From: a candidate division TA06 bacterium
GTDB lineage: Bacteria > Edwardsbacteria > AC1 > EtOH8
DNA: 64,000 bases
Assembly (NCBI GenBank): GCA_016235665.1
Contig: JACRJI010000008.1
Location: 62,001-126,000 of the forward strand
Reading direction: 5' to 3'
Positions 1 through 64,000 of the stretch are shown one piece after another (position 1 is the stretch's first letter; every line of letters starts with the position of its first letter). The notes under the pieces are model-generated. The model had not been told where the DNA came from. It saw only the letters and a program-made list of their open reading frames with translations, and searched no databases. A program made the translations under genes and the position numbers.

Positions 1-2397
1 TCCGGCCAGAACTTCAACCAGGTCTCGCTGTGGTTCATAGAGGGCCTGGCCGAATACGAGTCCCGGGGCTGGGACCCGGAATCCGAGATGATCATCAAGG
101 ATCTGGCCATCAACCAGCGCCTGATCCCCATCAACGAACTGGACAACTACGGCGGCAGCTACCTTGTCTACAAGGAAGGCCAGGCAGTGATGAGATACAT
201 CGCCCGGCATTACGGCCAGGCCAAGGTGGGCGAGCTGCTTCATTTGGTGCGGGCCAACCGCAATGTGGACAAGGCCTGCCAGATGGTGCTGGGCCAGGGG
301 GTGGAAAAACTTTCCGAGGACTGGGTCAAGTCGGTCAAAAAGGAATACTGGCCTTATCTGGCCGAAAAGAAGGAGGCCTCCGACATCGGCAAACAGCTGA
401 CCGAACACGATAAGAACGAATCCTACTTCAATCTCAGCCCGGTCCTGTCGCCCCGGGGCGACAAGATAGCATACATATCCGATCAGGGAGGCTATTCCGG
501 GATCTACGTGATATCCAGCATCGACGGCCGGAAGATCAGCCACCTGGTCAAAGGGGAGAAGAACTCTCTGTTTGAAGCCATGCACCTGGCCTGGTTCCGG
601 GGTGGTCTGTCCTGGTCGCCGGAGGGCAATCGTTTGGTGTTCGCCGCCAAATCCACCACCGGGGACAGGCTGTATATCGTCGATGCCGGCAACGGCAAAC
701 TGATCAGGAAATACAAATTTGACCTTGATGGGATATATTATCCCTCCTGGTCGCCCACCGATGAGCGGATTGTCTTTTGCGGCCTCAAGAACGGACACGC
801 CGATCTGTACCTGCTGAACAACGTGGACGGCAGCATCAAACAGATCACCAGCGATATCTATGACGACCGGGAACCGGCCTGGGCCCTGGACGGGTCGGCC
901 CTGGTATTTGCCTCGGACAGGCCAATCCCCGGAGATTCGGTTGTTTCCGACAGCCTGCATTTCGGAAGGTACCGGCTGTTCACGGTAAACCCGGATGGAG
1001 AATCCCTGGCCTGCTATACTCCGGATGAACTTTACGCGGTCAGCCCCAGCTGGGGAAAATCCGGAATAATATACAATACCTACCAACAGGGAGTAGCCAA
1101 TATCCTCTATCGGGCCGGCCCGGACAGCGCCTCGGTCCCCCTGACCGACGTTTTGACCGGATGCCTTCAGCCCAGGTGGTCGGTTGAAGGGGACAAGATA
1201 GTTTTTGTCGGATACCATCAGACCGGCTGGAACATATACACCATTAAAAATCCATTGGAAAAGAAACCGGACATTAAGTCCGTGATACCCGATACGACCG
1301 ATACCGATAGTTCCCGAAACAAGCTATGGCAATATCCCAAGACTTTCAGCCTGTCGGCCGGAGACACACTGGCGGATCCGGTTTTGGCCCGGGCAAAATT
1401 CTCCATGGATATGGCCCGGGGCACGGTAGGCTACAATACCCTAAGCGGGCTGGGGGGGCAGGCCCAGATACTGGTCACCGACATCCTGGGAAACCACTTG
1501 TTCTATCTGCAGTCCGATCTGATGGTCGATTTTGAAAATTCCGATTATCAGCTGGCCTACTATTATCTTCCAAAACGCTTCGATTACGGCGTCAGCTATT
1601 ATCAGTATCACAATTATTATCTGGCCCCCAACGACGACATCGTGATCGAAAAGGTCAACGGGGTTCAGGGGATAGTGTCCTATCCCCTGAACCGCTACCA
1701 ACGCTTTGACCTGATGGCCAGCTGGAACCACTATAAGCAGGCCTATTATAATTACTCGTACCCCGAGGCCAGCATGGATGTGATCGTGCCGGGGTTGAGC
1801 TTTGTCCACGACAACACTCTGTGGGGCTACATGGGACCCATCAGCGGCCAGCGGGCCATGCTGGTGACAGAGACCAGCCGGAAAGCTTTCGGCAGCGACC
1901 TGAGCTTTAATACCGGGTACGCCGACATCCGCAATTACTGGAGGATCTCCCGGCGATATCAGGTCGCCCTGAGGCTGATGGGGGGAATGTCCCAGGGTCC
2001 GGACGCCCAGAGGTTTTATCTGGGAGGACCAAATTCCCTGCATGGCTATGATTACGACAAATTCTACGGCACCAAAACGGTTCTGGCCAATTTTGAGATG
2101 AGGTTCCCCCTGATCGACCGTCTGGAGATGGCCTTCCCGCCGCTTTCATTCTACGGGATCAGGGGCGCATTCTTTTTTGACGTGGGAGCGGCCTGGACCG
2201 ACGCCGGATCATTCAGGGCTTTGGAAAGTACCGACCTGGCATTGGTCAAACTTGACGACCTTAAAGCATCCATCGGAACCGGAGGCCGGATCAACCTTTA
2301 TCCCTTCCTGATCCGGGTGGACGTGGCCTGGCCCACCGATCTTTCGGTCATCGCCAGGAACCCGGTGGTCTCTTTTACCCTGGGCAGCGAGTTTTAA
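1..2397 (+). CDS. Peptidase-MA-like / TolB propeller / outer-membrane barrel protein (5' partial)
   Basis: The reading frame is open from base 1, so the N-terminus lies outside the window; 798 residues are visible. The fragment begins with FIEGLAEYES, the Glu-containing helix that follows HExxH in MA-clan (gluzincin) peptidases. A TolB-type WD40-like propeller follows (about residues 140-420; repeats such as SPVLSPRGDKIAYIS and YPSWSPTDERIVF). The C-terminal third is a beta-barrel of the bacterial surface antigen/Omp85 kind, with RFYLGGPNSLHGYDYD resembling the conserved RGY loop, and it ends in SEF with the terminal Phe of outer-membrane proteins. The stop lies 2 nt before rsmD, so the two are probably cotranscribed. 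The peptidase part cannot be judged active because HExxH is outside the window. Inferred to be an envelope protein with its barrel in the outer membrane; substrate unknown. Confidence 0.85.
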   Translation, partial: SGQNFNQVSLWFIEGLAEYESRGWDPESEMIIKDLAINQRLIPINELDNYGGSYLVYKEGQAVMRYIARHYGQAKVGELLHLVRANRNVDKACQMVLGQGVEKLSEDWVKSVKKEYWPYLAEKKEASDIGKQLTEHDKNESYFNLSPVLSPRGDKIAYISDQGGYSGIYVISSIDGRKISHLVKGEKNSLFEAMHLAWFRGGLSWSPEGNRLVFAAKSTTGDRLYIVDAGNGKLIRKYKFDLDGIYYPSWSPTDERIVFCGLKNGHADLYLLNNVDGSIKQITSDIYDDREPAWALDGSALVFASDRPIPGDSVVSDSLHFGRYRLFTVNPDGESLACYTPDELYAVSPSWGKSGIIYNTYQQGVANILYRAGPDSASVPLTDVLTGCLQPRWSVEGDKIVFVGYHQTGWNIYTIKNPLEKKPDIKSVIPDTTDTDSSRNKLWQYPKTFSLSAGDTLADPVLARAKFSMDMARGTVGYNTLSGLGGQAQILVTDILGNHLFYLQSDLMVDFENSDYQLAYYYLPKRFDYGVSYYQYHNYYLAPNDDIVIEKVNGVQGIVSYPLNRYQRFDLMASWNHYKQAYYNYSYPEASMDVIVPGLSFVHDNTLWGYMGPISGQRAMLVTETSRKAFGSDLSFNTGYADIRNYWRISRRYQVALRLMGGMSQGPDAQRFYLGGPNSLHGYDYDKFYGTKTVLANFEMRFPLIDRLEMAFPPLSFYGIRGAFFFDVGAAWTDAGSFRALESTDLALVKLDDLKASIGTGGRINLYPFLIRVDVAWPTDLSVIARNPVVSFTLGSEF

Positions 2398-2399
2398 AT

Positions 2400-2969
2400 A
2401 TGCTTAAGATCATCGCCGGAGAATACCGGGGCCGGATATTGAAAACCCCGGAAGGGAAACAGGTCCGTCCTTCCAGCGGCTTGTTGCGGGGCGTGATATT
2501 CAATGTCCTTGGCGATCTTGTGTCCGGTAAAAATGTGCTGGACATCTACTCCGGCAGCGGGGCCTTGGGAATCGAGGCCTTGTCCCGGGGGGCGGCCATG
2601 GCCACCATGGTGGAGGCCGACCGCTCAACGGCGGGTCTTATCCGCCAGAACCTGGAAATGCTGAAGGCCCAGGATCAAGCCAGGGTGGTCATCCAGGATG
2701 CTCTGGACTTTGTTTCTTCCACCGGCGAAAAATATGACATCGTGCTGGCAGATCCCCCTTATCAGGCCAATGTTTCCTCCCAGATACTGGACATGGTCTC
2801 CAAACACGGCCTGCTGGCCCCCGGCGGGATACTGGTGATTCAGCACCACCGGGCCGAAATGATCGATGCCCAAAATCAGTACCTGGCCTTGTGGAAATGC
2901 AAGAAACACGGCAAAAGCAGCGTGGAGTTTTATACGGTGAATGATGAACGATCTGGCAATACTGAATAG
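2400..2969 (+). CDS. rsmD: 16S rRNA (guanine(966)-N2)-methyltransferase RsmD
   Basis: Predicted to methylate the exocyclic amine of G966 of 16S rRNA using S-adenosylmethionine. The 189-residue length is usual for RsmD. The N-terminus (MLKIIAGEYRGRIL) and RPSSGLLRGVIFNVL match the family, motif I is VLDIYSGSGALGIEALSRGA, and the catalytic motif is DPPY near residue 120. It starts 2 nt after the upstream barrel gene and coaD follows after 31 nt; rsmD-coaD adjacency is common in bacteria. Oddity: the last codons and the stop fall inside a 7-bp tandem repeat (2957-2984), so the C-terminal residues GNTE come from repeat sequence. Confidence 0.95.
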   Translation: MLKIIAGEYRGRILKTPEGKQVRPSSGLLRGVIFNVLGDLVSGKNVLDIYSGSGALGIEALSRGAAMATMVEADRSTAGLIRQNLEMLKAQDQARVVIQDALDFVSSTGEKYDIVLADPPYQANVSSQILDMVSKHGLLAPGGILVIQHHRAEMIDAQNQYLALWKCKKHGKSSVEFYTVNDERSGNTE

Positions 2970-2984
2970 AGAATACTGAATACC
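2957..2984 (+). repeat. Four-copy 7-bp tandem repeat (GAATACT) at the end of rsmD
   Basis: Four consecutive heptamers: CAATACT, GAATAGA, GAATACT, GAATACC. They span the rsmD stop codon and the start of the spacer before coaD. Seven is not a multiple of three, so a gain or loss of one unit would shift the frame at the RsmD C-terminus. Confidence 0.8.
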
Positions 2985-3000
2985 TTACGGAGACCTTAAA

Positions 3001-3501
3001 ATGCTTAAAACCGCCATCTATCCAGGCACTTTCGATCCGGTCACCAACGGGCATATCGACCTGATGGTGAGGGCTTTGAAGATATTCGACAGGCTGATAG
3101 TGGTCGTGGCCGTCAATGACCGCAAGTCCCCGCTGTTCACCCTGGAGGAAAGGGTGGAGCTGCTGAAAAAATGCGCCCCCCGCTCGGCCAAGCTCAAGAT
3201 TACCAGCTTTGACGGACTGTTGGTGGATTATGCCCGGCGCCAGAAGGCTACCGCTCTGGTACGGGGCTTGCGGGCGGTGTCCGACTTTGAATACGAGTTC
3301 CAGATGGCCCTGATGAACCGCAAACTGGACAAGAACATCGAAACCATTTACCTGATGCCCTCGGAACAATATACCTGTCTCAATTCCGGACTGGTCAAGG
3401 AGGTGGCCAGGATGGGGGGCAGGCTGGACGGCCTGGTGCCGGCCTTGGTATCCCAGAAGCTCAAACGGAAATATCAGCTCCTAAAAAAGAACGGATACTA
3501 A
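3001..3501 (+). CDS. coaD: Phosphopantetheine adenylyltransferase
   Basis: Transfers AMP from ATP to 4'-phosphopantetheine to give dephospho-CoA, the penultimate step of coenzyme A synthesis. The 166-residue length is normal. The nucleotidyltransferase motif is intact (YPGTFDPVTNGHIDL, containing the TNGH form of T/HxGH), followed by VNDRKSPLFTLEERVELL and VRGLRAVSDFEYEFQMALMN. The usual ISSTLVR-type C-terminal motif is replaced by LNSGLVKEVA, a mild deviation. A ribosome-binding site (CGGAGA) lies about 9 nt before the ATG. The gene is 3 nt upstream of obgE, consistent with one transcript. Confidence 0.96.
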   Translation: MLKTAIYPGTFDPVTNGHIDLMVRALKIFDRLIVVVAVNDRKSPLFTLEERVELLKKCAPRSAKLKITSFDGLLVDYARRQKATALVRGLRAVSDFEYEFQMALMNRKLDKNIETIYLMPSEQYTCLNSGLVKEVARMGGRLDGLVPALVSQKLKRKYQLLKKNGY

Positions 3502-5088
<1,587 letters not shown>

Positions 5089-5102
<14 letters not shown>

Positions 5103-6204
5103 TGAATTACTGTGGTGGCTAAGGCTCAAAGGCGTTCCCCGGGTGGGGCCGATCAAATACCGGCTGCTGTTGAAGGAATTCGGCAGCCCCCAAAATGTAT
5201 TTGAACAAAGCATTGCCGGCTTGTGCCGGGTGGAAGGGGTGGTTGAAGCCATTGCCGAGGCCATCATTCGTTCCAAGAACGACAATAGTTTCGCAGATAC
5301 CCAGCTGGAACTGGCCCATAAGCACGGCGTCAGCATCATCACCTCCGGCGATCCGGAATTTCCGGAGAACCTGAAATATTTCGGCGACGCCCCGGCCCTG
5401 CTCTATGTCAAAGGTAATTTTGAACCCAGGGACCAAAAGGCCGTGGCGGTGATCGGATCCCGCGATCCCAGCCCCTACGGCCGCAACATTGCCGGCAACC
5501 TGGCGCTGGAACTGGGCAAGGCCGGTTTGACCATAGTCAGCGGGATGGCCCGGGGCATAGACACCTCGGCCCACCTGGGGGCTTTGGCCGCGCCAGCCCG
5601 CACCATCGCGGTGCTGGGCTGCGGGGTGGACATACCATATCCCAAAGAAAACCAAAAACTGCGGGACCGGGTAGCGGCTCAGGGCGCGGTGATCTCGGAA
5701 TTTCCTTTAGGCACCGAACCGGAGCCGGGATTTTTCCCCAGCCGCAACCGTATCATCACCGGGCTTTCCCTGGGAGTAGTGGCGGTGGAGGCCCGGACCG
5801 ACAGCGGTGTCTTCTCCAGCGTGCGCTGGGCTGCCGACCAGGGCCGGGACGTGTTTGCCGTGCCGGGGCCGGTAAATTCGGCCACCAGTCAGGGCACCAA
5901 CCAGCTGATCAAGCAGGGGGCCAAACTGGTCAGTAATGCCAGGGACATTCTGGAAGAACTGAAACTGGAACAAAGAACTTCCACTAAGGCACAGGTCAAT
6001 AAAAGCACACAGGCTACACCCGCTCCGAAACTGGATGAGACCGAGGAAAAACTTTATAACACTCTCACGCCTGAACCAACGCACATCGATGACCTGCCTG
6101 GGATGGCTAATTTAAGCAGTCCGGAACTTATAAAAATCCTCTTATCCCTGGAATTGAAGGGAATGGTAAAGCAGCTGCCGGGCAAGATGTTCATCAGAAC
6201 CTAA
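5089..6204 (+). CDS. dprA: DNA processing protein DprA/Smf
   Basis: Binds incoming single-stranded DNA in natural transformation and loads RecA. The central Rossmann fold is diagnostic: VAVIGSRDPSPYGRNIA, IVSGMARGIDTSAHLGAL, VLGCGVDIPYPKEN, FPSRNRIITGLSLGVVAVEA, and GRDVFAVPGPVNSATSQGTN. An N-terminal HhH/SAM-like segment (VPRVGPIKYRLLLKEFGSPQNVF) and a C-terminal winged-helix-like segment (LDETEEKLYNTLTPEPTHIDDL) give the usual three-part architecture. The ATG at 5089 (or 5092) is chosen over the longer frame from 5002, because the extra N-terminus is only the out-of-frame tail of the HEAT gene. A pilus ATPase, prepilin peptidase and pseudopilin elsewhere in the window are consistent with competence. 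Confidence 0.93.
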
Positions 6205-6220
6205 TATTTTCAGTCAAACC

Positions 6221-6985
6221 ATGGATAAAAAAATCCTTTTTGGCAAATTGACCCTTATCTACGGCATGGCCGGGGCTCTGACCGGATATCTGATCCTGCA
6301 TCCGGCCTCGATGTTCATTCACCAGTATTACCGGACCCAGAACAGAGACCTGACCTTTCTGGTGATGGCTTTTTCCCGGGCTCACCTGCCCATGGCCTTG
6401 TATTTTGTAGTGCTGGGAAGCCTGATAGGGATTCTTTTCGGTATCTATCCCCAGATCATTGCCAGTTTGATGGGCAGGATACAAGTACTTTCCGTTACCG
6501 ATTACCTTACCGGAATCTATAACCGGAGGTATTTGTTTGAAAAACTAGCCGAAGAGTTGAGCCGGTCATCCCGTTATCAGAGGAAGCTGGCGTTGCTGAT
6601 GCTGGATATTGATCATTTCAAAAATTATAACGATAACCACGGACACCAGCTGGGAGATTATCCTTTAAAAGAGCTGGCCCAGCTTTTGACCAGATCCATC
6701 AGGCAGCAGGATTTTGCTGCCCGTTATGGAGGAGAGGAATTCGTGGTGGTGGCCCCGGAGACCGACAAGGAACAGGGGGTTAAATTGGCCGAAAAGATAA
6801 AAACGGCCATTGAAGAATATCCCTTTAAGATGAAGGAGAGCCAGCCCAATGGGCGGATCACTGTCAGCATAGGTGTAGCGGAGTTCCCGGAAGGCGGGAG
6901 CGATGCCGATGAGTTGGTGGGCAAGGCGGATGTGGCCCTGTACCTGGCCAAAGATATGGGCCGGAACAAGGTTGTCGCAGGATAA
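6221..6985 (+). CDS. Membrane diguanylate cyclase (GGDEF domain)
   Basis: Predicted to condense two GTP into cyclic di-GMP. The 254-residue protein has two N-terminal membrane segments (about residues 10-27 and 58-80) with a short periplasmic loop, then a GGDEF domain from about residue 90 (VTDYLTGIYNRRYLFEKLAEEL, MLDIDHFKNYNDNHGHQLGD). The active-site motif is GGEEF at residues 170-174 and an RxxD I-site (RQQD, 161-164) sits exactly five residues upstream, so product inhibition is expected. It lies 16 nt after dprA. No sensor domain beyond the membrane hairpin is seen. It is a plausible c-di-GMP source for the pilus ATPase and for a c-di-GMP-responsive leader, if there is one. Confidence 0.93.
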   Translation: MDKKILFGKLTLIYGMAGALTGYLILHPASMFIHQYYRTQNRDLTFLVMAFSRAHLPMALYFVVLGSLIGILFGIYPQIIASLMGRIQVLSVTDYLTGIYNRRYLFEKLAEELSRSSRYQRKLALLMLDIDHFKNYNDNHGHQLGDYPLKELAQLLTRSIRQQDFAARYGGEEFVVVAPETDKEQGVKLAEKIKTAIEEYPFKMKESQPNGRITVSIGVAEFPEGGSDADELVGKADVALYLAKDMGRNKVVAG

Positions 6986-7001
6986 AAGTCAATTTTAATA
7001 A

Positions 7002-8129
7002 ATGGACCGGATAATGACCAAAGTTTCCCTTGTAAAATGCGATTCTTACGACCCCAGAAATATCCTGGAGGCGGTTATCCGGGCGGTGGATCTGCTGGGA
7101 GGCATCTCGTTCTTCGTCAAGCCCGGCCATAAAGTTCTGCTTAAGCCCAATCTGCTTTCGGCCAAGACCCCGGACCGGGCCATCACTACCCATCCGGCGG
7201 TGGTAGAGACGGTGATCATTCTGGTGAAGGAAGCCGGAGGCATTCCCATAGTGGGCGACAGCCCGGCCGGGGCCTTCAAGAGCCTGGAGGAATTCTGGGA
7301 CACCACCGGGATGCTGGAGGTCTGCCGCAGGCATTCGGTTGAATTGATAAGCCTTGAAAGATCCGGAGTTCATCAGAAAGAACGCAGCGGCAAAAAGTAT
7401 CACATCGCCAGTCCGGTGCTGGACGCCGATGTCATCATCAACCTTCCCAAACTGAAGACCCACGGCCTGACCATGATGACCGGCGCGGTCAAGAACATGT
7501 ACGGGGTGATCCCCGGCCTCAAAAAGTCCATGTACCACAAGCAGGCCCCCAAACCCTGGGATTTTTCCAAACTGGTGGTTGACATCTACGCCCTGGCCAA
7601 ACCGCATTTGACCATCATGGACGCCGTGGTGGGAATGGAGGGGATGGGGCCTTCGGCCGGGAACCCCAGGGATCTGGGCTTCATCATGGCCGGGCAGGAC
7701 GGGGTGGCCATGGACAGCTATGCGGCCCATCTGCTGGGCAAAAAACCGCTGGACATACCCACCACCAGGATCGCCGCACAGCAGAAAGTTGGGACCGCTG
7801 ACCTTAAACAGATCGAAGCTTTGGGCGACCGGATACTTCCGTTGAAAGATTTCACGTGGCCGCCCAACTGGTTCTATTCCCTGATCCCCAACTTTCTGGC
7901 CAAATACGCCGCCCGGCTGTTCTGGGTCCGTCCGGCCATCGACCCCAAGCTGTGCATCAACTGCGGCTATTGCGTGGAGAGCTGTCCGGTCAGCGCTTTG
8001 GCCTCCATAGGCGCCGTGCCCGAGTTCAACTATAAGCTATGCATCAACTGCCTGTGCTGCAGCGAGGTCTGCCCCCGGCACGCCGTTTACCAGAAACGCA
8101 GCCCGGTGGCCAAACTGCTGGGAAGATGA
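7002..8129 (+). CDS. DUF362 protein with two 4Fe-4S clusters
   Basis: A 375-residue cytoplasmic protein. Residues 8-290 form a DUF362 domain (VLLKPNLLSAKTPDRAITTHPAVV, PIVGDSPAG, VINLPKLKTHGLTMMTGAVKNMYG). Residues from about 317 carry a bacterial ferredoxin with two CxxCxxCxxxCP motifs (CINCGYCVESCP and CINCLCCSEVCP). DUF362/ferredoxin fusions are widespread in anaerobes and are thought to be electron-transfer or iron-sulfur proteins, but the substrate is unknown. An in-frame ATG at 7014 (MTKVSLVKC) is an equally good start; no clear Shine-Dalgarno decides. It closes the housekeeping run. Confidence 0.9.
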   Translation: MDRIMTKVSLVKCDSYDPRNILEAVIRAVDLLGGISFFVKPGHKVLLKPNLLSAKTPDRAITTHPAVVETVIILVKEAGGIPIVGDSPAGAFKSLEEFWDTTGMLEVCRRHSVELISLERSGVHQKERSGKKYHIASPVLDADVIINLPKLKTHGLTMMTGAVKNMYGVIPGLKKSMYHKQAPKPWDFSKLVVDIYALAKPHLTIMDAVVGMEGMGPSAGNPRDLGFIMAGQDGVAMDSYAAHLLGKKPLDIPTTRIAAQQKVGTADLKQIEALGDRILPLKDFTWPPNWFYSLIPNFLAKYAARLFWVRPAIDPKLCINCGYCVESCPVSALASIGAVPEFNYKLCINCLCCSEVCPRHAVYQKRSPVAKLLGR

Positions 8130-8139
8130 ACCCAATGGG

Positions 8140-8169
8140 ACGCAGATTTACGCGGATACACGCTGATTA
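8140..8169 (+). repeat. Three-copy 10-bp tandem repeat
   Basis: Three consecutive decamers: ACGCAGATTT, ACGCGGATAC and ACGCTGATTA, starting 11 nt after the DUF362 stop. Short arrays of this kind occur between genes in many bacteria; the function is unknown. Confidence 0.7.
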
Positions 8170-8279
8170 AGTACCAAATGCTTATTCAATCATCTCCAGA
8201 AATTGGTTGGTCACACAGTGCCAACCCCGGTATGTCGCGTTAAAACGATCAGTGAGCATCGCAGTTGATGGCGGAAAAA

Positions 8280-8328
8280 GCTTGTCTGCATGTTTGAGGG
8301 CTTGGCCAAAGCCCGAGTTCAGACAAGC
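8280..8328. repeat. Nested inverted repeat (9-bp outer, 6-bp inner stem)
   Basis: Outer arms GCTTGTCTG (8280-8288) and CAGACAAGC (8320-8328) are perfectly complementary. Inside them GGGCTT (8298-8303) pairs with AAGCCC (8309-8314) around a 5-nt loop. No T-run follows, so it is not a standard intrinsic terminator. Confidence 0.65.
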
Positions 8329-8559
8329 CCGCCGACAACGAGAAGCGCAACGCGGGTTCGCTGAAGCCTTGCCTGTCTGCCGAAGTTTTACGTAGGCAGT
8401 GCGTAAGCGTGGCCCGGAGAGTTTTAAGCGAGCCCACTTCGCCGAAGTAGCTTTTATATTGCAGCCTGCTATGCAGGTTGAATGAGTATTTTCTTTTGGT
8501 AAATCATGCGGTTCATTTCTTTTTCCATAGCAAGTAGATAGTTCAAAATAACAAACCAA

Positions 8560-9453
8560 ATGAAAACCTTCGGTTACATACTTCAATATTGGATGCTGAT
8601 CTCTCTGGGCTGGTGGGTCAATTATTTGTCTGAGAGAGATGCTTTGCATTTTGGCTCCTCTTTGGGGAAACTGGCCCTTGGCCTGGGGGTGCGCCGGAAA
8701 ATAGCCCTGGATAATTTAAAGCAGTCCTTTCCGGATAACAATACTGCAGAAAACCACCGGATAATTTTCAGTCTCTACCAAAATCTGGGAAGGAATTTGG
8801 TGGAGTTGTTGCGATTCAAAAAGGCCAGTTGTCAAGATATCGAAAACATGGTGGACCTCAGGGATACCGAGTACTTTGACCGGGTACTAAAAAACGGCCG
8901 GGGCGGGATACTGGTCAGCAGTCATTACGGGAACTGGGAATTGCTGGCCGCCGCCATCGCCTGCAAGGGATATCCTTTTTCGGTGGTGGTCTATCCCCAG
9001 CACAACAAATATGTGGATGAGATGCTGAATTCGCTGCGCCGGTCAAAGAAGGTCAACATCATATACAAAAAAGACGCTGCCCGGGAAGTGCTGACCGTCT
9101 TGCGGCAAAACCGTTTTGTGGCCATGCTTTCGGACCAGGATGCCGGCAGTGACGGGGTTTTTGTCGATTTCCTGGGCCAAAAAGCCTCCACCACCAAGGG
9201 CCCGGCGGTCTTCGCCCTTAAGACCGGTGCGCCCATCATCACCGGGGCCCTGGTCAGACAGCAGGGTGGAAGGCACACCGGGTATCTCAATCCGCCATTT
9301 TACGCCGATCCCAAAAACGAAAAGCAGACAGAGATCCTGCGCCTGACAAATCTTTTCACTTCCCAATTAGAGGAATTTGTGAGGCGTTATCCCGATCACT
9401 GGTACTGGGTGCACAAAAGATGGAAGACCAAACAACCGGCAGCCTGCATATAA
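8560..9453 (+). CDS. LpxL/HtrB-family lysophospholipid (lipid A-type) acyltransferase
   Basis: A 297-residue inner-membrane acyltransferase that would add a secondary acyl chain to a lipid A precursor or a related glycolipid. The N-terminal hydrophobic anchor (about residues 5-20) is followed by RRKIALDNLKQSFPD, typical of LpxL/LpxM. The catalytic region has SSHYGNWELLAAA near residue 122, where the family HxxxxD/E motif is HYGNWE, then LSDQDAGSDGVFVDFLG and GAPIITGALVRQ, and the closing YPDHWYWVHKRWK signature. It indicates an LPS-type outer membrane. The ATG lacks a visible Shine-Dalgarno. The dGTPase starts 29 nt downstream. Confidence 0.92.
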   Translation: MKTFGYILQYWMLISLGWWVNYLSERDALHFGSSLGKLALGLGVRRKIALDNLKQSFPDNNTAENHRIIFSLYQNLGRNLVELLRFKKASCQDIENMVDLRDTEYFDRVLKNGRGGILVSSHYGNWELLAAAIACKGYPFSVVVYPQHNKYVDEMLNSLRRSKKVNIIYKKDAAREVLTVLRQNRFVAMLSDQDAGSDGVFVDFLGQKASTTKGPAVFALKTGAPIITGALVRQQGGRHTGYLNPPFYADPKNEKQTEILRLTNLFTSQLEEFVRRYPDHWYWVHKRWKTKQPAACI

Positions 9454-9482
9454 AACATCACGGCTTACAGACGAGGGATAAG

Positions 9483-10607
9483 ATGAAAGATATGAAAAAT
9501 CCATTACCGCCGGAAACCTATGTCCAGCGCCTGAGACCAAGGGAGGAGGACATCCGGGGGCCGTATTTCCGGGATCAGACGGCCGTCATCCATTCCATGC
9601 CTTTCCGGCGGCTGAAGCATAAGACACAGGTGTTCTTTTCCCCCGACAACGACCACGTCTGTACCCGGATGGAGCACACCCTGCACGTGGCCACCATCGC
9701 CGCCGCCATCTGCCGGGTGCTGGGTCTGGACGTGGACCTGGCCCAGGCCATCTCGCTGGGGCACGATCTGGGACACGCGCCTTTTGGCCACCGGGGCGAG
9801 GAGGTGCTGGACGATCTGTTGAAAGACCACGGCGGGTTCAACCACGAGCTTTACGCCTTAAGGGTGGTGGACAAGCTGGCCAACGACGGGGCCGGACTCA
9901 ACCTGACCTACGGGGTGAGGGACGGGATCATCTGCCATTGCGGGGAAAAATACGAAAAGCAGATCCAGCCCCGGAAAGAGCAGATCAATCTCAACGAAAT
10001 CAGGAAACTGGGAATTTATCCCAGCACCTACGAGGGATGCATCGTACGGATGTCCGACAAGATAAGCTATCTGGGCAGGGACATCGAGGACGGGATCCGG
10101 GCCGGGATAATCAACGAGGACGAGGTGCCGGGTAACATCAAACAGATATTGGGGCGCAAGAACGGCGAGATCATTGACACCCTGGTCAACGACCTGATTG
10201 ATGAATCCCAGAAGACCGGGTACATCTCCTTCTCCGATCGGAATCATCAATTGATGCGGGCTTTGTATGATTTCAACATGGCCAACATCTACACCTCGGC
10301 TCCGTTGGAGGAATACGGGATGTTCTGCGAAAAGATACTGAGGACCCTGTTCGCGGAACTTATCCAGGTGTATCAGAAGTACGGCCGGGAATATCCCAAA
10401 TACGATAATGATCCGGTGCCGCTGTTCCGCCGCTTCGGGCGCCACGTCCAGAAGCTGGCCGGAGTTTACAATCAGGAGCAGACCCCGGCCGCGGTGATAG
10501 TCAGCGATTACATAGCTGGAATGACCGACAACTACGCTCTGGCCTGCGTCCATGAGGTATTCATTCCCGAACCAATAAAATTCGACCTGCCCCGGTCATC
10601 AAACTGA
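9483..10607 (+). CDS. dgt: Deoxyguanosinetriphosphate triphosphohydrolase-like protein (HD domain)
   Basis: Hydrolyses dNTPs to deoxynucleosides and triphosphate. The 374-residue length fits the short bacterial dNTPase class. HD-domain ligands are visible: MEHTLHVATIAAAI (His near residue 65), SLGHDLGHAPFGHRGEEVLD (His-Asp near 94-95) and the later MSDKISYLGRDIEDGI region. The N-terminal PYFRDQTAVIHSMPFRRLKHKTQVF is characteristic of dGTPase-like proteins. The ATG at 9483 is chosen because AGGGA lies about 6 nt upstream; an in-frame ATG at 9420 would overlap the acyltransferase and adds an unconserved leader. Confidence 0.92.
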   Translation: MKDMKNPLPPETYVQRLRPREEDIRGPYFRDQTAVIHSMPFRRLKHKTQVFFSPDNDHVCTRMEHTLHVATIAAAICRVLGLDVDLAQAISLGHDLGHAPFGHRGEEVLDDLLKDHGGFNHELYALRVVDKLANDGAGLNLTYGVRDGIICHCGEKYEKQIQPRKEQINLNEIRKLGIYPSTYEGCIVRMSDKISYLGRDIEDGIRAGIINEDEVPGNIKQILGRKNGEIIDTLVNDLIDESQKTGYISFSDRNHQLMRALYDFNMANIYTSAPLEEYGMFCEKILRTLFAELIQVYQKYGREYPKYDNDPVPLFRRFGRHVQKLAGVYNQEQTPAAVIVSDYIAGMTDNYALACVHEVFIPEPIKFDLPRSSN

Positions 10608-10627
10608 AAAACAAAATCAGAGAAGAA

Positions 10628-12421
10628 ATGACTGTCTCCACACACTTGACCATAGAACAAGTGGCCCAGATGCTGCTGAAATGCGGCCGGATCTCCCCGG
10701 ACCAGCACCGGGAGATATTGATCAAAGTCCCGGTCCAACGGGCCAAGCTCCAGAAATACCAGGAGTCGGCGTACAGCCGCAGGCTGCACCAGGCCGCCAA
10801 TATCATCACACCGGCCGAGGTCATCTCTTCGCTGAATATCCAGATTCAGGGGCATCCGGGCAGGTTCCTGACCGAGGACATGATCACCCAGACCGTGGCC
10901 CAGGAACTGAACATGCCATATCGCAAGATAGACCCGTTGAAACTGCAGCTGGACGTGGTCACTTCACACGTAGCCCGGCCCTATGCCATCCGCCATCTGA
11001 TCGTGCCGCTGGAAGAAGAGTCCGGCACCGTGACCATGGCGGTGGCCGACCCGTCCAATCTGGAGATCCTGGAATCTTTGGAAACCGCCCGGAACATCAA
11101 GATCAAGCTGGTTCTCAGTTCCAAGACCGACATTCTGAAGATCGTCCGAGAGTTCTACGGATTCCGGGCCTCGGTCCGGGCGGCCGAAGTGGACCGGATA
11201 TCCTCGGAAGAGCTCAACAACCTGGAGCAGTTCGTCAAACTGAAGGGGCAGGAGGAGATCGAGGCCAACGATCAGCATGTCACCAGCGCGGTGGAATACC
11301 TGCTCCATTACGCCTTTGAACAGCGGGCCAGTGACATTCACATCGAGCCCAAGCGGGACAAATCATACATCCGGCTCCGGATAGACGGTGTGCTGCATTA
11401 CATATACACTATCCCCCGCAACCTTCACGCTCCCATCATCTCCCGGATCAAGATCATGTCCAGGATGAACATCGCCGACAAGCGGCGGCCCCAGGACGGC
11501 AGGATCAAGACCAATTTCGCCGGCAAGGATATCGAGCTCAGGGTCTCCACCGTCCCGGTGACCTTCGGGGAAAAGGTGGTGATCCGGATCTTCGACCCCG
11601 AGATCCTGATGCAGGACCTTGACCAGCTGGGATTCTATCCCCGGGAATACCAGACATACAACGCCTTCATCCGGCGGCCCAACGGCATCATCCTGGTGAC
11701 CGGACCCACCGGCTCGGGCAAGACCACGACTTTATATTCCTCGCTAAAAGCCCTGTCCTCGCCCGAGGTCAACATCATCTCGGTGGAGGACCCCATCGAA
11801 ATGGTGATCGAGGAATTCAACCAGATCGGGGTCCAGCCGGCGGCCGGGGTCACGTTCTCCACCATCCTGCCCAGCATCCTGCGCCAGGACCCGGATATCA
11901 TCATGGTGGGAGAGATCCGCGACCGGGAGACGGCCGAACACGCCATTCAGGCGGCCCTGACCGGGCACCTGGTGCTTACCACTCTGCATACCAACGATGC
12001 CCCTTCGGCCATGGTCCGGCTGCTGGACATAGGGATACCCTATTACCTGATATCCTCCACCGTGATCGGCGTGATGGCCCAGCGCCTGGTGCGGAGGATC
12101 TGCCCCAATTGCCGCCGGGAGCGGACGGCCAGCCCCGAGGATTTTGAAGGGTTCCCCGCCGGGGAGCGCCCGGCCAAGATATACTACGGCGAGGGCTGCG
12201 TGGACTGCCGGGGAACGGGCTACAAGGGCCGGATCGGGATATTCGAGGTGATGGAGATGACCGACAACCTGAAGGCCGTGTTGACCTCCAACAACGCCAA
12301 CCTCAGCGAGATATACAAGACGGCCGCTGCCGACGGCATGGTCTCCCTAAAGCAGGTGGCTTTGCAGAAAATGCTGGAGGGATTGACGACTTATGAAGAA
12401 GTGATCTCGGTAAGCGGATAA
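10628..12421 (+). CDS. Type IV pilus / type II secretion assembly ATPase (PilB/GspE family)
   Basis: A 597-residue hexameric ATPase that powers pilus or pseudopilus extension at the inner membrane. An N-terminal helical segment (residues 1-60) precedes an MshEN/T2SSE_N domain (about 75-170, with FLTEDMITQTVAQELNMPYRKI). The ATPase core follows: SDIHIEPKRDKSYIRLRIDGVLH, Walker A GPTGSGKTTT from residue 359, Asp box SVEDPIE, Walker B-type PDIIMVGEIRDRETAEHAIQAALTGHLVLTTLHTNDA written here only as the region near 425-460, and a C-terminal tetracysteine zinc motif (CPNC near 492, CVDC near 523). MshEN domains often bind c-di-GMP, but the key motif here is imperfect. No pilus assembly platform gene is adjacent. 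Confidence 0.93.
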   Translation: MTVSTHLTIEQVAQMLLKCGRISPDQHREILIKVPVQRAKLQKYQESAYSRRLHQAANIITPAEVISSLNIQIQGHPGRFLTEDMITQTVAQELNMPYRKIDPLKLQLDVVTSHVARPYAIRHLIVPLEEESGTVTMAVADPSNLEILESLETARNIKIKLVLSSKTDILKIVREFYGFRASVRAAEVDRISSEELNNLEQFVKLKGQEEIEANDQHVTSAVEYLLHYAFEQRASDIHIEPKRDKSYIRLRIDGVLHYIYTIPRNLHAPIISRIKIMSRMNIADKRRPQDGRIKTNFAGKDIELRVSTVPVTFGEKVVIRIFDPEILMQDLDQLGFYPREYQTYNAFIRRPNGIILVTGPTGSGKTTTLYSSLKALSSPEVNIISVEDPIEMVIEEFNQIGVQPAAGVTFSTILPSILRQDPDIIMVGEIRDRETAEHAIQAALTGHLVLTTLHTNDAPSAMVRLLDIGIPYYLISSTVIGVMAQRLVRRICPNCRRERTASPEDFEGFPAGERPAKIYYGEGCVDCRGTGYKGRIGIFEVMEMTDNLKAVLTSNNANLSEIYKTAAADGMVSLKQVALQKMLEGLTTYEEVISVSG

Positions 12422-12450
12422 AAAGTATTAGAACTTAAAAAAATAGTTAT

Positions 12451-12708
12451 ATGAAGATTAAAGTCATCTTGTTGCGTATATTTGAAAATGTACTTCTTGC
12501 TGGGGCCTTATTGGTAGTTATTCCAACGGTTCCTTCTGATATTTCGGAGAAGTTATCATTTTCATTTTTAAGCGTTATTCTATTTATTGCTAATAGAATA
12601 TTAGTTCTAAAACGAAAGGCTGATAATTTAATTATCATTATTATACAAGTTATTGTATATGCTCTTTTTGCCTATGGGATTTATGAAAGAGTTCTAATGG
12701 GTAATTGA
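12451..12708 (+). CDS. Small AT-rich membrane protein of unknown function
   Basis: An 85-residue predicted membrane protein with three hydrophobic stretches (about residues 11-27, 35-50 and 58-76). No family is recognised. The gene is strikingly AT-rich beside its GC-rich neighbours and uses codons such as ATT, TTA and AAA freely, which suggests recent acquisition. It sits 29 nt after the ATPase gene and 8 nt before the thioesterase gene, in the same direction. A short minus-strand frame overlaps it (12447-12638), but the plus frame fits the spacing better. Confidence 0.55.
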   Translation: MKIKVILLRIFENVLLAGALLVVIPTVPSDISEKLSFSFLSVILFIANRILVLKRKADNLIIIIIQVIVYALFAYGIYERVLMGN

Positions 12709-12716
12709 GGAAGTAA

Positions 12717-13139
12717 ATGAAACTCAACGACGATCATTTCTGCTTCGCTTGCGGCCATAAAAATTCCGACGGCCTGCAGCTGAAGTTCACCTACCCTCAG
12801 CCGGGAACCTGCCGGGCCGAATTCGTACCGGAGCAGAAATACCAGGGCTGGAGTGGCATTTTGCACGGTGGCATCATCTCCACGCTTTTGGACGAGGCCC
12901 TGGCCCATGCCGTGGGCGAGGCGGAAGGGGGAGGCGGGGCCTCCGAAGCGGTGACCGCCGAACTGACGGTCAGGTTCAAAAAGCCGGTAAGAATAGACAA
13001 CAAAATAGTTCTTACTGGCAAGGTGGACAAAGACAACGGGAAAATAGTAGAAGCCAGTTCTGAGATCACGGATGAAACAGGTTTGGTGCTGGCCAGCGCC
13101 AGGGGAAAATTGGTCAGGCCGGCAGTTAAGGCCGGATAA
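12717..13139 (+). CDS. PaaI/YiiD-type hotdog thioesterase
   Basis: A 140-residue single hotdog-fold protein, probably an acyl-CoA thioesterase. It begins with FCFACGHKNSDGLQLKF, the CFxCG start common in this subfamily, and has the catalytic region WSGILHGGIISTLLDEALAHA with the HGGI motif. The final strands are TAELTVRFKKPVRIDNKIVLTG-like in order, with ASARGKLV at the end. A strong ribosome-binding site (GAGGAAG) precedes the ATG. The acyl substrate cannot be told from sequence. Confidence 0.9.
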   Translation: MKLNDDHFCFACGHKNSDGLQLKFTYPQPGTCRAEFVPEQKYQGWSGILHGGIISTLLDEALAHAVGEAEGGGGASEAVTAELTVRFKKPVRIDNKIVLTGKVDKDNGKIVEASSEITDETGLVLASARGKLVRPAVKAG

Positions 13140-13157
13140 AAATAAAGAGGAGCGCAA

Positions 13158-13523
13158 ATGGTAAAAATAATTTCATATTGTGGATTGGATTGCTCGGCCT
13201 GCCCGGCTTATATAGCTGCTCAAAAGGACGATCCCGAATTGCGGGCCAACACAGCCGCCCATTGGTCAAAACTTTACCAGTCAGACATCAAACCCGAGGA
13301 TGTATTCTGCCAGGGCTGTCATTCTGACGGGGAAAGGCTTTTCAACCACTGCCGGGTCTGCCTGATGAGGCAATGCGGAAAGAATCTCAAGCTGAAGAAC
13401 TGCGCCCATTGCCCCGATTATGCTTGCGAGAAACTGAAGCCATTCCTGGAAATGGTGCCCGAGGCCAAAGCCAATCTGGAAAGCATCAGGCAAAAGAATA
13501 CAAAGCAGGCAAAAAGCCGATGA
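13158..13523 (+). CDS. DUF3795 cysteine-rich protein
   Basis: A 121-residue cytoplasmic protein with the DUF3795 pattern: YCGLDCSACPAY at the start, then CQGCHSDG, HCRVCLMRQCG and CAHCPDYACEKL. The many CxxC-type pairs suggest zinc or iron-sulfur binding. The biochemical role of DUF3795 is unknown. A GAGGAG ribosome-binding site precedes the ATG. Its stop overlaps the start of the phospholipase-D-like gene (ATGA), so the two are probably translated together. Confidence 0.88.
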   Translation: MVKIISYCGLDCSACPAYIAAQKDDPELRANTAAHWSKLYQSDIKPEDVFCQGCHSDGERLFNHCRVCLMRQCGKNLKLKNCAHCPDYACEKLKPFLEMVPEAKANLESIRQKNTKQAKSR

Positions 13524-14047
13524 CGGAATTCATCACCGACGGACAGATATACCAAAAGGTGATACAGGAGGAGATCCCCAAGGCCCGAAAATTCCTGTGG
13601 CTGGCCACCTCGGACCTGAAAGACCTTTATGTGGCCGAAGGCAGGCGGATGGTGCCTTTTTTAAAAGTGCTGTCCGGACTTTGCCAAAGCGGTGTGGAAC
13701 TGAGGCTGATCCACGCCAAGGAGCCGGGGCCGAACTTCCGCAAGGATTTCGACCGCTATCCCCCGCTGATAGAGGGGTTGGAGAGACTGCTTTGCCCCAG
13801 GGTCCATTTTAAAACGGTGATAGTGGACGGAAAGTTTGCCTACTCCGGCAGCGCCAACCTGACCGGGGCCGGGATGGGCGCCAAGTCAGATGGCAGAAGG
13901 AATTTTGAATCGGGTTTTGTTACTGCGGAGAAAGACCTGGTGAACAGTATAATGAAACAGTATGATGAATTATGGATGGGAAAACACTGTGAAGCCTGCC
14001 AGCGCAAAGCCTATTGCACAGAGTACAAGGACATCCTGGACCAGTGA
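13520..14047 (+). CDS. Phospholipase D-like protein with a single HKD motif
   Basis: A 175-residue protein with one HxK(x)4D catalytic motif (HFKTVIVDGKFAYSGSANLTGAG), so two subunits would be needed for a complete PLD active site, as in Nuc-type nucleases. No signal peptide is seen; the ATG at 13520 overlaps the DUF3795 stop. An upstream extension of the frame to 13373 only re-reads the DUF3795 gene and is discarded. The C-terminus carries a small cysteine cluster (CEACQRKAYC) that could bind metal, matching the Cys-rich partner upstream. It may act on nucleic acid or phospholipid; the sequence does not decide. Confidence 0.82.
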   Translation: MTEFITDGQIYQKVIQEEIPKARKFLWLATSDLKDLYVAEGRRMVPFLKVLSGLCQSGVELRLIHAKEPGPNFRKDFDRYPPLIEGLERLLCPRVHFKTVIVDGKFAYSGSANLTGAGMGAKSDGRRNFESGFVTAEKDLVNSIMKQYDELWMGKHCEACQRKAYCTEYKDILDQ

Positions 14048-14053
14048 AGAATC

Positions 14054-15445
14054 ATGAGTAAATCTGGCGGGTCATTGCCTGTCCCCAGGGCATATATCGT
14101 TTCGCTGGGCTGTTCCAAGAACCGGGTGGACACCGAGATCATGATCGGCCAGCTCATTCGGGCCGGGTATCAGATCACCGGAATGCTGAACCAAGCCGAC
14201 GCAGTCATCGTCAATACCTGCGGCTTCCTGCAGGAGTCCGTGAACGAGGCCCTGGCCGAACTGGCGGCCCTGGCAGGGCACAAGAAAAAGTCCGGCTTCC
14301 GGCTGGTGGCCACAGGCTGTCTGGTGCAGAGGATGGAAAAGGAACTGTTGCGCGAAGTTCCTGAGATCGACGCCTTGGTCGGTGTGCATGGCTACAAGGA
14401 CATCGTTTCCGCCGTAACCGGAAAAAAGAAATTGTCCGTCTCCAAAATCGCTTGTGATCATTCCTCGTCATTCTACCGTAATCGCATTATGACCACCGGT
14501 CCGGGCTGGGCCTATCTCCGCATTGCCGACGGCTGCGACAACAATTGTTCCTACTGCCTGATCCCCAAGATACGGGGAAGGTTCCGCAGCCGGAAGATGG
14601 GGGAGATCATCGCTGAGGCTAATATTTTGGCAGGCAAAGGCGTCAAGGAGATCAACCTGATCGCCCAGGACACCACCAATTACGGCTTAGATCTGTACGG
14701 TGAAAGAATGTTGGGGGATCTGCTGCTGAGGCTGGACAAGGTCAAGGGTTTGGAATGGATCAGGTTGCTGTATACCCATCCGGCCCATTATGATCAAAAG
14801 CTGATCCGGGTCCTTAAACAAAGTTCCAAGACAGTAAAATATCTGGATATCCCCCTGCAGCACAGCCAGAGCAAAGTTTTAAAGGCCATGAACCGCGGAA
14901 TGGATCAAAAAATAACAGGATCACTGATCTCTGAACTGCGCCAGGAAATCCCCAAGCTGGCAATAAGAACGACCTTCATGACCGGCTTTCCGGGCGAGAC
15001 CGAAACCGATTTTAATGCCCTGTTGGATTTTGTTTCCCGGCAAAAATTTGAAAAACTTGGCGCCTTTGCCTTTTCTCCGGAACCGGGAACCAAAGCATCC
15101 ATGTTGAGCAAACAAGTGAGCCGCCCGTTCAAGCAAAGCAGGCTTCATGAACTGATGGCTTTGCAGAGGAATATCTCAGGCCTCTGCAACAGGTCCCGGA
15201 TCGGCCAGGGATACAGGGTATTGGTGGAGGGGCCGGTGATAAAAGGATCCCCCGTTCCTTACAAAACGGGGTATAGTTATTACGGCCGCAGTTATGCCGA
15301 GGCCCCGGAGGTGGACGGAAAGGTATACATCAAAACAAACAAAAAACTGATTCCTGGAAATTTTGTCAAAGTCAGGATCAATAAGGCCTGGATCTACGAT
15401 CTTGGCGGTACGTTAATCAACGATCATGATTGGATTATATGCTAA
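14054..15445 (+). CDS. rimO: Ribosomal protein S12 methylthiotransferase RimO
   Basis: Radical-SAM enzyme that methylthiolates the conserved Asp of ribosomal protein S12. The 463-residue protein has the UPF0004 N-terminal domain with three cluster cysteines (SLGCSKNRVDTE, NTCGF, TGCLVQR), the radical-SAM motif CDNNCSYC (Cys161, Cys165, Cys168), the RimO-typical RIADGCD and IPKIRGRFRSR sequences, and a C-terminal TRAM domain (about 395-455). SLGCSKN and the EPGT motif favour RimO over MiaB. The gene starts 6 nt after the PLD-like gene and its stop overlaps the prepilin peptidase gene. Confidence 0.95.
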   Translation: MSKSGGSLPVPRAYIVSLGCSKNRVDTEIMIGQLIRAGYQITGMLNQADAVIVNTCGFLQESVNEALAELAALAGHKKKSGFRLVATGCLVQRMEKELLREVPEIDALVGVHGYKDIVSAVTGKKKLSVSKIACDHSSSFYRNRIMTTGPGWAYLRIADGCDNNCSYCLIPKIRGRFRSRKMGEIIAEANILAGKGVKEINLIAQDTTNYGLDLYGERMLGDLLLRLDKVKGLEWIRLLYTHPAHYDQKLIRVLKQSSKTVKYLDIPLQHSQSKVLKAMNRGMDQKITGSLISELRQEIPKLAIRTTFMTGFPGETETDFNALLDFVSRQKFEKLGAFAFSPEPGTKASMLSKQVSRPFKQSRLHELMALQRNISGLCNRSRIGQGYRVLVEGPVIKGSPVPYKTGYSYYGRSYAEAPEVDGKVYIKTNKKLIPGNFVKVRINKAWIYDLGGTLINDHDWIIC

Positions 15446-16299
15446 TTGCTCTGATCTTCTTTCTTTTTGGCCTGCTGTTCGGTTCTTTTGCCAATGTCTG
15501 CATCTGGCGGATCCCCCGCAAGGAGGAAGTGGTGGTAAAACCCTCCCATTGTCCCGATTGCGGTGCCGCCATCAAATGGTATCAGAACATTCCGGTTGCC
15601 AGTTACCTGCTTTTGCGGGGCCGGTGCAGTGATTGCCATAAAACTATCTCCCTGCAGTATCCGATGGCGGAGCTGGCGGGAGGAGTCCTTTTTGCCGCCG
15701 CTTACCTGAAATTCGGTTTGGACTGGCGCCTGGCCGGGTATCTGCCTTTTTTGTGGGCCCTGCTGGTCATTTCGGTCATAGACCTCAGACATTATATAAT
15801 ACCTGATCTGCTGAGCCTTCCAGGGATGGGTCTGGGTCTGGTTTTTGGACTGGCAGGGACTTTTATTCCTAACTTTAATCTTTCTGTTTTCGGGAATAAC
15901 GATCCTTTTGCTGTTTGGGCCTGGCTGGACAGTATGATGGGGATGCTGATGGGAGGAGGATTGATCTGGCTTTCGGCCTGGGGCGGGGAAAAGATATTCA
16001 AGCAGGAGGCCATGGGAGGCGGGGACATAAAACTGGCGGCAATGATCGGAGCTTTTGTGGGCTGGCAGGCAGTACTGATGGTCTTGTTCCTATCATTCCT
16101 GCTTGGCACCCTGGCAGGTGTTCCCCTGATGTTGCTGGATAAGCTGAAGAAAACAACTGAAATGTTTGAAGGAGTTTCCAAGGATCAGCCGGCCAAAGCC
16201 ATGATTCCTTTCGGTCCATTCTTGGCAATGGGAGCAGTGATCACAATGCTGGCTGGAAAAACCATCTGGGGATTTTATGCGGCTTTGCTGGTTAGATAG
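15439..16299 (+). CDS. Prepilin peptidase / N-methyltransferase (PilD family)
   Basis: An inner-membrane aspartic protease that cleaves and N-methylates type IV pilins and pseudopilins. The N-terminal FGSFANVCIWRIPRKE is family-typical. A four-cysteine zinc domain (CPDCG and CSDCH) precedes the aspartates: first site in VISVIDLRHYIIPD, second in the GxGD-type motif GGGDIKLAAMIGAFVG. About seven membrane segments are visible. The ATG at 15439 overlaps the end of rimO by 7 nt; a TTG at 15430 in the same frame is an alternative. Its likely client in this window is the pseudopilin at 60.2 kb. Confidence 0.93.
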   Translation: MLIALIFFLFGLLFGSFANVCIWRIPRKEEVVVKPSHCPDCGAAIKWYQNIPVASYLLLRGRCSDCHKTISLQYPMAELAGGVLFAAAYLKFGLDWRLAGYLPFLWALLVISVIDLRHYIIPDLLSLPGMGLGLVFGLAGTFIPNFNLSVFGNNDPFAVWAWLDSMMGMLMGGGLIWLSAWGGEKIFKQEAMGGGDIKLAAMIGAFVGWQAVLMVLFLSFLLGTLAGVPLMLLDKLKKTTEMFEGVSKDQPAKAMIPFGPFLAMGAVITMLAGKTIWGFYAALLVR

Positions 16300-16337
16300 C
16301 CATACAGAAATTATATTCAAAACTTTACGGCAGACAC

Positions 16338-16366
16338 TTGACAAACCGCCTGATTTCGGTTATAGT
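16338..16366 (+). promoter_or_regulatory. Sigma70-type promoter of the PorU-PorV locus
   Basis: TTGACA (16338-16343), a 17-nt spacer, then TATAGT (16361-16366): a perfect -35 box and a -10 box with five of six matches. Transcription would begin near 16373 and leave a leader of about 200 nt before the C25 peptidase gene. Confidence 0.8.
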
Positions 16367-16409
16367 TATTAAGTTAACAAAAGAAGCCACAAGGAGATAT
16401 TTGTATTAG

Positions 16410-16487
16410 AGCCGTTCAACGTCAGGGATTAAACAGGGAATTGAGAATATTTAGAATAGCCCTTTTTAGCGTACCCTGATATCGGCT
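16410..16487 (+). ncRNA. Candidate aptamer-like leader RNA (attenuator/riboswitch)
   Basis: This leader segment can fold into one long interrupted helix. Helix 1 is AGCCG (16410-16414) with CGGCT (16483-16487). Helix 2 is TCAGGG (16422-16427) with CCCTGA (16474-16479). Helix 3 is GGG/CCC (16436-16438 with 16460-16462) extended by ATT/AAT. Two internal loops (ATTAAACA against TTTTTAGCGTA; TTCAACG against TAT) resemble ligand-binding loops. Its 3' arm is also the 5' arm of the antiterminator (16477-16487). No known riboswitch class is firmly recognised. Confidence 0.6.
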
Positions 16488-16536
16488 TGGTATTATCTCT
16501 GTTGGCAATGGATTTTGCCATATTTAGCCGGTATCA
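16477..16536 (+). promoter_or_regulatory. Antiterminator pairing
   Basis: Positions 16477-16487 (TGATATCGGCT) can pair over 11 bp, with one G-U, with 16526-16536 (AGCCGGTATCA). This takes up the left arm of the terminator. A second copy of AGCCG (16526) thus competes with the first copy (16410) for the same CGGCT. The loop contains a small hairpin, TGGCAA/TTGCCA (16503-16520). Confidence 0.65.
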
Positions 16537-16559
16537 ATCAATTGATACCGGTTTTTTTT
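16528..16559 (+). terminator. Intrinsic terminator just before the C25 peptidase gene
   Basis: A perfect 10-bp stem, CCGGTATCAA (16528-16537) with TTGATACCGG (16542-16551), a 4-nt loop and eight T residues. It ends 12 nt before the ATG at 16572, so it acts on this gene's own leader rather than on an upstream gene alone. Confidence 0.88.
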
Positions 16560-16571
16560 ATTTTATTTTTT

Positions 16572-19500
16572 ATGATCGAACAAATAAAAATAATCATCCT
16601 TGTCATTGGGCTCATGTCCACCACGGCCGTGGCCCAGATAAAACTTTTAAAGTCGGATGATCGAAACGCTTTGATCTCATGTCAGTTCGCTCCTGCGAAC
16701 TTGGTTCAGAATGACCAGAGACAAACCATTCCATCAATCAAAGGCTGTCAAACACAAGGGGAACCGGGACAACCCATAAGTTTGTATCAGCAGATAATGG
16801 TGGGTGTTCCCCCGAATGCCCGGGTGGAAGTTAAAATGATCTCCGGAGAATATGAAGAATATTCCGGCATCGATCTGGCTCCGGTCCCGTATTTAGAGGC
16901 AATGGGAAAGGACGATCTGGGTGGGTATGTTTATCGCAAGAACGAGAAAGAATATCAAGCCAAGGGATTATCACCGCAAACGAATGTAACACTTCATTCG
17001 CTTGAAATGCTGCGGCGCCACCAAGTTGCATTGATAAAAGTGCATCCTCTTCAATATGATCCAAGCTCAAAAATATTAAGGGTTTATAGCAGGATGCAAG
17101 TACTGGTTACCTGGGATATTACGGGTTATCCCGGAGTTGACATAGATGATGATGTATATGGACCGATCTTGGTCGATCAGATAATCAATTATCAGCAGTC
17201 AAAAAACTGGCTGACGGAATCATCCAAAGCCGGAACCAAGGCCGAAGATTCTTTTGCCGCCACCCCGGTCTGGTATAAATTATCGGTAGTTAACCAGGGA
17301 ATATACCGGCTGGATTACAACTACCTGAAACGTAACGGAATCAATCCTGATATCATAGATCCCCGGACTATAAAGATATTCAACGGTGGATCGCGAGCCT
17401 TTTCAAAATCATACAGCCCGCCAACGGATACGTTAAAACAGATGAATATTTTGGTTAAAGGGGAGCAGGACGGCAAATTTGATGACGGAGACCAGATATT
17501 CTTTTTTGGGCAAAGCTTGGCCGGGTGGGATAAGAACAGCTCCCTGCTTAATGGCCATTACTACAACCCTTATGGCGACACCAACAGCTACTGGCTTTGC
17601 TGGGGCGGTGCTGCCGGCTTAAGGATGACCGAGCGTGACTGTCGTCCAATATCCTCGAATTACCTAACTCCGCAAAGTTTTACCGATACTTTGCATTTTG
17701 AACAGGATGTCTTTAATCCATTCAACTCCGGAGAGCTATGGTATTGGTTAAACATGAAGCGGTTACGGGTGGAAGAATACCGGAACTATAGTCTGCCTTT
17801 TGATTTATCTTATGCTATGCCGGGAACTTTTAAGGTAAAGTTAAACTTCCAGGCTGGAACTGACACTTCCAATATTCACCATCATGTAAACTGGGGGATT
17901 AACGGTATAATCTATAACCAAAAGGTATGGACAGGCAGACCATTTTCTGGATCTTATTCCGATTCTTTAACCCTGCCAGGACTCCCTGCCGCTTCCAATG
18001 TTCTGAATCTGCAATTGGATCGAGACTTTGCAGATACCTTGGATATAGTGTATTTGAACTGGTTTGAAGTTTATTACCGGCGGAGTTATGTGGCTTTAAA
18101 CTATAACTTAAAATTCCGGGCCGATTCACTAATTGGACAACCTTACCGGTTCAACTTGACCGGTTTTGCCAGCGATAGTATGTTGATCCTTGATATCAGC
18201 AACCCCGAAAAGCCGATTAGTATATCAAGCGACAATATCTATCAATCATATTCTGAATTCGAAGATTTCTGGAATAACGAGAGACTTTACTGGGCCGCCT
18301 CCGGTCCCGGATGGAAGAGGCCGGCAAAAATTGAGCCTTATGCGTCTCAGGGCCTAAGGCAAAATTATTTAAATGTTAATTATCTGGTGATAACCGCAGA
18401 TGAGTTCTGGTCCCAGGCCCGGGCTTTACTGGCGATGCATTCCAGCGAGGCCAGACTGCAGCCTATGGCGGCGGTAAAACTTTCCTGGATATACAATGAA
18501 TTCAGCTTTGGCTTAAAAGATCCCTCGGCCATACGCAAATTCCTTGATTATATTTACCTGAACTCTGAGCAGACCAGTCCCCAAAGATGCCTTTTATTCG
18601 GTGATGGCAGTTACGATTACCGGGAGATAGACAAAACCTGGGGGCGGCATAATTTTATTCCCACTCATCAGGAAGATGGATTAAGGCTGGAGTTGGGTGA
18701 ATATCTATTTGATTCATACGACGATTGGTATGTACGTTTAAATAATGCAAACCTTCCACAGCTTATATTGGCCAGGATACCTGCTAAAAATGCCGATGAA
18801 GCCTGGACGGTGTTAGCCAAATCCTCCCGTTATAAAGCAGCTACCGGTGATCTTCAGTGGCGAAATCGTGCGATATTAATGGCCGATGATGAATTTAAAG
18901 CCGGGGGAGTATATGCCATCGATGAAGAGGATCATACTGCTTATTCTGAATATCTGGCAAAAAATGTTTTGCCGAGCAGTTACGATATAACAAAAGTTTA
19001 TGGGGCAATGCGGGAATATCCCAGGGGTTCGGATGGATTCAAACCTGATGCTCGCAATGCCCTGATCGGTTATTGGAACCAGGGAGCCGCAATCATAAAC
19101 TTCTTTGGACACGGTGCCTATTGGGTCTGGGGACATGAGCATTATTTTATGGATACCGATGTGTCTAACTTATCCAACGGTGATAAACTTCCTTTTGTAA
19201 TTATGGGTACCTGTGGAACGAGCAGGTTTGATATGGGCAGTCGCGAGTCAATCGGTACATCCCTGGTTGTTAAGAGTGGCGGGGGAGCCATTGCTACTGT
19301 GGGCGCTACCCGGGGGACATATTCTGACGGGAATTTTAACCTATCCAGGGGAATTTATGACAATATATTTACAGCTTCATATGATCTGGGACAAGCATTT
19401 TATAGCAGCAAAATTTCCACTGGTGGCAATTCACTTTACTCTCTAATGGGAGATCCGGCCCTGTGCTTGTCAAAACCAAACGGAGTTTGTAGTCTGGCCT

Positions 19501-20516
19501 TAAGCGATGATACCCTTAAAAGCCGGGGGCGTTATTCGGTAAATGGAATAATTAGCGGGTTGCCAGGATCTTTTAACGGTCAGGCATTGCTTACTATTTA
19601 TGATGCCCCCCGGACTGATTGTTCAGTACTTACACCAACGTTGACATTCACGGTACCAGGCAAACCAATAATCAGGTTTGGATCTGCTGTCCAAGACGAT
19701 AGCTTATATGCCAGTTTTATTCTGCCTAATATGACTTCGATTCGAGCGGAAAGCTTGGTGGTTGATAGCGCCCGTGTGAGTGTTTATGCATGGAACACAA
19801 GCTTTGATGCCAGTGGCGTTTTGGGCGGTAATCTTTGGCTGGGAGGGGCGGTGGCTCCGGATACTTCCGGCAACGCTAAACCTGTCATAGAAGTGTGGAA
19901 CAATGGCGTCAAATTGACCGATGGGGATATAGTGGGTAAATCATCACAATTGACTGTTAAAGCAAGCGATGACAGGGGGCTTAATATTATTTCCTTTTTA
20001 ACCAGCCAAACAGATCAGTTGCAGCTGGTTGTTGACGATAAGCTTCCCGTGTATTGTCTTGGTGCAGATTTTGTTTTTGACAATGGCAGTACCGTTTCAG
20101 GGCAGGCTGTTTGGCCCGTTGCGACCAATGCCGGTCTACACAAATTCAAATTCTCAGTTTACGATTTGGCATCAAATAAAGGTGTTTTGGAAATTAAACT
20201 GAATGTCCTATCTTCATCCGGTGAAAATAAGATAGACGGTGTTTATAATTATCCCAACCCCTTCAAGCAAAACACTTGTTTCACTTTTAATTTGTATCAA
20301 GAAGGCGATGTAACCATAAATATATATACCATCGCCGGCAGGATGATAAAAACCCTGGTTCAAACCGGCCGAAGCTTCGGTTATAATCAAATATACTGGG
20401 ACGGACGCGATGCCGATGGCGGTTCCTTGGCCAATGGCGTTTATTTCTATAAAATATCGGTCCGGGGGGCAGCCGGAGAGGCCAGCAAAATCGGTAAATT
20501 AGTAGTAATGAAATAA
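16572..20516 (+). CDS. PorU-like C25 (gingipain-family) peptidase with T9SS sorting domain
   Basis: A 1314-residue exported cysteine peptidase. A signal peptide (IIILVIGLMSTTAVAQ) is followed by a C25 propeptide-like region (QIMVGVPPNARVEVKM), beta domains, and the catalytic domain with His847 in NFFGHGAYWVWG and Cys881 in MGTCGTSRFD. The last 85 residues are a FlgD-like Por sorting domain (YNYPNPFKQNTCFTFNL to GKLVVMK). PorU is the T9SS sortase that removes this domain from cargo and attaches cargo to the surface; the PorV-like gene directly downstream favours that role over a simple gingipain. The ATG at 16572 is used because a longer frame (TTG at 16515) would be read through the terminator hairpin. 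No Shine-Dalgarno is visible. Confidence 0.85.
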   Translation: MIEQIKIIILVIGLMSTTAVAQIKLLKSDDRNALISCQFAPANLVQNDQRQTIPSIKGCQTQGEPGQPISLYQQIMVGVPPNARVEVKMISGEYEEYSGIDLAPVPYLEAMGKDDLGGYVYRKNEKEYQAKGLSPQTNVTLHSLEMLRRHQVALIKVHPLQYDPSSKILRVYSRMQVLVTWDITGYPGVDIDDDVYGPILVDQIINYQQSKNWLTESSKAGTKAEDSFAATPVWYKLSVVNQGIYRLDYNYLKRNGINPDIIDPRTIKIFNGGSRAFSKSYSPPTDTLKQMNILVKGEQDGKFDDGDQIFFFGQSLAGWDKNSSLLNGHYYNPYGDTNSYWLCWGGAAGLRMTERDCRPISSNYLTPQSFTDTLHFEQDVFNPFNSGELWYWLNMKRLRVEEYRNYSLPFDLSYAMPGTFKVKLNFQAGTDTSNIHHHVNWGINGIIYNQKVWTGRPFSGSYSDSLTLPGLPAASNVLNLQLDRDFADTLDIVYLNWFEVYYRRSYVALNYNLKFRADSLIGQPYRFNLTGFASDSMLILDISNPEKPISISSDNIYQSYSEFEDFWNNERLYWAASGPGWKRPAKIEPYASQGLRQNYLNVNYLVITADEFWSQARALLAMHSSEARLQPMAAVKLSWIYNEFSFGLKDPSAIRKFLDYIYLNSEQTSPQRCLLFGDGSYDYREIDKTWGRHNFIPTHQEDGLRLELGEYLFDSYDDWYVRLNNANLPQLILARIPAKNADEAWTVLAKSSRYKAATGDLQWRNRAILMADDEFKAGGVYAIDEEDHTAYSEYLAKNVLPSSYDITKVYGAMREYPRGSDGFKPDARNALIGYWNQGAAIINFFGHGAYWVWGHEHYFMDTDVSNLSNGDKLPFVIMGTCGTSRFDMGSRESIGTSLVVKSGGGAIATVGATRGTYSDGNFNLSRGIYDNIFTASYDLGQAFYSSKISTGGNSLYSLMGDPALCLSKPNGVCSLALSDDTLKSRGRYSVNGIISGLPGSFNGQALLTIYDAPRTDCSVLTPTLTFTVPGKPIIRFGSAVQDDSLYASFILPNMTSIRAESLVVDSARVSVYAWNTSFDASGVLGGNLWLGGAVAPDTSGNAKPVIEVWNNGVKLTDGDIVGKSSQLTVKASDDRGLNIISFLTSQTDQLQLVVDDKLPVYCLGADFVFDNGSTVSGQAVWPVATNAGLHKFKFSVYDLASNKGVLEIKLNVLSSSGENKIDGVYNYPNPFKQNTCFTFNLYQEGDVTINIYTIAGRMIKTLVQTGRSFGYNQIYWDGRDADGGSLANGVYFYKISVRGAAGEASKIGKLVVMK

Positions 20517-20547
20517 TCAGTTTAAGAATCAACAGGAGAGAAAAGAA

Positions 20548-23061
20548 ATGCATCCCACCAGAAACAGAATACTAATGTTGGCAGCGGTGATATTACTGTC
20601 GTTCACCTATGCCTGGGCCATATCAGAAGGAGGAGCCATATTTTTGATGATCCGGCCCGGCGCCCGTCCCAGCGGTATGGGCAGCGCCTTTTGCGCCATT
20701 GCCGACGATGCCACCGCTACCTATTATAATCCGGCGGGCCTGGCTTTTTTAAAAAGGAACGATCCTCTGCTGAATTACCAGGATATTAAGGATTGGAACA
20801 GGTTCTTGAATAGTTTCAAGGATTCACCGGAGGGCAGTGCTTTTGCCTGGGCTGATCTTAGTGATCCTGAAGGTATGATAATAACGCTTTCCGGCTTACC
20901 GCTGCTGTCTCAAGGCGATATTGCGGACTGGAACAAACTTTTGATCATGCTGGCTGATACCTCGGGCATGGTGAATAAAAATATTTTACCTCAGTTATCC
21001 GAAGATGCCAGAGCCATAATCTCAGGGCATCAGCCAGGCGATATTTTGGATAACCAAGCAAAATCAATTTTTATTTATGCTCTGAATAAAGCGATAAATA
21101 ATCAGGACACCTATAAGAAGTCTGGCTGTGGTGATGCCGCCATCCCGGAAGCAGCGTCACGCATCCTGGCCAAATACCGGATGATCCCGGACAGCTTGGG
21201 ATTTTTGGTCTCAAACATTTCAGACCCCCAGGGACTGGCCCAAAAGATCAAAGGTCGGGCCGATCCGGTTTCCCAGTATATTTACGGCAAGATGGCGGGA
21301 AAAGACAAGATCATTTTATCCCGGAAATATCAGGACAAGAATTCCGATAGCCTGAAGTCAATCTTAGCCGCTGCTTTAAACAATGTCTGCCGGCAGGCTG
21401 ATTTTTACAATGACAATAGATTTAAAAATGTAAAATTAAAGCCAGGGACTTTATCCTTATCCGGCAAAAAACTCAGCGGCGGGGCACTTTACTCCTGGAA
21501 TCAGGACCTGTTGCTTCAGGCTTATCCCAGTTTGTTACATATCCAAACTGCCGAACTTTCATTGGAAGATCTCCGGCTGCTTAACCGGAAAGCTTTGGAA
21601 TGTATGTTTGAAGGTGCCATTATGTCTTATCCCAGCATAAATATAAATAATACCCTGGCAGGTTATCTCAGAGAGAAAACTGGCGAGACCATTGACCAGA
21701 TTTTTCTACAATACAAAGGCGAAGGCCCCATAGCCGAAGCAGAGCAAAGACTTTGGCTGGATGAGATCAACAAAAATGTCCTGACTGACACTCAACTGGT
21801 AAACCAGCCGGCACCGGGGGGGCGAAAATCCGGCCAATACCTGCAAAACCTGATTAAACGCGGACCAACAAAAAATCCAGCCGTTTTAAACCGGGCCCTG
21901 CTGGCCGGGTATTACCCGGAATGGTTTGGGGCCGCTAAAAATGAATCCAATCCTTTCCAGTACATCAAAAGTTTGATGGAGCCGAGCGCCCTGGCCGAAT
22001 TGGACAACCATTTTAGTGGCCAGGGAGTTTCCAGTGAGGGCCGGCAGTTATTATTGGCCGGCCTGAATCTGATTATATCCAGACCAGATTTTTACCAGAA
22101 GGAACAGTGGGCAGATTATCCGGTACCAGCCGAAGCCCAGGAACTAGTGCTGGATCTATTGGCAGAAGGCACCGGGAATTTGAACCTGAACGATCTGCGC
22201 AAACTGAACCGGACTATGCTGGAAGCATTATACCCTTCTGAATTGGTAAAGATCGGCCAGGATAAAAGCTATGCCTCACTTATGCATTCGCCCTGGCTTT
22301 CCGAGATCTGGTCCGATGTTGGCGACATGTACTATGAATACATCTCTTATGTTCAGCCCTACAAGGATTGGGGAGTATTCGGAGGCAGTGTCATCTTTAT
22401 ATCCGAGGGAACCAGCCAGCATACCGGAAGTTTAGGGGAAGATTATGGCGAGTTCTCCAGCTACGAATTCTCCCCGATACTTTCATACGGCAATGAGATT
22501 TTTAAAGACCTGGCCGGCGGAGTTAACCTGAAACTGATCCATTCCCATCTGGCGCCCTTCGGGGCGGAAGGAAGCCAGGGCAAGGGCGTGGCCACCACCT
22601 GGGCTTTGGATTTTGGCCTGCTGTACCATGGGCCTTTTAAGGGATTGTCCTTTGGCAGCAATCTTCAGAACATCGGGCCTAAGCTGGTCTATATAGATGC
22701 CGAACAGGCCGACCCGCTTTCACGGAACATCCGGGTCGGCACCGCCTATAAGATACTGGACGGCCGCTGGGCCAAGCTTACCGCGGCGTATGACATTACC
22801 AAGATGCTGGTGGTTAATGACCGTCCCTGGAAGGAAGAACTTAAGGAGTCAGTCCAGCATGCCGGCATAGAATACCAGTACACAGGAGCGGCAGAACTGG
22901 GACTGCGCGCCGGGTATGTGTATGACGAGGCAGGCAAGATCAAAGGCTCAACCTATGGCTTTGGGGTGGGCTACAAGAAAATCCAGTTTGATTTCGGAAT
23001 GGAGCCCGGAGGCGAATTGCAGAAATACAATAAAAAATTCTCACTTTCTGTCGAGTTATAA
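20548..23061 (+). CDS. PorV-like outer-membrane barrel with a large helical insert
   Basis: An 837-residue protein. The signal peptide and residues 25-70 (GGAIFLMIRPGARPSGMGSA, DDATATYYNPAGLAFL) and the part from about residue 590 (YYEYISYVQPYKDWGVFGGS) to the end match the PorV/UPF0164 barrel family, which carries T9SS cargo to the PorU sortase. Between them about 515 residues are inserted (DNA 20758-22310). The insert is helical and polar and contains an internal duplication: DFY...LSLEDLRLLNRKALE near 280-350 and DFY...LNLNDLRKLNRTMLE near 510-560. Ordinary PorV is about 350-400 residues. AGGAGAG precedes the ATG. The insert has no recognisable fold. Confidence 0.8.
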   Translation: MHPTRNRILMLAAVILLSFTYAWAISEGGAIFLMIRPGARPSGMGSAFCAIADDATATYYNPAGLAFLKRNDPLLNYQDIKDWNRFLNSFKDSPEGSAFAWADLSDPEGMIITLSGLPLLSQGDIADWNKLLIMLADTSGMVNKNILPQLSEDARAIISGHQPGDILDNQAKSIFIYALNKAINNQDTYKKSGCGDAAIPEAASRILAKYRMIPDSLGFLVSNISDPQGLAQKIKGRADPVSQYIYGKMAGKDKIILSRKYQDKNSDSLKSILAAALNNVCRQADFYNDNRFKNVKLKPGTLSLSGKKLSGGALYSWNQDLLLQAYPSLLHIQTAELSLEDLRLLNRKALECMFEGAIMSYPSININNTLAGYLREKTGETIDQIFLQYKGEGPIAEAEQRLWLDEINKNVLTDTQLVNQPAPGGRKSGQYLQNLIKRGPTKNPAVLNRALLAGYYPEWFGAAKNESNPFQYIKSLMEPSALAELDNHFSGQGVSSEGRQLLLAGLNLIISRPDFYQKEQWADYPVPAEAQELVLDLLAEGTGNLNLNDLRKLNRTMLEALYPSELVKIGQDKSYASLMHSPWLSEIWSDVGDMYYEYISYVQPYKDWGVFGGSVIFISEGTSQHTGSLGEDYGEFSSYEFSPILSYGNEIFKDLAGGVNLKLIHSHLAPFGAEGSQGKGVATTWALDFGLLYHGPFKGLSFGSNLQNIGPKLVYIDAEQADPLSRNIRVGTAYKILDGRWAKLTAAYDITKMLVVNDRPWKEELKESVQHAGIEYQYTGAAELGLRAGYVYDEAGKIKGSTYGFGVGYKKIQFDFGMEPGGELQKYNKKFSLSVEL

Positions 23062-23062
23062 T

Positions 23063-26000
23063 ATGACGGTTGCACTTTTTAAACGCCGCCGGCTGGAACT
23101 ATCGTGTCTATTGATCCTTACGGCATTAACCTCTGCGGGTGCCGGAGACCTGCAGGATATAAAACAGCAATGGAAAACCTCCCGGCCGATTTTGGAAAAG
23201 ATCAAGCAGCAGCCCCGCCAGTACCGGGATGCCGTGTCAAAAATGAACCTGTTGGGCCGGGGTCGGGCATTTGCCAAATTAAAAGGGCTGAACAAACATG
23301 CGGTTCAGGACACCATTCGCGTTCTGGCAATTAAAGCCCAGTTCCAGCTGGATGATGACGCCAACACCGCCGGTAACGGGCATTTCGATTACACCGGCAA
23401 CGGTCAGCCGATGTACATCGGCGGCAACTACCTTAACGGACATAACCTGGATTATGAGCCGCCACATGACAGCTTGTACATCCATAATCAGATGCTGGCC
23501 TTGCGCAACTATTACCTGGCTGTATCCGATGGACAATTGTACATAGAGTTTGAACAATGGCCAAAAGCCGATACATCTGCGTACATCTTACCCCACCAAA
23601 TGTCATTTTACAGTGATTTTTACAACGGGGGAGCGAATTGGGGAGCGGGGTTGTATGTCCTGCTGAGGGATGCATTGGAAGCAGCCGGCAGCGACAGTTG
23701 CAGTTTTAGCACCGGAAGCGGGTCAGCCAAAGTCCCCAAAGCAGTGATGATATTCCATGCAGGATCTTGCTGGCAGACCGATCCGTACGGTGCAGACATC
23801 CCGTCAGTGTTCTTGCAGATGGATAGTTCCAGTCCCATCATTGTCAAGGCCGGGGCTGATACCATCTACGAAGGAATCATTGACGCCGAGACACAAAGCC
23901 AGGACGGGATGGTGCTCGGTTCGCAGGGCGAAATAGCTCACGAATTCGGTCATCAGTTGGGCCTGCCGGATCTCTATGATTATTCCATGTACTCGGTGGG
24001 CTTGGGAGAATGGGAATTGATGTCCTGGGGTTCGTGGAACATGAACGCCTATGTGCCGCCGCATCTTTCGGCCTGGTGCAAGGTATTTTTGGGGTGGTCT
24101 GAGCCTAAGACCTTGGAGCCAGGCGCGGACGCTACGGTTGCCTTTGACTGGGTGGCCAAGGACCCGGATGCCATCGTGAAAATACCCATTAATTCCCACG
24201 AGTATTATCTGATCGAGAACCGGCGGGCCTGGGTGGATCCCAACAGCGTCATCTCCGATTCTGCCTCGGCCGATTCCAACGGAGCCAGGGTATGGCGTAA
24301 CGGAGTCTTGATTAAAGTAAACGACTACGACATGTCCCTGCCGTTTGAACTGGACGCCGGCGGATTATTGGTATATCATGTGGACGAAAATCTCATCAGC
24401 CAAAGATGGTATGACAACAGCCTGGAGACGGGGGACATTAAGGCCATCTATCTGCTGGAGGCTGACCATGTTCAGGATCTGCAGCGCTGGGGCGGATCTC
24501 CTTATTCCACCTATGCCAGCCCCTACGACGCATATTATGCCGGCAACAACGACCGGCTGGATGACGGCAGCGACCCGGCCACGATAGCCAATGACGGTTC
24601 GTATACCCATATTTCCGTATCCGGTATTACTGTCCCATCCGTGAGCATGAGCGCCAGGGTCAAGGTCGGATGGAGCCTGCCGGGTTTTCCTTATGATCTG
24701 GGGCAGACGGTGGACTGGAACAGCGCCAATTATGCGGTCTTGGGTGATACCACGGTTTTAATCATACCCGGCAACGATGGCAGGGTATATGCCGTGATGT
24801 CCAACGGCCAGGGTTTGTTCAATAGAGATACAATATTGGTATTGTTGGGTAGCGATACTGTCAAAGTAAGAGCTGAATATGCCAGAGTGTCAGGCAATAT
24901 TTATTCTTCTCCTGCAATAGGAGACGTCAATAAAGACGGCCGGCCCGAAGTATTTGTGTCCTCGGCTGATTCGTTAACCCAGGGTTCTGTTTGGGGTTTT
25001 AGCTTTGACTATCATAGTGAAACGGAAATTACACCAAACGCCAATTCATATACCTTAAATAGAGCGGATCTGCTTGATAGCTTTCCCGTTTTTACCAAGG
25101 GCCCGATATTTTCATCGCCCACTTTGGCAGATATTGACGGTGATGATACTTTGGAAATAATGGTTGCGTGTGATGACAAAAAACTTTATGCCTGGCGCTT
25201 TAACGGAAGCCTTGTGTCAGGTTATCCAAAAGATCTGGCAATGGAGACCAGGGCCACCCCTTCGGCAGCCGAGTTGTATGCCAATTCTCCTGGTTCTGAG
25301 GTAATGATCCTTTCAGGGGATAGCCGGGTTTTCGCTCTGGCTGACAGCGGAAAAGATTTGTCTGGTTTCCCTGCATTGTCGCCATGGGTGGATTGGGCGT
25401 CGGCTTCCACCGCTGTTGGTGACATCAACCGGGACGGAAACCCCGAGATAGTGGCCTGTCCTAAAAATCAAATAACTGTTTTGGATAAACTGGGCCGTAC
25501 CGTTTCCGGCTGGCCGGTATCCCACGACCAGACTGCAATAACCACTCCGGCCCTGGGCGATTTAGACGGAGACGGTTATCTGGAAATAGTGGTAGCCATC
25601 GGAGTCAAGCTTTACGCCTATAATTATAACGGGACCCTGATCTCTGGTTTCCCAAAAGTGATATCCGAATCCCTGAATGTCCAATCTTCTCCGGTGTTGG
25701 CCGATGTGAACAACGACGATCTGCAGGAGATAGTCATCGGCTCGCCAGATGGAAGGATATATGCCTTCAAAGGCAACGGTACCGATGCCCCAGGATTTCC
25801 TTTGACAGTTGGCGGCAAAGTACTTTCCACCCCGCTGCTGACAGACCTTGACGGAGACAGTTCTGATATCGAACTGGCCGTGGGTTGCGATGACGGCAAT
25901 TTGTATGTCTGGAGCATCGGGTCGCCTGTAACTGTAACCCGCCTTCATTGGCCTATGTTCTGCGGCAATCAGGCCCATACCGGGTTTATTGACTGGGACC

Positions 26001-26311
26001 CGGCTCTGCGCGCTTTGTCTGCCAAGTCAGGGGAACTGATAAAGAACGCCTACGTTTATCCCAGCCCGGCCCGGGGCGACCACGCAAAGATCAGGTTTTT
26101 CCTGGAAAATAACGCGGAAGTAGATGTCAAGATATTCAATCTGGCCGGAGAGCTGGTCCGCCAGTACAGCCAGCCGGGGCAGGCCATGACCGAAAACGAG
26201 GTTGTCTGGAGCCTGGAGCAAATAGCGTCCGGCGTTTACATCATCAGGGTGGAGGCCAATGACGGAACGAATGCAATAGTAAAAACCTGCAAAGCGGCGG
26301 TGATAAAATGA
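23063..26311 (+). CDS. Secreted M6-family metalloprotease with FG-GAP repeats and T9SS sorting domain
   Basis: A 1082-residue exported zinc protease of the immune-inhibitor-A (M6) type. The signal peptide is followed by a propeptide, then the catalytic motif GEIAHEFGHQLGLPDLYD (His293, Glu294, His297) and the Met-turn-like WELMSWGSWN. Residues 600-970 carry six or more FG-GAP/VCBS-type calcium-binding repeats (GDVNKDGRPE, ADIDGDDTLE, GDINRDGNPE, GDLDGDGYLE, ADVNNDDLQE). The C-terminal 85 residues are a Por sorting domain (VYPSPARGDHAKIRFF to CKAAVIK). The ATG at 23063 is 1 nt after the PorV-like stop; a longer frame only re-reads that gene. Likely a cargo of the PorU/PorV system encoded upstream. 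Confidence 0.9.
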   Translation: MTVALFKRRRLELSCLLILTALTSAGAGDLQDIKQQWKTSRPILEKIKQQPRQYRDAVSKMNLLGRGRAFAKLKGLNKHAVQDTIRVLAIKAQFQLDDDANTAGNGHFDYTGNGQPMYIGGNYLNGHNLDYEPPHDSLYIHNQMLALRNYYLAVSDGQLYIEFEQWPKADTSAYILPHQMSFYSDFYNGGANWGAGLYVLLRDALEAAGSDSCSFSTGSGSAKVPKAVMIFHAGSCWQTDPYGADIPSVFLQMDSSSPIIVKAGADTIYEGIIDAETQSQDGMVLGSQGEIAHEFGHQLGLPDLYDYSMYSVGLGEWELMSWGSWNMNAYVPPHLSAWCKVFLGWSEPKTLEPGADATVAFDWVAKDPDAIVKIPINSHEYYLIENRRAWVDPNSVISDSASADSNGARVWRNGVLIKVNDYDMSLPFELDAGGLLVYHVDENLISQRWYDNSLETGDIKAIYLLEADHVQDLQRWGGSPYSTYASPYDAYYAGNNDRLDDGSDPATIANDGSYTHISVSGITVPSVSMSARVKVGWSLPGFPYDLGQTVDWNSANYAVLGDTTVLIIPGNDGRVYAVMSNGQGLFNRDTILVLLGSDTVKVRAEYARVSGNIYSSPAIGDVNKDGRPEVFVSSADSLTQGSVWGFSFDYHSETEITPNANSYTLNRADLLDSFPVFTKGPIFSSPTLADIDGDDTLEIMVACDDKKLYAWRFNGSLVSGYPKDLAMETRATPSAAELYANSPGSEVMILSGDSRVFALADSGKDLSGFPALSPWVDWASASTAVGDINRDGNPEIVACPKNQITVLDKLGRTVSGWPVSHDQTAITTPALGDLDGDGYLEIVVAIGVKLYAYNYNGTLISGFPKVISESLNVQSSPVLADVNNDDLQEIVIGSPDGRIYAFKGNGTDAPGFPLTVGGKVLSTPLLTDLDGDSSDIELAVGCDDGNLYVWSIGSPVTVTRLHWPMFCGNQAHTGFIDWDPALRALSAKSGELIKNAYVYPSPARGDHAKIRFFLENNAEVDVKIFNLAGELVRQYSQPGQAMTENEVVWSLEQIASGVYIIRVEANDGTNAIVKTCKAAVIK

Positions 26312-27111
26312 AAAACACATTATTTATAACAGGTCTGCTTTCACTTTGCTTCTGTCAGGCATATGGTCAGGCGGGGCTGTCTTCTGCAAACTCAAAAGCA
26401 GGTGCTGCTCCCGTTATCAATAAAACAGTCAATGATACATCTGTATCTGCGGTGACAGATACCACCAGTAAAAGTATTGTTTCAAGGAAACTAAGAAAAT
26501 CAGCCCGCAAGGCCTTCTTCCTTTCTTTACTGGTTCCTGGTTCTGGTGAGTACTATGCGGGACAGAAAGGATACACCAAAGGTTTTGTGGCCGCCGAAGC
26601 AGTGATCTGGTCGGCCGCCTGGTACAACAACTACCAGGGCAATATGCGGCGCCGTGACTATATTGCATATGCTGCCCAGAAAGCCGGTTCCAATTCCGGA
26701 AGGGATGACGATTTTTATTACCAGAACGTTTATGAATGGCCCAACAGTTACTGGTACAACGAGGACCAATGGCGGCAGGCCAGGGAGCTGTATCCTTACG
26801 ATCCGGCTGCTCAGCAGGCTTATGTGTCAGATAAATTGTATTCGCCAGAAGATTCATGGGCCTGGCAAAACTACGACCAATGGTATTATTACCGGGGTCT
26901 AAGGGTCAGAAGCCGTAATTACCTGCACCGGATCAGTTATTCGGTGGGCGCTTCCTTTCTTAACCACATGCTTTCGGCGGTCAATGCCGCCAGGCTGGCC
27001 AAAAGATTCAACAAACAGAGGACTAAATTGACTCAGGGGCCGGATTGGCGCATGGAATGCTATTCCTACCAGCCGGAAACAATTACCCTGACTTTTTCAC
27101 GCAGTTTTTAG
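26308..27111 (+). CDS. Exported DUF5683-like protein
   Basis: A 267-residue exported protein. After a signal peptide and a Ser/Thr/Ala-rich stretch comes SARKAFFLSLLVPGSGEYYAGQKGYTKG, the pattern of DUF5683-type proteins of the FCB group. A Tyr/Trp-rich middle (YYQNVYEWPNSYWYNEDQW) and a final hydrophobic segment (SVGASFLNHMLSAVNAARLA) follow. It ends with an outer-membrane-like TFSRSF. Its start overlaps the protease stop by 4 nt (ATGA). Function unknown; the operon position suggests an envelope role linked to secretion. Confidence 0.7.
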   Translation: MKNTLFITGLLSLCFCQAYGQAGLSSANSKAGAAPVINKTVNDTSVSAVTDTTSKSIVSRKLRKSARKAFFLSLLVPGSGEYYAGQKGYTKGFVAAEAVIWSAAWYNNYQGNMRRRDYIAYAAQKAGSNSGRDDDFYYQNVYEWPNSYWYNEDQWRQARELYPYDPAAQQAYVSDKLYSPEDSWAWQNYDQWYYYRGLRVRSRNYLHRISYSVGASFLNHMLSAVNAARLAKRFNKQRTKLTQGPDWRMECYSYQPETITLTFSRSF

Positions 27112-27139
27112 GAAAGGTGTTTTAAAAAAAAACCAGATT

Positions 27140-27179
27140 ATCCTCCGTCAGCTGAAAATAGATCAGGCCGGAGGATTTT
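27140..27179 (+). terminator. Intrinsic terminator after the DUF5683-like gene
   Basis: ATCCTCCG (27140-27147) pairs with CGGAGGAT (27169-27176), with an inner CTGA/TCAG helix, followed by TTTT. A run of A residues lies upstream (27123-27132), so it could also work on the minus strand. Confidence 0.75.
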
Positions 27180-27205
27180 CTGTATAATGTAAAGGGATGA
27201 AATAT

Positions 27206-28072
27206 ATGAGACAAATGATCTGCATTCTGGCTTGTTGTCTGGGTTTATTTTCCTGTACGGCCATTGTGGAGCAAAGAAGGCCGGCCCCCGGCGGCATCGG
27301 CGGCAAAACTGTGCAAGCCTTCAAGATAGCACAACTGAGCATCAATGATGATAGACCTTCCATGTGTTCCGGTCTCCGGGAAGACATTTATTTGTCCGAC
27401 GCCGGCGGCTGGCGCATCATAAGCTACAAAAGCGACGGCAGTTTGATCTATGAGTCTGCTTTGTCCTCGTCCCGGAGTTTTTTGCTTAACGGCCAGGCCA
27501 ACGGGGTTTATTTGGTGGATGACCTGAATAAGCATATCCAGTACTTTGACAGCTGGGGCCAAAAGCAAAGCATCATCTCTTATGCGGGAAGTTCTTTTGT
27601 CTCCGGTGCGGTTTTTAAGGACGGAAGCCTGTATCTTCTGGACAATCTGGCCAACTCAGTGGTGGTATTGGACAATCAGGGACAGGAAATGAGGCGATTC
27701 CGGCTGATGTCCGGCAATTCAGGTTTTCAGTGGCTCACCGCCCTGACGGTGGACGGAACCGGCACCGTGATGGCTGTGGCCGATGCCCGGGCCGGCAAGA
27801 TTACGATCTTTAACATCTATGGCAGTTATCTGGGGAAGATCGACGCCGCACCTTCGGCTTCACCGTCCTCAATCTGTTTTGAGCCGGGGACATCAGTTCT
27901 CTGGGTCTGCGAAAAGGACAAAGGCCGTATCAGTTCTTTTGAGATCAAACCCTCCGGGATCAACACCGGTGCTGGCTGCGCCATTGCCGCTCCTTTGTCC
28001 GTGACCTGCAGCTCTTTTGGCAGTATCTTTGTAGTCTCGGGGCAATATTTGTTTAATGTCAGCGAAGAATGA
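27206..28072 (+). CDS. Lipoprotein with beta-propeller (NHL-like) repeats
   Basis: A 288-residue predicted lipoprotein: signal peptide ending in the lipobox GLFSC, with acylated Cys17. The rest has repeated blades of the NHL/SMP-30 type, such as DIYLSDAGGWRIISYKSDGSL, GVYLVDDLNKHIQYFDSWG, LYLLDNLANSVVVLDNQGQ and TVMAVADARAGKITIFNIYG. No catalytic motif is visible. The ATG at 27206 is preferred over 27197 because AAAGGG (27191-27196) is then at a normal distance. A -10-like TATAAT (27183-27188) follows the terminator but lacks a clear -35 box. The stop overlaps the next gene (ATGA). Confidence 0.78.
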   Translation: MRQMICILACCLGLFSCTAIVEQRRPAPGGIGGKTVQAFKIAQLSINDDRPSMCSGLREDIYLSDAGGWRIISYKSDGSLIYESALSSSRSFLLNGQANGVYLVDDLNKHIQYFDSWGQKQSIISYAGSSFVSGAVFKDGSLYLLDNLANSVVVLDNQGQEMRRFRLMSGNSGFQWLTALTVDGTGTVMAVADARAGKITIFNIYGSYLGKIDAAPSASPSSICFEPGTSVLWVCEKDKGRISSFEIKPSGINTGAGCAIAAPLSVTCSSFGSIFVVSGQYLFNVSEE

Positions 28073-31000
28073 GAACATTTGCAATAAAATATTTTCTGAT
28101 GATTCTCATGATCCCGCTCTGGTCTTCATCTTTGACCGGTTGGGAAACAACAGGGAGGACCAAAGCCGTCATACCGGGAGGGTTTGACGGCAATTCGTAT
28201 CAATTGCCGCACCGGCATATAATCAAAGACAGCGACTCCGTCCTTTTGAACGGCAACCCTCTGGTTCACAACAGGGATTATGCCCTGGATTGCCGCACCG
28301 GAAAAATATATTTCCCGGTAGGGCTTAAGATATCAGATACGGTAACGGTCTTTTACCGGACATTGCCCTTCAGCCTGCCAGAAAAAATTATCTATATGCC
28401 TTTGTTATCTTCAGCCGCCAATATACCGGATACTGTCGGTGCCGTGGCCGGTTTTGACCAGTCGGCCGTCCAGACCTATAAAAGCTGGCTTAATGAAAAA
28501 AGCGGGCAGGTCAGTTTCGGCGGAAGCAAGTCTCTGGGAATCTCAGCCGGAACGGGCCGGGATTTCTCTTTGGAACAGGCCCTGCAGGTGAGCATAGACG
28601 GGCAATTGAATCCTTCCCTTAAGGTAAACGCTTTTCTTTCCGACCAGAATATGCCTTTGTCAGCATCGGGCAGCACCGAAGACCTGAGCCAGATCGAAAA
28701 AGTATATATTAAAGCTCAGGGGAACGCCTGGGAAGCGGTTTTGGGTGATTATGAACTGGATCACAAGGGGACTTCATACTTTCAGATGAAACGTCAGTTG
28801 CAGGGCGTAAAGGCCGCGATTGATAGTAAACAGAATAACCTGGCCCTGGCCGCCGCCGTCACCAAAGGGAAAAAAAACAGATCAGATTTTACCGGACAGG
28901 ATGGAAAGCAGGGGCCATATCAGCTTACAGCCGTCTCCGGCGAATCCGTTTTGAAAATACTGGCCAACACCGAAAGAATATGGCTCAATGGACAATTGCT
29001 GAAAAGAGGAGAACATCAGGATTACCAGCTTGACTACGAGACAGGTTTGTTGACCTTCAATCCTCAATGGCTGATATCCTCAGAATCCAGGATCATGGCC
29101 GAGTTCGAGTACTCGGGACAAAACTATCAGAGGCCTTTTTATTCGGCGGCCGCTAAGGCCGGGCTGGGAAGACACCTCAGCATCAAAGGAGGTTACCGCC
29201 AGGAAGGCGACGATTACAGCCGTCCTTTGGCCGAAGAGTTAAGCCAGCAGGACAAGAACGTCCTGGTCCTGGCCGGAGATGATACCTCCAGATACTGGGC
29301 CGATGGCGGCACTTTGGTTGAGGCCGGCCAGGGAAACTATTTGTTCCGCGATTCGTTCTATGTTTATGCCGGCACCGATTCCGGAAATTATTTGGTCTCT
29401 TTCACCAAAGTGGACAGCGGCCGGGGTGATTACCGCGACAGTATTGGCATCATAGTATATACCGGAAGGAATTTAGGGGATTATCTGGCCATAAAAAAAC
29501 TGGCAGCCCCGTCTCAAACAAAGCTGTACACCATGGGGGCTTATCTTACCTGGCCGGGCGGTCACGCTGACTTTGAGGGAGCGGGAAGCGATCTGGACAA
29601 GAACCTGCTTTCTGGCCGGGACGACGGCAATAACCGGGGTTACTCCGGCATGACTAATATTTTCTGGAAACGGGATACGCTGTGGGGAGGAGGTTTCGAG
29701 GTCAACGGCCGGACGCTGGCGGTGAACCCGAATTTTGAAAAAAGCGTTGTTCCGTTCGATCCCGATTTCATCAATCGCTGGCAACTGTACAACTGGAATG
29801 GAACAAAGGCCCTTAGCCTCGGAATGCTCAGGGGAACCACTGAATACGGAATTAAGCTGGGTCCGGAGATGCTTAAAGCCGAAGCCGGATGGGGGCGACT
29901 GGAAATGGAACAGTCCGTCTGGGCTCGCAGTTACAAGGCCGGTCTGCAATTCCGCCCCGTTCCCGGGTATCTGTTAAAGTACGGATTTAACCGGAATTTA
30001 CTGGGACAAGCATGGCCGGAGACCGCCTCCCTGGGAAAACGGGACGTCCACCAGGCGTGGGCCGGGGTCTCATATATGCGATGGAACTATCAGGCCGATC
30101 TTTCCTCGGGCGCAGATCAGGTGGAACGCGGAACGGCTGACAGTTACGGAAAAAAATATTATCTGGCCGGTTTGGGGATGGGGAGGAAAGGTGATATCAC
30201 CGAGGGCCGGTTGACGCTATCCCGGCGGGAGGATCTTCTGAAAGATTCTCTGGGCCAAACTTTTAAATCCAGGTCATATACCACCGACCTTATCACAAAG
30301 CTGGGCTTGCTAACCGGACGGGCTTTTTCCGGCGGCCTTGAACACCAATACCGGCGCTTGGTCTACCGGCCTGGTGTACCGGGACAAAACCTTAACACTC
30401 ATCTGGCCGTGCTCAGAACCAATTATCAGGGTTTGGCCCAGGCGCTGAAGGCCGGTTTGGAATATTCCATCAGCAGCGTCGAAACCCGCTTGAAGAGCGA
30501 GACATATTACCGGGTTCCTGACCGGGCCGGAGATTACAGTTATGATCCGGCAACTCTATCGTATTATCCGGATACGGCCGGAAACTATCTGAAAAAAGTT
30601 GAAGAGGCGGCGTCCGGTGTAATCGCTTCTGAATTATCGGCCAAAAGTTATATCAGTTATTCCCCAGGGCTTTCTGTCACCGGACATTGGCATCAAAAAG
30701 TAAGGTTGGACCTGAACGGAGCGGCCGGGCTTAAAACCGGACGCAAATTGTCCGGAGCCATGATGGTCTTTGAACCAGATGCGCTATGGGACAGGTCTGC
30801 CAATCTTTCGGCCAATCTGGACCTGGCCGGAGACCTTTGGTATTATCCTTCCGGCAGTCATTTTCTAAAGGTTCATTACCGTACCAGACGGAATGACGAC
30901 AGCCAGTACCTTAACCGCAGGCTAACAGTTAATTTCCGGGAAGGGCGGGCTGAAATTGACACCCAGCTTGGTTCTGTTGTCAGGGCATTGTTTTACGGCG

Positions 31001-31467
31001 AACAGAATTACAACGCCAGTTCTTCGCTGGAATCAGGACTGGAAAGCGAAAGCCGGGGAACCAAGGCAGGTTTCGAGGCCAGCTATTTCCATAAGAACCG
31101 GACCGAGCCGGGGATCAAAGCCAATATGCTTTGGGAGAAACTATTTAGACAGAGTTATTACGTCAATATTCCCAGAATAAATTACCGTGATGTGGTGCTG
31201 TCTCCTTTTATCAGGCACCAACTGGGGCTTAAGGGCAGCATTCTGATCGAAATCAGCCAAACATACCGCCGGTCCGATCAATCCGGAAATGTAATACCGA
31301 TGGAGTTCTCGGTCAGCCGGCCGCTCGGCCAAAGCCAAGGCTGGAAGCTACAGTGCGATTACAAGCTGAATAATTATTTGACATCATCAGTTTCTTATGA
31401 TGGCCGCAAAGAGCCGCAAAAAAAAGCGGTACACAACGCCCGGGCCGAGATCAGGGCCAATTTTTGA
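28069..31467 (+). CDS. Large outer-membrane beta-barrel protein, possibly SprA-related
   Basis: A 1132-residue exported protein. The N-terminal 120 residues form beta domains (SVLLNGNPLVHNRDYALDCRTGKIYF); residues about 145-260 contain FGGSKSLGISAGTGRDFSLEQALQVSIDG and SASGSTEDLSQIEKVYIKAQGNAWEAVLGDYEL. From about residue 340 the sequence is an alternating, aromatic-rich barrel ending in RANF. The GSKS...LEQ...LSDQNMP...GST-EDL order reminds me of the plug/N-terminal part of SprA/Sov, the T9SS translocon, but SprA is about twice as long, so this is only a suggestion. It overlaps the lipoprotein gene by 4 nt and a BamA/TamA gene follows 1 nt later. Confidence 0.7.
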   Translation: MRTFAIKYFLMILMIPLWSSSLTGWETTGRTKAVIPGGFDGNSYQLPHRHIIKDSDSVLLNGNPLVHNRDYALDCRTGKIYFPVGLKISDTVTVFYRTLPFSLPEKIIYMPLLSSAANIPDTVGAVAGFDQSAVQTYKSWLNEKSGQVSFGGSKSLGISAGTGRDFSLEQALQVSIDGQLNPSLKVNAFLSDQNMPLSASGSTEDLSQIEKVYIKAQGNAWEAVLGDYELDHKGTSYFQMKRQLQGVKAAIDSKQNNLALAAAVTKGKKNRSDFTGQDGKQGPYQLTAVSGESVLKILANTERIWLNGQLLKRGEHQDYQLDYETGLLTFNPQWLISSESRIMAEFEYSGQNYQRPFYSAAAKAGLGRHLSIKGGYRQEGDDYSRPLAEELSQQDKNVLVLAGDDTSRYWADGGTLVEAGQGNYLFRDSFYVYAGTDSGNYLVSFTKVDSGRGDYRDSIGIIVYTGRNLGDYLAIKKLAAPSQTKLYTMGAYLTWPGGHADFEGAGSDLDKNLLSGRDDGNNRGYSGMTNIFWKRDTLWGGGFEVNGRTLAVNPNFEKSVVPFDPDFINRWQLYNWNGTKALSLGMLRGTTEYGIKLGPEMLKAEAGWGRLEMEQSVWARSYKAGLQFRPVPGYLLKYGFNRNLLGQAWPETASLGKRDVHQAWAGVSYMRWNYQADLSSGADQVERGTADSYGKKYYLAGLGMGRKGDITEGRLTLSRREDLLKDSLGQTFKSRSYTTDLITKLGLLTGRAFSGGLEHQYRRLVYRPGVPGQNLNTHLAVLRTNYQGLAQALKAGLEYSISSVETRLKSETYYRVPDRAGDYSYDPATLSYYPDTAGNYLKKVEEAASGVIASELSAKSYISYSPGLSVTGHWHQKVRLDLNGAAGLKTGRKLSGAMMVFEPDALWDRSANLSANLDLAGDLWYYPSGSHFLKVHYRTRRNDDSQYLNRRLTVNFREGRAEIDTQLGSVVRALFYGEQNYNASSSLESGLESESRGTKAGFEASYFHKNRTEPGIKANMLWEKLFRQSYYVNIPRINYRDVVLSPFIRHQLGLKGSILIEISQTYRRSDQSGNVIPMEFSVSRPLGQSQGWKLQCDYKLNNYLTSSVSYDGRKEPQKKAVHNARAEIRANF

Positions 31468-31468
31468 G

Positions 31469-33154
31469 ATGAGACGAAAAACAGCAAATATCATATTAAT
31501 CCTGCTGCTGCCGGTTGCCAGTCTCTGCGGTCTGTCCGTTATTAGGGACAACATCCGTTTTGAAGGCCAGGATATTTATACCAGGGAGCAGCTGCTGGAA
31601 GTCTGGAATGCCCAGGGACGCTCTGTTTCCCCGGCGGATATCGATTCCGGCTGTAATGTAATACAAAACCGTTTTCGCCGGGCCGGTTTTTATCAGGCGG
31701 AGTATCTTTTGGAATACACCGGCGACAGCAGTTCCGTCTTGGTCCGGATAAACTCCGGGCGCCGCTATCTGGCTGGGGATATTGTTTTTGAAGGCAACAG
31801 CTATCTCAGCAGCGCCTACCTTCAGGGTTTGCTGTTCACCGGCAGGAATGAACCATTGGACAGCGCTACCATCATCCGGGATATGCAGGCCGTAAGCCTG
31901 GCCTATGCCGATAACGGTTTTCCCCAGGCGGAAATATCACTGAGAGAAGTGAGATATGAAAACGACCGTCTGCGGATAATTTACGGCATAGAAGAAAATT
32001 CCAGGGTCTTGCTGTCCAAAATAACATTTCAGGGGAATCTGGCCACCAAACATCAGACCATGCTTAAATTATCCGGCCTTGCTCCCGGTTTCCCATTCAG
32101 CCGGACGGTATTGCAAAAAGCGCTTGAACGGTTAAAAGTTTCCGGTTTGTTTGCTGAGGTTGGTCCGCCGGTTCTGTTGAAGGGTGACGAGGCGGGGCGG
32201 CAACAGGTCGTTTTCAATGTCAAGGAAGCTTTGTTCAACCGGATATTCGGAGCAGCCTCATACAATCAATCCTCAGCGGAGCAATCGGGCTGGCTGGCCG
32301 GTTCGGTTGACCTTTACCTGGGCAACATTGCCGGAACCGCCCGCAGCGCTTCAGTAAAATGGGAACGTCCGCAAAAAGAAAACAGCCGGCTGGAGATCGA
32401 TTATTCCGAGCCGTTTTTGTCCGGTTTTGACGCTTCAGCCCAGGCGGGTCTTAAGCATATGGTGGAGGATTCTGCTTATGTCAAGACCTCGGCCAGTCTG
32501 ATGGTAAAAATGCCGGTGGGTGAAGGATTTAATGCCGGAGTGGGGGCTGAATACGAAAGAATAGTCCCCGGCGCGTCATTGATCTATCAAAGAAGCAACA
32601 AATACGGGACCAAATGGCTTTTGGAATGGCGGAGGTCCGAAGATGGAATGTTTTTCAACGATATGCTTCTGAAGCTGGGAGCTGATTACGGCAAAAAAAA
32701 CTATTACCAGCCCTCACAATCACTTACTGTCAGCAAGGTAACCGGTGATATGGCCGTCAGCAAAGAGATCTTTGCCCGGCAGGAGATATATTTTGCCGTA
32801 AGGAGCAGGGCGGTAATAACAGGAGAAAAGCCGGTTCCCAGATATGATCAGTTTGCCATGGGAGGAACAGCTTCGCTCAGGGGATATTATCAGGAGCAGT
32901 TCATAGCCAATCAGATCGCCTGGGGCAATCTGGAATACAGGTATCAGCCAGTTAAAAATTTGATTCTGTTCCCTTTTATTGATCTGGGTTATTTCTTTGA
33001 CCGGGAAAGAAGTTTGAGGGGATACCGGGCCGGTTACGGATTAGGTTTTAAATTGGACACGCGGATTGGATGGATAAACATCGTGTATGGTTTGGGCCAG
33101 GATGACACTATCTTGAATGGCAAGGTGCATTTTGGGTTGGAAAGTGAGTTTTAA
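31469..33154 (+). CDS. BamA/TamA-family (Omp85) outer-membrane protein
   Basis: A 561-residue Omp85 protein. A signal peptide is followed by three POTRA-like modules (IRFEGQDIYTREQLLEVW, GDIVFEGNSYLSSAYLQGLL, ITFQGNLATKHQTMLKLSGL) and a C-terminal barrel with MGGTASLRGYYQEQF, the conserved RGY loop motif, ending in SEF. Three POTRA domains and the short length are nearer TamA than BamA. The ATG at 31469 is 1 nt after the preceding stop; the longer frame from 31397 only re-reads that gene. Position suggests it inserts or serves the large barrel protein made just upstream. Confidence 0.87.
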   Translation: MRRKTANIILILLLPVASLCGLSVIRDNIRFEGQDIYTREQLLEVWNAQGRSVSPADIDSGCNVIQNRFRRAGFYQAEYLLEYTGDSSSVLVRINSGRRYLAGDIVFEGNSYLSSAYLQGLLFTGRNEPLDSATIIRDMQAVSLAYADNGFPQAEISLREVRYENDRLRIIYGIEENSRVLLSKITFQGNLATKHQTMLKLSGLAPGFPFSRTVLQKALERLKVSGLFAEVGPPVLLKGDEAGRQQVVFNVKEALFNRIFGAASYNQSSAEQSGWLAGSVDLYLGNIAGTARSASVKWERPQKENSRLEIDYSEPFLSGFDASAQAGLKHMVEDSAYVKTSASLMVKMPVGEGFNAGVGAEYERIVPGASLIYQRSNKYGTKWLLEWRRSEDGMFFNDMLLKLGADYGKKNYYQPSQSLTVSKVTGDMAVSKEIFARQEIYFAVRSRAVITGEKPVPRYDQFAMGGTASLRGYYQEQFIANQIAWGNLEYRYQPVKNLILFPFIDLGYFFDRERSLRGYRAGYGLGFKLDTRIGWINIVYGLGQDDTILNGKVHFGLESEF

Positions 33155-33443
33155 AGGTAATAATTTCACAGACCCAATTTGTTATTGTTTAAACACTTAT
33201 ACTGGTGTTATCTGATTGTAAATGAAATATTTGCGTTTCTAATCCAAAGTGTTACTTTTTTGCAGGACAGTGACATCGACTTAACTTTGCTTTAATATCA
33301 ATAAGTTAAAATAACATATTCAAGTGTTTTATTAGAGGAATAGATATTGCATTATTATAATTGTTTAGTCAAATTATTTCATTATTGCAGTCATAAAATC
33401 ACTTGGTAGCTAACCGCTTGCAGGAAAGGTCGAGAGAAAGACC
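33155..33443. other. 289-bp AT-rich intergenic region
   Basis: No gene, tRNA or intrinsic terminator is visible. The stretch is much more AT-rich than its surroundings and probably holds the promoter of the following giant gene, but no box pair with 16-18 nt spacing stands out. A short GGTC/GACC hairpin (33428-33443) lies right against the start codon. Confidence 0.5.
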
Positions 33444-36400
33444 ATGAAAAAAACAATACTGATCATTGCTTTGGTTTTTATAACAGGTGTTGCCCGGGGC
33501 ACTTTGTTGGTGGAGGATAACTTTGACTATCCGGCCGGGGACGATATAACCGCGCACGGTTGGACCCACCATAGCGGCACCACCGGGATCATTTTTGTCA
33601 CCTCTCCGGGCCTTGCATATTCCGGCTACATCTCATCCGGCATAGGCAATTCAGCTGATGTTGACACCACAGGCTATGATGACAACTTTAAATTCAGCGA
33701 CTCCGTTATGACCGGGACGGTCTATGCCTCCTTCATGCTTAACGTCGAAACCAATGGAGCACCCACCGGATATTTCTTACATCTTGGTCCCCCCACGGTT
33801 GGAACCAGTTATTGGGGAAGGGTGTGGGGGCAGAATTCGGTTGCGGATAGTTTCAGATTGGGGATCAGCAAATCCACTGAAACTGCAGGCAACTATTCAA
33901 GCTCAAATTTTGCCTTCAATCGCACCTATCTGGCGGTCCTGAAATACAATCTCACCGCCGGTACACTAAACGACACGGTAAGTTTGTTCGTTTTTGAAAC
34001 GGGCGTTCCCCTGACGGAACCGGCGACGCCCACGATCGGCCCGTATACCAACGCTGGTTTCGCAGAGGCCACAAAGCTCGGAGCAGTCTGCCTGCGTCAG
34101 TACAGCGCCACCCAGAAATACTTTGTCGACGGCATCCGGGTGGGGACCACCTGGGCCGACGTCTGCCCGCCCACCAGCACGCCGTTCATCTCCGTCAATC
34201 CTTCTGCGCTAAACTTTAGCACTACGGCCTTGACCGATACCTCGGACGAGATGAGCTATACCGTCTCGGGCTCCAACTTGACCGCCGGCATTACTGTAAC
34301 CGCTCCATCAACCGATTTTAGGGTATCGCTGACCAGCGGCTCCGGATACACCAACACCGTCACCATACCCCATACCGGAGGCACGGTACCGCCGACCGCG
34401 GTCTATGTTATTTTCAAACCTGCTGTTACCGAAGGATTAAGGTCCGGCAACATCACCAACGCCAGCGCCGGGGCAGTCACCCAAAACGTGGCGGTAAGCG
34501 GCACCGGTTCGCGGATTATCGTTGCCGGGGCGCCGCTGAATTTCGGCGCGGTGGTGGCGGGCAGCTATTCCCCGGAACAAACCTACATGGTCTACGGCAA
34601 AAACCTGACCGAAGACGTAACCATCACCGCCCCCGCTAATTTTCAGGTTTCCTTGACCTCTGGCTCGGGTTTTGGCAGTTCGGCACTGCTATTGATAGAC
34701 GGCGATTCGGTGGCCCACACCACGGTCTATGCGCGGTTCGCACCGGCCGCCTCCGGCACCTTTATCGACAGCATCCGGCATTCCAGCCTGGGAGCCGTCA
34801 GCCGTTACCTGCTGGTGTCCGGCCGGGGCGTGGCCATAGAACCTACGGTTCAAGCCTCAAATATCATTTTTACCCGCGTCAATGTGGACACCATGACGGT
34901 CAACTGGACTAGGGGCAATGGCACCGGTTGTTTGGTGGTGGCCCGGTGCGAAAGTCCCACGGCCAATGTTCCTCTTGACGGCTATTTTTATTCGGCAGCC
35001 GATTCCTTCGGACAGGGTTCCACTGTGGGTACCGGACATTATGTGGTCTACAAAGGGACCGGAACATCGGTCAAGGTTAAAAAACTTTATGGAATTACTG
35101 CTTACCATTATGCTGTTTTTGAATACAACGGCGTAGATAGCTGCGAGAATTACCTGACTACAGCCTATCCTCAGAACTTTCAGCTAACCAATTCAGCCTC
35201 GGGTAAGATATCGGTGATCACGTTGGGAACGGCTTATTCCCAGAACTTCAACGCGCTGGATACGGTGCCGAACCCCGATGTGCTGCCTCAGGGCTGGAAT
35301 TTCCGGGAGGAGGGAAGCACGGCCAATTATATCTATGCCGAGAACAATGGAGCGCTGAACACGGGGAACATCTACAGCTACGGGATGACAGACAGCGTGG
35401 ATAGAGCCTTCGGCGGCCTGCAGACCAGCAGCCTGGTGCCGACCGTCAGCGCGGTGTTCACCAACAACAGCGGGGGAACACTCTCGGCTATCGATATCGG
35501 CTATTGGGGCGAGCTGTGGCGACTGGGGTTGCAGCGTTATGACAGCCTAAAATTCGAGCTGAGCACCACGGCCGGGATATGGACGGCTTATCCCCAGCTT
35601 AATTTTGTCACCCCGGAGACCACCGGCGCCTTTGGGATTCGCGACGGCAACAACTGGCTTTACCGCGACTATTGCTGGGCCAGCCTATCGGGCTTAAGCA
35701 TACCTAACGGCGGCGATTTCCGGATCCGCTGGCTGGACGCCAATGCCCTCAGCTACGATGACGGGCTGGCCATCGACGACATTTCGATAATTCCGTTCAA
35801 CGGGCGGACCATTCCCCGCATAATCTACACCTCGCCCTATGACACGGCCCTGGACGTGGCGGTCAACGCTCCCATAAAGATCGGTTTTTCGGATACCATG
35901 AACACCGCTTCATTAACCTACACCTGCAGTCCCAACCCAGGCGGCTGGTCGGCCTCCTGGAACAGCCCCCGCAACGACACTGTGACCCTGACCCACAGCA
36001 ATTTCGCCTACTGGACGAATTATACCTTTACCCTGACCCAGGCCCGTGATCTGGAGGGATTTAATTTTGTGGCCGGACCCTGCGCCAATCCCTTCAGCTT
36101 TAGGACTGCGGTAGACCCGGCCGCTCCGCCCATGTATATCACCATCATCAATGTAGGCCAGGGCGATGCCGCCGTGATACAGTCCCCGACCGGCAAAAGA
36201 GTGCTGATAGACGCCGGTGACGTAGAGGATGCCACCACGGTTTTCAATTTCATCAAAGACAGCCTGGGCACACCTAACTCCAGGTTCCTCGATTACACTT
36301 TCATGAGCCATTTTCATTCCGACCACGGCGGCGGCCTGGATCAGGTGATCTTCCGGCTGGATTCTCTGAGGGTGGGGGCTTATGACCGGGGCGACCTGGA

Positions 36401-37616
36401 TGCCACCGGCACCACCTACACCAATTATCTGGATTCCCTAAGCGCCAAGGGCTGGTCGGCCAAACGCCACGCGGTGACCATGGGGCAGGAATTTGACCTG
36501 GGCTACGGGGCATCGATCAAGGTCATCTGCTTCAACGGGAAGACCCTGTCCGGCGACGGGGTGAATCCCACTGACGAGAATAACTATTCGCTGGGGCTGC
36601 TGATCAACTACGCCAACAAATTCAAAATGGTGATGTGCGGCGACATCTTCCGGGACCAGGAGCGCCTGCTTTCCCCGGACCTGGGCGGAAGGATCTCGGT
36701 ACTTAAGGCCAATCATCACGGCAGCAATACCTCCAACGGATTAAAGTGGGTAACCGACCTGAATCCCATGGTGACCGTGATCCCGGTGGGCGACGGTAAT
36801 TCATACGGACACGTCCATGTCGAGGCCCGTGATTCTCTGCTGGCCGACCCCAAGTCCAGCAAAGCCGCCGGCGACAGCAACCGTCTTTACCGCACCGAGC
36901 TGGGCAGCGGAGCCGCCTGCGTGGCCGGAAGGGATACGGCTCTTTGGGAAAATATTCATATTGAGGTAACTCCCAACGCAGCCACTGTTTTCCGGATCAT
37001 GAACGACGGGCGGATCTTCCCCGCCCTGGCGGTGGAACTTTCGCAGTTCGCGGCCATGGTCAGCCAGTCAAATTCAATAGTGATCAGCTGGCGCACCGAA
37101 AGCGAAAACGAGTGCTATCTTTGGAAGATCGAGCGCTCCGTACGGGCGGAACGCGGTTTTTCCGGGATAGGTTCGGTGCCGGGGCACGGAACAGTAAGCT
37201 ATCCCAGCCAGTACGAATTTGAAGATACCGGCTTACCCAGCGGGACATACTATTACCGTTTGCTCCAGATAGATAATTCTGGGAAATCAACTTATTACGG
37301 CCCGGTAAGCGTGGACTATGTTCAAGGCTCTGCTTGTTCCTTTGCCTTAAGCCAATCCCGGCCAAATCCCTTTGGAAAAGGCAGCCTGGCCATCTCCTAT
37401 TCACTCGATAAAAGCGACCGGGCGGCCCTTAAAATTTATAACATCCTGGGGCAGGAAATCAAAACCTTGTTTGACCGGCAGCATGAACAGGGATCCTTCA
37501 CTGTTAAATGGGATGGGAGGGACAACAAAGGTCGAGAGCTTGCCAGCGGAATTTATTATTACCGCCTGAGCTTGGGGACCCGCAGCACCTGTAAAAAGAT
37601 CACAGTGATCCGCTGA
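33444..37616 (+). CDS. Secreted multidomain protein with ComEC-like metallo-beta-lactamase domain and T9SS sorting domain
   Basis: A 1390-residue exported protein. Order of parts: signal peptide; a beta-sandwich domain (about 20-245; VEDNFDYPAGDD...SGIGNSADV) shared with the protein at 42.8 kb; two choice-of-anchor/HYDIN-type repeats (about 250-460); a FlaFind-like beta domain with a second sandwich (about 590-790); a Big_5 Ig-like domain (790-890); a metallo-beta-lactamase fold (about 896-1135) with INVGQGDAAVIQSPTGKRVLIDAG and the metal motif SHFHSDHGGG (His956, His958, Asp960, His961); and a C-terminal Por sorting domain (SRPNPFGKGSLAISYSL to KKITVIR). The MBL part is closest in pattern to the ComEC/Rec2 hydrolase domain, which is a nuclease in competence. 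No membrane domain is present, so it would act at the cell surface. Confidence 0.87.
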   Translation: MKKTILIIALVFITGVARGTLLVEDNFDYPAGDDITAHGWTHHSGTTGIIFVTSPGLAYSGYISSGIGNSADVDTTGYDDNFKFSDSVMTGTVYASFMLNVETNGAPTGYFLHLGPPTVGTSYWGRVWGQNSVADSFRLGISKSTETAGNYSSSNFAFNRTYLAVLKYNLTAGTLNDTVSLFVFETGVPLTEPATPTIGPYTNAGFAEATKLGAVCLRQYSATQKYFVDGIRVGTTWADVCPPTSTPFISVNPSALNFSTTALTDTSDEMSYTVSGSNLTAGITVTAPSTDFRVSLTSGSGYTNTVTIPHTGGTVPPTAVYVIFKPAVTEGLRSGNITNASAGAVTQNVAVSGTGSRIIVAGAPLNFGAVVAGSYSPEQTYMVYGKNLTEDVTITAPANFQVSLTSGSGFGSSALLLIDGDSVAHTTVYARFAPAASGTFIDSIRHSSLGAVSRYLLVSGRGVAIEPTVQASNIIFTRVNVDTMTVNWTRGNGTGCLVVARCESPTANVPLDGYFYSAADSFGQGSTVGTGHYVVYKGTGTSVKVKKLYGITAYHYAVFEYNGVDSCENYLTTAYPQNFQLTNSASGKISVITLGTAYSQNFNALDTVPNPDVLPQGWNFREEGSTANYIYAENNGALNTGNIYSYGMTDSVDRAFGGLQTSSLVPTVSAVFTNNSGGTLSAIDIGYWGELWRLGLQRYDSLKFELSTTAGIWTAYPQLNFVTPETTGAFGIRDGNNWLYRDYCWASLSGLSIPNGGDFRIRWLDANALSYDDGLAIDDISIIPFNGRTIPRIIYTSPYDTALDVAVNAPIKIGFSDTMNTASLTYTCSPNPGGWSASWNSPRNDTVTLTHSNFAYWTNYTFTLTQARDLEGFNFVAGPCANPFSFRTAVDPAAPPMYITIINVGQGDAAVIQSPTGKRVLIDAGDVEDATTVFNFIKDSLGTPNSRFLDYTFMSHFHSDHGGGLDQVIFRLDSLRVGAYDRGDLDATGTTYTNYLDSLSAKGWSAKRHAVTMGQEFDLGYGASIKVICFNGKTLSGDGVNPTDENNYSLGLLINYANKFKMVMCGDIFRDQERLLSPDLGGRISVLKANHHGSNTSNGLKWVTDLNPMVTVIPVGDGNSYGHVHVEARDSLLADPKSSKAAGDSNRLYRTELGSGAACVAGRDTALWENIHIEVTPNAATVFRIMNDGRIFPALAVELSQFAAMVSQSNSIVISWRTESENECYLWKIERSVRAERGFSGIGSVPGHGTVSYPSQYEFEDTGLPSGTYYYRLLQIDNSGKSTYYGPVSVDYVQGSACSFALSQSRPNPFGKGSLAISYSLDKSDRAALKIYNILGQEIKTLFDRQHEQGSFTVKWDGRDNKGRELASGIYYYRLSLGTRSTCKKITVIR

Positions 37617-37637
37617 CAGCGCCGGGGCATTCTTGAC

Positions 37638-37666
37638 TTGCAAAAAGTATGCTTTTTTGCTATAAT
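37638..37666 (+). promoter_or_regulatory. Promoter of tRNA-Arg
   Basis: A perfect TATAAT (37661-37666) with TTGCAA 17 nt upstream (37638-37643). A better -35 hexamer, TTGACT (37633-37638), is 22 nt away and so less likely. Transcription would start only a few bases before the tRNA. Confidence 0.65.
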
Positions 37667-37676
37667 GCGAAAGAAT

Positions 37677-37753
37677 GCCCCTGTAGCTCAGATGGATAGA
37701 GCAACGGTTTCCTAAACCGTGTGTCGGCCGTTCAACTCGGCCCAGGGGTACCA
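37677..37753 (+). tRNA. tRNA-Arg (anticodon CCU)
   Basis: A complete cloverleaf of 77 nt with encoded CCA. Acceptor GCCCCTG (37677) pairs with CAGGGGT (37743-37749) with a terminal G-U. D arm GCTC/GAGC; anticodon stem ACGGT/ACCGT with loop TTCCTAA, giving anticodon CCT (37711-37713) that reads AGG. The T arm is GGCCG-TTCAACT-CGGCC. It lies between two surface-protein genes, a possible integration target, but no att-like duplicate of its 3' end was noticed. Confidence 0.95.
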
Positions 37754-37811
37754 TCTTTTGTTGATTAAGAAAACTATGGAATATTTATAAAACAATAAAA
37801 AGGAGAGAAAA

Positions 37812-39287
37812 ATGAAAAAAAACCTGTTCGCTTTGCTGGTATTGCTGGCCGCGGTATCTGTTCAGGCTCAGAGTATCATCATCAACGAGGTGCAATACGA
37901 CCCCATCGGGGCAGGTGTTGACACTAAGACTGAGTGGATTGAACTCTATAATCCAACTGGCGACGACATAGATCTTTCAGGTTGGAGGCTTTGCGATAAT
38001 ACTGACAGTATAGGAGAAGTATTTCCAAGTACAGTTCTGGCGGCCGGGGAATATTTAGTGCTGGCGGCTTTGGTAGACAGTTTTCATCTTGATTTTCCGG
38101 GGGTACCGGCCATTAACTGGCCAGATAGCAGTCTTTGCGGTGCATTGTCTAACACGGCCGACATCGTTGTCATTGTAAACTCGTCCGGAACAATGGTTGA
38201 TAGGGTCAATTGGGGTGCAGGAACGTGGACCCAGGCAAGTTATGTGAAATACGGTTATTGGGATCCAGCCGTAACCGATGTCGCTCAGGGACATTCCATA
38301 GGTCGTAGTCCAAACGGAATTGACACTGACCTAGCGGCCGACTGGGCCGACATTAGCGTTCCCACACCAGGAGCTTCCAACGGTGGAGCTATAGTTTACA
38401 CTCCACACACAATATATGAGATTCAGAACGGAGGTGGTCTAACCGATTCATCCGTTACGGTGGTCGGCATTGTCACTTCCCCTAAATTGGTGGATTCCCC
38501 CGGATTTGTAATTGCTGACGCAGCTGGTGCGTGGCACGGAATAATTGTGAGTTCAAATGCTGCCGTTTCCCGCGGCGATTCTATTACAATAAACGGTACG
38601 GTGCAGGAAAATTTTGAACGTACCCAGATCAACGCCGCCCTGGTAACAATCCTTGGGGTCGGCACCATTCCTGCAGTTACCGATGTTCAGTTATCAGACA
38701 TTAAAACCTCCGCCGTCAATGCCGAATCATACGAAGGCGTGTTGGTCAGAGTTCCCAAAGCCCTCAGCACTGATACTACCTGGATGACCCCAACCTACGG
38801 CGAATGGGCAGTTTGCCTAGGCGTAGACACCCTGAGAATAGATAATTCCAGCACTAGCAACGGTATCTATTATGCAAAACCGGTTTTCGGGGTTGACAGC
38901 GTAATGGTGACAGGTATTCTTAATTATACATATTCACATTTTAAATTGATGCCCCGGGATTCGGCCGATGTAATTAACTACGGCCCGAATGGAGTAACAG
39001 GACAACCGGTTATTACCAGCCTGCCGCTAACTTTCGCGCTCAAGGCTTCACCCAATCCGGCCGGATTGAGTTCCCGGATATCATTCAGTCTACCCACGGC
39101 TTCAGTGGTGGAACTTTCCATATTCAACATTGCCGGGCAGAAGGTGGCCACTCTGGCTCAGGGCAGCATGACAGCCGGCGCACATTCAGTAGAATGGAAG
39201 GCGGGAAATGTTCCCAACGGAGTGTATTTCTACCAGTTAAAGGCCGGTGGCCGTCCAGTCAGCCAAAAGATAGTTGTTCTCAATTGA
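37812..39287 (+). CDS. Secreted lamin-tail / OB-fold protein with T9SS sorting domain
   Basis: A 491-residue exported protein. Signal peptide, then a lamin-tail domain (about 20-165) with IIINEVQYDP and EWIELYNPTGDDIDLSGWRL, then an OB-fold domain like those beside ExeM/NucH/YhcR extracellular nucleases (about 200-395; SVTVVGIVTSPKL...GFVIADAAGAWHGIIV...GDSITINGTVQENFERTQI), and a Por sorting domain (KASPNPAGLSSRISFSL to QKIVVLN). No nuclease catalytic domain is present, so it may be a surface binding protein. AGGAGAG precedes the ATG. Confidence 0.87.
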   Translation: MKKNLFALLVLLAAVSVQAQSIIINEVQYDPIGAGVDTKTEWIELYNPTGDDIDLSGWRLCDNTDSIGEVFPSTVLAAGEYLVLAALVDSFHLDFPGVPAINWPDSSLCGALSNTADIVVIVNSSGTMVDRVNWGAGTWTQASYVKYGYWDPAVTDVAQGHSIGRSPNGIDTDLAADWADISVPTPGASNGGAIVYTPHTIYEIQNGGGLTDSSVTVVGIVTSPKLVDSPGFVIADAAGAWHGIIVSSNAAVSRGDSITINGTVQENFERTQINAALVTILGVGTIPAVTDVQLSDIKTSAVNAESYEGVLVRVPKALSTDTTWMTPTYGEWAVCLGVDTLRIDNSSTSNGIYYAKPVFGVDSVMVTGILNYTYSHFKLMPRDSADVINYGPNGVTGQPVITSLPLTFALKASPNPAGLSSRISFSLPTASVVELSIFNIAGQKVATLAQGSMTAGAHSVEWKAGNVPNGVYFYQLKAGGRPVSQKIVVLN

Positions 39288-39312
39288 AAAAGCAAAAGGC
39301 AATTTGAACAAA

Positions 39313-39349
39313 AAGGGAAAAGATGAAATATTTATCTTTTCCCTTTTTT
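39313..39349 (+). terminator. Intrinsic terminator after the lamin-tail gene
   Basis: AAGGGAAAAGAT (39313-39324) pairs perfectly with ATCTTTTCCCTT (39334-39345), 9-nt loop, followed by a T-run to 39349. Confidence 0.85.
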
Positions 39350-39360
39350 CTTGCAGTCTA

Positions 39361-39389
39361 TTGACTTGGCCGGGTTAATAGGGTATTAT
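39361..39389 (+). promoter_or_regulatory. Promoter of the sugar ABC transporter genes
   Basis: TTGACT (39361-39366), 17-nt spacer, TATTAT (39384-39389). It lies between a terminator and the first permease gene, with a predicted start near 39396 and a short leader of about 20 nt. Confidence 0.75.
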
Positions 39390-39415
39390 TAAAAATTGAT
39401 ATCAACCTGATTTTT

Positions 39416-40369
39416 ATGGTTAATAATTACAAGGAAAATAAATTTTGGCCCTGGCTGATACTGCTGCCGACCATCGTGATCGTGGCCGTCTTCCGGCTGG
39501 CGCCCATGCTCTACGCGCTGTTCATGAGTTTCTTCGACTGGGGGCTGGCAGGGGCCCGGCGTTTTGTGGCCTTTGGCAATTATTTCAACCTTTTCCTGGA
39601 CCCGAAATTCCACAAGAGCCTGCTCAACACCTTTTATTACGTGCTGGGTGTGGTCCCGGCGTCTTTGTTCATCGCACTGTTCATCGCCATTCTTCTGAAT
39701 CAGAAGATCAGGCTTACCCCGGTATTCCGCACCGCGCTGTTCATCCCGGTGATCACTTCCACGGTGGCCGTTTCCCTGGTATGGAAATGGATCTTCAACC
39801 CCAGGATGGGTCTGGCCAATTTCGCGCTGAAGGCCCTGGGTATGAAACCTGCGTTGTGGCTGGAGGAACCGGCCGGGATACTCAACGTCATTTTAGCTCC
39901 GTTGCACGTCAAGCTTCCTGCATTGCTGGCCGGACCAAGCCTGGCCATGTGCGCCATCATCATCATGAGCATCTGGCATTCCATCGGCTACAATGTGATC
40001 ATTTTCCTGGCCGGGCTGCAATCAATACCCCGCGATTATTACGAGGCCGCCCAGCTGGACGGGGCGGGAAGGTGGGCCACCTTCCGGAACATCACCTGGC
40101 CCCTGCTGTCCCCTATAACATTCTACGTGCTGATCATGACCACCATCACCTCATTCCAGGTGTTCATCCAGATATATACCATGCAGGGCCCGGTGGGAGG
40201 GAACCCGCTGGGGACTACCAGGGTGCTGGTATACTATCTTTACGAAAAGGGCTTTGCCGACTGGCAAATGGGTTACGCCAACGCCATCGCCTTTGTGCTG
40301 TTCCTGATAATTTTGGGGCTGACTTTGATCCAGAGAAAAGTGGTGGAGAAGAGGGTCCATTACCAGTAA
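39416..40369 (+). CDS. Sugar ABC transporter permease (MalF/UgpA type)
   Basis: A 317-residue inner-membrane permease of a carbohydrate (CUT1) importer. Six membrane segments are visible, starting WPWLILLPTIVIVAVF. The cytoplasmic coupling loop has the EAA motif YYEAAQLDGAGRWATFRNITWPLLSP (here cited as the region near residues 204-230), which docks onto the ATPase. FRTALFIPVITSTVAVSLVW is typical of this subfamily. The partner permease follows after 64 nt and the binding protein after it; the ATPase is 14 kb downstream. Substrate unknown, probably an oligosaccharide or glycerol-phosphate-like sugar. Confidence 0.93.
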   Translation: MVNNYKENKFWPWLILLPTIVIVAVFRLAPMLYALFMSFFDWGLAGARRFVAFGNYFNLFLDPKFHKSLLNTFYYVLGVVPASLFIALFIAILLNQKIRLTPVFRTALFIPVITSTVAVSLVWKWIFNPRMGLANFALKALGMKPALWLEEPAGILNVILAPLHVKLPALLAGPSLAMCAIIIMSIWHSIGYNVIIFLAGLQSIPRDYYEAAQLDGAGRWATFRNITWPLLSPITFYVLIMTTITSFQVFIQIYTMQGPVGGNPLGTTRVLVYYLYEKGFADWQMGYANAIAFVLFLIILGLTLIQRKVVEKRVHYQ

Positions 40370-40386
40370 GCAATGTATCAAAGGCT

Positions 40387-40420
40387 GTGAACCGTGAAAA
40401 GTGAATTGTGAATCGTAAAC
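40387..40420 (+). repeat. 7-bp tandem repeat (GTGAAnn) between the permease genes
   Basis: Consecutive heptamers GTGAACC, GTGAAAA, GTGAATT, GTGAATC and a partial GTAAAC. It fills half of the spacer between the two permease genes. The period is the same as in the rsmD repeat but the unit differs. Confidence 0.75.
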
Positions 40421-40433
40421 ACCTAATAGTAAT

Positions 40434-41255
40434 ATGAGATCAAGCGGTACCAAAATAATAGTTTATCTCCTGCTGACGGCCATCTCGCTGGCGATGGTGT
40501 TCCCCTTCGGCTTGATGATCTTGACCTCGCTCAAGACCCAGGCCGAATCCATCACCGTACCCCCGAAACTTCTGCCGGCGGTTCCCCAGTGGGTGAATTA
40601 TCTCAACGTCTGGCGGCAGATCCCGCTGCTGCGCTATTTCATGAACACCGTCATCGTCACTGTGCTGACGCTGTTGGGGGTGATCGTCACCTCCACCCTG
40701 GCGGCCTTCGCCTTTTCCTTCAAGGAATTCAAGGGAAGGGACCTCAGTTTCATGGCGCTGCTGGCCATGATGATGATACCCCAGCCGGTATACCTGGTCC
40801 CGGCCTACGTGATACTGGCCAAGCTTCATTGGCTGGACACATTTTACGCCATGATCGTCCCCTGGGTGGTAAACATCCTGTCGATCTTCCTGATGCGCCA
40901 GCACTTCAAGACCATCCCCCTGAGCCTGTACGAAGCATCGAAGATGGACGGGGCGGGGGACCTGCAGTTCATCTGGCATATCCTGCTGCCCGTATCCAAA
41001 CCGGTGCTGATCACCATCAGCCTGTTCTCCGTCATCGGCAGCTGGAACAGCTTCCTTTGGCCCCTGATCGTGACCAACAGCGAAAAGATGCGGCCTCTGC
41101 AGGTGGGTCTGGCCTATTTTTCCCAGGAGCAGGGCTCGCTCTGGCCTTCGCTGATGTCGGCCTCCACCATGGTGATCATGCCGCTGATCGTATTCTACAT
41201 CTTCGCCCAAAAACAGATCACTGAGAGCTTCGTCTCCAGCGGCATCAAGGAGTAG
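40434..41255 (+). CDS. Sugar ABC transporter permease (MalG/UgpE type)
   Basis: A 273-residue second permease of the same CUT1 importer. Six membrane segments; the start VFPFGLMILTSLKTQAESI is typical of MalG/UgpE proteins. The EAA coupling motif is LYEASKMDGAGDLQFIWHIL near residues 165-185. It would form a heterodimer with the upstream permease. A 124-nt spacer separates it from the binding-protein gene; nothing clear is seen in that spacer. Confidence 0.93.
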   Translation: MRSSGTKIIVYLLLTAISLAMVFPFGLMILTSLKTQAESITVPPKLLPAVPQWVNYLNVWRQIPLLRYFMNTVIVTVLTLLGVIVTSTLAAFAFSFKEFKGRDLSFMALLAMMMIPQPVYLVPAYVILAKLHWLDTFYAMIVPWVVNILSIFLMRQHFKTIPLSLYEASKMDGAGDLQFIWHILLPVSKPVLITISLFSVIGSWNSFLWPLIVTNSEKMRPLQVGLAYFSQEQGSLWPSLMSASTMVIMPLIVFYIFAQKQITESFVSSGIKE

Positions 41256-41379
41256 CTCTTGCATGGGAAAGCCGCTAAGCGATGCACTGAGTTTGATCGA
41301 AGTGACGCGATGTTTGCGAAGAATGCTTTAATTTTAAGGAACATTTTTACTAAGCTCTGGTTTTGAATATTTATTTCAG

Positions 41380-42744
41380 ATGAAACGACTTTCTTCCATA
41401 ATCCTACTACTGATCCTGACGGGAGGGTGCGGTTCCAAACGGCAGGAGGATATCAGTCTGTGGCACGTGATGGGCGGACCGCTAGGGCAGACTCTGGATT
41501 CCCTGATCACCGGCTTTGGACGGGAGCACCCTGGGCAAAGGATCAAGGGCGTCAGCATGGGAAGCTACACCGCGCTTTCCCAGAAGCTGATGGCCTCGGT
41601 GGCCGCCGGCAACCAGCCCGAGATGTCCCAGTCATACGAAGCCTGGACCACCCAGCTGCTGGAAAAAGGGGCTATCAAGCCCTTCGGGGATTTCATCAAA
41701 CCTGGTGAGGCCGATGATTCCCTGCTGCTATCCGACATCTATCCGGTGATGCTGGAGGAATGCTCCCGGGACGGCAAACTAGTCTCGCTGCCGTTTAATA
41801 AAAGCGTGCCCATCTACTATTACAACAAGGACCTGTTCGCCAAGGCCGGACTGAACCCGGAAAAATTCCCGGAGAACTGGGAACAGTTCATAGCCGCCGC
41901 CCGGAAACTGACCATTGACAGGGACGGCAACGGAATCCCCGAGCAATGGGGAACTGCCTTTCCCAGCGGGGCCTCATGGATGTTCCAGTGCCTGCTGCTG
42001 CAGAACGGGGGGGACATCTTCGGCCCGGACAGCCAGACCGCTGCCTTTGACAGCCCCCAGGGGATTGAGGCTCTGCAATACCTGGTGGACCTGCTCTACA
42101 AATACAAAGTGGCTTACCTGACAACCGGCTTTGAACATCAAAACGATTTCTTATCGGGCCGGGTGGCCATGATCCAGAGTTCCTCGGCCTCTTTGGCCTA
42201 TATGGCCCAGCAGAAGATCCCGTTCAATCTGGGGATCGCCCCGTTGCCTGGGAAAAAGAGGAAGGCGGTAGTGCTTTCCGGCACCAATGTCATCATGTTC
42301 CGCCAGCCGGAGCAAAAGGCAATGGAACGCTGCTGGGATTTTATGAACTGGTTCTTAAGCCCGGCCCAGACCGCCAGGTGGTCGGCTAATACCAGTTATC
42401 TCCCGGTGCGGCGTTCGGCATTTAAAGAGCCAGTATTAAGGAACAAGTTCGCCAAGTATCCCGGGATGGAACAAGCTTATCTTCAGTTGGAATTCGCCTA
42501 TCCCGAACCACGGCAGGTGGCCTGGTTCCTGGGGCGCAGCATAATGGAGGAGGAAGGCCTGCAGCCGGCTTTAAAGGGCGTGATGACCCCGGCCCAGGCC
42601 CTGCATCATGCAGCCAAAAGAGTGAACCAGCAGAGCGGGGTGAATAGTTACAGCCCCTGGTTGAATTGGACGGTTTTTGGGGTTATAATGACAGGACTTG
42701 CTTTGCTGGCGATCAGGAAGCATAGACTATCAATGAAAAAATGA
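41380..42744 (+). CDS. Sugar-binding lipoprotein of the ABC importer, with a C-terminal membrane segment
   Basis: A 454-residue extracytoplasmic binding protein of the UgpB/MalE (family 1) type. The lipobox LTGGC gives acylated Cys17. Family features include SYEAWTTQLLEKGAIKPF, LVSLPFNKSVPIYYYNKDLFAKAGLNP (split over residues 126-155) and IDRDGNGIPEQWGTAF. Unusually, the last 35 residues add a hydrophobic helix (WTVFGVIMTGLALLAIRKHR) ending in basic residues, so the protein would be held in the inner membrane at both ends. Such a tail is not usual in this family. Confidence 0.9.
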   Translation: MKRLSSIILLLILTGGCGSKRQEDISLWHVMGGPLGQTLDSLITGFGREHPGQRIKGVSMGSYTALSQKLMASVAAGNQPEMSQSYEAWTTQLLEKGAIKPFGDFIKPGEADDSLLLSDIYPVMLEECSRDGKLVSLPFNKSVPIYYYNKDLFAKAGLNPEKFPENWEQFIAAARKLTIDRDGNGIPEQWGTAFPSGASWMFQCLLLQNGGDIFGPDSQTAAFDSPQGIEALQYLVDLLYKYKVAYLTTGFEHQNDFLSGRVAMIQSSSASLAYMAQQKIPFNLGIAPLPGKKRKAVVLSGTNVIMFRQPEQKAMERCWDFMNWFLSPAQTARWSANTSYLPVRRSAFKEPVLRNKFAKYPGMEQAYLQLEFAYPEPRQVAWFLGRSIMEEEGLQPALKGVMTPAQALHHAAKRVNQQSGVNSYSPWLNWTVFGVIMTGLALLAIRKHRLSMKK

Positions 42745-42769
42745 CAATCATTAAATAAAGGAATGGAAA

Positions 42770-45700
42770 ATGTTGAGAAGGCTGTTCAAACTGGTATGCT
42801 TTGGAGTCCCGTTGATGCTGCTTCAGGCGTATTCAGCCCAGGCCCAGTTGCTGCTGGAAGAGAACTTCAGTTACTCCACCGGCCAGCTGATGTCGGTTAG
42901 TGGAGGAAGTTGGATAAACTTTTCCGGGTTGGGGTCCAACCCGATATTGGTCTCCAGCGGCAGTCTGGTGTATACCGGCTATCCATCATCAGGCATCGGC
43001 AATAAAATTGACATCATCAGCACCACGGCGACTGCCGAGGATGACGGCCGGGTATTCAGCCAGAGCCAGATGGTCGGTTCAACTGTCTATTTTGCATTCC
43101 TGTTGAATGTTGCCGACACTATCGGCTTGTCTGCAAATAGCAGCACGACTGGAGATTACTTCGCAACAATTGTCCCATCGGGCAGCATTTCATACTTTGG
43201 CCGGGTAAGTATCCGGAAGGGCGCGGCAACAAACACCTACAATCTGGGTCTTAGGGCATCAACGACCAATGCCACGGCCGTATGGTCTGCCGTCGATCTT
43301 GCGCCCGGCACGACCCATTTAGTGCTGGTCCGCTACCAGATGATCTCTGGCAGCGCCAATGATGACGCCGCCCTGTTTATTGACCCCTCACTATCAGGTG
43401 CAGAACCAACGCCTGACATCAGCCAGATCTCGACGTCAACCGCCGAACCCGACAGCATCGGGCGTATTGCCATCCGCCAGGGTAGTGCCGGCACTCCAAA
43501 TGCAAGCATTGACGGGATCCGCGCCGGAACCACCTGGGATAATATACGGGGCGTTCTGCCAGTCAACCCGTTAGTGGTCTACGTCAGCCCGGCCAATAAT
43601 GCCGCGAATATCAGCCCGAATAGTGCGATCTCGGTCACTTTTGACCGGCTGATGAATGCAGCAACAATAGATACTGCCAGTTTCGCCGTATCTGGGATCA
43701 AACAATCCCGTTATTATCCGGATTCGATCAGACCATCATCTAATAACGCTATTTATACCTTTTACGTGCAGGACAGCCTTCGCAAAAGCGATACCATCAC
43801 AGTAACCTTGTCCACGGCAATAGCAGATACCGACGGAAACCATCTGCTGGCACCTTATAGCTGGAAATTTTATATTTTTGTACCTGAGACAATTAAGCCT
43901 TACCTAGTGGCATCAAATCCTGCCAATGGAACCGAATGGGTAAGGGTAAACACCAGTATTGCTCTTACTTTCAGCGAAGCACTGGTCCCGGCCACTATTG
44001 ATACTGGCTCGTTTGAGATTTTAGGGGTCAAACGAAGCCGATATCCTATATCTGCTCCTGTGCTTAGCAACGGGAATACCCTGGCAACCATCACCCTTGC
44101 TGACAGCCTGTATTACAGCGATACAATCACCGTACACATCAAACCGGTCATCAGCGATCCTTCTGGCAACCTTGTTCGCGACACAAGTATAACTTTTAAA
44201 ACTAAATTACGACCCGGCCTGAGCATCCGCGATATCCAGTATACGATTAGTCCCAGCGGCGATTCACCCTATAAAGACAGTATAGTTACAATCGAGGGGA
44301 TTGTAACTTCTCAATTGCTGACAAAAATGAGTACTGATAAAAGTTTCTGCATCCAGGATGAGTATGGCCCATGGAACGGAATTTGGGTATACGATCCTGG
44401 GGTATCATTTAGCGTTGGCAATCGGATTCGTCTTACAGGACAGGTACAAGAATATTATGAACGTACAACAATTGGAAATATTCAATCTTTTGAAATGCTT
44501 GATTCATATGTCCCGCTGCCTGCCCCAGACAGTACAAATACCACTGGTGCCGTCGACGTCGAGGCTTATGAAGGTGTTTTAGTCAGAGTGCGTAACGTGG
44601 GTGTTACTGCTGCCCCCAATACGTACGGTGAGTGGACAGCATCTGATGGCAGCGGCAATTGCTGGTTTGATGATGCCTCTGGTTATAGTTATGATGCTAA
44701 GGTGGGCGACAGCTTAAAATCCATTACCGGAGTTATGGATTATACATTTAGCAGTTTTAAAATACAGCCACGTAGCGATGATGATATAATTGATAATTTC
44801 CCGCCATATATTAAAAAAGTGTTAGTAACTGATGCAGCGGTATTGATATTTACGAATAAACCACTAAACACTGTTTTTGTAAACGATTCTACTGTCATAT
44901 TGCAGGGCAATAAAAATGGATACCGTACTTTTACTATTACTGAAGATACTTTACTTTGTGAATTGAAACTATGGCCTCAGCCAGCATTTGCCATTGGTGA
45001 AAGTCTTACATTAACATTAAAGGGGACAATACAGGATATATCTGGCATAACTTTGGACGGTAATGCAAACCGCATTTCAGAGGGATCTCCTTCTGATGAT
45101 TATATGGGCAAATATTTAAATTCTTCTTTATTGTTATCAATTGCCAATGTCCAAAAACCAGGTGCTAACGGTTTTGCTTCCTGCGTAGAAGGTAATACAG
45201 TAACAATCGAAGGTATGGTCAGCGGACCCGACAAGTATTTCTCCAGTTCCACCGCCACAAACGCCAGTTGGTACGTTCAGGACAACACCGGCGGATTGAA
45301 CGTTTACGGCGGAACGAAAGATGTATTTCTTTTGGGAAGAAGGGTGGTGGTCACCGGAATTGTTACCGAGTATAACGGGATCACCGAACTGTCAAGCTCT
45401 GCTGCCGATATCAGTGTTTTGGTTTATGCCAGAGAGCTGATCGAACCAAAAACCATGGTCTACAACCAGCTTTTGGGAGAATCCATTGAAGGTTTGCTGG
45501 TATCGGTGGAAGGCACGGTCAGCGCTATTCCGGCCTACGCCGGAGGCGGATACAACATGGAGATCCGCAACGGCAACGCCACCATCGCGGTCAGGATCAG
45601 CGAAACCAGCGGCTTTAACCTGAATCCGTTCGTCTACGGCGCCAAGGTCAGAGTCACCGGGATCGTATCTCAATACGACAAGGAATATCCCTACAACAGC

Positions 45701-46111
45701 GGCTATCAGCTGGTGCCCCGGTTCGGCACCGCATATACGTACGACGGGGTGAATTATCCGCCGGACATGGTTGTATTGACCGATACCATAGCGGCGGCCG
45801 TCGAGGGATCGATCGTGTCGGTCAGCCCCAATCCGTTCTCCCCTGATTACGGTCAGGCCGGCATCATTGAGCTTAACGCTCCGTCCGGAGATCATCTGAC
45901 ACTAAGGATATACGATCTCAAAGGGCGGCTGGTCAAGAACTGCCTGAACAATGTGCCAGGCGGCCATCAATATTATTATTGGGACGGCACCGATGACTCC
46001 CATAGAAGGGTCTGCATCGGCATGTACATAGCGCATCTCAGGACCGTTACGGCCGAGGGATCCATCACCGACAAGACCAAGGTAATCGTTCTGGCCACAA
46101 AACTGCAGTAA
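42770..46111 (+). CDS. Secreted Big_5 / OB-fold protein with T9SS-type sorting domain
   Basis: A 1113-residue exported protein. Signal peptide; the same N-terminal sandwich domain as the giant protein at 33.4 kb (about 25-260; LLEENFSYSTGQ...YPSSGIGNKIDI); two Big_5 Ig-like domains (about 265-370 and 375-480; VYVSPANNAANISPNSAISV and LVASNPANGTEWVRVNTSI); an OB-fold like that of ExeM/YhcR nucleases (about 485-660; SIVTIEGIVTSQL, SFCIQDEYGPWNGIWVY); a further Ig-like part and a second OB-like region (780-1010); and a FlgD-like sorting domain (VSPNPFSPDYGQAGIIEL to VIVLATKLQ). The central part (44.3-45.2 kb) is more AT-rich. No catalytic motif is seen; it may bind nucleic acid or glycan at the surface. 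Confidence 0.83.
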   Translation: MLRRLFKLVCFGVPLMLLQAYSAQAQLLLEENFSYSTGQLMSVSGGSWINFSGLGSNPILVSSGSLVYTGYPSSGIGNKIDIISTTATAEDDGRVFSQSQMVGSTVYFAFLLNVADTIGLSANSSTTGDYFATIVPSGSISYFGRVSIRKGAATNTYNLGLRASTTNATAVWSAVDLAPGTTHLVLVRYQMISGSANDDAALFIDPSLSGAEPTPDISQISTSTAEPDSIGRIAIRQGSAGTPNASIDGIRAGTTWDNIRGVLPVNPLVVYVSPANNAANISPNSAISVTFDRLMNAATIDTASFAVSGIKQSRYYPDSIRPSSNNAIYTFYVQDSLRKSDTITVTLSTAIADTDGNHLLAPYSWKFYIFVPETIKPYLVASNPANGTEWVRVNTSIALTFSEALVPATIDTGSFEILGVKRSRYPISAPVLSNGNTLATITLADSLYYSDTITVHIKPVISDPSGNLVRDTSITFKTKLRPGLSIRDIQYTISPSGDSPYKDSIVTIEGIVTSQLLTKMSTDKSFCIQDEYGPWNGIWVYDPGVSFSVGNRIRLTGQVQEYYERTTIGNIQSFEMLDSYVPLPAPDSTNTTGAVDVEAYEGVLVRVRNVGVTAAPNTYGEWTASDGSGNCWFDDASGYSYDAKVGDSLKSITGVMDYTFSSFKIQPRSDDDIIDNFPPYIKKVLVTDAAVLIFTNKPLNTVFVNDSTVILQGNKNGYRTFTITEDTLLCELKLWPQPAFAIGESLTLTLKGTIQDISGITLDGNANRISEGSPSDDYMGKYLNSSLLLSIANVQKPGANGFASCVEGNTVTIEGMVSGPDKYFSSSTATNASWYVQDNTGGLNVYGGTKDVFLLGRRVVVTGIVTEYNGITELSSSAADISVLVYARELIEPKTMVYNQLLGESIEGLLVSVEGTVSAIPAYAGGGYNMEIRNGNATIAVRISETSGFNLNPFVYGAKVRVTGIVSQYDKEYPYNSGYQLVPRFGTAYTYDGVNYPPDMVVLTDTIAAAVEGSIVSVSPNPFSPDYGQAGIIELNAPSGDHLTLRIYDLKGRLVKNCLNNVPGGHQYYYWDGTDDSHRRVCIGMYIAHLRTVTAEGSITDKTKVIVLATKLQ

Positions 46112-46123
46112 AGGACTTGAAAA

Positions 46124-46954
46124 ATGAAAAAGATACTGACGATCATATTCACACTGTCGCTGGCAGCGGGAAACGCCCGGGCGGCGTTTGAGGATTGGCA
46201 GGTAGGCATCCGGGCCAACGCCATGTCCGGGGCGTACACCTCAATCGCTGATGACATCGAAGCAGTACGCTGGAACCCGGCCGGGCTGGCCCAGCTTGAT
46301 TCCTGGCAGGCTTCAGCCTATGCCAAGCGTTTGTGGGGAGTGGCCGGATTGACCAACCAGACCGCCAGCCTGGGCCGGAGTTTCGGCAAATGGGGAGGGG
46401 CGGCGGTCTCGGTCCAGCAGGTAGGCTGTGACCTGGAATCGGACCAGGCTGTCACCTTATCCCACGGCTTCGGTCTAAATGACCAATTGTCGTTCGGCTA
46501 TAATTTCAATTTTTACCGGATCTGGCAGCAGGACTTCGGATCGGCCATGACCCTGGGAATAGATGTGGGGATGATGGCCAAGGTATACCGGACCTGGAAG
46601 ATCGGCTGCTTTGGGCACAACCTTAACCATCCCAGCCTGGGCAAGATCTATCAGTACGACCTGCCCAGCGGTGTCTCGGCCGGAGTCTCCTGCATCCCTT
46701 TCAGCGGCGTGACCGCTTCGGCCGAGGCGGGCAAGGACGTAGGCAAATTAACCCGGTATAAATTCGGCGCTGAATACGGACTATGGCAGGATAAATTGGC
46801 CCTGAGGGCCGGCATCCTTAGCGAAGGACAGCTTACCCTTTATGATCTGGGCTTTGGAGTGAATGCCGGGGGCATACTTGTAGGTTATGCCTTTGAAGGC
46901 GGGCATCAGGCCTTGCCGGGCACGCATCAGATTGGATTGGGATACAAATGGTGA
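46124..46954 (+). CDS. PorV/PorQ-like outer-membrane barrel protein
   Basis: A 276-residue exported barrel. After the signal peptide come VGIRANAMSGAYTSIADDIEAVRWNPAGLAQL, the start typical of UPF0164/PorV/PorQ proteins, and regular amphipathic strands ending in the aromatic QIGLGYKW. It starts 12 nt after the Big_5/OB-fold gene and its stop lies 5 nt before the HhH-barrel ATG, so it is probably made with both. Role in secretion or as a porin is inferred only. Confidence 0.8.
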   Translation: MKKILTIIFTLSLAAGNARAAFEDWQVGIRANAMSGAYTSIADDIEAVRWNPAGLAQLDSWQASAYAKRLWGVAGLTNQTASLGRSFGKWGGAAVSVQQVGCDLESDQAVTLSHGFGLNDQLSFGYNFNFYRIWQQDFGSAMTLGIDVGMMAKVYRTWKIGCFGHNLNHPSLGKIYQYDLPSGVSAGVSCIPFSGVTASAEAGKDVGKLTRYKFGAEYGLWQDKLALRAGILSEGQLTLYDLGFGVNAGGILVGYAFEGGHQALPGTHQIGLGYKW

Positions 46955-46959
46955 CCCTT

Positions 46960-49494
46960 ATGAAACATAAAAGAACGAAACTTAACATCGTCTTCCTGGT
47001 CCTGGTGCTTTCTGCGGGAAGGATTGACGCCCAGCAGGTGGATCTATATCAGGAAACGCCGGCCGCCACGGTCACGCCGGACACGCTGACAGTGGGTATC
47101 GGGGTCCAGCTGGACGTCAATACCATCAGCCGCCAGGAGATCATGGGGCTGAAGGGCATACCGCCGGAACTGGCCGAGAACATCTTGGCCTACCGTTTCG
47201 AGCACGGCCCCTTCACCAGTTTTTACCAACTGATGAATGTCAAGGGAATGACTCCCGGTCATCTTTATAAATTGAGAGACCAGCTGGCGGTCTTGCCTTA
47301 CACAGGCACCACCGAGGTCAACCGTTATATCGCCGAACTGCAGGATCGGCTGGCCTCCGAGGAATCTCCCGGCAGCGGGGCCATCAACGAATGGGAGGAA
47401 CTTCTGCTCCATCCCATGGATATCAACCAGGCCACCGTGGATCAGCTGCTGACTTTGCAGTACGTCACGCCGGTGGACGCGGCGGCCATCGTCAGACACA
47501 TCAGGTCCTCGGGCAGGATCACAGACTGGCGGACTCTGCAGCGCAACATAGAAGGCCTTTCTCACTACGGTTTCACCAATCTCAGGAATTATGTGACCAT
47601 AAACCCCAGGGCCGAGAAGTTCTATTATGACGGGAACTACCGGGTGCGGCTGACATCCGACGACCGGATCGATCCCGGATCCCAGGATGATTTTCGGTAT
47701 CAAGCTGCCACGTTGAATTCGGCATTGCTGGCTTTCATCCCCGGCGCCGCAGTCTATGACACTCTGACCACCGGCAAGAAATTGTCCCAGTATGGCTGGT
47801 CGGAATCCCAGATCGCCCTGTTGAAAGAGCGTCTGCAGTCCGAATACGACCAGCTGAGATATGCCAGAAATGAATTGGCCGTTCAGCATCGCTTAAGGAT
47901 GGACCTGGGCGGCGATTTCAAACTGGGATATTATTATCAGAAAGAACCTTACGAAGAAAAGGGATTTTCCAAGGCGTATTTTGCCCTTTACGACATGAAA
48001 CCCCTTGACAAGCTGGTGGTGGGGAACTACCGCCTGACATTTGGGCAGGGATTGGCCATGGACAACCGCTGGGCCAGCGATGAGTCCATGGTCCGGAGAT
48101 TCAGTCAGGGAGCGGGCCTTTACGGTGACATTACCTCCAATGAGGAATTCGCCTTGCGGGGGGCGGCGGTCCAGGCCAGCCTGGGAAGCATCAGGCCTAC
48201 CGTGTTCTATTCCTCAGACGCCCGGGACGGTATACTCAACCGGGACGGGACCGTCAACACTTATTTTGCGCCCCACCCAAGATATGCCTGGTACCGCGAC
48301 GTTTTCAACGAACAGACCTACGGCGTGAATCTGAACTGCGAGCTGGCCGGCCTGTTGCCGCTTCCAGTGGGTACCAGCGTCGGTTTCACAGCTTTCGAAT
48401 GCAAATACGACAAGCCATTCCGTCCCGACGCCTTAGAACTGGATCTGCCGGGCGACAAGAACGAACTGTCCGATCCCAATTTCACCCAGCTTTGGGCGGG
48501 GACGTCCCGGAACATCAGATCCGGGAACTTTAGAACGGTGGTGGACAACCTTTCGGTGGAAGGAGAGCTGGCGCATTTGAACGGAGCAGGCTGGGCCTAT
48601 TTATGGAAATCCCACCTGCAGTATGAGACCATGTACCTGCTGGTGTCCCGCCGCCACTACGATGTCGACTACGACAATCCTTATTCGCGTGGATTTTCCG
48701 AGCAGACGAAGTTCGACGACACCATCCTGGAAAAAGAATACCGCCTGCTGGACCCGATATACAAGCAGCTGGTCAATTACCCGGCTCCCAAGGCCGAGGA
48801 CGGCACTTTCATTGAGACCCGGTGGCAGATCAGCCGCCAGTTCACCCTTACCAGGGCCTATATAGATTTCTGGCGGAACCTGGCTTACGGACTGGATAAC
48901 GTCAGGTTTCAGGGCGAATTGGAATACCGTCCGGTGTTCCCGCTCCGGTTCCGGCTGAAGCAGAAATATCAGACCAAATACCTGCCCAAAAGCGCCGAGG
49001 CCACCAAGTCGAACACCAGGGAGACAACCCTGAGAGCATTTTGCACTTTGACCGATAGGGATTATTTCAACGTGGAAATGAGGTACGGCGAGGTACGGCT
49101 AACACCCTCAGCCTCTTACGGCAGCAATGTATTGATGAGCGGTGTTTACCTGGCTTCCAATTGGCAGCATAACTTTTCCAGCGACTGGGACATGAAGGCC
49201 GGCATTTCCAGTTGGAAGACCGACGCCATGTCCCAATGGATCTTTGAGGATGCCGGAATCGACTTTCTGGAGGGTGACGGCATGAAATACTATGTCAGCG
49301 TCTCGGACCGTCTGTCAGACAACATGCAGGCCCGGATCAGGGTCCGGGGCAAGGACACCCGCTATAACTACAGCGGGATTTACGGCCCGGAGTTTAACTA
49401 TTATTATTCTTCGCTGCCTTCCACTCCGGTAGAGGACTTTACCGACCGCCGCGATCTCTGGAGGATAGATCTTCAGCTTGATTTCAGATGGTAA
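46960..49494 (+). CDS. Helix-hairpin-helix outer-membrane barrel protein (ComEA-type HhH fusion)
   Basis: An 844-residue exported protein. After the signal peptide, residues about 45-200 hold two ComEA-like helix-hairpin-helix regions: LDVNTISRQEIMGLKGIPPELAENIL with FTSFYQLMNVKGMTPGHLYKL, and MDINQATVDQLLTLQYVTPVDAAAIV with the following HhH half. The remaining 600 residues are beta-rich and aromatic, ending in LQLDFRW like an outer-membrane barrel. HhH motifs bind DNA in ComEA. Proteins of this kind are annotated in Bacteroidota as ComEA-family, but their function is not established. An ATG at 46948 in frame would overlap the preceding gene; 46960 gives a normal signal peptide. Confidence 0.8.
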   Translation: MKHKRTKLNIVFLVLVLSAGRIDAQQVDLYQETPAATVTPDTLTVGIGVQLDVNTISRQEIMGLKGIPPELAENILAYRFEHGPFTSFYQLMNVKGMTPGHLYKLRDQLAVLPYTGTTEVNRYIAELQDRLASEESPGSGAINEWEELLLHPMDINQATVDQLLTLQYVTPVDAAAIVRHIRSSGRITDWRTLQRNIEGLSHYGFTNLRNYVTINPRAEKFYYDGNYRVRLTSDDRIDPGSQDDFRYQAATLNSALLAFIPGAAVYDTLTTGKKLSQYGWSESQIALLKERLQSEYDQLRYARNELAVQHRLRMDLGGDFKLGYYYQKEPYEEKGFSKAYFALYDMKPLDKLVVGNYRLTFGQGLAMDNRWASDESMVRRFSQGAGLYGDITSNEEFALRGAAVQASLGSIRPTVFYSSDARDGILNRDGTVNTYFAPHPRYAWYRDVFNEQTYGVNLNCELAGLLPLPVGTSVGFTAFECKYDKPFRPDALELDLPGDKNELSDPNFTQLWAGTSRNIRSGNFRTVVDNLSVEGELAHLNGAGWAYLWKSHLQYETMYLLVSRRHYDVDYDNPYSRGFSEQTKFDDTILEKEYRLLDPIYKQLVNYPAPKAEDGTFIETRWQISRQFTLTRAYIDFWRNLAYGLDNVRFQGELEYRPVFPLRFRLKQKYQTKYLPKSAEATKSNTRETTLRAFCTLTDRDYFNVEMRYGEVRLTPSASYGSNVLMSGVYLASNWQHNFSSDWDMKAGISSWKTDAMSQWIFEDAGIDFLEGDGMKYYVSVSDRLSDNMQARIRVRGKDTRYNYSGIYGPEFNYYYSSLPSTPVEDFTDRRDLWRIDLQLDFRW

Positions 49495-49525
49495 TATAAA
49501 TAGAAAATTCTAAAGGAGCTATATA

Positions 49526-50743
49526 ATGAAAAGGATCATCCAAGCGGGACCGGCGTTATTGATGTGCCTGTTGGCCGCAGTTAACACGGCCCCGGCCGGG
49601 CTGCTGGAATACACGCCTTATGGCGCTCCGGTCTCCTCCTACAACTCAACCGGAATGGCGCTGAACCTTAAGGGCGTGGCCCTGGCGGGGCAGGGATTGC
49701 TGGCCAATCCAGCCTTGATAGCCGAAACTGACTGCCTAAGCGCCCAGATAACGATGGGGATCAACTGGAGGCGGGAGTACCGTTCGGTGGAGGTATTTGA
49801 TTCCTATGCCAATTCGGTGGGCTTAAGGACAATGGCCATCAACGAACAGACCGATTATATCATGGCCAGCGCCGAAGTTTCGTACGCCAAGCCGCTCTGG
49901 ATCTTTTCCAAGGCCGCTTTGGGATTTGCGGTCAGCCGTGAGTATGATTTCAACTACCGCCTTAAATATGAGGAAAGGGATGCCTTTTATTACGTGACCG
50001 AAAGGTACGAGCAGACTTTTCAAGGGTCAGTATATGGTTACAGCGGGGCGCTGGCGGTCAAGCCGCTTAATTTCATATCCATCGGTTTGGGCCTGACCAG
50101 ACTATCGGGCAATCCCAGCCTTGCCATCAGGGATGATTTCGAGGATCCCACCTATGCTGATATAAATTATGATTACAGGCACAATTACCGGGGCAACCGT
50201 TTTACGGCCGGTGTTTTGGGCCAAGCTGCCCCCCGTCTGAAGCTGGGAATCAGCTGGAAAAGCAGCGCCAGGGTGAAGGGCACGTTCACTTACAGCGACA
50301 TTGACACCACGTTTAACCGGGACCAAAAGGTGGGCCTGCCCAGCAGTTTTGCCATAGGTCTGAACTACCGCCCCACCAACGAATTCCCGGCCACGGTGAA
50401 CCTGGAATACGAGCATACTCCCTGGCAGAATCTTGAGGACAACACTTTTATCTGCGATTATCTGGTGGCCGTAAACCGTTACAGCTTTGGCATCTCCCAC
50501 CGGATGAGGAACGGCCTGCCCCTTAATTTTGGCGTCTCGTTCACCAATTCCTATCGTTCAGCTTCCATCGGACTGGCCAGGGCCGGCTTCGGCACCGAAG
50601 TCAAAGTTTCCAGGATGAAAACCGGGATCTCGGCCGGCGTGGGCCGAAGGACCTATAATTACGGCCAGGCTTTCAATACCTCCAGCGGAACGACTGTTTC
50701 CGAGACCGTGGCCGATCTGATGTTAACCTTTACCCTGAAGTAA
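49526..50743 (+). CDS. OmpP1/FadL-like outer-membrane protein
   Basis: A 405-residue exported barrel. Signal peptide ending near TAPAG, then GMALNLKGVALAGQGLLANPALIAETD, similar to the N-terminal plug region of FadL/PorV-like barrels, followed by alternating strands (YKLKYEERDAFYYVTERYEQTF-like in order) to LMLTFTLK. AAAGGAGC precedes the ATG. FadL proteins transport hydrophobic compounds; whether this one does is unknown. The 5'-nucleotidase gene starts 4 nt after it. Confidence 0.75.
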   Translation: MKRIIQAGPALLMCLLAAVNTAPAGLLEYTPYGAPVSSYNSTGMALNLKGVALAGQGLLANPALIAETDCLSAQITMGINWRREYRSVEVFDSYANSVGLRTMAINEQTDYIMASAEVSYAKPLWIFSKAALGFAVSREYDFNYRLKYEERDAFYYVTERYEQTFQGSVYGYSGALAVKPLNFISIGLGLTRLSGNPSLAIRDDFEDPTYADINYDYRHNYRGNRFTAGVLGQAAPRLKLGISWKSSARVKGTFTYSDIDTTFNRDQKVGLPSSFAIGLNYRPTNEFPATVNLEYEHTPWQNLEDNTFICDYLVAVNRYSFGISHRMRNGLPLNFGVSFTNSYRSASIGLARAGFGTEVKVSRMKTGISAGVGRRTYNYGQAFNTSSGTTVSETVADLMLTFTLK

Positions 50744-50747
50744 GACT

Positions 50748-52298
50748 ATGCGCAAACGGATTTTGACAATCATAGCCGCCCTAAGCTTTCTTGCCTGGGG
50801 AACCGGTCTGGCGGCGGAGTGGCAGCACCTGGTCATCATGCATACCAACGATATCCATGGTCATCTGCCGCAGGAAGAGGCCTGGTGGATAAATCCCAAT
50901 TTCCCGCCGCCCATCGGCAATGCCGCTGCGGTGGCCACCATCATCAAGGAAGAGCGTCAGCGGGCCGGACAGAACGGCTGGGGTTTCCTGCTGCTGGAAG
51001 GAGGAGATATCTTCCAGGGCACACCTTTGGGAGAGTTCACCAAAGGACAAGCAGTGATCGATTTCATGAATCTGATGGGCTACGACGCCATGACCGTCGG
51101 CAACCACGATTACGACAAGGGCCAGGAGGTGCTGAAGGATCTGATATCCTCCGCCAAGTTCCCGGTGCTGGGGGCCAATCTGATAGATTCTATCAGCGGC
51201 CAAACGGCCGAGCATCTTAAACCCTACGTGATCGTCGAGAAGGCCGGTTTAAAGATAGGTATATTCGGCCTGATCACCCATTACTTGAGGGGGATGGCCA
51301 CACCGGAGCACATTCAGGGACTGGATATAATCAGGGAGACTGCCGCTGCCCGTCAAATGGTGGACTCGCTGAAAGCGCAGAAAGTTGACCTGATAATAGG
51401 CCTGCTGCATACAGGTTTCCGGCACGATAAGGCCATAGCCGATTCCGTTCCCGGCATTGACGTGATAATAGGAGCCCACAGCCACACCGGCCTGCGCCAG
51501 GCCTATGAAGATCCCAAACATCATACGATAATCGTTCAAACCTTCGGCAACCTCTCCAGCATTGGCAAGCTGGATCTGCTGATTGATCCGGCCACCAAAC
51601 AGATCGTGGGGTACGAAAGCGGGCTCAAGGAGCTATTCACCGAGGCGGTGCCCCAGGACACGAATGTAGTAAATATTGTGGATCTGGGTGTTTCCCAGGC
51701 CGAGAAGGGGTTTGATGAAAAGCTGGGCCAGGCCCTGACCGACATCAAACGTGGGGGTGGAGATAAGGAAAGCTCCATCGGCAATTTCATCTGCGACGCC
51801 ATGATGGAGGCCACCGGCGCTGAGATAGCCTTTCAGAATTCCGCCGGCATCAAGGGGGACCTCATGAAGGGCGACATCACCTACCGCGCCATCTATAAGG
51901 TCGATGCCTTCGGGAATTATCTGGTGACCATGGACATGACCGGGAGCCAGGTGATTAAAACCTGCGAGACCAGTGTTCTGGGCTATCACGCCATCTTCCA
52001 GGTTGGGGGCATTCAGATGATCTACGACTCGAAGCAGCCGGTCTGGAAACGGGTGATAAGCGTCAAGTTCAACGGTCAGCCCATTGATACGGCCAAGGTG
52101 TATAAAGTGGTCACCAATAATTTTCTGGGCGCAGGCGGAGGGAATTATAAAATCTTTCAGGAAGGGGCCAACCGGTCGGACACCTACATCCAGCTGCGCC
52201 AGGCCATGTCTGATTACATAAAGAAAAAAACGCCCATAGAAGCCCGGATAGAGGGCCGGATCAAAAAGACTGAAGGAGGAGGGGCTTTGCTGCAATGA
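50748..52298 (+). CDS. Exported 5'-nucleotidase / UDP-sugar hydrolase family protein
   Basis: A 516-residue exported metallophosphoesterase. The signal peptide is followed by the metal-binding motifs IMHTNDIHGHLP, LLEGGDIFQGTP, MTVGNHDYDKG, and IGLLHTGFRHD and IIGAHSHTGL, all at normal spacing, and a C-terminal 5_nucleotid_C domain (FICDAMMEATGAEIAFQNSAGIKGD). It would release nucleosides and phosphate from nucleotides outside the cell. It overlaps the PHP gene by 4 nt (ATGA). It carries no sorting domain, so it is likely periplasmic. Confidence 0.93.
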   Translation: MRKRILTIIAALSFLAWGTGLAAEWQHLVIMHTNDIHGHLPQEEAWWINPNFPPPIGNAAAVATIIKEERQRAGQNGWGFLLLEGGDIFQGTPLGEFTKGQAVIDFMNLMGYDAMTVGNHDYDKGQEVLKDLISSAKFPVLGANLIDSISGQTAEHLKPYVIVEKAGLKIGIFGLITHYLRGMATPEHIQGLDIIRETAAARQMVDSLKAQKVDLIIGLLHTGFRHDKAIADSVPGIDVIIGAHSHTGLRQAYEDPKHHTIIVQTFGNLSSIGKLDLLIDPATKQIVGYESGLKELFTEAVPQDTNVVNIVDLGVSQAEKGFDEKLGQALTDIKRGGGDKESSIGNFICDAMMEATGAEIAFQNSAGIKGDLMKGDITYRAIYKVDAFGNYLVTMDMTGSQVIKTCETSVLGYHAIFQVGGIQMIYDSKQPVWKRVISVKFNGQPIDTAKVYKVVTNNFLGAGGGNYKIFQEGANRSDTYIQLRQAMSDYIKKKTPIEARIEGRIKKTEGGGALLQ

Positions 52299-53656
52299 AA
52301 AAGATCAGTTTATTGTTTTTATGCCTGTCAGCCCTGCTGGCTGTAAGATCCCAGGCCCAGTACAAATGCTTTTACGGCAACCTTCACGCACACACCGGCT
52401 ATTCCGACGGGGAAAGCACCCCAGACACGGCCTTTGCTTACGCCCGGGATGTGGCGAACATCGATGTCCAGGCCCTGACCGAGCACAACAACGGCGGCAG
52501 TTTTGGCGGGGTCACATACTCCGTCACTCCGGCCCAGTATTCCAACCTGATGCTGGTGGCCGACACCATTACCCGGGCCGGTTCATTCGTGGCCCTGGCA
52601 GGGCAGGAGCTGGGCAGCCTGGGAAGCTCGGGTTTCGGCCATGTCTGCGTCTGGGAAGCTCCGGGGCTTTGGCCCTACATCAACAGCGATCTTTTCGGAT
52701 GTTACTCCTGGATACTGGGCCAGAACCGTCCGGCCATGTTCTGCCATCCCGATTCTTCGTGGAACAGCAATTTCAACGACCTGTATTATTATCAGGATTA
52801 CGACCAGGCCATGGACCTGATCGAGGTCGTCAACGGCGGCACGGTCTATGAGGACGCATACCTGCGGGCGCTGGGAAAGGGCTGGCACGTGGGGGCATCG
52901 GCCAACCAGGACAACCATGACCGCGACTGGGGCAGCCGGGTCAGCTCGGGCAACATACCATTGACCGGCATCTGGGCCGACACTCTTACCAAAGCCTCGA
53001 TCCTGGATGCTCTGCAGGCCAGGCGGACCACGGCCATGGAGGTCAGCCCGGCCGGCGACCGGATACAGCTGCTGTTGTCGGTGGACGGCCATTATCAGGG
53101 AGACCGCTATATCAAACGCGAGGGCGTCGTCGATATCAGCGTTTTGTACCAGGCTTCCAGTCCGTTGAAAAAACTGTACCTTTACACCAACGGCGCTGTC
53201 AGCGATTCGTTGAATGTACTTTCAACCGGCAACCAATTGACCTGGCAGTTCAGCAAAACCCTGGGATTGGGAACCAACCGCCTTTTCGTGAAGGCGGTGC
53301 AGGCCGACCTTGACCAGGCCTGGACCAGCCCGGTATTCGTGGAAGTGATATCCCAGAACGCCATCAATAATTTCAGCGGCAGCCAGGTGGCCACCTGGCC
53401 CACTCCGGTGAAACTGGACGCCAGGCTGGTGTTCGTTCCGCTGGAAGGGGCTACTACCGTAAAAGCATTGATCTATGATCTCTTCGGCGGCAAGGTCAGG
53501 GAATTGTACGGCGACCAGCCCGACCAGCCCATCAATTGGGACGGCAAGGACCAGGCCGGGAGGTTGGTGCCTAACGGAATGTATGTGATACGTCTGGAGC
53601 AGAGATCGGCAACCGAAACCAGGACCTGCCTGGGAAAGACGATGGTGTCCCGATGA
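52295..53656 (+). CDS. Secreted PHP-domain phosphoesterase (CehA/McbA-type) with T9SS sorting domain
   Basis: A 453-residue exported protein. After the signal peptide, the PHP metal-binding start YGNLHAHTGYSDGESTPDTA is followed by VQALTEHNNGG, GQELGS...GHVCVW, and GASANQDNHDRDWGSR. The CehA/McbA group acts on phosphoesters and related bonds. The C-terminal 80 residues form a Por sorting domain (TWPTPVKLDARLVFVPL to LGKTMVSR). It overlaps both neighbours by 4 nt, so it is strongly coupled to the 5'-nucleotidase and to the barrel gene downstream. Confidence 0.87.
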   Translation: MKKISLLFLCLSALLAVRSQAQYKCFYGNLHAHTGYSDGESTPDTAFAYARDVANIDVQALTEHNNGGSFGGVTYSVTPAQYSNLMLVADTITRAGSFVALAGQELGSLGSSGFGHVCVWEAPGLWPYINSDLFGCYSWILGQNRPAMFCHPDSSWNSNFNDLYYYQDYDQAMDLIEVVNGGTVYEDAYLRALGKGWHVGASANQDNHDRDWGSRVSSGNIPLTGIWADTLTKASILDALQARRTTAMEVSPAGDRIQLLLSVDGHYQGDRYIKREGVVDISVLYQASSPLKKLYLYTNGAVSDSLNVLSTGNQLTWQFSKTLGLGTNRLFVKAVQADLDQAWTSPVFVEVISQNAINNFSGSQVATWPTPVKLDARLVFVPLEGATTVKALIYDLFGGKVRELYGDQPDQPINWDGKDQAGRLVPNGMYVIRLEQRSATETRTCLGKTMVSR

Positions 53657-54540
53657 AAAAGAATCTATTTTTAATCCCGGTGCTGTTGCTTTGGGCACAT
53701 CTGGCCCAGGCCCAATTGATCTTTTGGAACATGCCGGCATCGGCCGAGCAAGTGATCTTCGGGCAAGGGTATTTGGTACAATCCGAGGCTCCGCAGGGAT
53801 TGATGCAGAACCCCGCCGCCCTGGGATTCATAAGATACCGCAATTTCTCCGCTTCCGGGATCCAATGGTGGCAGGATGTATACGGCTGTTCGGCGGGATA
53901 TACCCAGCCGGCCGGCAAATCCGGAACGTTCGCCGTTAACATGAGCTACTGGTCGCTGGGAACTGTCACCGAAATATCCGATGGCGGCCAGCCTTTGGGC
54001 ACAATTCAGTCACAGTCAGTTAACGCCGGGCTGGGTTATGGTTTGGTTGTTTATCAGACCTGGGGTCTGGGACTGGATGTCAAAGCGTCGCGCTTGAATC
54101 TGCCCGGCAGGTACGATTGGGGCTGGAGTTCCGACCTGGCTGTCAGCTATAAAAGGGACCGTTATACCGGAAGCATCCTGATCCGGGACCTTGGGCCTGA
54201 TTATCCCAGAAACAACGAAATCCGCTATCCCCTCAATACTCTTTATATCGTCGGACTCAAGGCTGTTTTCATGAAGGGGAAATTGAGCGGTTCCCTGCAG
54301 TACAACCTGCCCAATGATGGCCGCTCTTATCCATCGTTATCGCTGGAGATAGCGCCAACACCGGCGTTCAGCCTTAAGCTTGGTTATGAGAATGATCCCG
54401 CAAGCGAGGAACGGTCACCGCTGGGGTTGGGGCTGGAGGTTAAGAAACTGGGGCGGACCGACCTCAGCGTGATCTACGGTTACCGCTCCTACGGAGTTCT
54501 GGGCAACATACAGGCCCTGACCATGGGGATCGATTTCTAA
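53653..54540 (+). CDS. PorV/PorQ-like outer-membrane barrel protein
   Basis: A 295-residue exported barrel related to the PorV/PorQ group: signal peptide, EQVIFGQGYLVQSEAPQGLMQNPAALGFI (NPAALG equals the NPAGLA signature), strands throughout and a terminal Phe (MGIDF). It overlaps the PHP gene by 4 nt and is 2 nt before the RecJ-like gene. A dedicated outer-membrane partner for the PHP cargo is one possible reading. Confidence 0.75.
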   Translation: MKKNLFLIPVLLLWAHLAQAQLIFWNMPASAEQVIFGQGYLVQSEAPQGLMQNPAALGFIRYRNFSASGIQWWQDVYGCSAGYTQPAGKSGTFAVNMSYWSLGTVTEISDGGQPLGTIQSQSVNAGLGYGLVVYQTWGLGLDVKASRLNLPGRYDWGWSSDLAVSYKRDRYTGSILIRDLGPDYPRNNEIRYPLNTLYIVGLKAVFMKGKLSGSLQYNLPNDGRSYPSLSLEIAPTPAFSLKLGYENDPASEERSPLGLGLEVKKLGRTDLSVIYGYRSYGVLGNIQALTMGIDF

Positions 54541-54542
54541 AA

Positions 54543-56033
54543 ATGACGGCTTCTCTTGAGAATTATGGCTTCCCGGCCTCTCCCGCCGGCTGGGCTTCGC
54601 TCCAAAAAGCTGCGGGAGCGATTTTAAATGCCAGCCGGGAGAATAGGACCATTACCATTTGGGGGCATGATGACCTGGACGGCATCGCCGGCACGTCCAT
54701 CATGCTGGATGCCTTGCGGGGCAAGACCGAGGTCAACTACTATATCCCGCCCAAGAATGGAGTGCATTACGGCCTGGACATCAAGATCATTGACAAATTG
54801 ATCGCGGATGGGACCGGACTGATCATCACGGTGGACGGAGGGATATCTAACCATTCCGAAGCCCAATACTGCCGGGACAAGGGCCTTCCCCTGATAATCA
54901 CCGACCACCACGAGCTGCCCGCCGTCCTGCCGCCGGCAACGGAGCTGGTCAATCCCAAAATTCAGGAAGCCGGATCGCCCTATGCAAATCTTTGCGGAGC
55001 GGCCGTGGCCCTGTATCTGGCGGCGGCAATGGATGGGGCAGGTTCTGACGGCTGGCTGCAGGCAAACAGTAAAAGGCTGGCTTGGGCCGCGTTGGCCACA
55101 GTTTCCGACCGCGTTCCCCTGCTGGAAGAGAACCGGATGATTCTCAGGGCCGGCCTGAAGGTCATCCCGGAGGATTCTGTATTGGCCCGGCTGGCCTGCA
55201 TGCTTGGTTTCGATCTTTCCCGGGGCCTGTCGCCATTGACATTGCAGAACAGTTTCATCCCGTTATTTTCCGCTTCCCAGTCACAGGGAGGCAGGCATCC
55301 GATGGTGGAACTTTTGCTGGGAAGCATTGACGAGATTACGGTCAAGGATCTGTGGACAAAACAGATAGACTGGCGCCGGAGGTTCGGGCAGGAGCTGAAA
55401 AAAAAGCTGGCGGCGGTCAATGACCGGGAAATGAAGATAATGACCGTGGTGGATCCGGAACTCCAGGGAGATATGATAGGTCCTTTGGCAGGCGGTTTGA
55501 GGGATTCTCTGAATCTTCCGGCCATTGTCGTCGGGAAGAAAGGTACTGCCTACGTGGGCGAAGCCCGGGGGTATCTGCCGTTTGATTTTGTGGAAATGCT
55601 TTCCGGTTTTAAGGACTATTTCATACAGTATGGCGGGCATAAGCAGGCGGCCGGTTTTACCCTTAAACCAGGGGCTCTGGAGGAATTTATCCCGGCAGTG
55701 GAACGTTATTCCGCCGGACACCGGGACCTGATCAGAAGTTCGCGTCCGGACCAAAAGTATGATCACCGGTTTGACGATCTGGCACAATTGAGCGAAAGGA
55801 TCCCGCAATTTCTGGAAAACAGTCCCTATGGGGCCGGAAATCCCTGGCCGCTATGCCTGATCGGCAATATCAGGCTGCCGGAGGGCGCGGCTCCTGACCA
55901 GTCCTTCTGGCTGGATGAGTTGCTGCCGCTCCAGCGCCAGGTGGTTTTGCCGGCAGTCCAGGCGTCAGTCTCGCTGGACGCGACCAGCACCGGCCGGATC
56001 AGCCTGTCAATAAAAGCACATCAATTAACATAA
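54543..56033 (+). CDS. RecJ-like DHH/DHHA1 phosphoesterase
   Basis: A 496-residue cytoplasmic protein. DHH motifs: WGHDDLDGIAGTS, LIITVDGGIS, the namesake ITDHHELP (Asp121, His122, His123), and SDRVPLLEENR. The DHHA1 part has GGHKQAAGF. A shorter C-terminal OB-like part follows. RecJ is a 5'-3' single-strand DNA exonuclease in repair; at 496 residues this is somewhat short, so a RecJ-like nuclease is the safer name. Its position behind surface phosphoesterase genes is unusual for recJ. Confidence 0.85.
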   Translation: MTASLENYGFPASPAGWASLQKAAGAILNASRENRTITIWGHDDLDGIAGTSIMLDALRGKTEVNYYIPPKNGVHYGLDIKIIDKLIADGTGLIITVDGGISNHSEAQYCRDKGLPLIITDHHELPAVLPPATELVNPKIQEAGSPYANLCGAAVALYLAAAMDGAGSDGWLQANSKRLAWAALATVSDRVPLLEENRMILRAGLKVIPEDSVLARLACMLGFDLSRGLSPLTLQNSFIPLFSASQSQGGRHPMVELLLGSIDEITVKDLWTKQIDWRRRFGQELKKKLAAVNDREMKIMTVVDPELQGDMIGPLAGGLRDSLNLPAIVVGKKGTAYVGEARGYLPFDFVEMLSGFKDYFIQYGGHKQAAGFTLKPGALEEFIPAVERYSAGHRDLIRSSRPDQKYDHRFDDLAQLSERIPQFLENSPYGAGNPWPLCLIGNIRLPEGAAPDQSFWLDELLPLQRQVVLPAVQASVSLDATSTGRISLSIKAHQLT

Positions 56034-56048
56034 GCATCGGAATCATCT

Positions 56049-57131
56049 ATGGCCGAAGTGATATTGTCCGGTTTGACGAAGATCTACGATAATAAGGTCA
56101 AGGCGGTGGACCAGGTCGACCTGTCCGTAAAGAACAAGGAGTTCCTGGTGCTGGTGGGGCCTTCGGGATGCGGAAAGACCACCATCCTCAGGATGATCGC
56201 CGGGCTGGAACAGATAACAGACGGAGAGATATTCATAGACGGGGCGGTGGTCAACGAAGTGCCGCCCAAGGACCGCAACACCGCCATGGTGTTCCAGAAC
56301 TACGCCCTGTATCCCCATATGACGGTCTATCAGAACATCTCTTTCGGCCTGAAAATGGCCAAGACAGAAAAAAAAGAGATCGATGAACGGGTGCGCCGGA
56401 CAGCCGGGATGCTCTCCATCTCCGGATATCTGGACCGGAAGCCCAAAGCTCTCTCCGGCGGACAGCGGCAGAGGGTGGCCCTGGCCCGGGCCATCGTCAA
56501 ATCGCCGAAAGTTTTCCTGTTCGACGAACCGCTTTCCAACCTGGACGCCCAGCTAAGGACCCAAACCCGGGCCGAGCTGAAGAAACTTCAACAGCAGCTG
56601 GCCACCACCGCCATCTATGTGACCCATGACCGCACCGAAGCCATGACCCTGGGCGACCGGATAGCGGTGCTAAAGGACGGCCGCCTACAGCAGGTGGACG
56701 AGCCGCTGGCCATCTACCAGCGGCCCCAGACCCTGTTCGTGGCCAATTTCATAGGCACCCCGGGCATCAATATCTTAGAAGGGGAGATCAGGACAGAGAA
56801 CGGCGGGGCGGTGTTCGTCAACGGCGACATCCGCCAGGAGCTTCCGGCATCAAGCCCAAAGCTTGGTTCTATTCCCAAAGCCTTTTTAGGCATACGTCCG
56901 GAGGACCTGGAACTGGTTCCGGACAACGATGCCGGGATCAAGGGCCAGGTTGATTTCGTGGAACAATTGGGAGGGGAATCGCTGATATACCTGACCGCCG
57001 CCAGCGGACGGAAAATGGTGGTCAAGGCCCTTGGCAATCTGAGATACGAAACGGGGAGCAATCTAAAAGCTGCCATTAAACCAAAGGCTATCCATCTCTT
57101 CGACGGTCAGACCGAGAGGCGCATCAACTGA
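56049..57131 (+). CDS. Sugar ABC transporter ATPase (MsmK/UgpC/MalK type)
   Basis: A 360-residue importer ATPase. Walker A GPSGCGKTT (from residue 37), signature LSGGQRQRVALARAIV, Walker B VFLFDEPLSNLDAQLR, switch His in IYVTHDRTEAMTLGD, and a C-terminal TOBE/regulatory domain (about 240-355; LGIRPEDLELV). CUT1 importers often use an ATPase encoded elsewhere, so it most likely powers the permease pair at 39.4-41.3 kb. It begins 15 nt after the RecJ-like gene. Confidence 0.95.
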   Translation: MAEVILSGLTKIYDNKVKAVDQVDLSVKNKEFLVLVGPSGCGKTTILRMIAGLEQITDGEIFIDGAVVNEVPPKDRNTAMVFQNYALYPHMTVYQNISFGLKMAKTEKKEIDERVRRTAGMLSISGYLDRKPKALSGGQRQRVALARAIVKSPKVFLFDEPLSNLDAQLRTQTRAELKKLQQQLATTAIYVTHDRTEAMTLGDRIAVLKDGRLQQVDEPLAIYQRPQTLFVANFIGTPGINILEGEIRTENGGAVFVNGDIRQELPASSPKLGSIPKAFLGIRPEDLELVPDNDAGIKGQVDFVEQLGGESLIYLTAASGRKMVVKALGNLRYETGSNLKAAIKPKAIHLFDGQTERRIN

Positions 57132-57166
57132 AGAGCCGGAGACAAGAGCATGCTACAAAAACCGTC

Positions 57167-57195
57167 TTGACAGTGCCCGCGGTTTCAGATATAAT
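57167..57195 (+). promoter_or_regulatory. Perfect-consensus sigma70-type promoter
   Basis: TTGACA (57167-57172), 17-nt spacer, TATAAT (57190-57195): both hexamers and the spacing are consensus. It drives the TPR gene and probably the GH57 gene. Confidence 0.88.
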
Positions 57196-57238
57196 TGAGT
57201 TTTACAATCAAAAATGAATAATTCTTAAGGAGCACCAA

Positions 57239-57907
57239 GTGTCGCACCAGGTAAGCAAACATACATTGAAACGCGATGAATTCGCCGATGATGCCATAAA
57301 GATGGTCACTTTTGTCCGCAAGCATACCACCGAAGCCATGGCAGTAGCCGTAGCAATACTGGTCGTGATCGCCGGATTGATACTGATGGGCCAGAACCGT
57401 GCTAAAGGCGAAAAAGAATCCGCCATGATGATCGGAATGGCCCACTCCGCCTATTTTAGCGGCGATATGACCAATGCCCAGACCGCCTACGAAGAGATCG
57501 TCAGCAAGCATGGTTCCAGTTCTTCAGCCAAAGAGGCGCTGGTCTACCTGGGCAACATCAATTTTAACCAGCGCAAGTACGAAGAGGCCATCAAGAGCTA
57601 CGACCGGGCAATAAAGGCCGGCAGTTCCAATCCGCTGATCATGTCTGCCGCCATCAGCGGCTTGGCCGCCTGCTTTGAACAGACCGGGCGCCTGCCCGAG
57701 GCCGGGGAAAAATATCTGGAGATCGCCAAGAAGTATTCCAAGGACCAGTACCTGGCCACCAACGCCCTGATCTCAGCCGGGCGCTGTTTTGCCGCAGGCA
57801 ATCTTATGGATAAGGCCAAAGCCGCTTATCAGCAGATCATAAATGATTATTCCGGCACAGCCGCCGCCGCCGAGGCAAAATCGCAGATGGCGCAGCTGCC
57901 GGGCTGA
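57239..57907 (+). CDS. Membrane-anchored TPR protein (YfgM/BamD-like)
   Basis: A 222-residue protein starting at GTG with AAGGAG 6 nt upstream. One membrane segment (about residues 38-57; AMAVAVAILVVIAGLILMGQ) leaves the C-terminal part outside the cytoplasm, with TPR helices such as AKEALVYLGNINFNQRKYEEAIKSYDRAI and ALISAGRCFAAGNLMDKAKAAYQQII (split over residues 100-215). The topology matches YfgM-type periplasmic TPR proteins that work with translocon chaperones. The strong promoter suggests high expression. Confidence 0.85.
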   Translation: MSHQVSKHTLKRDEFADDAIKMVTFVRKHTTEAMAVAVAILVVIAGLILMGQNRAKGEKESAMMIGMAHSAYFSGDMTNAQTAYEEIVSKHGSSSSAKEALVYLGNINFNQRKYEEAIKSYDRAIKAGSSNPLIMSAAISGLAACFEQTGRLPEAGEKYLEIAKKYSKDQYLATNALISAGRCFAAGNLMDKAKAAYQQIINDYSGTAAAAEAKSQMAQLPG

Positions 57908-57923
57908 CCAGAACGGATAACTC

Positions 57924-60062
57924 ATGTCAAAACTGAATGTAGCCTTTTTATGGCACATGCATCAACCCTGTTATCGTATCCCCGATAGCAGGGTTTTTCG
58001 CCTTCCCTGGGTGCGTCTGCACGGGCTGAAGGACTATTACGACATGCTGTCCAACGCCCTGAAATTCCCGGAGATCAAGGTATCATTCAACCTGGTTCCC
58101 GGACTGCTGGAACAGCTGCAGGATTACACCGAAGGCCGGGCCACCGACCAGCACTTCATTGTTTCCCAAAAACAACCTTCGGACCTAAGCGAAGAAGAAC
58201 GCTGTTTCATTCTCAAGGACTTTTTCATGGCCCACTGGCCCAACATGGTGGAGCCTTACCCCCGGTATCTGGCCTTGCTGGAGAAAAGAGGGAGGCATTT
58301 CCATCCTTCGGCCTTGCCCAAGATCAGCCAAACCTTCAGCGATCAGGAACTGCTGGACCTGATGGTCTGGTTCAATCTTTGCTGGATCGACCCCCTGCAT
58401 TTTAAGCAAAGAGCGGAACTGGCCAAACTTAAAGCCAAGGGAAAGAATTTTACGCTGGAAGACAAGGACCGGCTTTTAGACCAGCAAATGGACATCTTAA
58501 GGTCCATCATCCCGGCCTACAAAAAGGCCTGGGATCAGAAATCCATCGAGATCGCCACCTCGCCGTTCTATCACCCCATTTTACCCTTGCTGTGCGACAC
58601 CCAAACCGCCCGGGAATGCATGCCGGGGGCGCCTCTGCCGCAAAGGTTCAGTTATCCCGGGGATGCTCAGGCCCAGATAACAAGCGGGCTGGATTATATG
58701 GAAAAGCTGTTAGGAAGGCGGCCCAGCGGGCTGTGGCCTTCAGAAGGCAGTGTCAGCGAAAAGACAGTGGAACTGATCCGGCAGGCCGGGGTAAAATGGA
58801 TGGCCAGCGATGAGAAGATATGGGAGCAAAGCCTGGGCAAGGCCGGCCGCAACCGGGAGGATCCCGGCGAAGCAGGCCAGTTCTACCGCTCGCACATTTG
58901 GGATCAGGCGGACACGACCCGGTTATTCTTCCGCGACCAGCAGCTTTCCGATCTGATAGGCTTCGCCTATTACGGATGGGACGGCCAGGCGGCGGCCCGG
59001 GACCTGGTGGGACGGCTGGAGAGGAAAGCGGATGCCTTGGGCAGCCGGGCGGCGGACCACATCGTTCCGGTGATATTGGACGGCGAGAACGCCTGGGAAG
59101 CCTTTCCCCAGGACGGGCAGGTATTCCTGGATCAGTTATACCAGCAATTGGCCCAGAGCCCCAAACTTAAATGCTGCACCTTCAGCCAGTATCTGGAGCA
59201 GGATCCGGAACCCGGGAAAATGAGCAGGATCTTTCCCGGCTCCTGGATCAACCACGACTTCTCCATCTGGATAGGCCAGGAGGAAGACAACCGGGCCTGG
59301 AACCTGTTGCTGGCGGCCCGGCAGGCGATAGACCGCCAGAAGGAATCTGTGGATCCGGCTGTTATGCCGGAGATCACCAGGGAACTGCAGATAGCCGAAG
59401 GAAGCGACTGGTGCTGGTGGTATGGCGGAAACTTCTCCAGCGAGAACCTGGAGGATTTCGACAGCCTGTTCCGCAGCCACCTTCAGTGGATATATCAGCT
59501 GTTAAATGTGGAAGCACCCCGCGAATTGTTCAGCCCCATCTCGCTGGGGAAGGACCTGGATATCCTGATCAACCAGCCCATAGACCTGATCGTCCCGAAG
59601 ATAGACGGCCGGGTCAGCGATTTCTACGAGTGGGCGGGGGCAGGCTCTTACAACATCAGGCAGGACGGCGGGACCATGCACCGTGGCCAAAGCCTGCTGG
59701 AAGTGGTCCATTTCGGATTTGACCAGGGGAATCTATATCTCCGGCTTGATCCCCATGAAAAGGCAGACATTACCGAGATCCAAGCCCTGTCCATAAACCT
59801 GGAATTTCAGGGCCAGCCGGTCAGGACCATCCAAGTGAAACCCGGCGTACCGGAGAACGGGTCCGCCATAAGTTCAGCCTATGGAAAGATAATCGAGATC
59901 AAACTGCCGTTCACGGCCATTGAAGCGAAGCCGGGAGACACGATCAGTTTTTATGTCGCGCTGGTCCAGAACGGCCTGACAGTTGAGCGTCATCCCATAA
60001 GGAGCCCGATAAGTTTTAAAGTGCCCGATGGAGAGTTCGGGGCCAATAACTGGGGCGCTTGA
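57924..60062 (+). CDS. Glycoside hydrolase family 57 (amylase/mannosidase type)
   Basis: A 712-residue enzyme without a signal peptide, so cytoplasmic. The start VAFLWHMHQPCYRIPD and WVRLHGLKDYYDML are typical of the GH57 group COG1449. The catalytic nucleophile is expected to be Glu274 in GLWPSEGSVS and the acid Asp386 in VILDGENAWEAFP. Residues about 530-700 form a beta-rich C-terminal domain. GH57 enzymes hydrolyse or transfer alpha-glucans; in this context it may act on sugars imported by the nearby ABC system or on glycogen. It starts 16 nt after the TPR gene. Confidence 0.92.
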   Translation: MSKLNVAFLWHMHQPCYRIPDSRVFRLPWVRLHGLKDYYDMLSNALKFPEIKVSFNLVPGLLEQLQDYTEGRATDQHFIVSQKQPSDLSEEERCFILKDFFMAHWPNMVEPYPRYLALLEKRGRHFHPSALPKISQTFSDQELLDLMVWFNLCWIDPLHFKQRAELAKLKAKGKNFTLEDKDRLLDQQMDILRSIIPAYKKAWDQKSIEIATSPFYHPILPLLCDTQTARECMPGAPLPQRFSYPGDAQAQITSGLDYMEKLLGRRPSGLWPSEGSVSEKTVELIRQAGVKWMASDEKIWEQSLGKAGRNREDPGEAGQFYRSHIWDQADTTRLFFRDQQLSDLIGFAYYGWDGQAAARDLVGRLERKADALGSRAADHIVPVILDGENAWEAFPQDGQVFLDQLYQQLAQSPKLKCCTFSQYLEQDPEPGKMSRIFPGSWINHDFSIWIGQEEDNRAWNLLLAARQAIDRQKESVDPAVMPEITRELQIAEGSDWCWWYGGNFSSENLEDFDSLFRSHLQWIYQLLNVEAPRELFSPISLGKDLDILINQPIDLIVPKIDGRVSDFYEWAGAGSYNIRQDGGTMHRGQSLLEVVHFGFDQGNLYLRLDPHEKADITEIQALSINLEFQGQPVRTIQVKPGVPENGSAISSAYGKIIEIKLPFTAIEAKPGDTISFYVALVQNGLTVERHPIRSPISFKVPDGEFGANNWGA

Positions 60063-60094
60063 GAGTTTTACTATTATAAAACGTCAATATTTTC

Positions 60095-60218
60095 TCACAC
60101 AAAGTCCACAAAGCCCGCAGAGAGGCTTAATAACTATGTTCCAGGAGAAAATACCTTGTAGAATAATCGAGCAAATTTATTAAAGAAATATCTTTGTGCC
60201 CTTAGTGGCTTTGTGTGA
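60095..60218. repeat. Intergenic element with 10-bp inverted ends
   Basis: TCACACAAAG (60095-60104) and CTTTGTGTGA (60209-60218) are perfect inverted repeats that continue imperfectly inward (CCACAAAGCCCGC against GCCCTTAGTGG). The interior has no coding frame. It looks like a small non-autonomous or palindromic intergenic repeat; no target-site duplication was verified. Confidence 0.65.
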
Positions 60219-60235
60219 TTGAAAGAAATTCCGAA

Positions 60236-60838
60236 ATGTTACTAAAAATGAAGCATCATAAAATAAAACAAAATGGACCCTCGATCCGGGCGTTCAGTCT
60301 GATCGAAATGATGATAGCGCTGGTGGTATTTTCCATCGTGGTGGGCACGATCATCAGTTTTTTGGTCAACTTCAACCGCTCGGTGCAGAAACAGCAGACC
60401 AACATTATGCTGGGCCGGGAATCAGAAGCCGTTTTCAAGCGCCTGGATACCCAGCTGTCGTCGGCCTTTGGCTGGATCAATGGCACGCCAACCAGTTTTA
60501 CCTTTATCCTGCACAACGGGGATTCTGTTATAGCGGTCTGGGACCGGACCGACAGCATGCTTTACCTGGGCGATTCTCGGCAATTCCCGGCAGGGGTAAA
60601 AGTGACTGAGTGTCAGTTCCTTTACATGCCCAAGAAGATGGAAGCCATGTCCATGTCCCCGGAGTTGTGGTTGAAGGAAGTTGACCTGGATGATAATCAG
60701 GTCATAGAAGGAACTGAGTTGTACAATGTGGCTTTGCTGCAGATAAAGGTCAGATTGGCTAAGAATGCCAGTTGGTATGAAGGAAGTAAGAATTTTAGGC
60801 TCCCGCCGGTAATAACGGAAGTAAAAGTGTTAGAGTAA
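60236..60838 (+). CDS. GspJ/PulJ-like pseudopilin
   Basis: A 200-residue protein with a type IV prepilin N-terminus: basic leader ending in SIRA, then FSLIEMMIALVVFSIVVGTIISF, with Glu at +5 of the mature protein. The residue before the cleavage site is Ala instead of the usual Gly. The mature part is mostly beta, as in minor pseudopilins. An in-frame GTG at 60215 lies inside the inverted repeat and is rejected; ATG at 60236 or 60248 is more likely. No other pseudopilin is adjacent. The prepilin peptidase at 15.4 kb is the probable processing enzyme. Confidence 0.78.
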   Translation: MLLKMKHHKIKQNGPSIRAFSLIEMMIALVVFSIVVGTIISFLVNFNRSVQKQQTNIMLGRESEAVFKRLDTQLSSAFGWINGTPTSFTFILHNGDSVIAVWDRTDSMLYLGDSRQFPAGVKVTECQFLYMPKKMEAMSMSPELWLKEVDLDDNQVIEGTELYNVALLQIKVRLAKNASWYEGSKNFRLPPVITEVKVLE

Positions 60839-60986
60839 TAACTATGTTACCAAACAATATTGGGTTGTTTGTACTGCCGAGAGTGGCTTAGTTTATATAT
60901 GACAAAGGCTTAGTTTCAAATCAAATCAAACAATTCATACAGTATCTTAATCCTTCATTTGTCTCATAATAAATATTATGTAAACT
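60839..60986. other. AT-rich spacer before a gene remnant
   Basis: No gene is visible. The right part holds a perfect 6-bp palindrome pair CATAAT/ATTATG (60965-60980). Confidence 0.4.
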
Positions 60987-61136
60987 ATGAATATGAATAG
61001 ATGGACATGCTTTTACGCTGAAGATCCTCGGGTTCTCTCCGCTCCCAAGTCCCTATGCTCCGAGTATGCCGCCTCTCAATTCAAGAAACTCAATTGCCAT
61101 TCCATCCTGGACCTGGGCTGTGGCGTGGGCCGGTAA
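60987..61136 (+). pseudogene. Truncated SAM-dependent methyltransferase (N-terminal 49 codons)
   Basis: A 49-residue frame starting at ATG 60987: MNMNRWTCFYAED near the start and, just before the stop, SILDLGCGVGR. The latter is motif I of a class I SAM methyltransferase, which normally begins a domain of 150 residues or more. The frame stops at TAA right after the motif and no continuation is seen in the following 100 bp in any frame. It is therefore a 3'-truncated remnant, probably cut at the boundary with the minus-strand genes to its right. Confidence 0.7.
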
Positions 61137-61182
61137 GTTCCTCATAACTATCGCTGGTCTGTAAAAGAAATATCTAAAATGG

Positions 61183-61211
61183 AAAAAGCCCTCATTATTG
61201 AGGGCTTTTTT
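61183..61211 (-). terminator. Intrinsic terminator of the DUF4350-like gene (bidirectional)
   Basis: GCCCTCA (61188-61194) and TGAGGGC (61199-61205) around loop TTAT, flanked by five A and six T residues, so it can work on both strands. The 29-bp sequence is identical to the terminator at 62309-62337. Confidence 0.88.
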
Positions 61212-61233
61212 CATACACTTTATCACCAAGCGC

Positions 61234-62211
61234 TTATTTTATCAACCTTGAAAGCCAGTGCATGACGTTCAGCGCGAATTGCTTGTTATCATTGCCCGGT
61301 ACATTCATCCCAAAGCGCATTTCCCTGCCGTCGGGCCAGCGGATCATTTGAGCCGACAAAAAACCAGCTTCGCCCAGCACAACCACCCGGCCTTTTCCGT
61401 ATTCCATTGCCACGCCTTGGGCCCGGCCTCCGGCAGGCGTGGAATGCGATCCGTAACCATCCTGCGAAACTGAGCTTTCCTTGGCGGCCGCCTTCTCGTC
61501 TTTCAGGTCGTCCTGGGTTGCGGCTTCGCGGGCACTCGGACTTAAAAGCAGAAGCACCGCGGCTCCGGCAGGCACTCCCAGGGACTGGCCGGTGAATGTC
61601 CTTACCAATCCGATCTCCTCGCCGGCCGAGCGCCCCTGGATCACCGGGTGGCTTCCGAGCGTACCTTTTTCCCGGGAAAAGGTCAAGGTTGCGGAGATTC
61701 CCCCGGAATCAGTCCTGTCGAAGGCCCATCCCTTGCCCATAGCCACACCAAAGCGGCTGGCAAGCTGGCAGGCTGCGCTTCCGAAAGGCTCGTGATCGGC
61801 GATCAGGAGAAGAGATCCTCCTTCACGCACCCACTTCCTTACCGCATTGCACTCCTCGGCCGTAAATGCCGGCTTAGCCAGGTTTACGGTATCAGCCGGA
61901 AGCGCATTGGCTATGACCAACACTCCGACACCGGCAAGATTTTCCGGGTTGAACTTGCCGGTGAGCGGCTTCACCGAATATCCGTCATTCTTCAGCAATT
62001 CGGCAAATGGGCGGTATTGGCCATTCGCAGTATGAAAATTATCGTGGGCCTCATCTATCACCACTGTTGGACCACCATTTGTGTAGGCTGGTTTTGTTAC
62101 TGTGGTTTTAAAGTCATCGTCCACGACCTGTTCCTGGGCTGCGGCCATCGTGCTGAGGACTAAAGCCGCGGCTAGATAAAAACTTACCGGTTTCCATACT
62201 TTCCACTGCAT
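61234..62211 (-). CDS. Exported DUF4350-like protein
   Basis: A 325-residue exported protein on the minus strand. The ATG at 62211 is preceded by AAGGGG at 6 nt; a longer frame to 62259 lacks this site. After a signal peptide (PVSFYLAAALVLSTMAAAQ), the sequence VVIDEAHDNFHTANGQYRPFAELLKNDGY, VLVIANALPA, VRKWVREGGSLLLIADHEPFG and GRVVVLGEAGFLSAQ follows the class I glutamine-amidotransferase-like fold of DUF4350/GldG-type proteins, without a clear catalytic Cys. A charged segment (AATQDDLKDEKAAAKESS) interrupts the fold near residue 230. Function unknown. Confidence 0.8.
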   Translation of the reverse strand: MQWKVWKPVSFYLAAALVLSTMAAAQEQVVDDDFKTTVTKPAYTNGGPTVVIDEAHDNFHTANGQYRPFAELLKNDGYSVKPLTGKFNPENLAGVGVLVIANALPADTVNLAKPAFTAEECNAVRKWVREGGSLLLIADHEPFGSAACQLASRFGVAMGKGWAFDRTDSGGISATLTFSREKGTLGSHPVIQGRSAGEEIGLVRTFTGQSLGVPAGAAVLLLLSPSAREAATQDDLKDEKAAAKESSVSQDGYGSHSTPAGGRAQGVAMEYGKGRVVVLGEAGFLSAQMIRWPDGREMRFGMNVPGNDNKQFALNVMHWLSRLIK

Positions 62212-62308
62212 CTTGATCCCCTTCAGTTTATGTTTTGTGAACAACGTCATCAGTATCAAAATACGTTTGCCAGTTCTTTTTGTTTCATGTTAGTCTGGAA
62301 TGCAAACG

Positions 62309-62337
62309 AAAAAGCCCTCATTATTGAGGGCTTTTTT
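62309..62337 (-). terminator. Intrinsic terminator of leuS (identical copy)
   Basis: Same 29-bp palindromic sequence as at 61183-61211: GCCCTCA (62314-62320), loop TTAT, TGAGGGC (62325-62331), with A and T flanks. It lies 5 bp beyond the leuS stop on the minus strand. Confidence 0.88.
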
Positions 62338-62342
62338 ATTAA

Positions 62343-64000
62343 TCACTTGATAACTATATTAATTAGTTTACCTTGTATCAACAATACTTTAAGTATTTCT
62401 TTACCTTTAACCATTTCCGCTATTTTATTGTTTTCCAATGCTTTAGTTTTTATAATATCTTCATTTAAGCCCGCTGATATGACCATCTTCTCGCGAACCT
62501 TTCCATTAACTTGAATAACCAGTGTTATCTCATTGTCTTTGGCAACATTAGCATCAAAAGACGGCCATTGTGCCTTGTAAATGGTCCCTTTGCCGCCTAT
62601 CTCCTGCCAAAGCTCCTCGGCCATGTGCGGGGCGAACGGCGCCATCATCAGCACCACGTTCTCCAGGATCTCGGCCAGAATTGCCTCGTTGGCTGGCCCC
62701 TTGCGCTCCTGTTCCACCGGCTGCCAGTAGTCGTATAGCTCGTTCAAAAGCTCCATCAAGGCGGCAATGGCGGTATTGAACTGGAATCCTGCTATATGTC
62801 CGTCCACCTTGTGCATGGTCTGATGCAGTTTACGGCGGACCTGGGCCTCCCTTCCGGTCATTTCCTTGGGAAGGGCCTCCCTCCAGTCCTTTTTATAATG
62901 CGGCAGGGCGGCGTCCAGCCACTTCCAGGTCCGGTTAAGGAAGCGGTAGGAACCGTTGATGCTTTCCTCCGACCACTGGACATCATCCTCGAACGGTGCC
63001 ACGAACATCTCAAATATTCTCAGGCTGTCCACCCCGTACTTGTGGGCGATCTCCTCCGGGGTCACCACGTTTCCCTTGGACTTTGACATCCGGGCCCAGC
63101 GCCATACGATCTGGTCCCGGGGAAAGCCCTCCAGGTCCTCGGGCTTCAGCACTATCCAGTCAAGGATCTTCTCGGAGTCATCAGATCCCTCTGAGCTTTT
63201 GGGTTTTCTTCCCGGGGTGTGGGCCAGCAGGGATCCCTGGTTCTTAAGTATCTTGAAAGGCTCCTGGAAGCTGATGTACCCGGCGTCATAAAGCACCTTG
63301 GTCCAGAACCGGGCATACAACAGGTGCGACCGGGCATGCTCGATGCCTCCGGCATACAGGTCCACCGGCATCCAGTAGGCCATCTTTTCCCTATTGGCGA
63401 ACTCCCGGTCATTGTGGGGATCGGCGAAACGGAAGAAATACCACGACGAGCAGGCATAGCCGCCCATGGTATCGGTCTCCCGCTTAGCGGCTTCGCCGCA
63501 TTTGGGGCATTTGGTATTGACGAATTCAGGGATGCCGGCCAGCGGCGACTCACCGGTCCCGGATGGCTTGTAGTTCTCCACCTCGGGCAGGGCCACCGGC
63601 AATTGGTCCTCGGGTACAGGCACCTCACCGCACTTGGGGCAATGAATTATGGGTATGGGGGCGCCCCAATAACGTTGTCGTGAGATCAGCCAGTCCCTCA
63701 ACCGGTAATTTACAGTGTGATGCCCTATCTTCTGTTCTTCCAGCCATTTGGTGATGGTGGCCTTGAAATCAGAGGTCTTCATCCCGTCATATTTGCCGGA
63801 ATTGACCGCCAGGCCCTCCTCGGGCTCGGCCTGGGCCAGCTCGTGGACCTTGCCGTCCCTGCTGACCACCTGGATGATGGGCAGGTTGAAATTTTTGGCG
63901 AACTCAAAATCCCGGGTATCGTGCCCCGGTACGCACATAATGGCCCCGGTGCCGTAGCCCATCATCACGTAATCGGCGATCCACACCGGCACTTCCTTAT
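62343..64000 (-). CDS. leuS: Leucyl-tRNA synthetase (3' part; runs off the window)
   Basis: Minus strand, 551 C-terminal residues visible; the frame continues beyond base 64000 (KEVPVWIADY at the edge). Class I aminoacyl-tRNA synthetase that charges tRNA-Leu. The visible part begins in the CP1 editing domain (GYGTGAIMCVPGHDTRDFEFA), then a zinc-ribbon-like insertion (CPKCGEVPVPEDQLPV and CPKCGEAA), WYFFRFADPHNDREF, and the KMSKS loop as RMSKSKGNVVTPEEI, followed by the anticodon-binding helical domain and the small C-terminal domain (ITLVIQVNGKVREKM). The KMSKS Lys is Arg at the first position, a common variant. Confidence 0.96.
   Translation of the reverse strand, partial: KEVPVWIADYVMMGYGTGAIMCVPGHDTRDFEFAKNFNLPIIQVVSRDGKVHELAQAEPEEGLAVNSGKYDGMKTSDFKATITKWLEEQKIGHHTVNYRLRDWLISRQRYWGAPIPIIHCPKCGEVPVPEDQLPVALPEVENYKPSGTGESPLAGIPEFVNTKCPKCGEAAKRETDTMGGYACSSWYFFRFADPHNDREFANREKMAYWMPVDLYAGGIEHARSHLLYARFWTKVLYDAGYISFQEPFKILKNQGSLLAHTPGRKPKSSEGSDDSEKILDWIVLKPEDLEGFPRDQIVWRWARMSKSKGNVVTPEEIAHKYGVDSLRIFEMFVAPFEDDVQWSEESINGSYRFLNRTWKWLDAALPHYKKDWREALPKEMTGREAQVRRKLHQTMHKVDGHIAGFQFNTAIAALMELLNELYDYWQPVEQERKGPANEAILAEILENVVLMMAPFAPHMAEELWQEIGGKGTIYKAQWPSFDANVAKDNEITLVIQVNGKVREKMVISAGLNEDIIKTKALENNKIAEMVKGKEILKVLLIQGKLINIVIK

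Follow-up and report, generated by a model that had tools for sequence, protein, structure and literature searches.

Upstream of porU in a genome of Candidatus Edwardsbacteria, a promoter is followed by a leader that can fold in two mutually exclusive ways and by an intrinsic terminator. The question raised by this locus is whether the leader controls porU and, if so, as what kind of RNA. Most work on type IX secretion concerns Bacteroidia, for which regulation has been described at transcription initiation, by two-component systems and ECF sigma factors. We know of no earlier cis-regulatory RNA for the type IX secretion system. The window, meaning the whole stretch of DNA analysed, comprises 64,000 nt of contig JACRJI010000008.1 (GCA_016235665.1, positions 62,001-126,000), and coordinates without a locus name are window-based. 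The family of the window's genome, Candidatus Edwardsbacteria, was represented by ten genomes from four genera.

The porU locus and its leader

The type IX secretion sortase PorU, with a peptidase C25 domain (Pfam PF01364) and a sorting tail, is encoded at 16572-20516 on the forward strand and scored 583.5 bits against the NCBIfam equivalog NF033707 (cut-off 420). The gene for a PorV/PorQ family outer-membrane protein (20548-23061, forward strand; NF033709, 194 bits, cut-off 90) begins 31 nt past the end of porU, and the two are probably cotranscribed. By the equivalog model the gene behind the leader is a bona fide porU. The PorV-type gene encodes 837 amino acids, of which only residues 571-835 or so make up the PorV/PorQ domain, and overlaps by about 146 nt the next open reading frame (22916-26311), in which a Peptidase_M6 match is combined with FG-GAP repeats and a sorting tail of the T9SS type. 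Upstream of the leader, on the same strand, pilD ends at 16299. A second, more distant C25 peptidase gene is found elsewhere in the genome (G000:C13:22971-25790, locus L039), close behind another open reading frame; no leader of the porU kind was seen in front of it.

The promoter is of sigma-70 type (TTGACA-17-TATAGT, 16338-16366, forward strand) and matches the consensus at 11 of 12 positions, as had been claimed. The transcribed leader, with its start placed from the -10 box, extends over 16373-16571 on the forward strand. The intrinsic terminator (16526-16559, forward strand, -15.5 kcal/mol) has a stem of 12 bp (16526-16537/16542-16553) and a T8 run (16552-16559) that stops 12 nt short of the porU ATG at 16572. 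The leader is about 150 nt long, and the coordinates given earlier, with a terminator 12 nt before the gene, were right. Folding of the leader, which the initial annotation had called for, gave -58.5 kcal/mol, more stable than chance (z -4.3; none of 200 shuffles as stable), and the window sequence without the terminator still gave z -3.4. The leader is present in one copy in the genome according to BLAST.

The minimum free energy (MFE) structure is a rod. Strand A1 (GAGCCG, 16409-16414, forward strand), which supplies the 5' strand of the rod's lower helix and competes with the antiterminator, pairs with 16483-16488 in the MFE structure and in the consensus of three genomes. Strand A2 (GTCAGGG, 16421-16427, forward strand), the 5' side of the upper helix, pairs with 16474-16480 in the MFE structure, and its GUCRG is common to all four genera. 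A small hairpin (GGCAA...TTGCC, 16504-16519, forward strand; MFE and three-genome consensus) occupies the interval between rod and terminator.

Alternative pairings and conservation in Edwardsbacteria

The strand shared by the two folds is strand B (TGATATCGGCT, 16477-16487, forward strand), which can pair with strand A or with the 5' arm of the terminator, strand C. The closing helix proposed earlier, AGCCG (16410-16414) with CGGCT (16483-16487), is present in the MFE structure. The second proposed pairing, of TGATATCGGCT with AGCCGGTATCA (16526-16536), extends over 11 nt with one G-U pair and also stands, being above chance in the window (p 0.003-0.005 compared with dinucleotide shuffles).

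The leader was found directly upstream of porU in all ten family genomes, i.e. the window's genome, two congeneric genomes and seven located through PorU orthologues. The initial annotation had named a lack of covariation among relatives as a ground for refutation; judged by conservation, the relatives did not refute it. In the two congeneric genomes the leader is 87-88% identical, with long fully identical runs in both rod strands, and the loop sequence is nearly unchanged in the three nearest genomes. The promoter elements TTGACAAA...TATAGTTA (form TTGACAAA-N-TATAGT) are common to all ten genomes. In each the leader measures about 145-165 nt, and porU is closely preceded by a hairpin GCCGG...CCGG. 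Where pilD is located on another contig, as in G003 and G006, the leader is still found before porU, which speaks for a function in cis. The combination of promoter and intrinsic terminator ahead of the gene, as in an attenuator, is thus present. The shape of the terminator is kept throughout the family, with the U tract absent in G003 and displaced in G006, so that termination may be weak in these two. Without the terminator the leader is no more stable than shuffles in G003 (z -0.4), G006 (z -1.3) and G004 (z 0.0).

The best complement of the terminator 5' arm within the leader is the homologous strand B site in ten of the ten genomes, with p 0.002-0.14 per genome against dinucleotide shuffles and a Fisher p of 1.4e-4 over four genera (one genome per genus); because the genomes are related, these statistics are support and not proof. 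The corresponding B/C pairs are GATACTGGCT/AGCCGGTGTC in G003, CTGGCTTTT/AAAAGCCGG in genus g4 and GCACTGGC/GCCGGTGT in G004. Between genera the pairs are kept mostly through G-U. Genus g4 has three further A-U pairs in which both sides differ from the window, and the A's of these pairs are also paired within the terminator itself. Few distinct sequences are available within Edwardsbacteria, and the changes are therefore mostly one-sided and the covariation limited. The comparison of homologous leaders suggested in the initial annotation thus supported conservation of the two pairings, with covariation inside Edwardsbacteria remaining limited.

The terminator state is the MFE state in all genomes compared, 3-26 kcal/mol below the antiterminator state. 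The greater stability of the terminated fold, together with the order of synthesis, suggests termination by default.

porU leaders in other phyla

A scan of GTDB genomes with a PorU alignment gave 79 loci (KSB1, Ignavibacteria, Calditrichota, Gemmatimonadota, Cloacimonadota and others). Of the 65 usable loci, which include two Edwardsbacteria with a terminator, 18 had an intrinsic terminator near the porU start; among control genes of these loci the figure was 30 of 404. A second sample was drawn from a single class in which 141 of 149 genomes had PorU. The sequence upstream of porU was taken from 80 further genomes, and about 40 of the 80 loci had such a terminator.

Leaders of the same build were found in Ignavibacteria, KSB1 and one Gemmatimonadota genome. 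They share a helix in which UUYGUUAAAGGUUU is paired with AAACCUUURACRAA (usual core UUYGUUAAAGG/CCUUURACRAA), and a terminator opening RCCGAA follows a few to about 36 nt downstream. The helix model R1 matched about a quarter of the second sample at E below 0.05. Covariation, counted on alignment A8 with unedited arms joined by a neutral AAAA, was evident: changes on both sides were found in 10 of 18 pairs among 25 distinct sequences, 86% of the cells were paired, falling to 57-58% when the partner was slid by one column, and 41 cells were double-changed compared with 15.3 in shuffles. Compensated variants include GATAAAGG/CCTTTATC, GGTAAAGG/CCTTTACT and GTTAGAAG/CTTTTAAC. Since the 3' arms had been picked for pairing and the sequences by their 5' motif, an independent check was made from the terminators alone. 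The best upstream inverted repeat was better than shuffles (p <= 0.05) in 26 of 47 leaders and held the helix motif in 24 of the 47.

The leaders are largely restricted to porU. Of the 43 porU loci with a terminator, 22 had one opening with [AG]CCGA[AG], but only five of 651 other terminator-like matches in the loci opened in this way. Of these five, one (L153) is a true porU terminator and two (L108 and L111) precede a second, tandem porU. Each tandem copy has its own leader; that of the second porU (L108:11005-11160 and L111:7733-7900) combines a compensated helix, GTTCGTTAGAAG/CTTTTAGCGAAC, with a terminator of the form RCCGAATG. In one genome porU occurs at two separate loci, both of them preceded by a leader. 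A genome-wide scan with R1 was too insensitive (150 candidates scored per genome), and the exact helix pattern was used instead. It was found in five of 396 genomes of one phylum, four times at porU and once in an apparent repeat; reversing the pattern as a control gave single matches in two genomes. One weak model match, a P1-like helix GGTTAGAGGTTTG/CAAACCTCTAACC just past another gene and before an unrelated open reading frame (L165:1500-1580; G098:C108:7227-7307), is possibly due to chance.

The build of the leader varies. Several Ignavibacteria have helix and terminator fused in one hairpin AAACCATTTATTAAAG...CTTTAATAAATGGTTTTTT. In Kryptonia and relatives (L091:6600-6800; L209, L212, L214, L217 and L218) the leader forms a giant hairpin with a U tract at its end, whose 3' arm contains the first in-frame ATG of porU, so that termination and translation start could both be controlled. 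In the clade of L107, L231, L232, L250 and L252 an unrelated helix CTATATAGATTTCT/AGGAATCTATATAG occupies the same place before a ACCGAGTG terminator. A local hairpin ACATTCTGTC...GACCGAATG lies upstream of the terminator in L097, L211, L215, L108 and L111 and overlaps its 5' arm, possibly as a second kind of antiterminator (p about 0.2 in individual leaders).

The pairing with the terminator 5' arm was undetected outside Edwardsbacteria, with 3 of 49 leaders at p < 0.05 and a median p of 0.42 (duplex energy compared with shuffles), and a general antiterminator of this kind in all phyla is not supported. The conserved alternative pairing that would exclude the terminator is thus found in ten of ten Edwardsbacteria genomes and undetected in the other phyla. 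As judged from these comparisons, the two-state strand switch described in the initial annotation is supported only in Edwardsbacteria. R1, the covariance model of the P1 helix of Ignavibacteria and KSB1, gave no convincing match to the Edwardsbacteria leaders with filters off. The two kinds of leader share only architecture and terminator style, and common descent is not proven since R1 fails to recognise the former. Architecture is more conserved than sequence among these leaders, which fits Edwardsbacteria as a divergent case. The leaders of other phyla appear related to the Edwardsbacteria leader in architecture and perhaps in origin.

Mode of action and relation to known systems

The sequence comparisons indicate that the leader is a real, conserved, porU-specific and attenuator-like element. 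It probably acts in cis as a transcription attenuator of porU, terminating by default and, in Edwardsbacteria, using a strand switch. RNA polymerase would start at the strong sigma-70 promoter, and the first half of the leader would fold into the long hairpin. By default polymerase would stop at the intrinsic terminator just ahead of the porU ATG. In Edwardsbacteria, strand B, the 3' strand of the hairpin, could leave A and pair with C, the 5' arm of the terminator, and thereby prevent the terminator. A factor able to hold strand A, or to open it, while the leader is being transcribed would then switch porU-porV on. Such a factor would most likely act in trans (a protein, an RNA or a ribosome) and less likely be a metabolite. 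A more tentative proposal, with the odds somewhat against it, is that one old family of attenuator RNAs controls porU in Ignavibacteria and allied Bacteroidota, KSB1, Gemmatimonadota and Edwardsbacteria. Such a family would respond to a signal, e.g. cell-envelope or secretion-system state, sensed by way of a dedicated RNA-binding factor or a ligand of a new class.

A true riboswitch would be a special case of the attenuator, in which the long hairpin is a small-molecule aptamer that controls termination. The logic is that of transcriptional riboswitches, the geometry is default-off and the loop is almost constant in the three nearest genomes. The wider set is less favourable: the helix loop ranges from about 17 to over 100 nt across phyla and varies in sequence, no conserved pocket was seen in it, and no conserved unpaired core was found outside the window's genus. 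Such variability of the loop speaks against a conserved aptamer for a small molecule, at least as far as can be read from the alignments, and makes an attenuator worked by a protein, an RNA or a ribosome at least as likely. A search of Rfam with the window leader and eight relatives at gathering thresholds matched no known class, in agreement with the earlier statement that no riboswitch class could be firmly recognised, and the Rfam classes, c-di-GMP riboswitches included, were rejected as the identity of the leader. The resemblance to c-di-GMP-II that had been suspected is limited to a loose GGG-ATTAAACA-GGG and did not hold up, as the Infernal covariance models of c-di-GMP-II (RF01786) and c-di-GMP-I (RF01051) gave no match at E up to 5. 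A riboswitch in the strict sense, with a small-molecule aptamer, seems unlikely. A ribosome-driven attenuator is less likely still. In this reading strand A would be opened by a ribosome bound either to the SD-like AAGGAG (16392-16397) or, in other phyla, to the AAAGG of the helix. The AAGGAG does precede a possible frame of 26 codons with an AUU start, ending at 16479, GGAG is found in the window's genus (except G001) and in genus g4, and the AAAGG in other phyla is SD-like and pairs with CCUUU. However, the window leader has no AUG frame, indels disrupt the AUU frame in G001 and G002, and no counterpart was found in G003, G004 and G006. A conserved short open reading frame over the switching strand is thus lacking, and the leader-peptide form was rejected.

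The leader could also be a stand-alone terminated small RNA, with porU expressed by read-through only and no regulated switching. It has its own promoter, its own terminator and a strong fold, and thermodynamics strongly favour the terminated form. A trans-acting RNA would, however, not need linkage to porU, and this linkage survives changes of neighbouring genes, recurs across phyla and is repeated at each tandem or second porU copy; the constant choice of strand B as best complement of the terminator arm in Edwardsbacteria is likewise unaccounted for. A small RNA of this kind is therefore improbable, slightly more so than a riboswitch. That the terminator merely ends pilD transcription and insulates porU is very improbable. 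It would suit the position of pilD, upstream on the same strand, but the promoter is located between pilD and the terminator, and RCCGAA-type terminators are nearly confined to porU. A pilD terminator was rejected because the leader is kept in G003 and G006, where pilD is not upstream.

The proposed attenuator of porU would be, to our knowledge, the first cis-regulatory RNA of type IX secretion. The porU leaders of several phyla suggest, from their sequences, an undescribed RNA switch for this system. They occur in lineages that have hardly any cultured models or none at all, and the conserved helix and terminator offer a testable handle on the signal that sets the levels of PorU and PorV.

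The leader shares with riboswitches and other terminator-antiterminator attenuators a promoter, a structured leader, a terminator before the gene and a strand with two exclusive folds. Those systems differ in having a known aptamer, leader peptide or binding protein, none of which is known for the porU leader. As a rod-like RNA of about 185 nt with its own promoter and terminator it resembles 6S RNA (RF00013); the true 6S RNA of this genome is located elsewhere (73.9 bits at G000:C14:51553-51736) and the leader was unmatched, so 6S RNA was rejected as its identity. Antitermination by LoaP/NusG paralogues is hairpin-dependent, and by analogy the conserved RNA hairpin upstream of the porU terminators could recruit an antiterminator. 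No link between a leader RNA and control of porU or the T9SS sortase was found in the literature searched. Among the genes listed for one promoter motif in Flavobacterium psychrophilum is porU, and the motif resembles ECF sigma control of T9SS genes (PMC9723704). The target gene is thus the same as for the ECF sigma type promoters of Bacteroidia (PMC9723704), but there an alternative sigma factor exerts the control, at the step of initiation, whereas the porU of Edwardsbacteria has a sigma-70 promoter and then a terminator.
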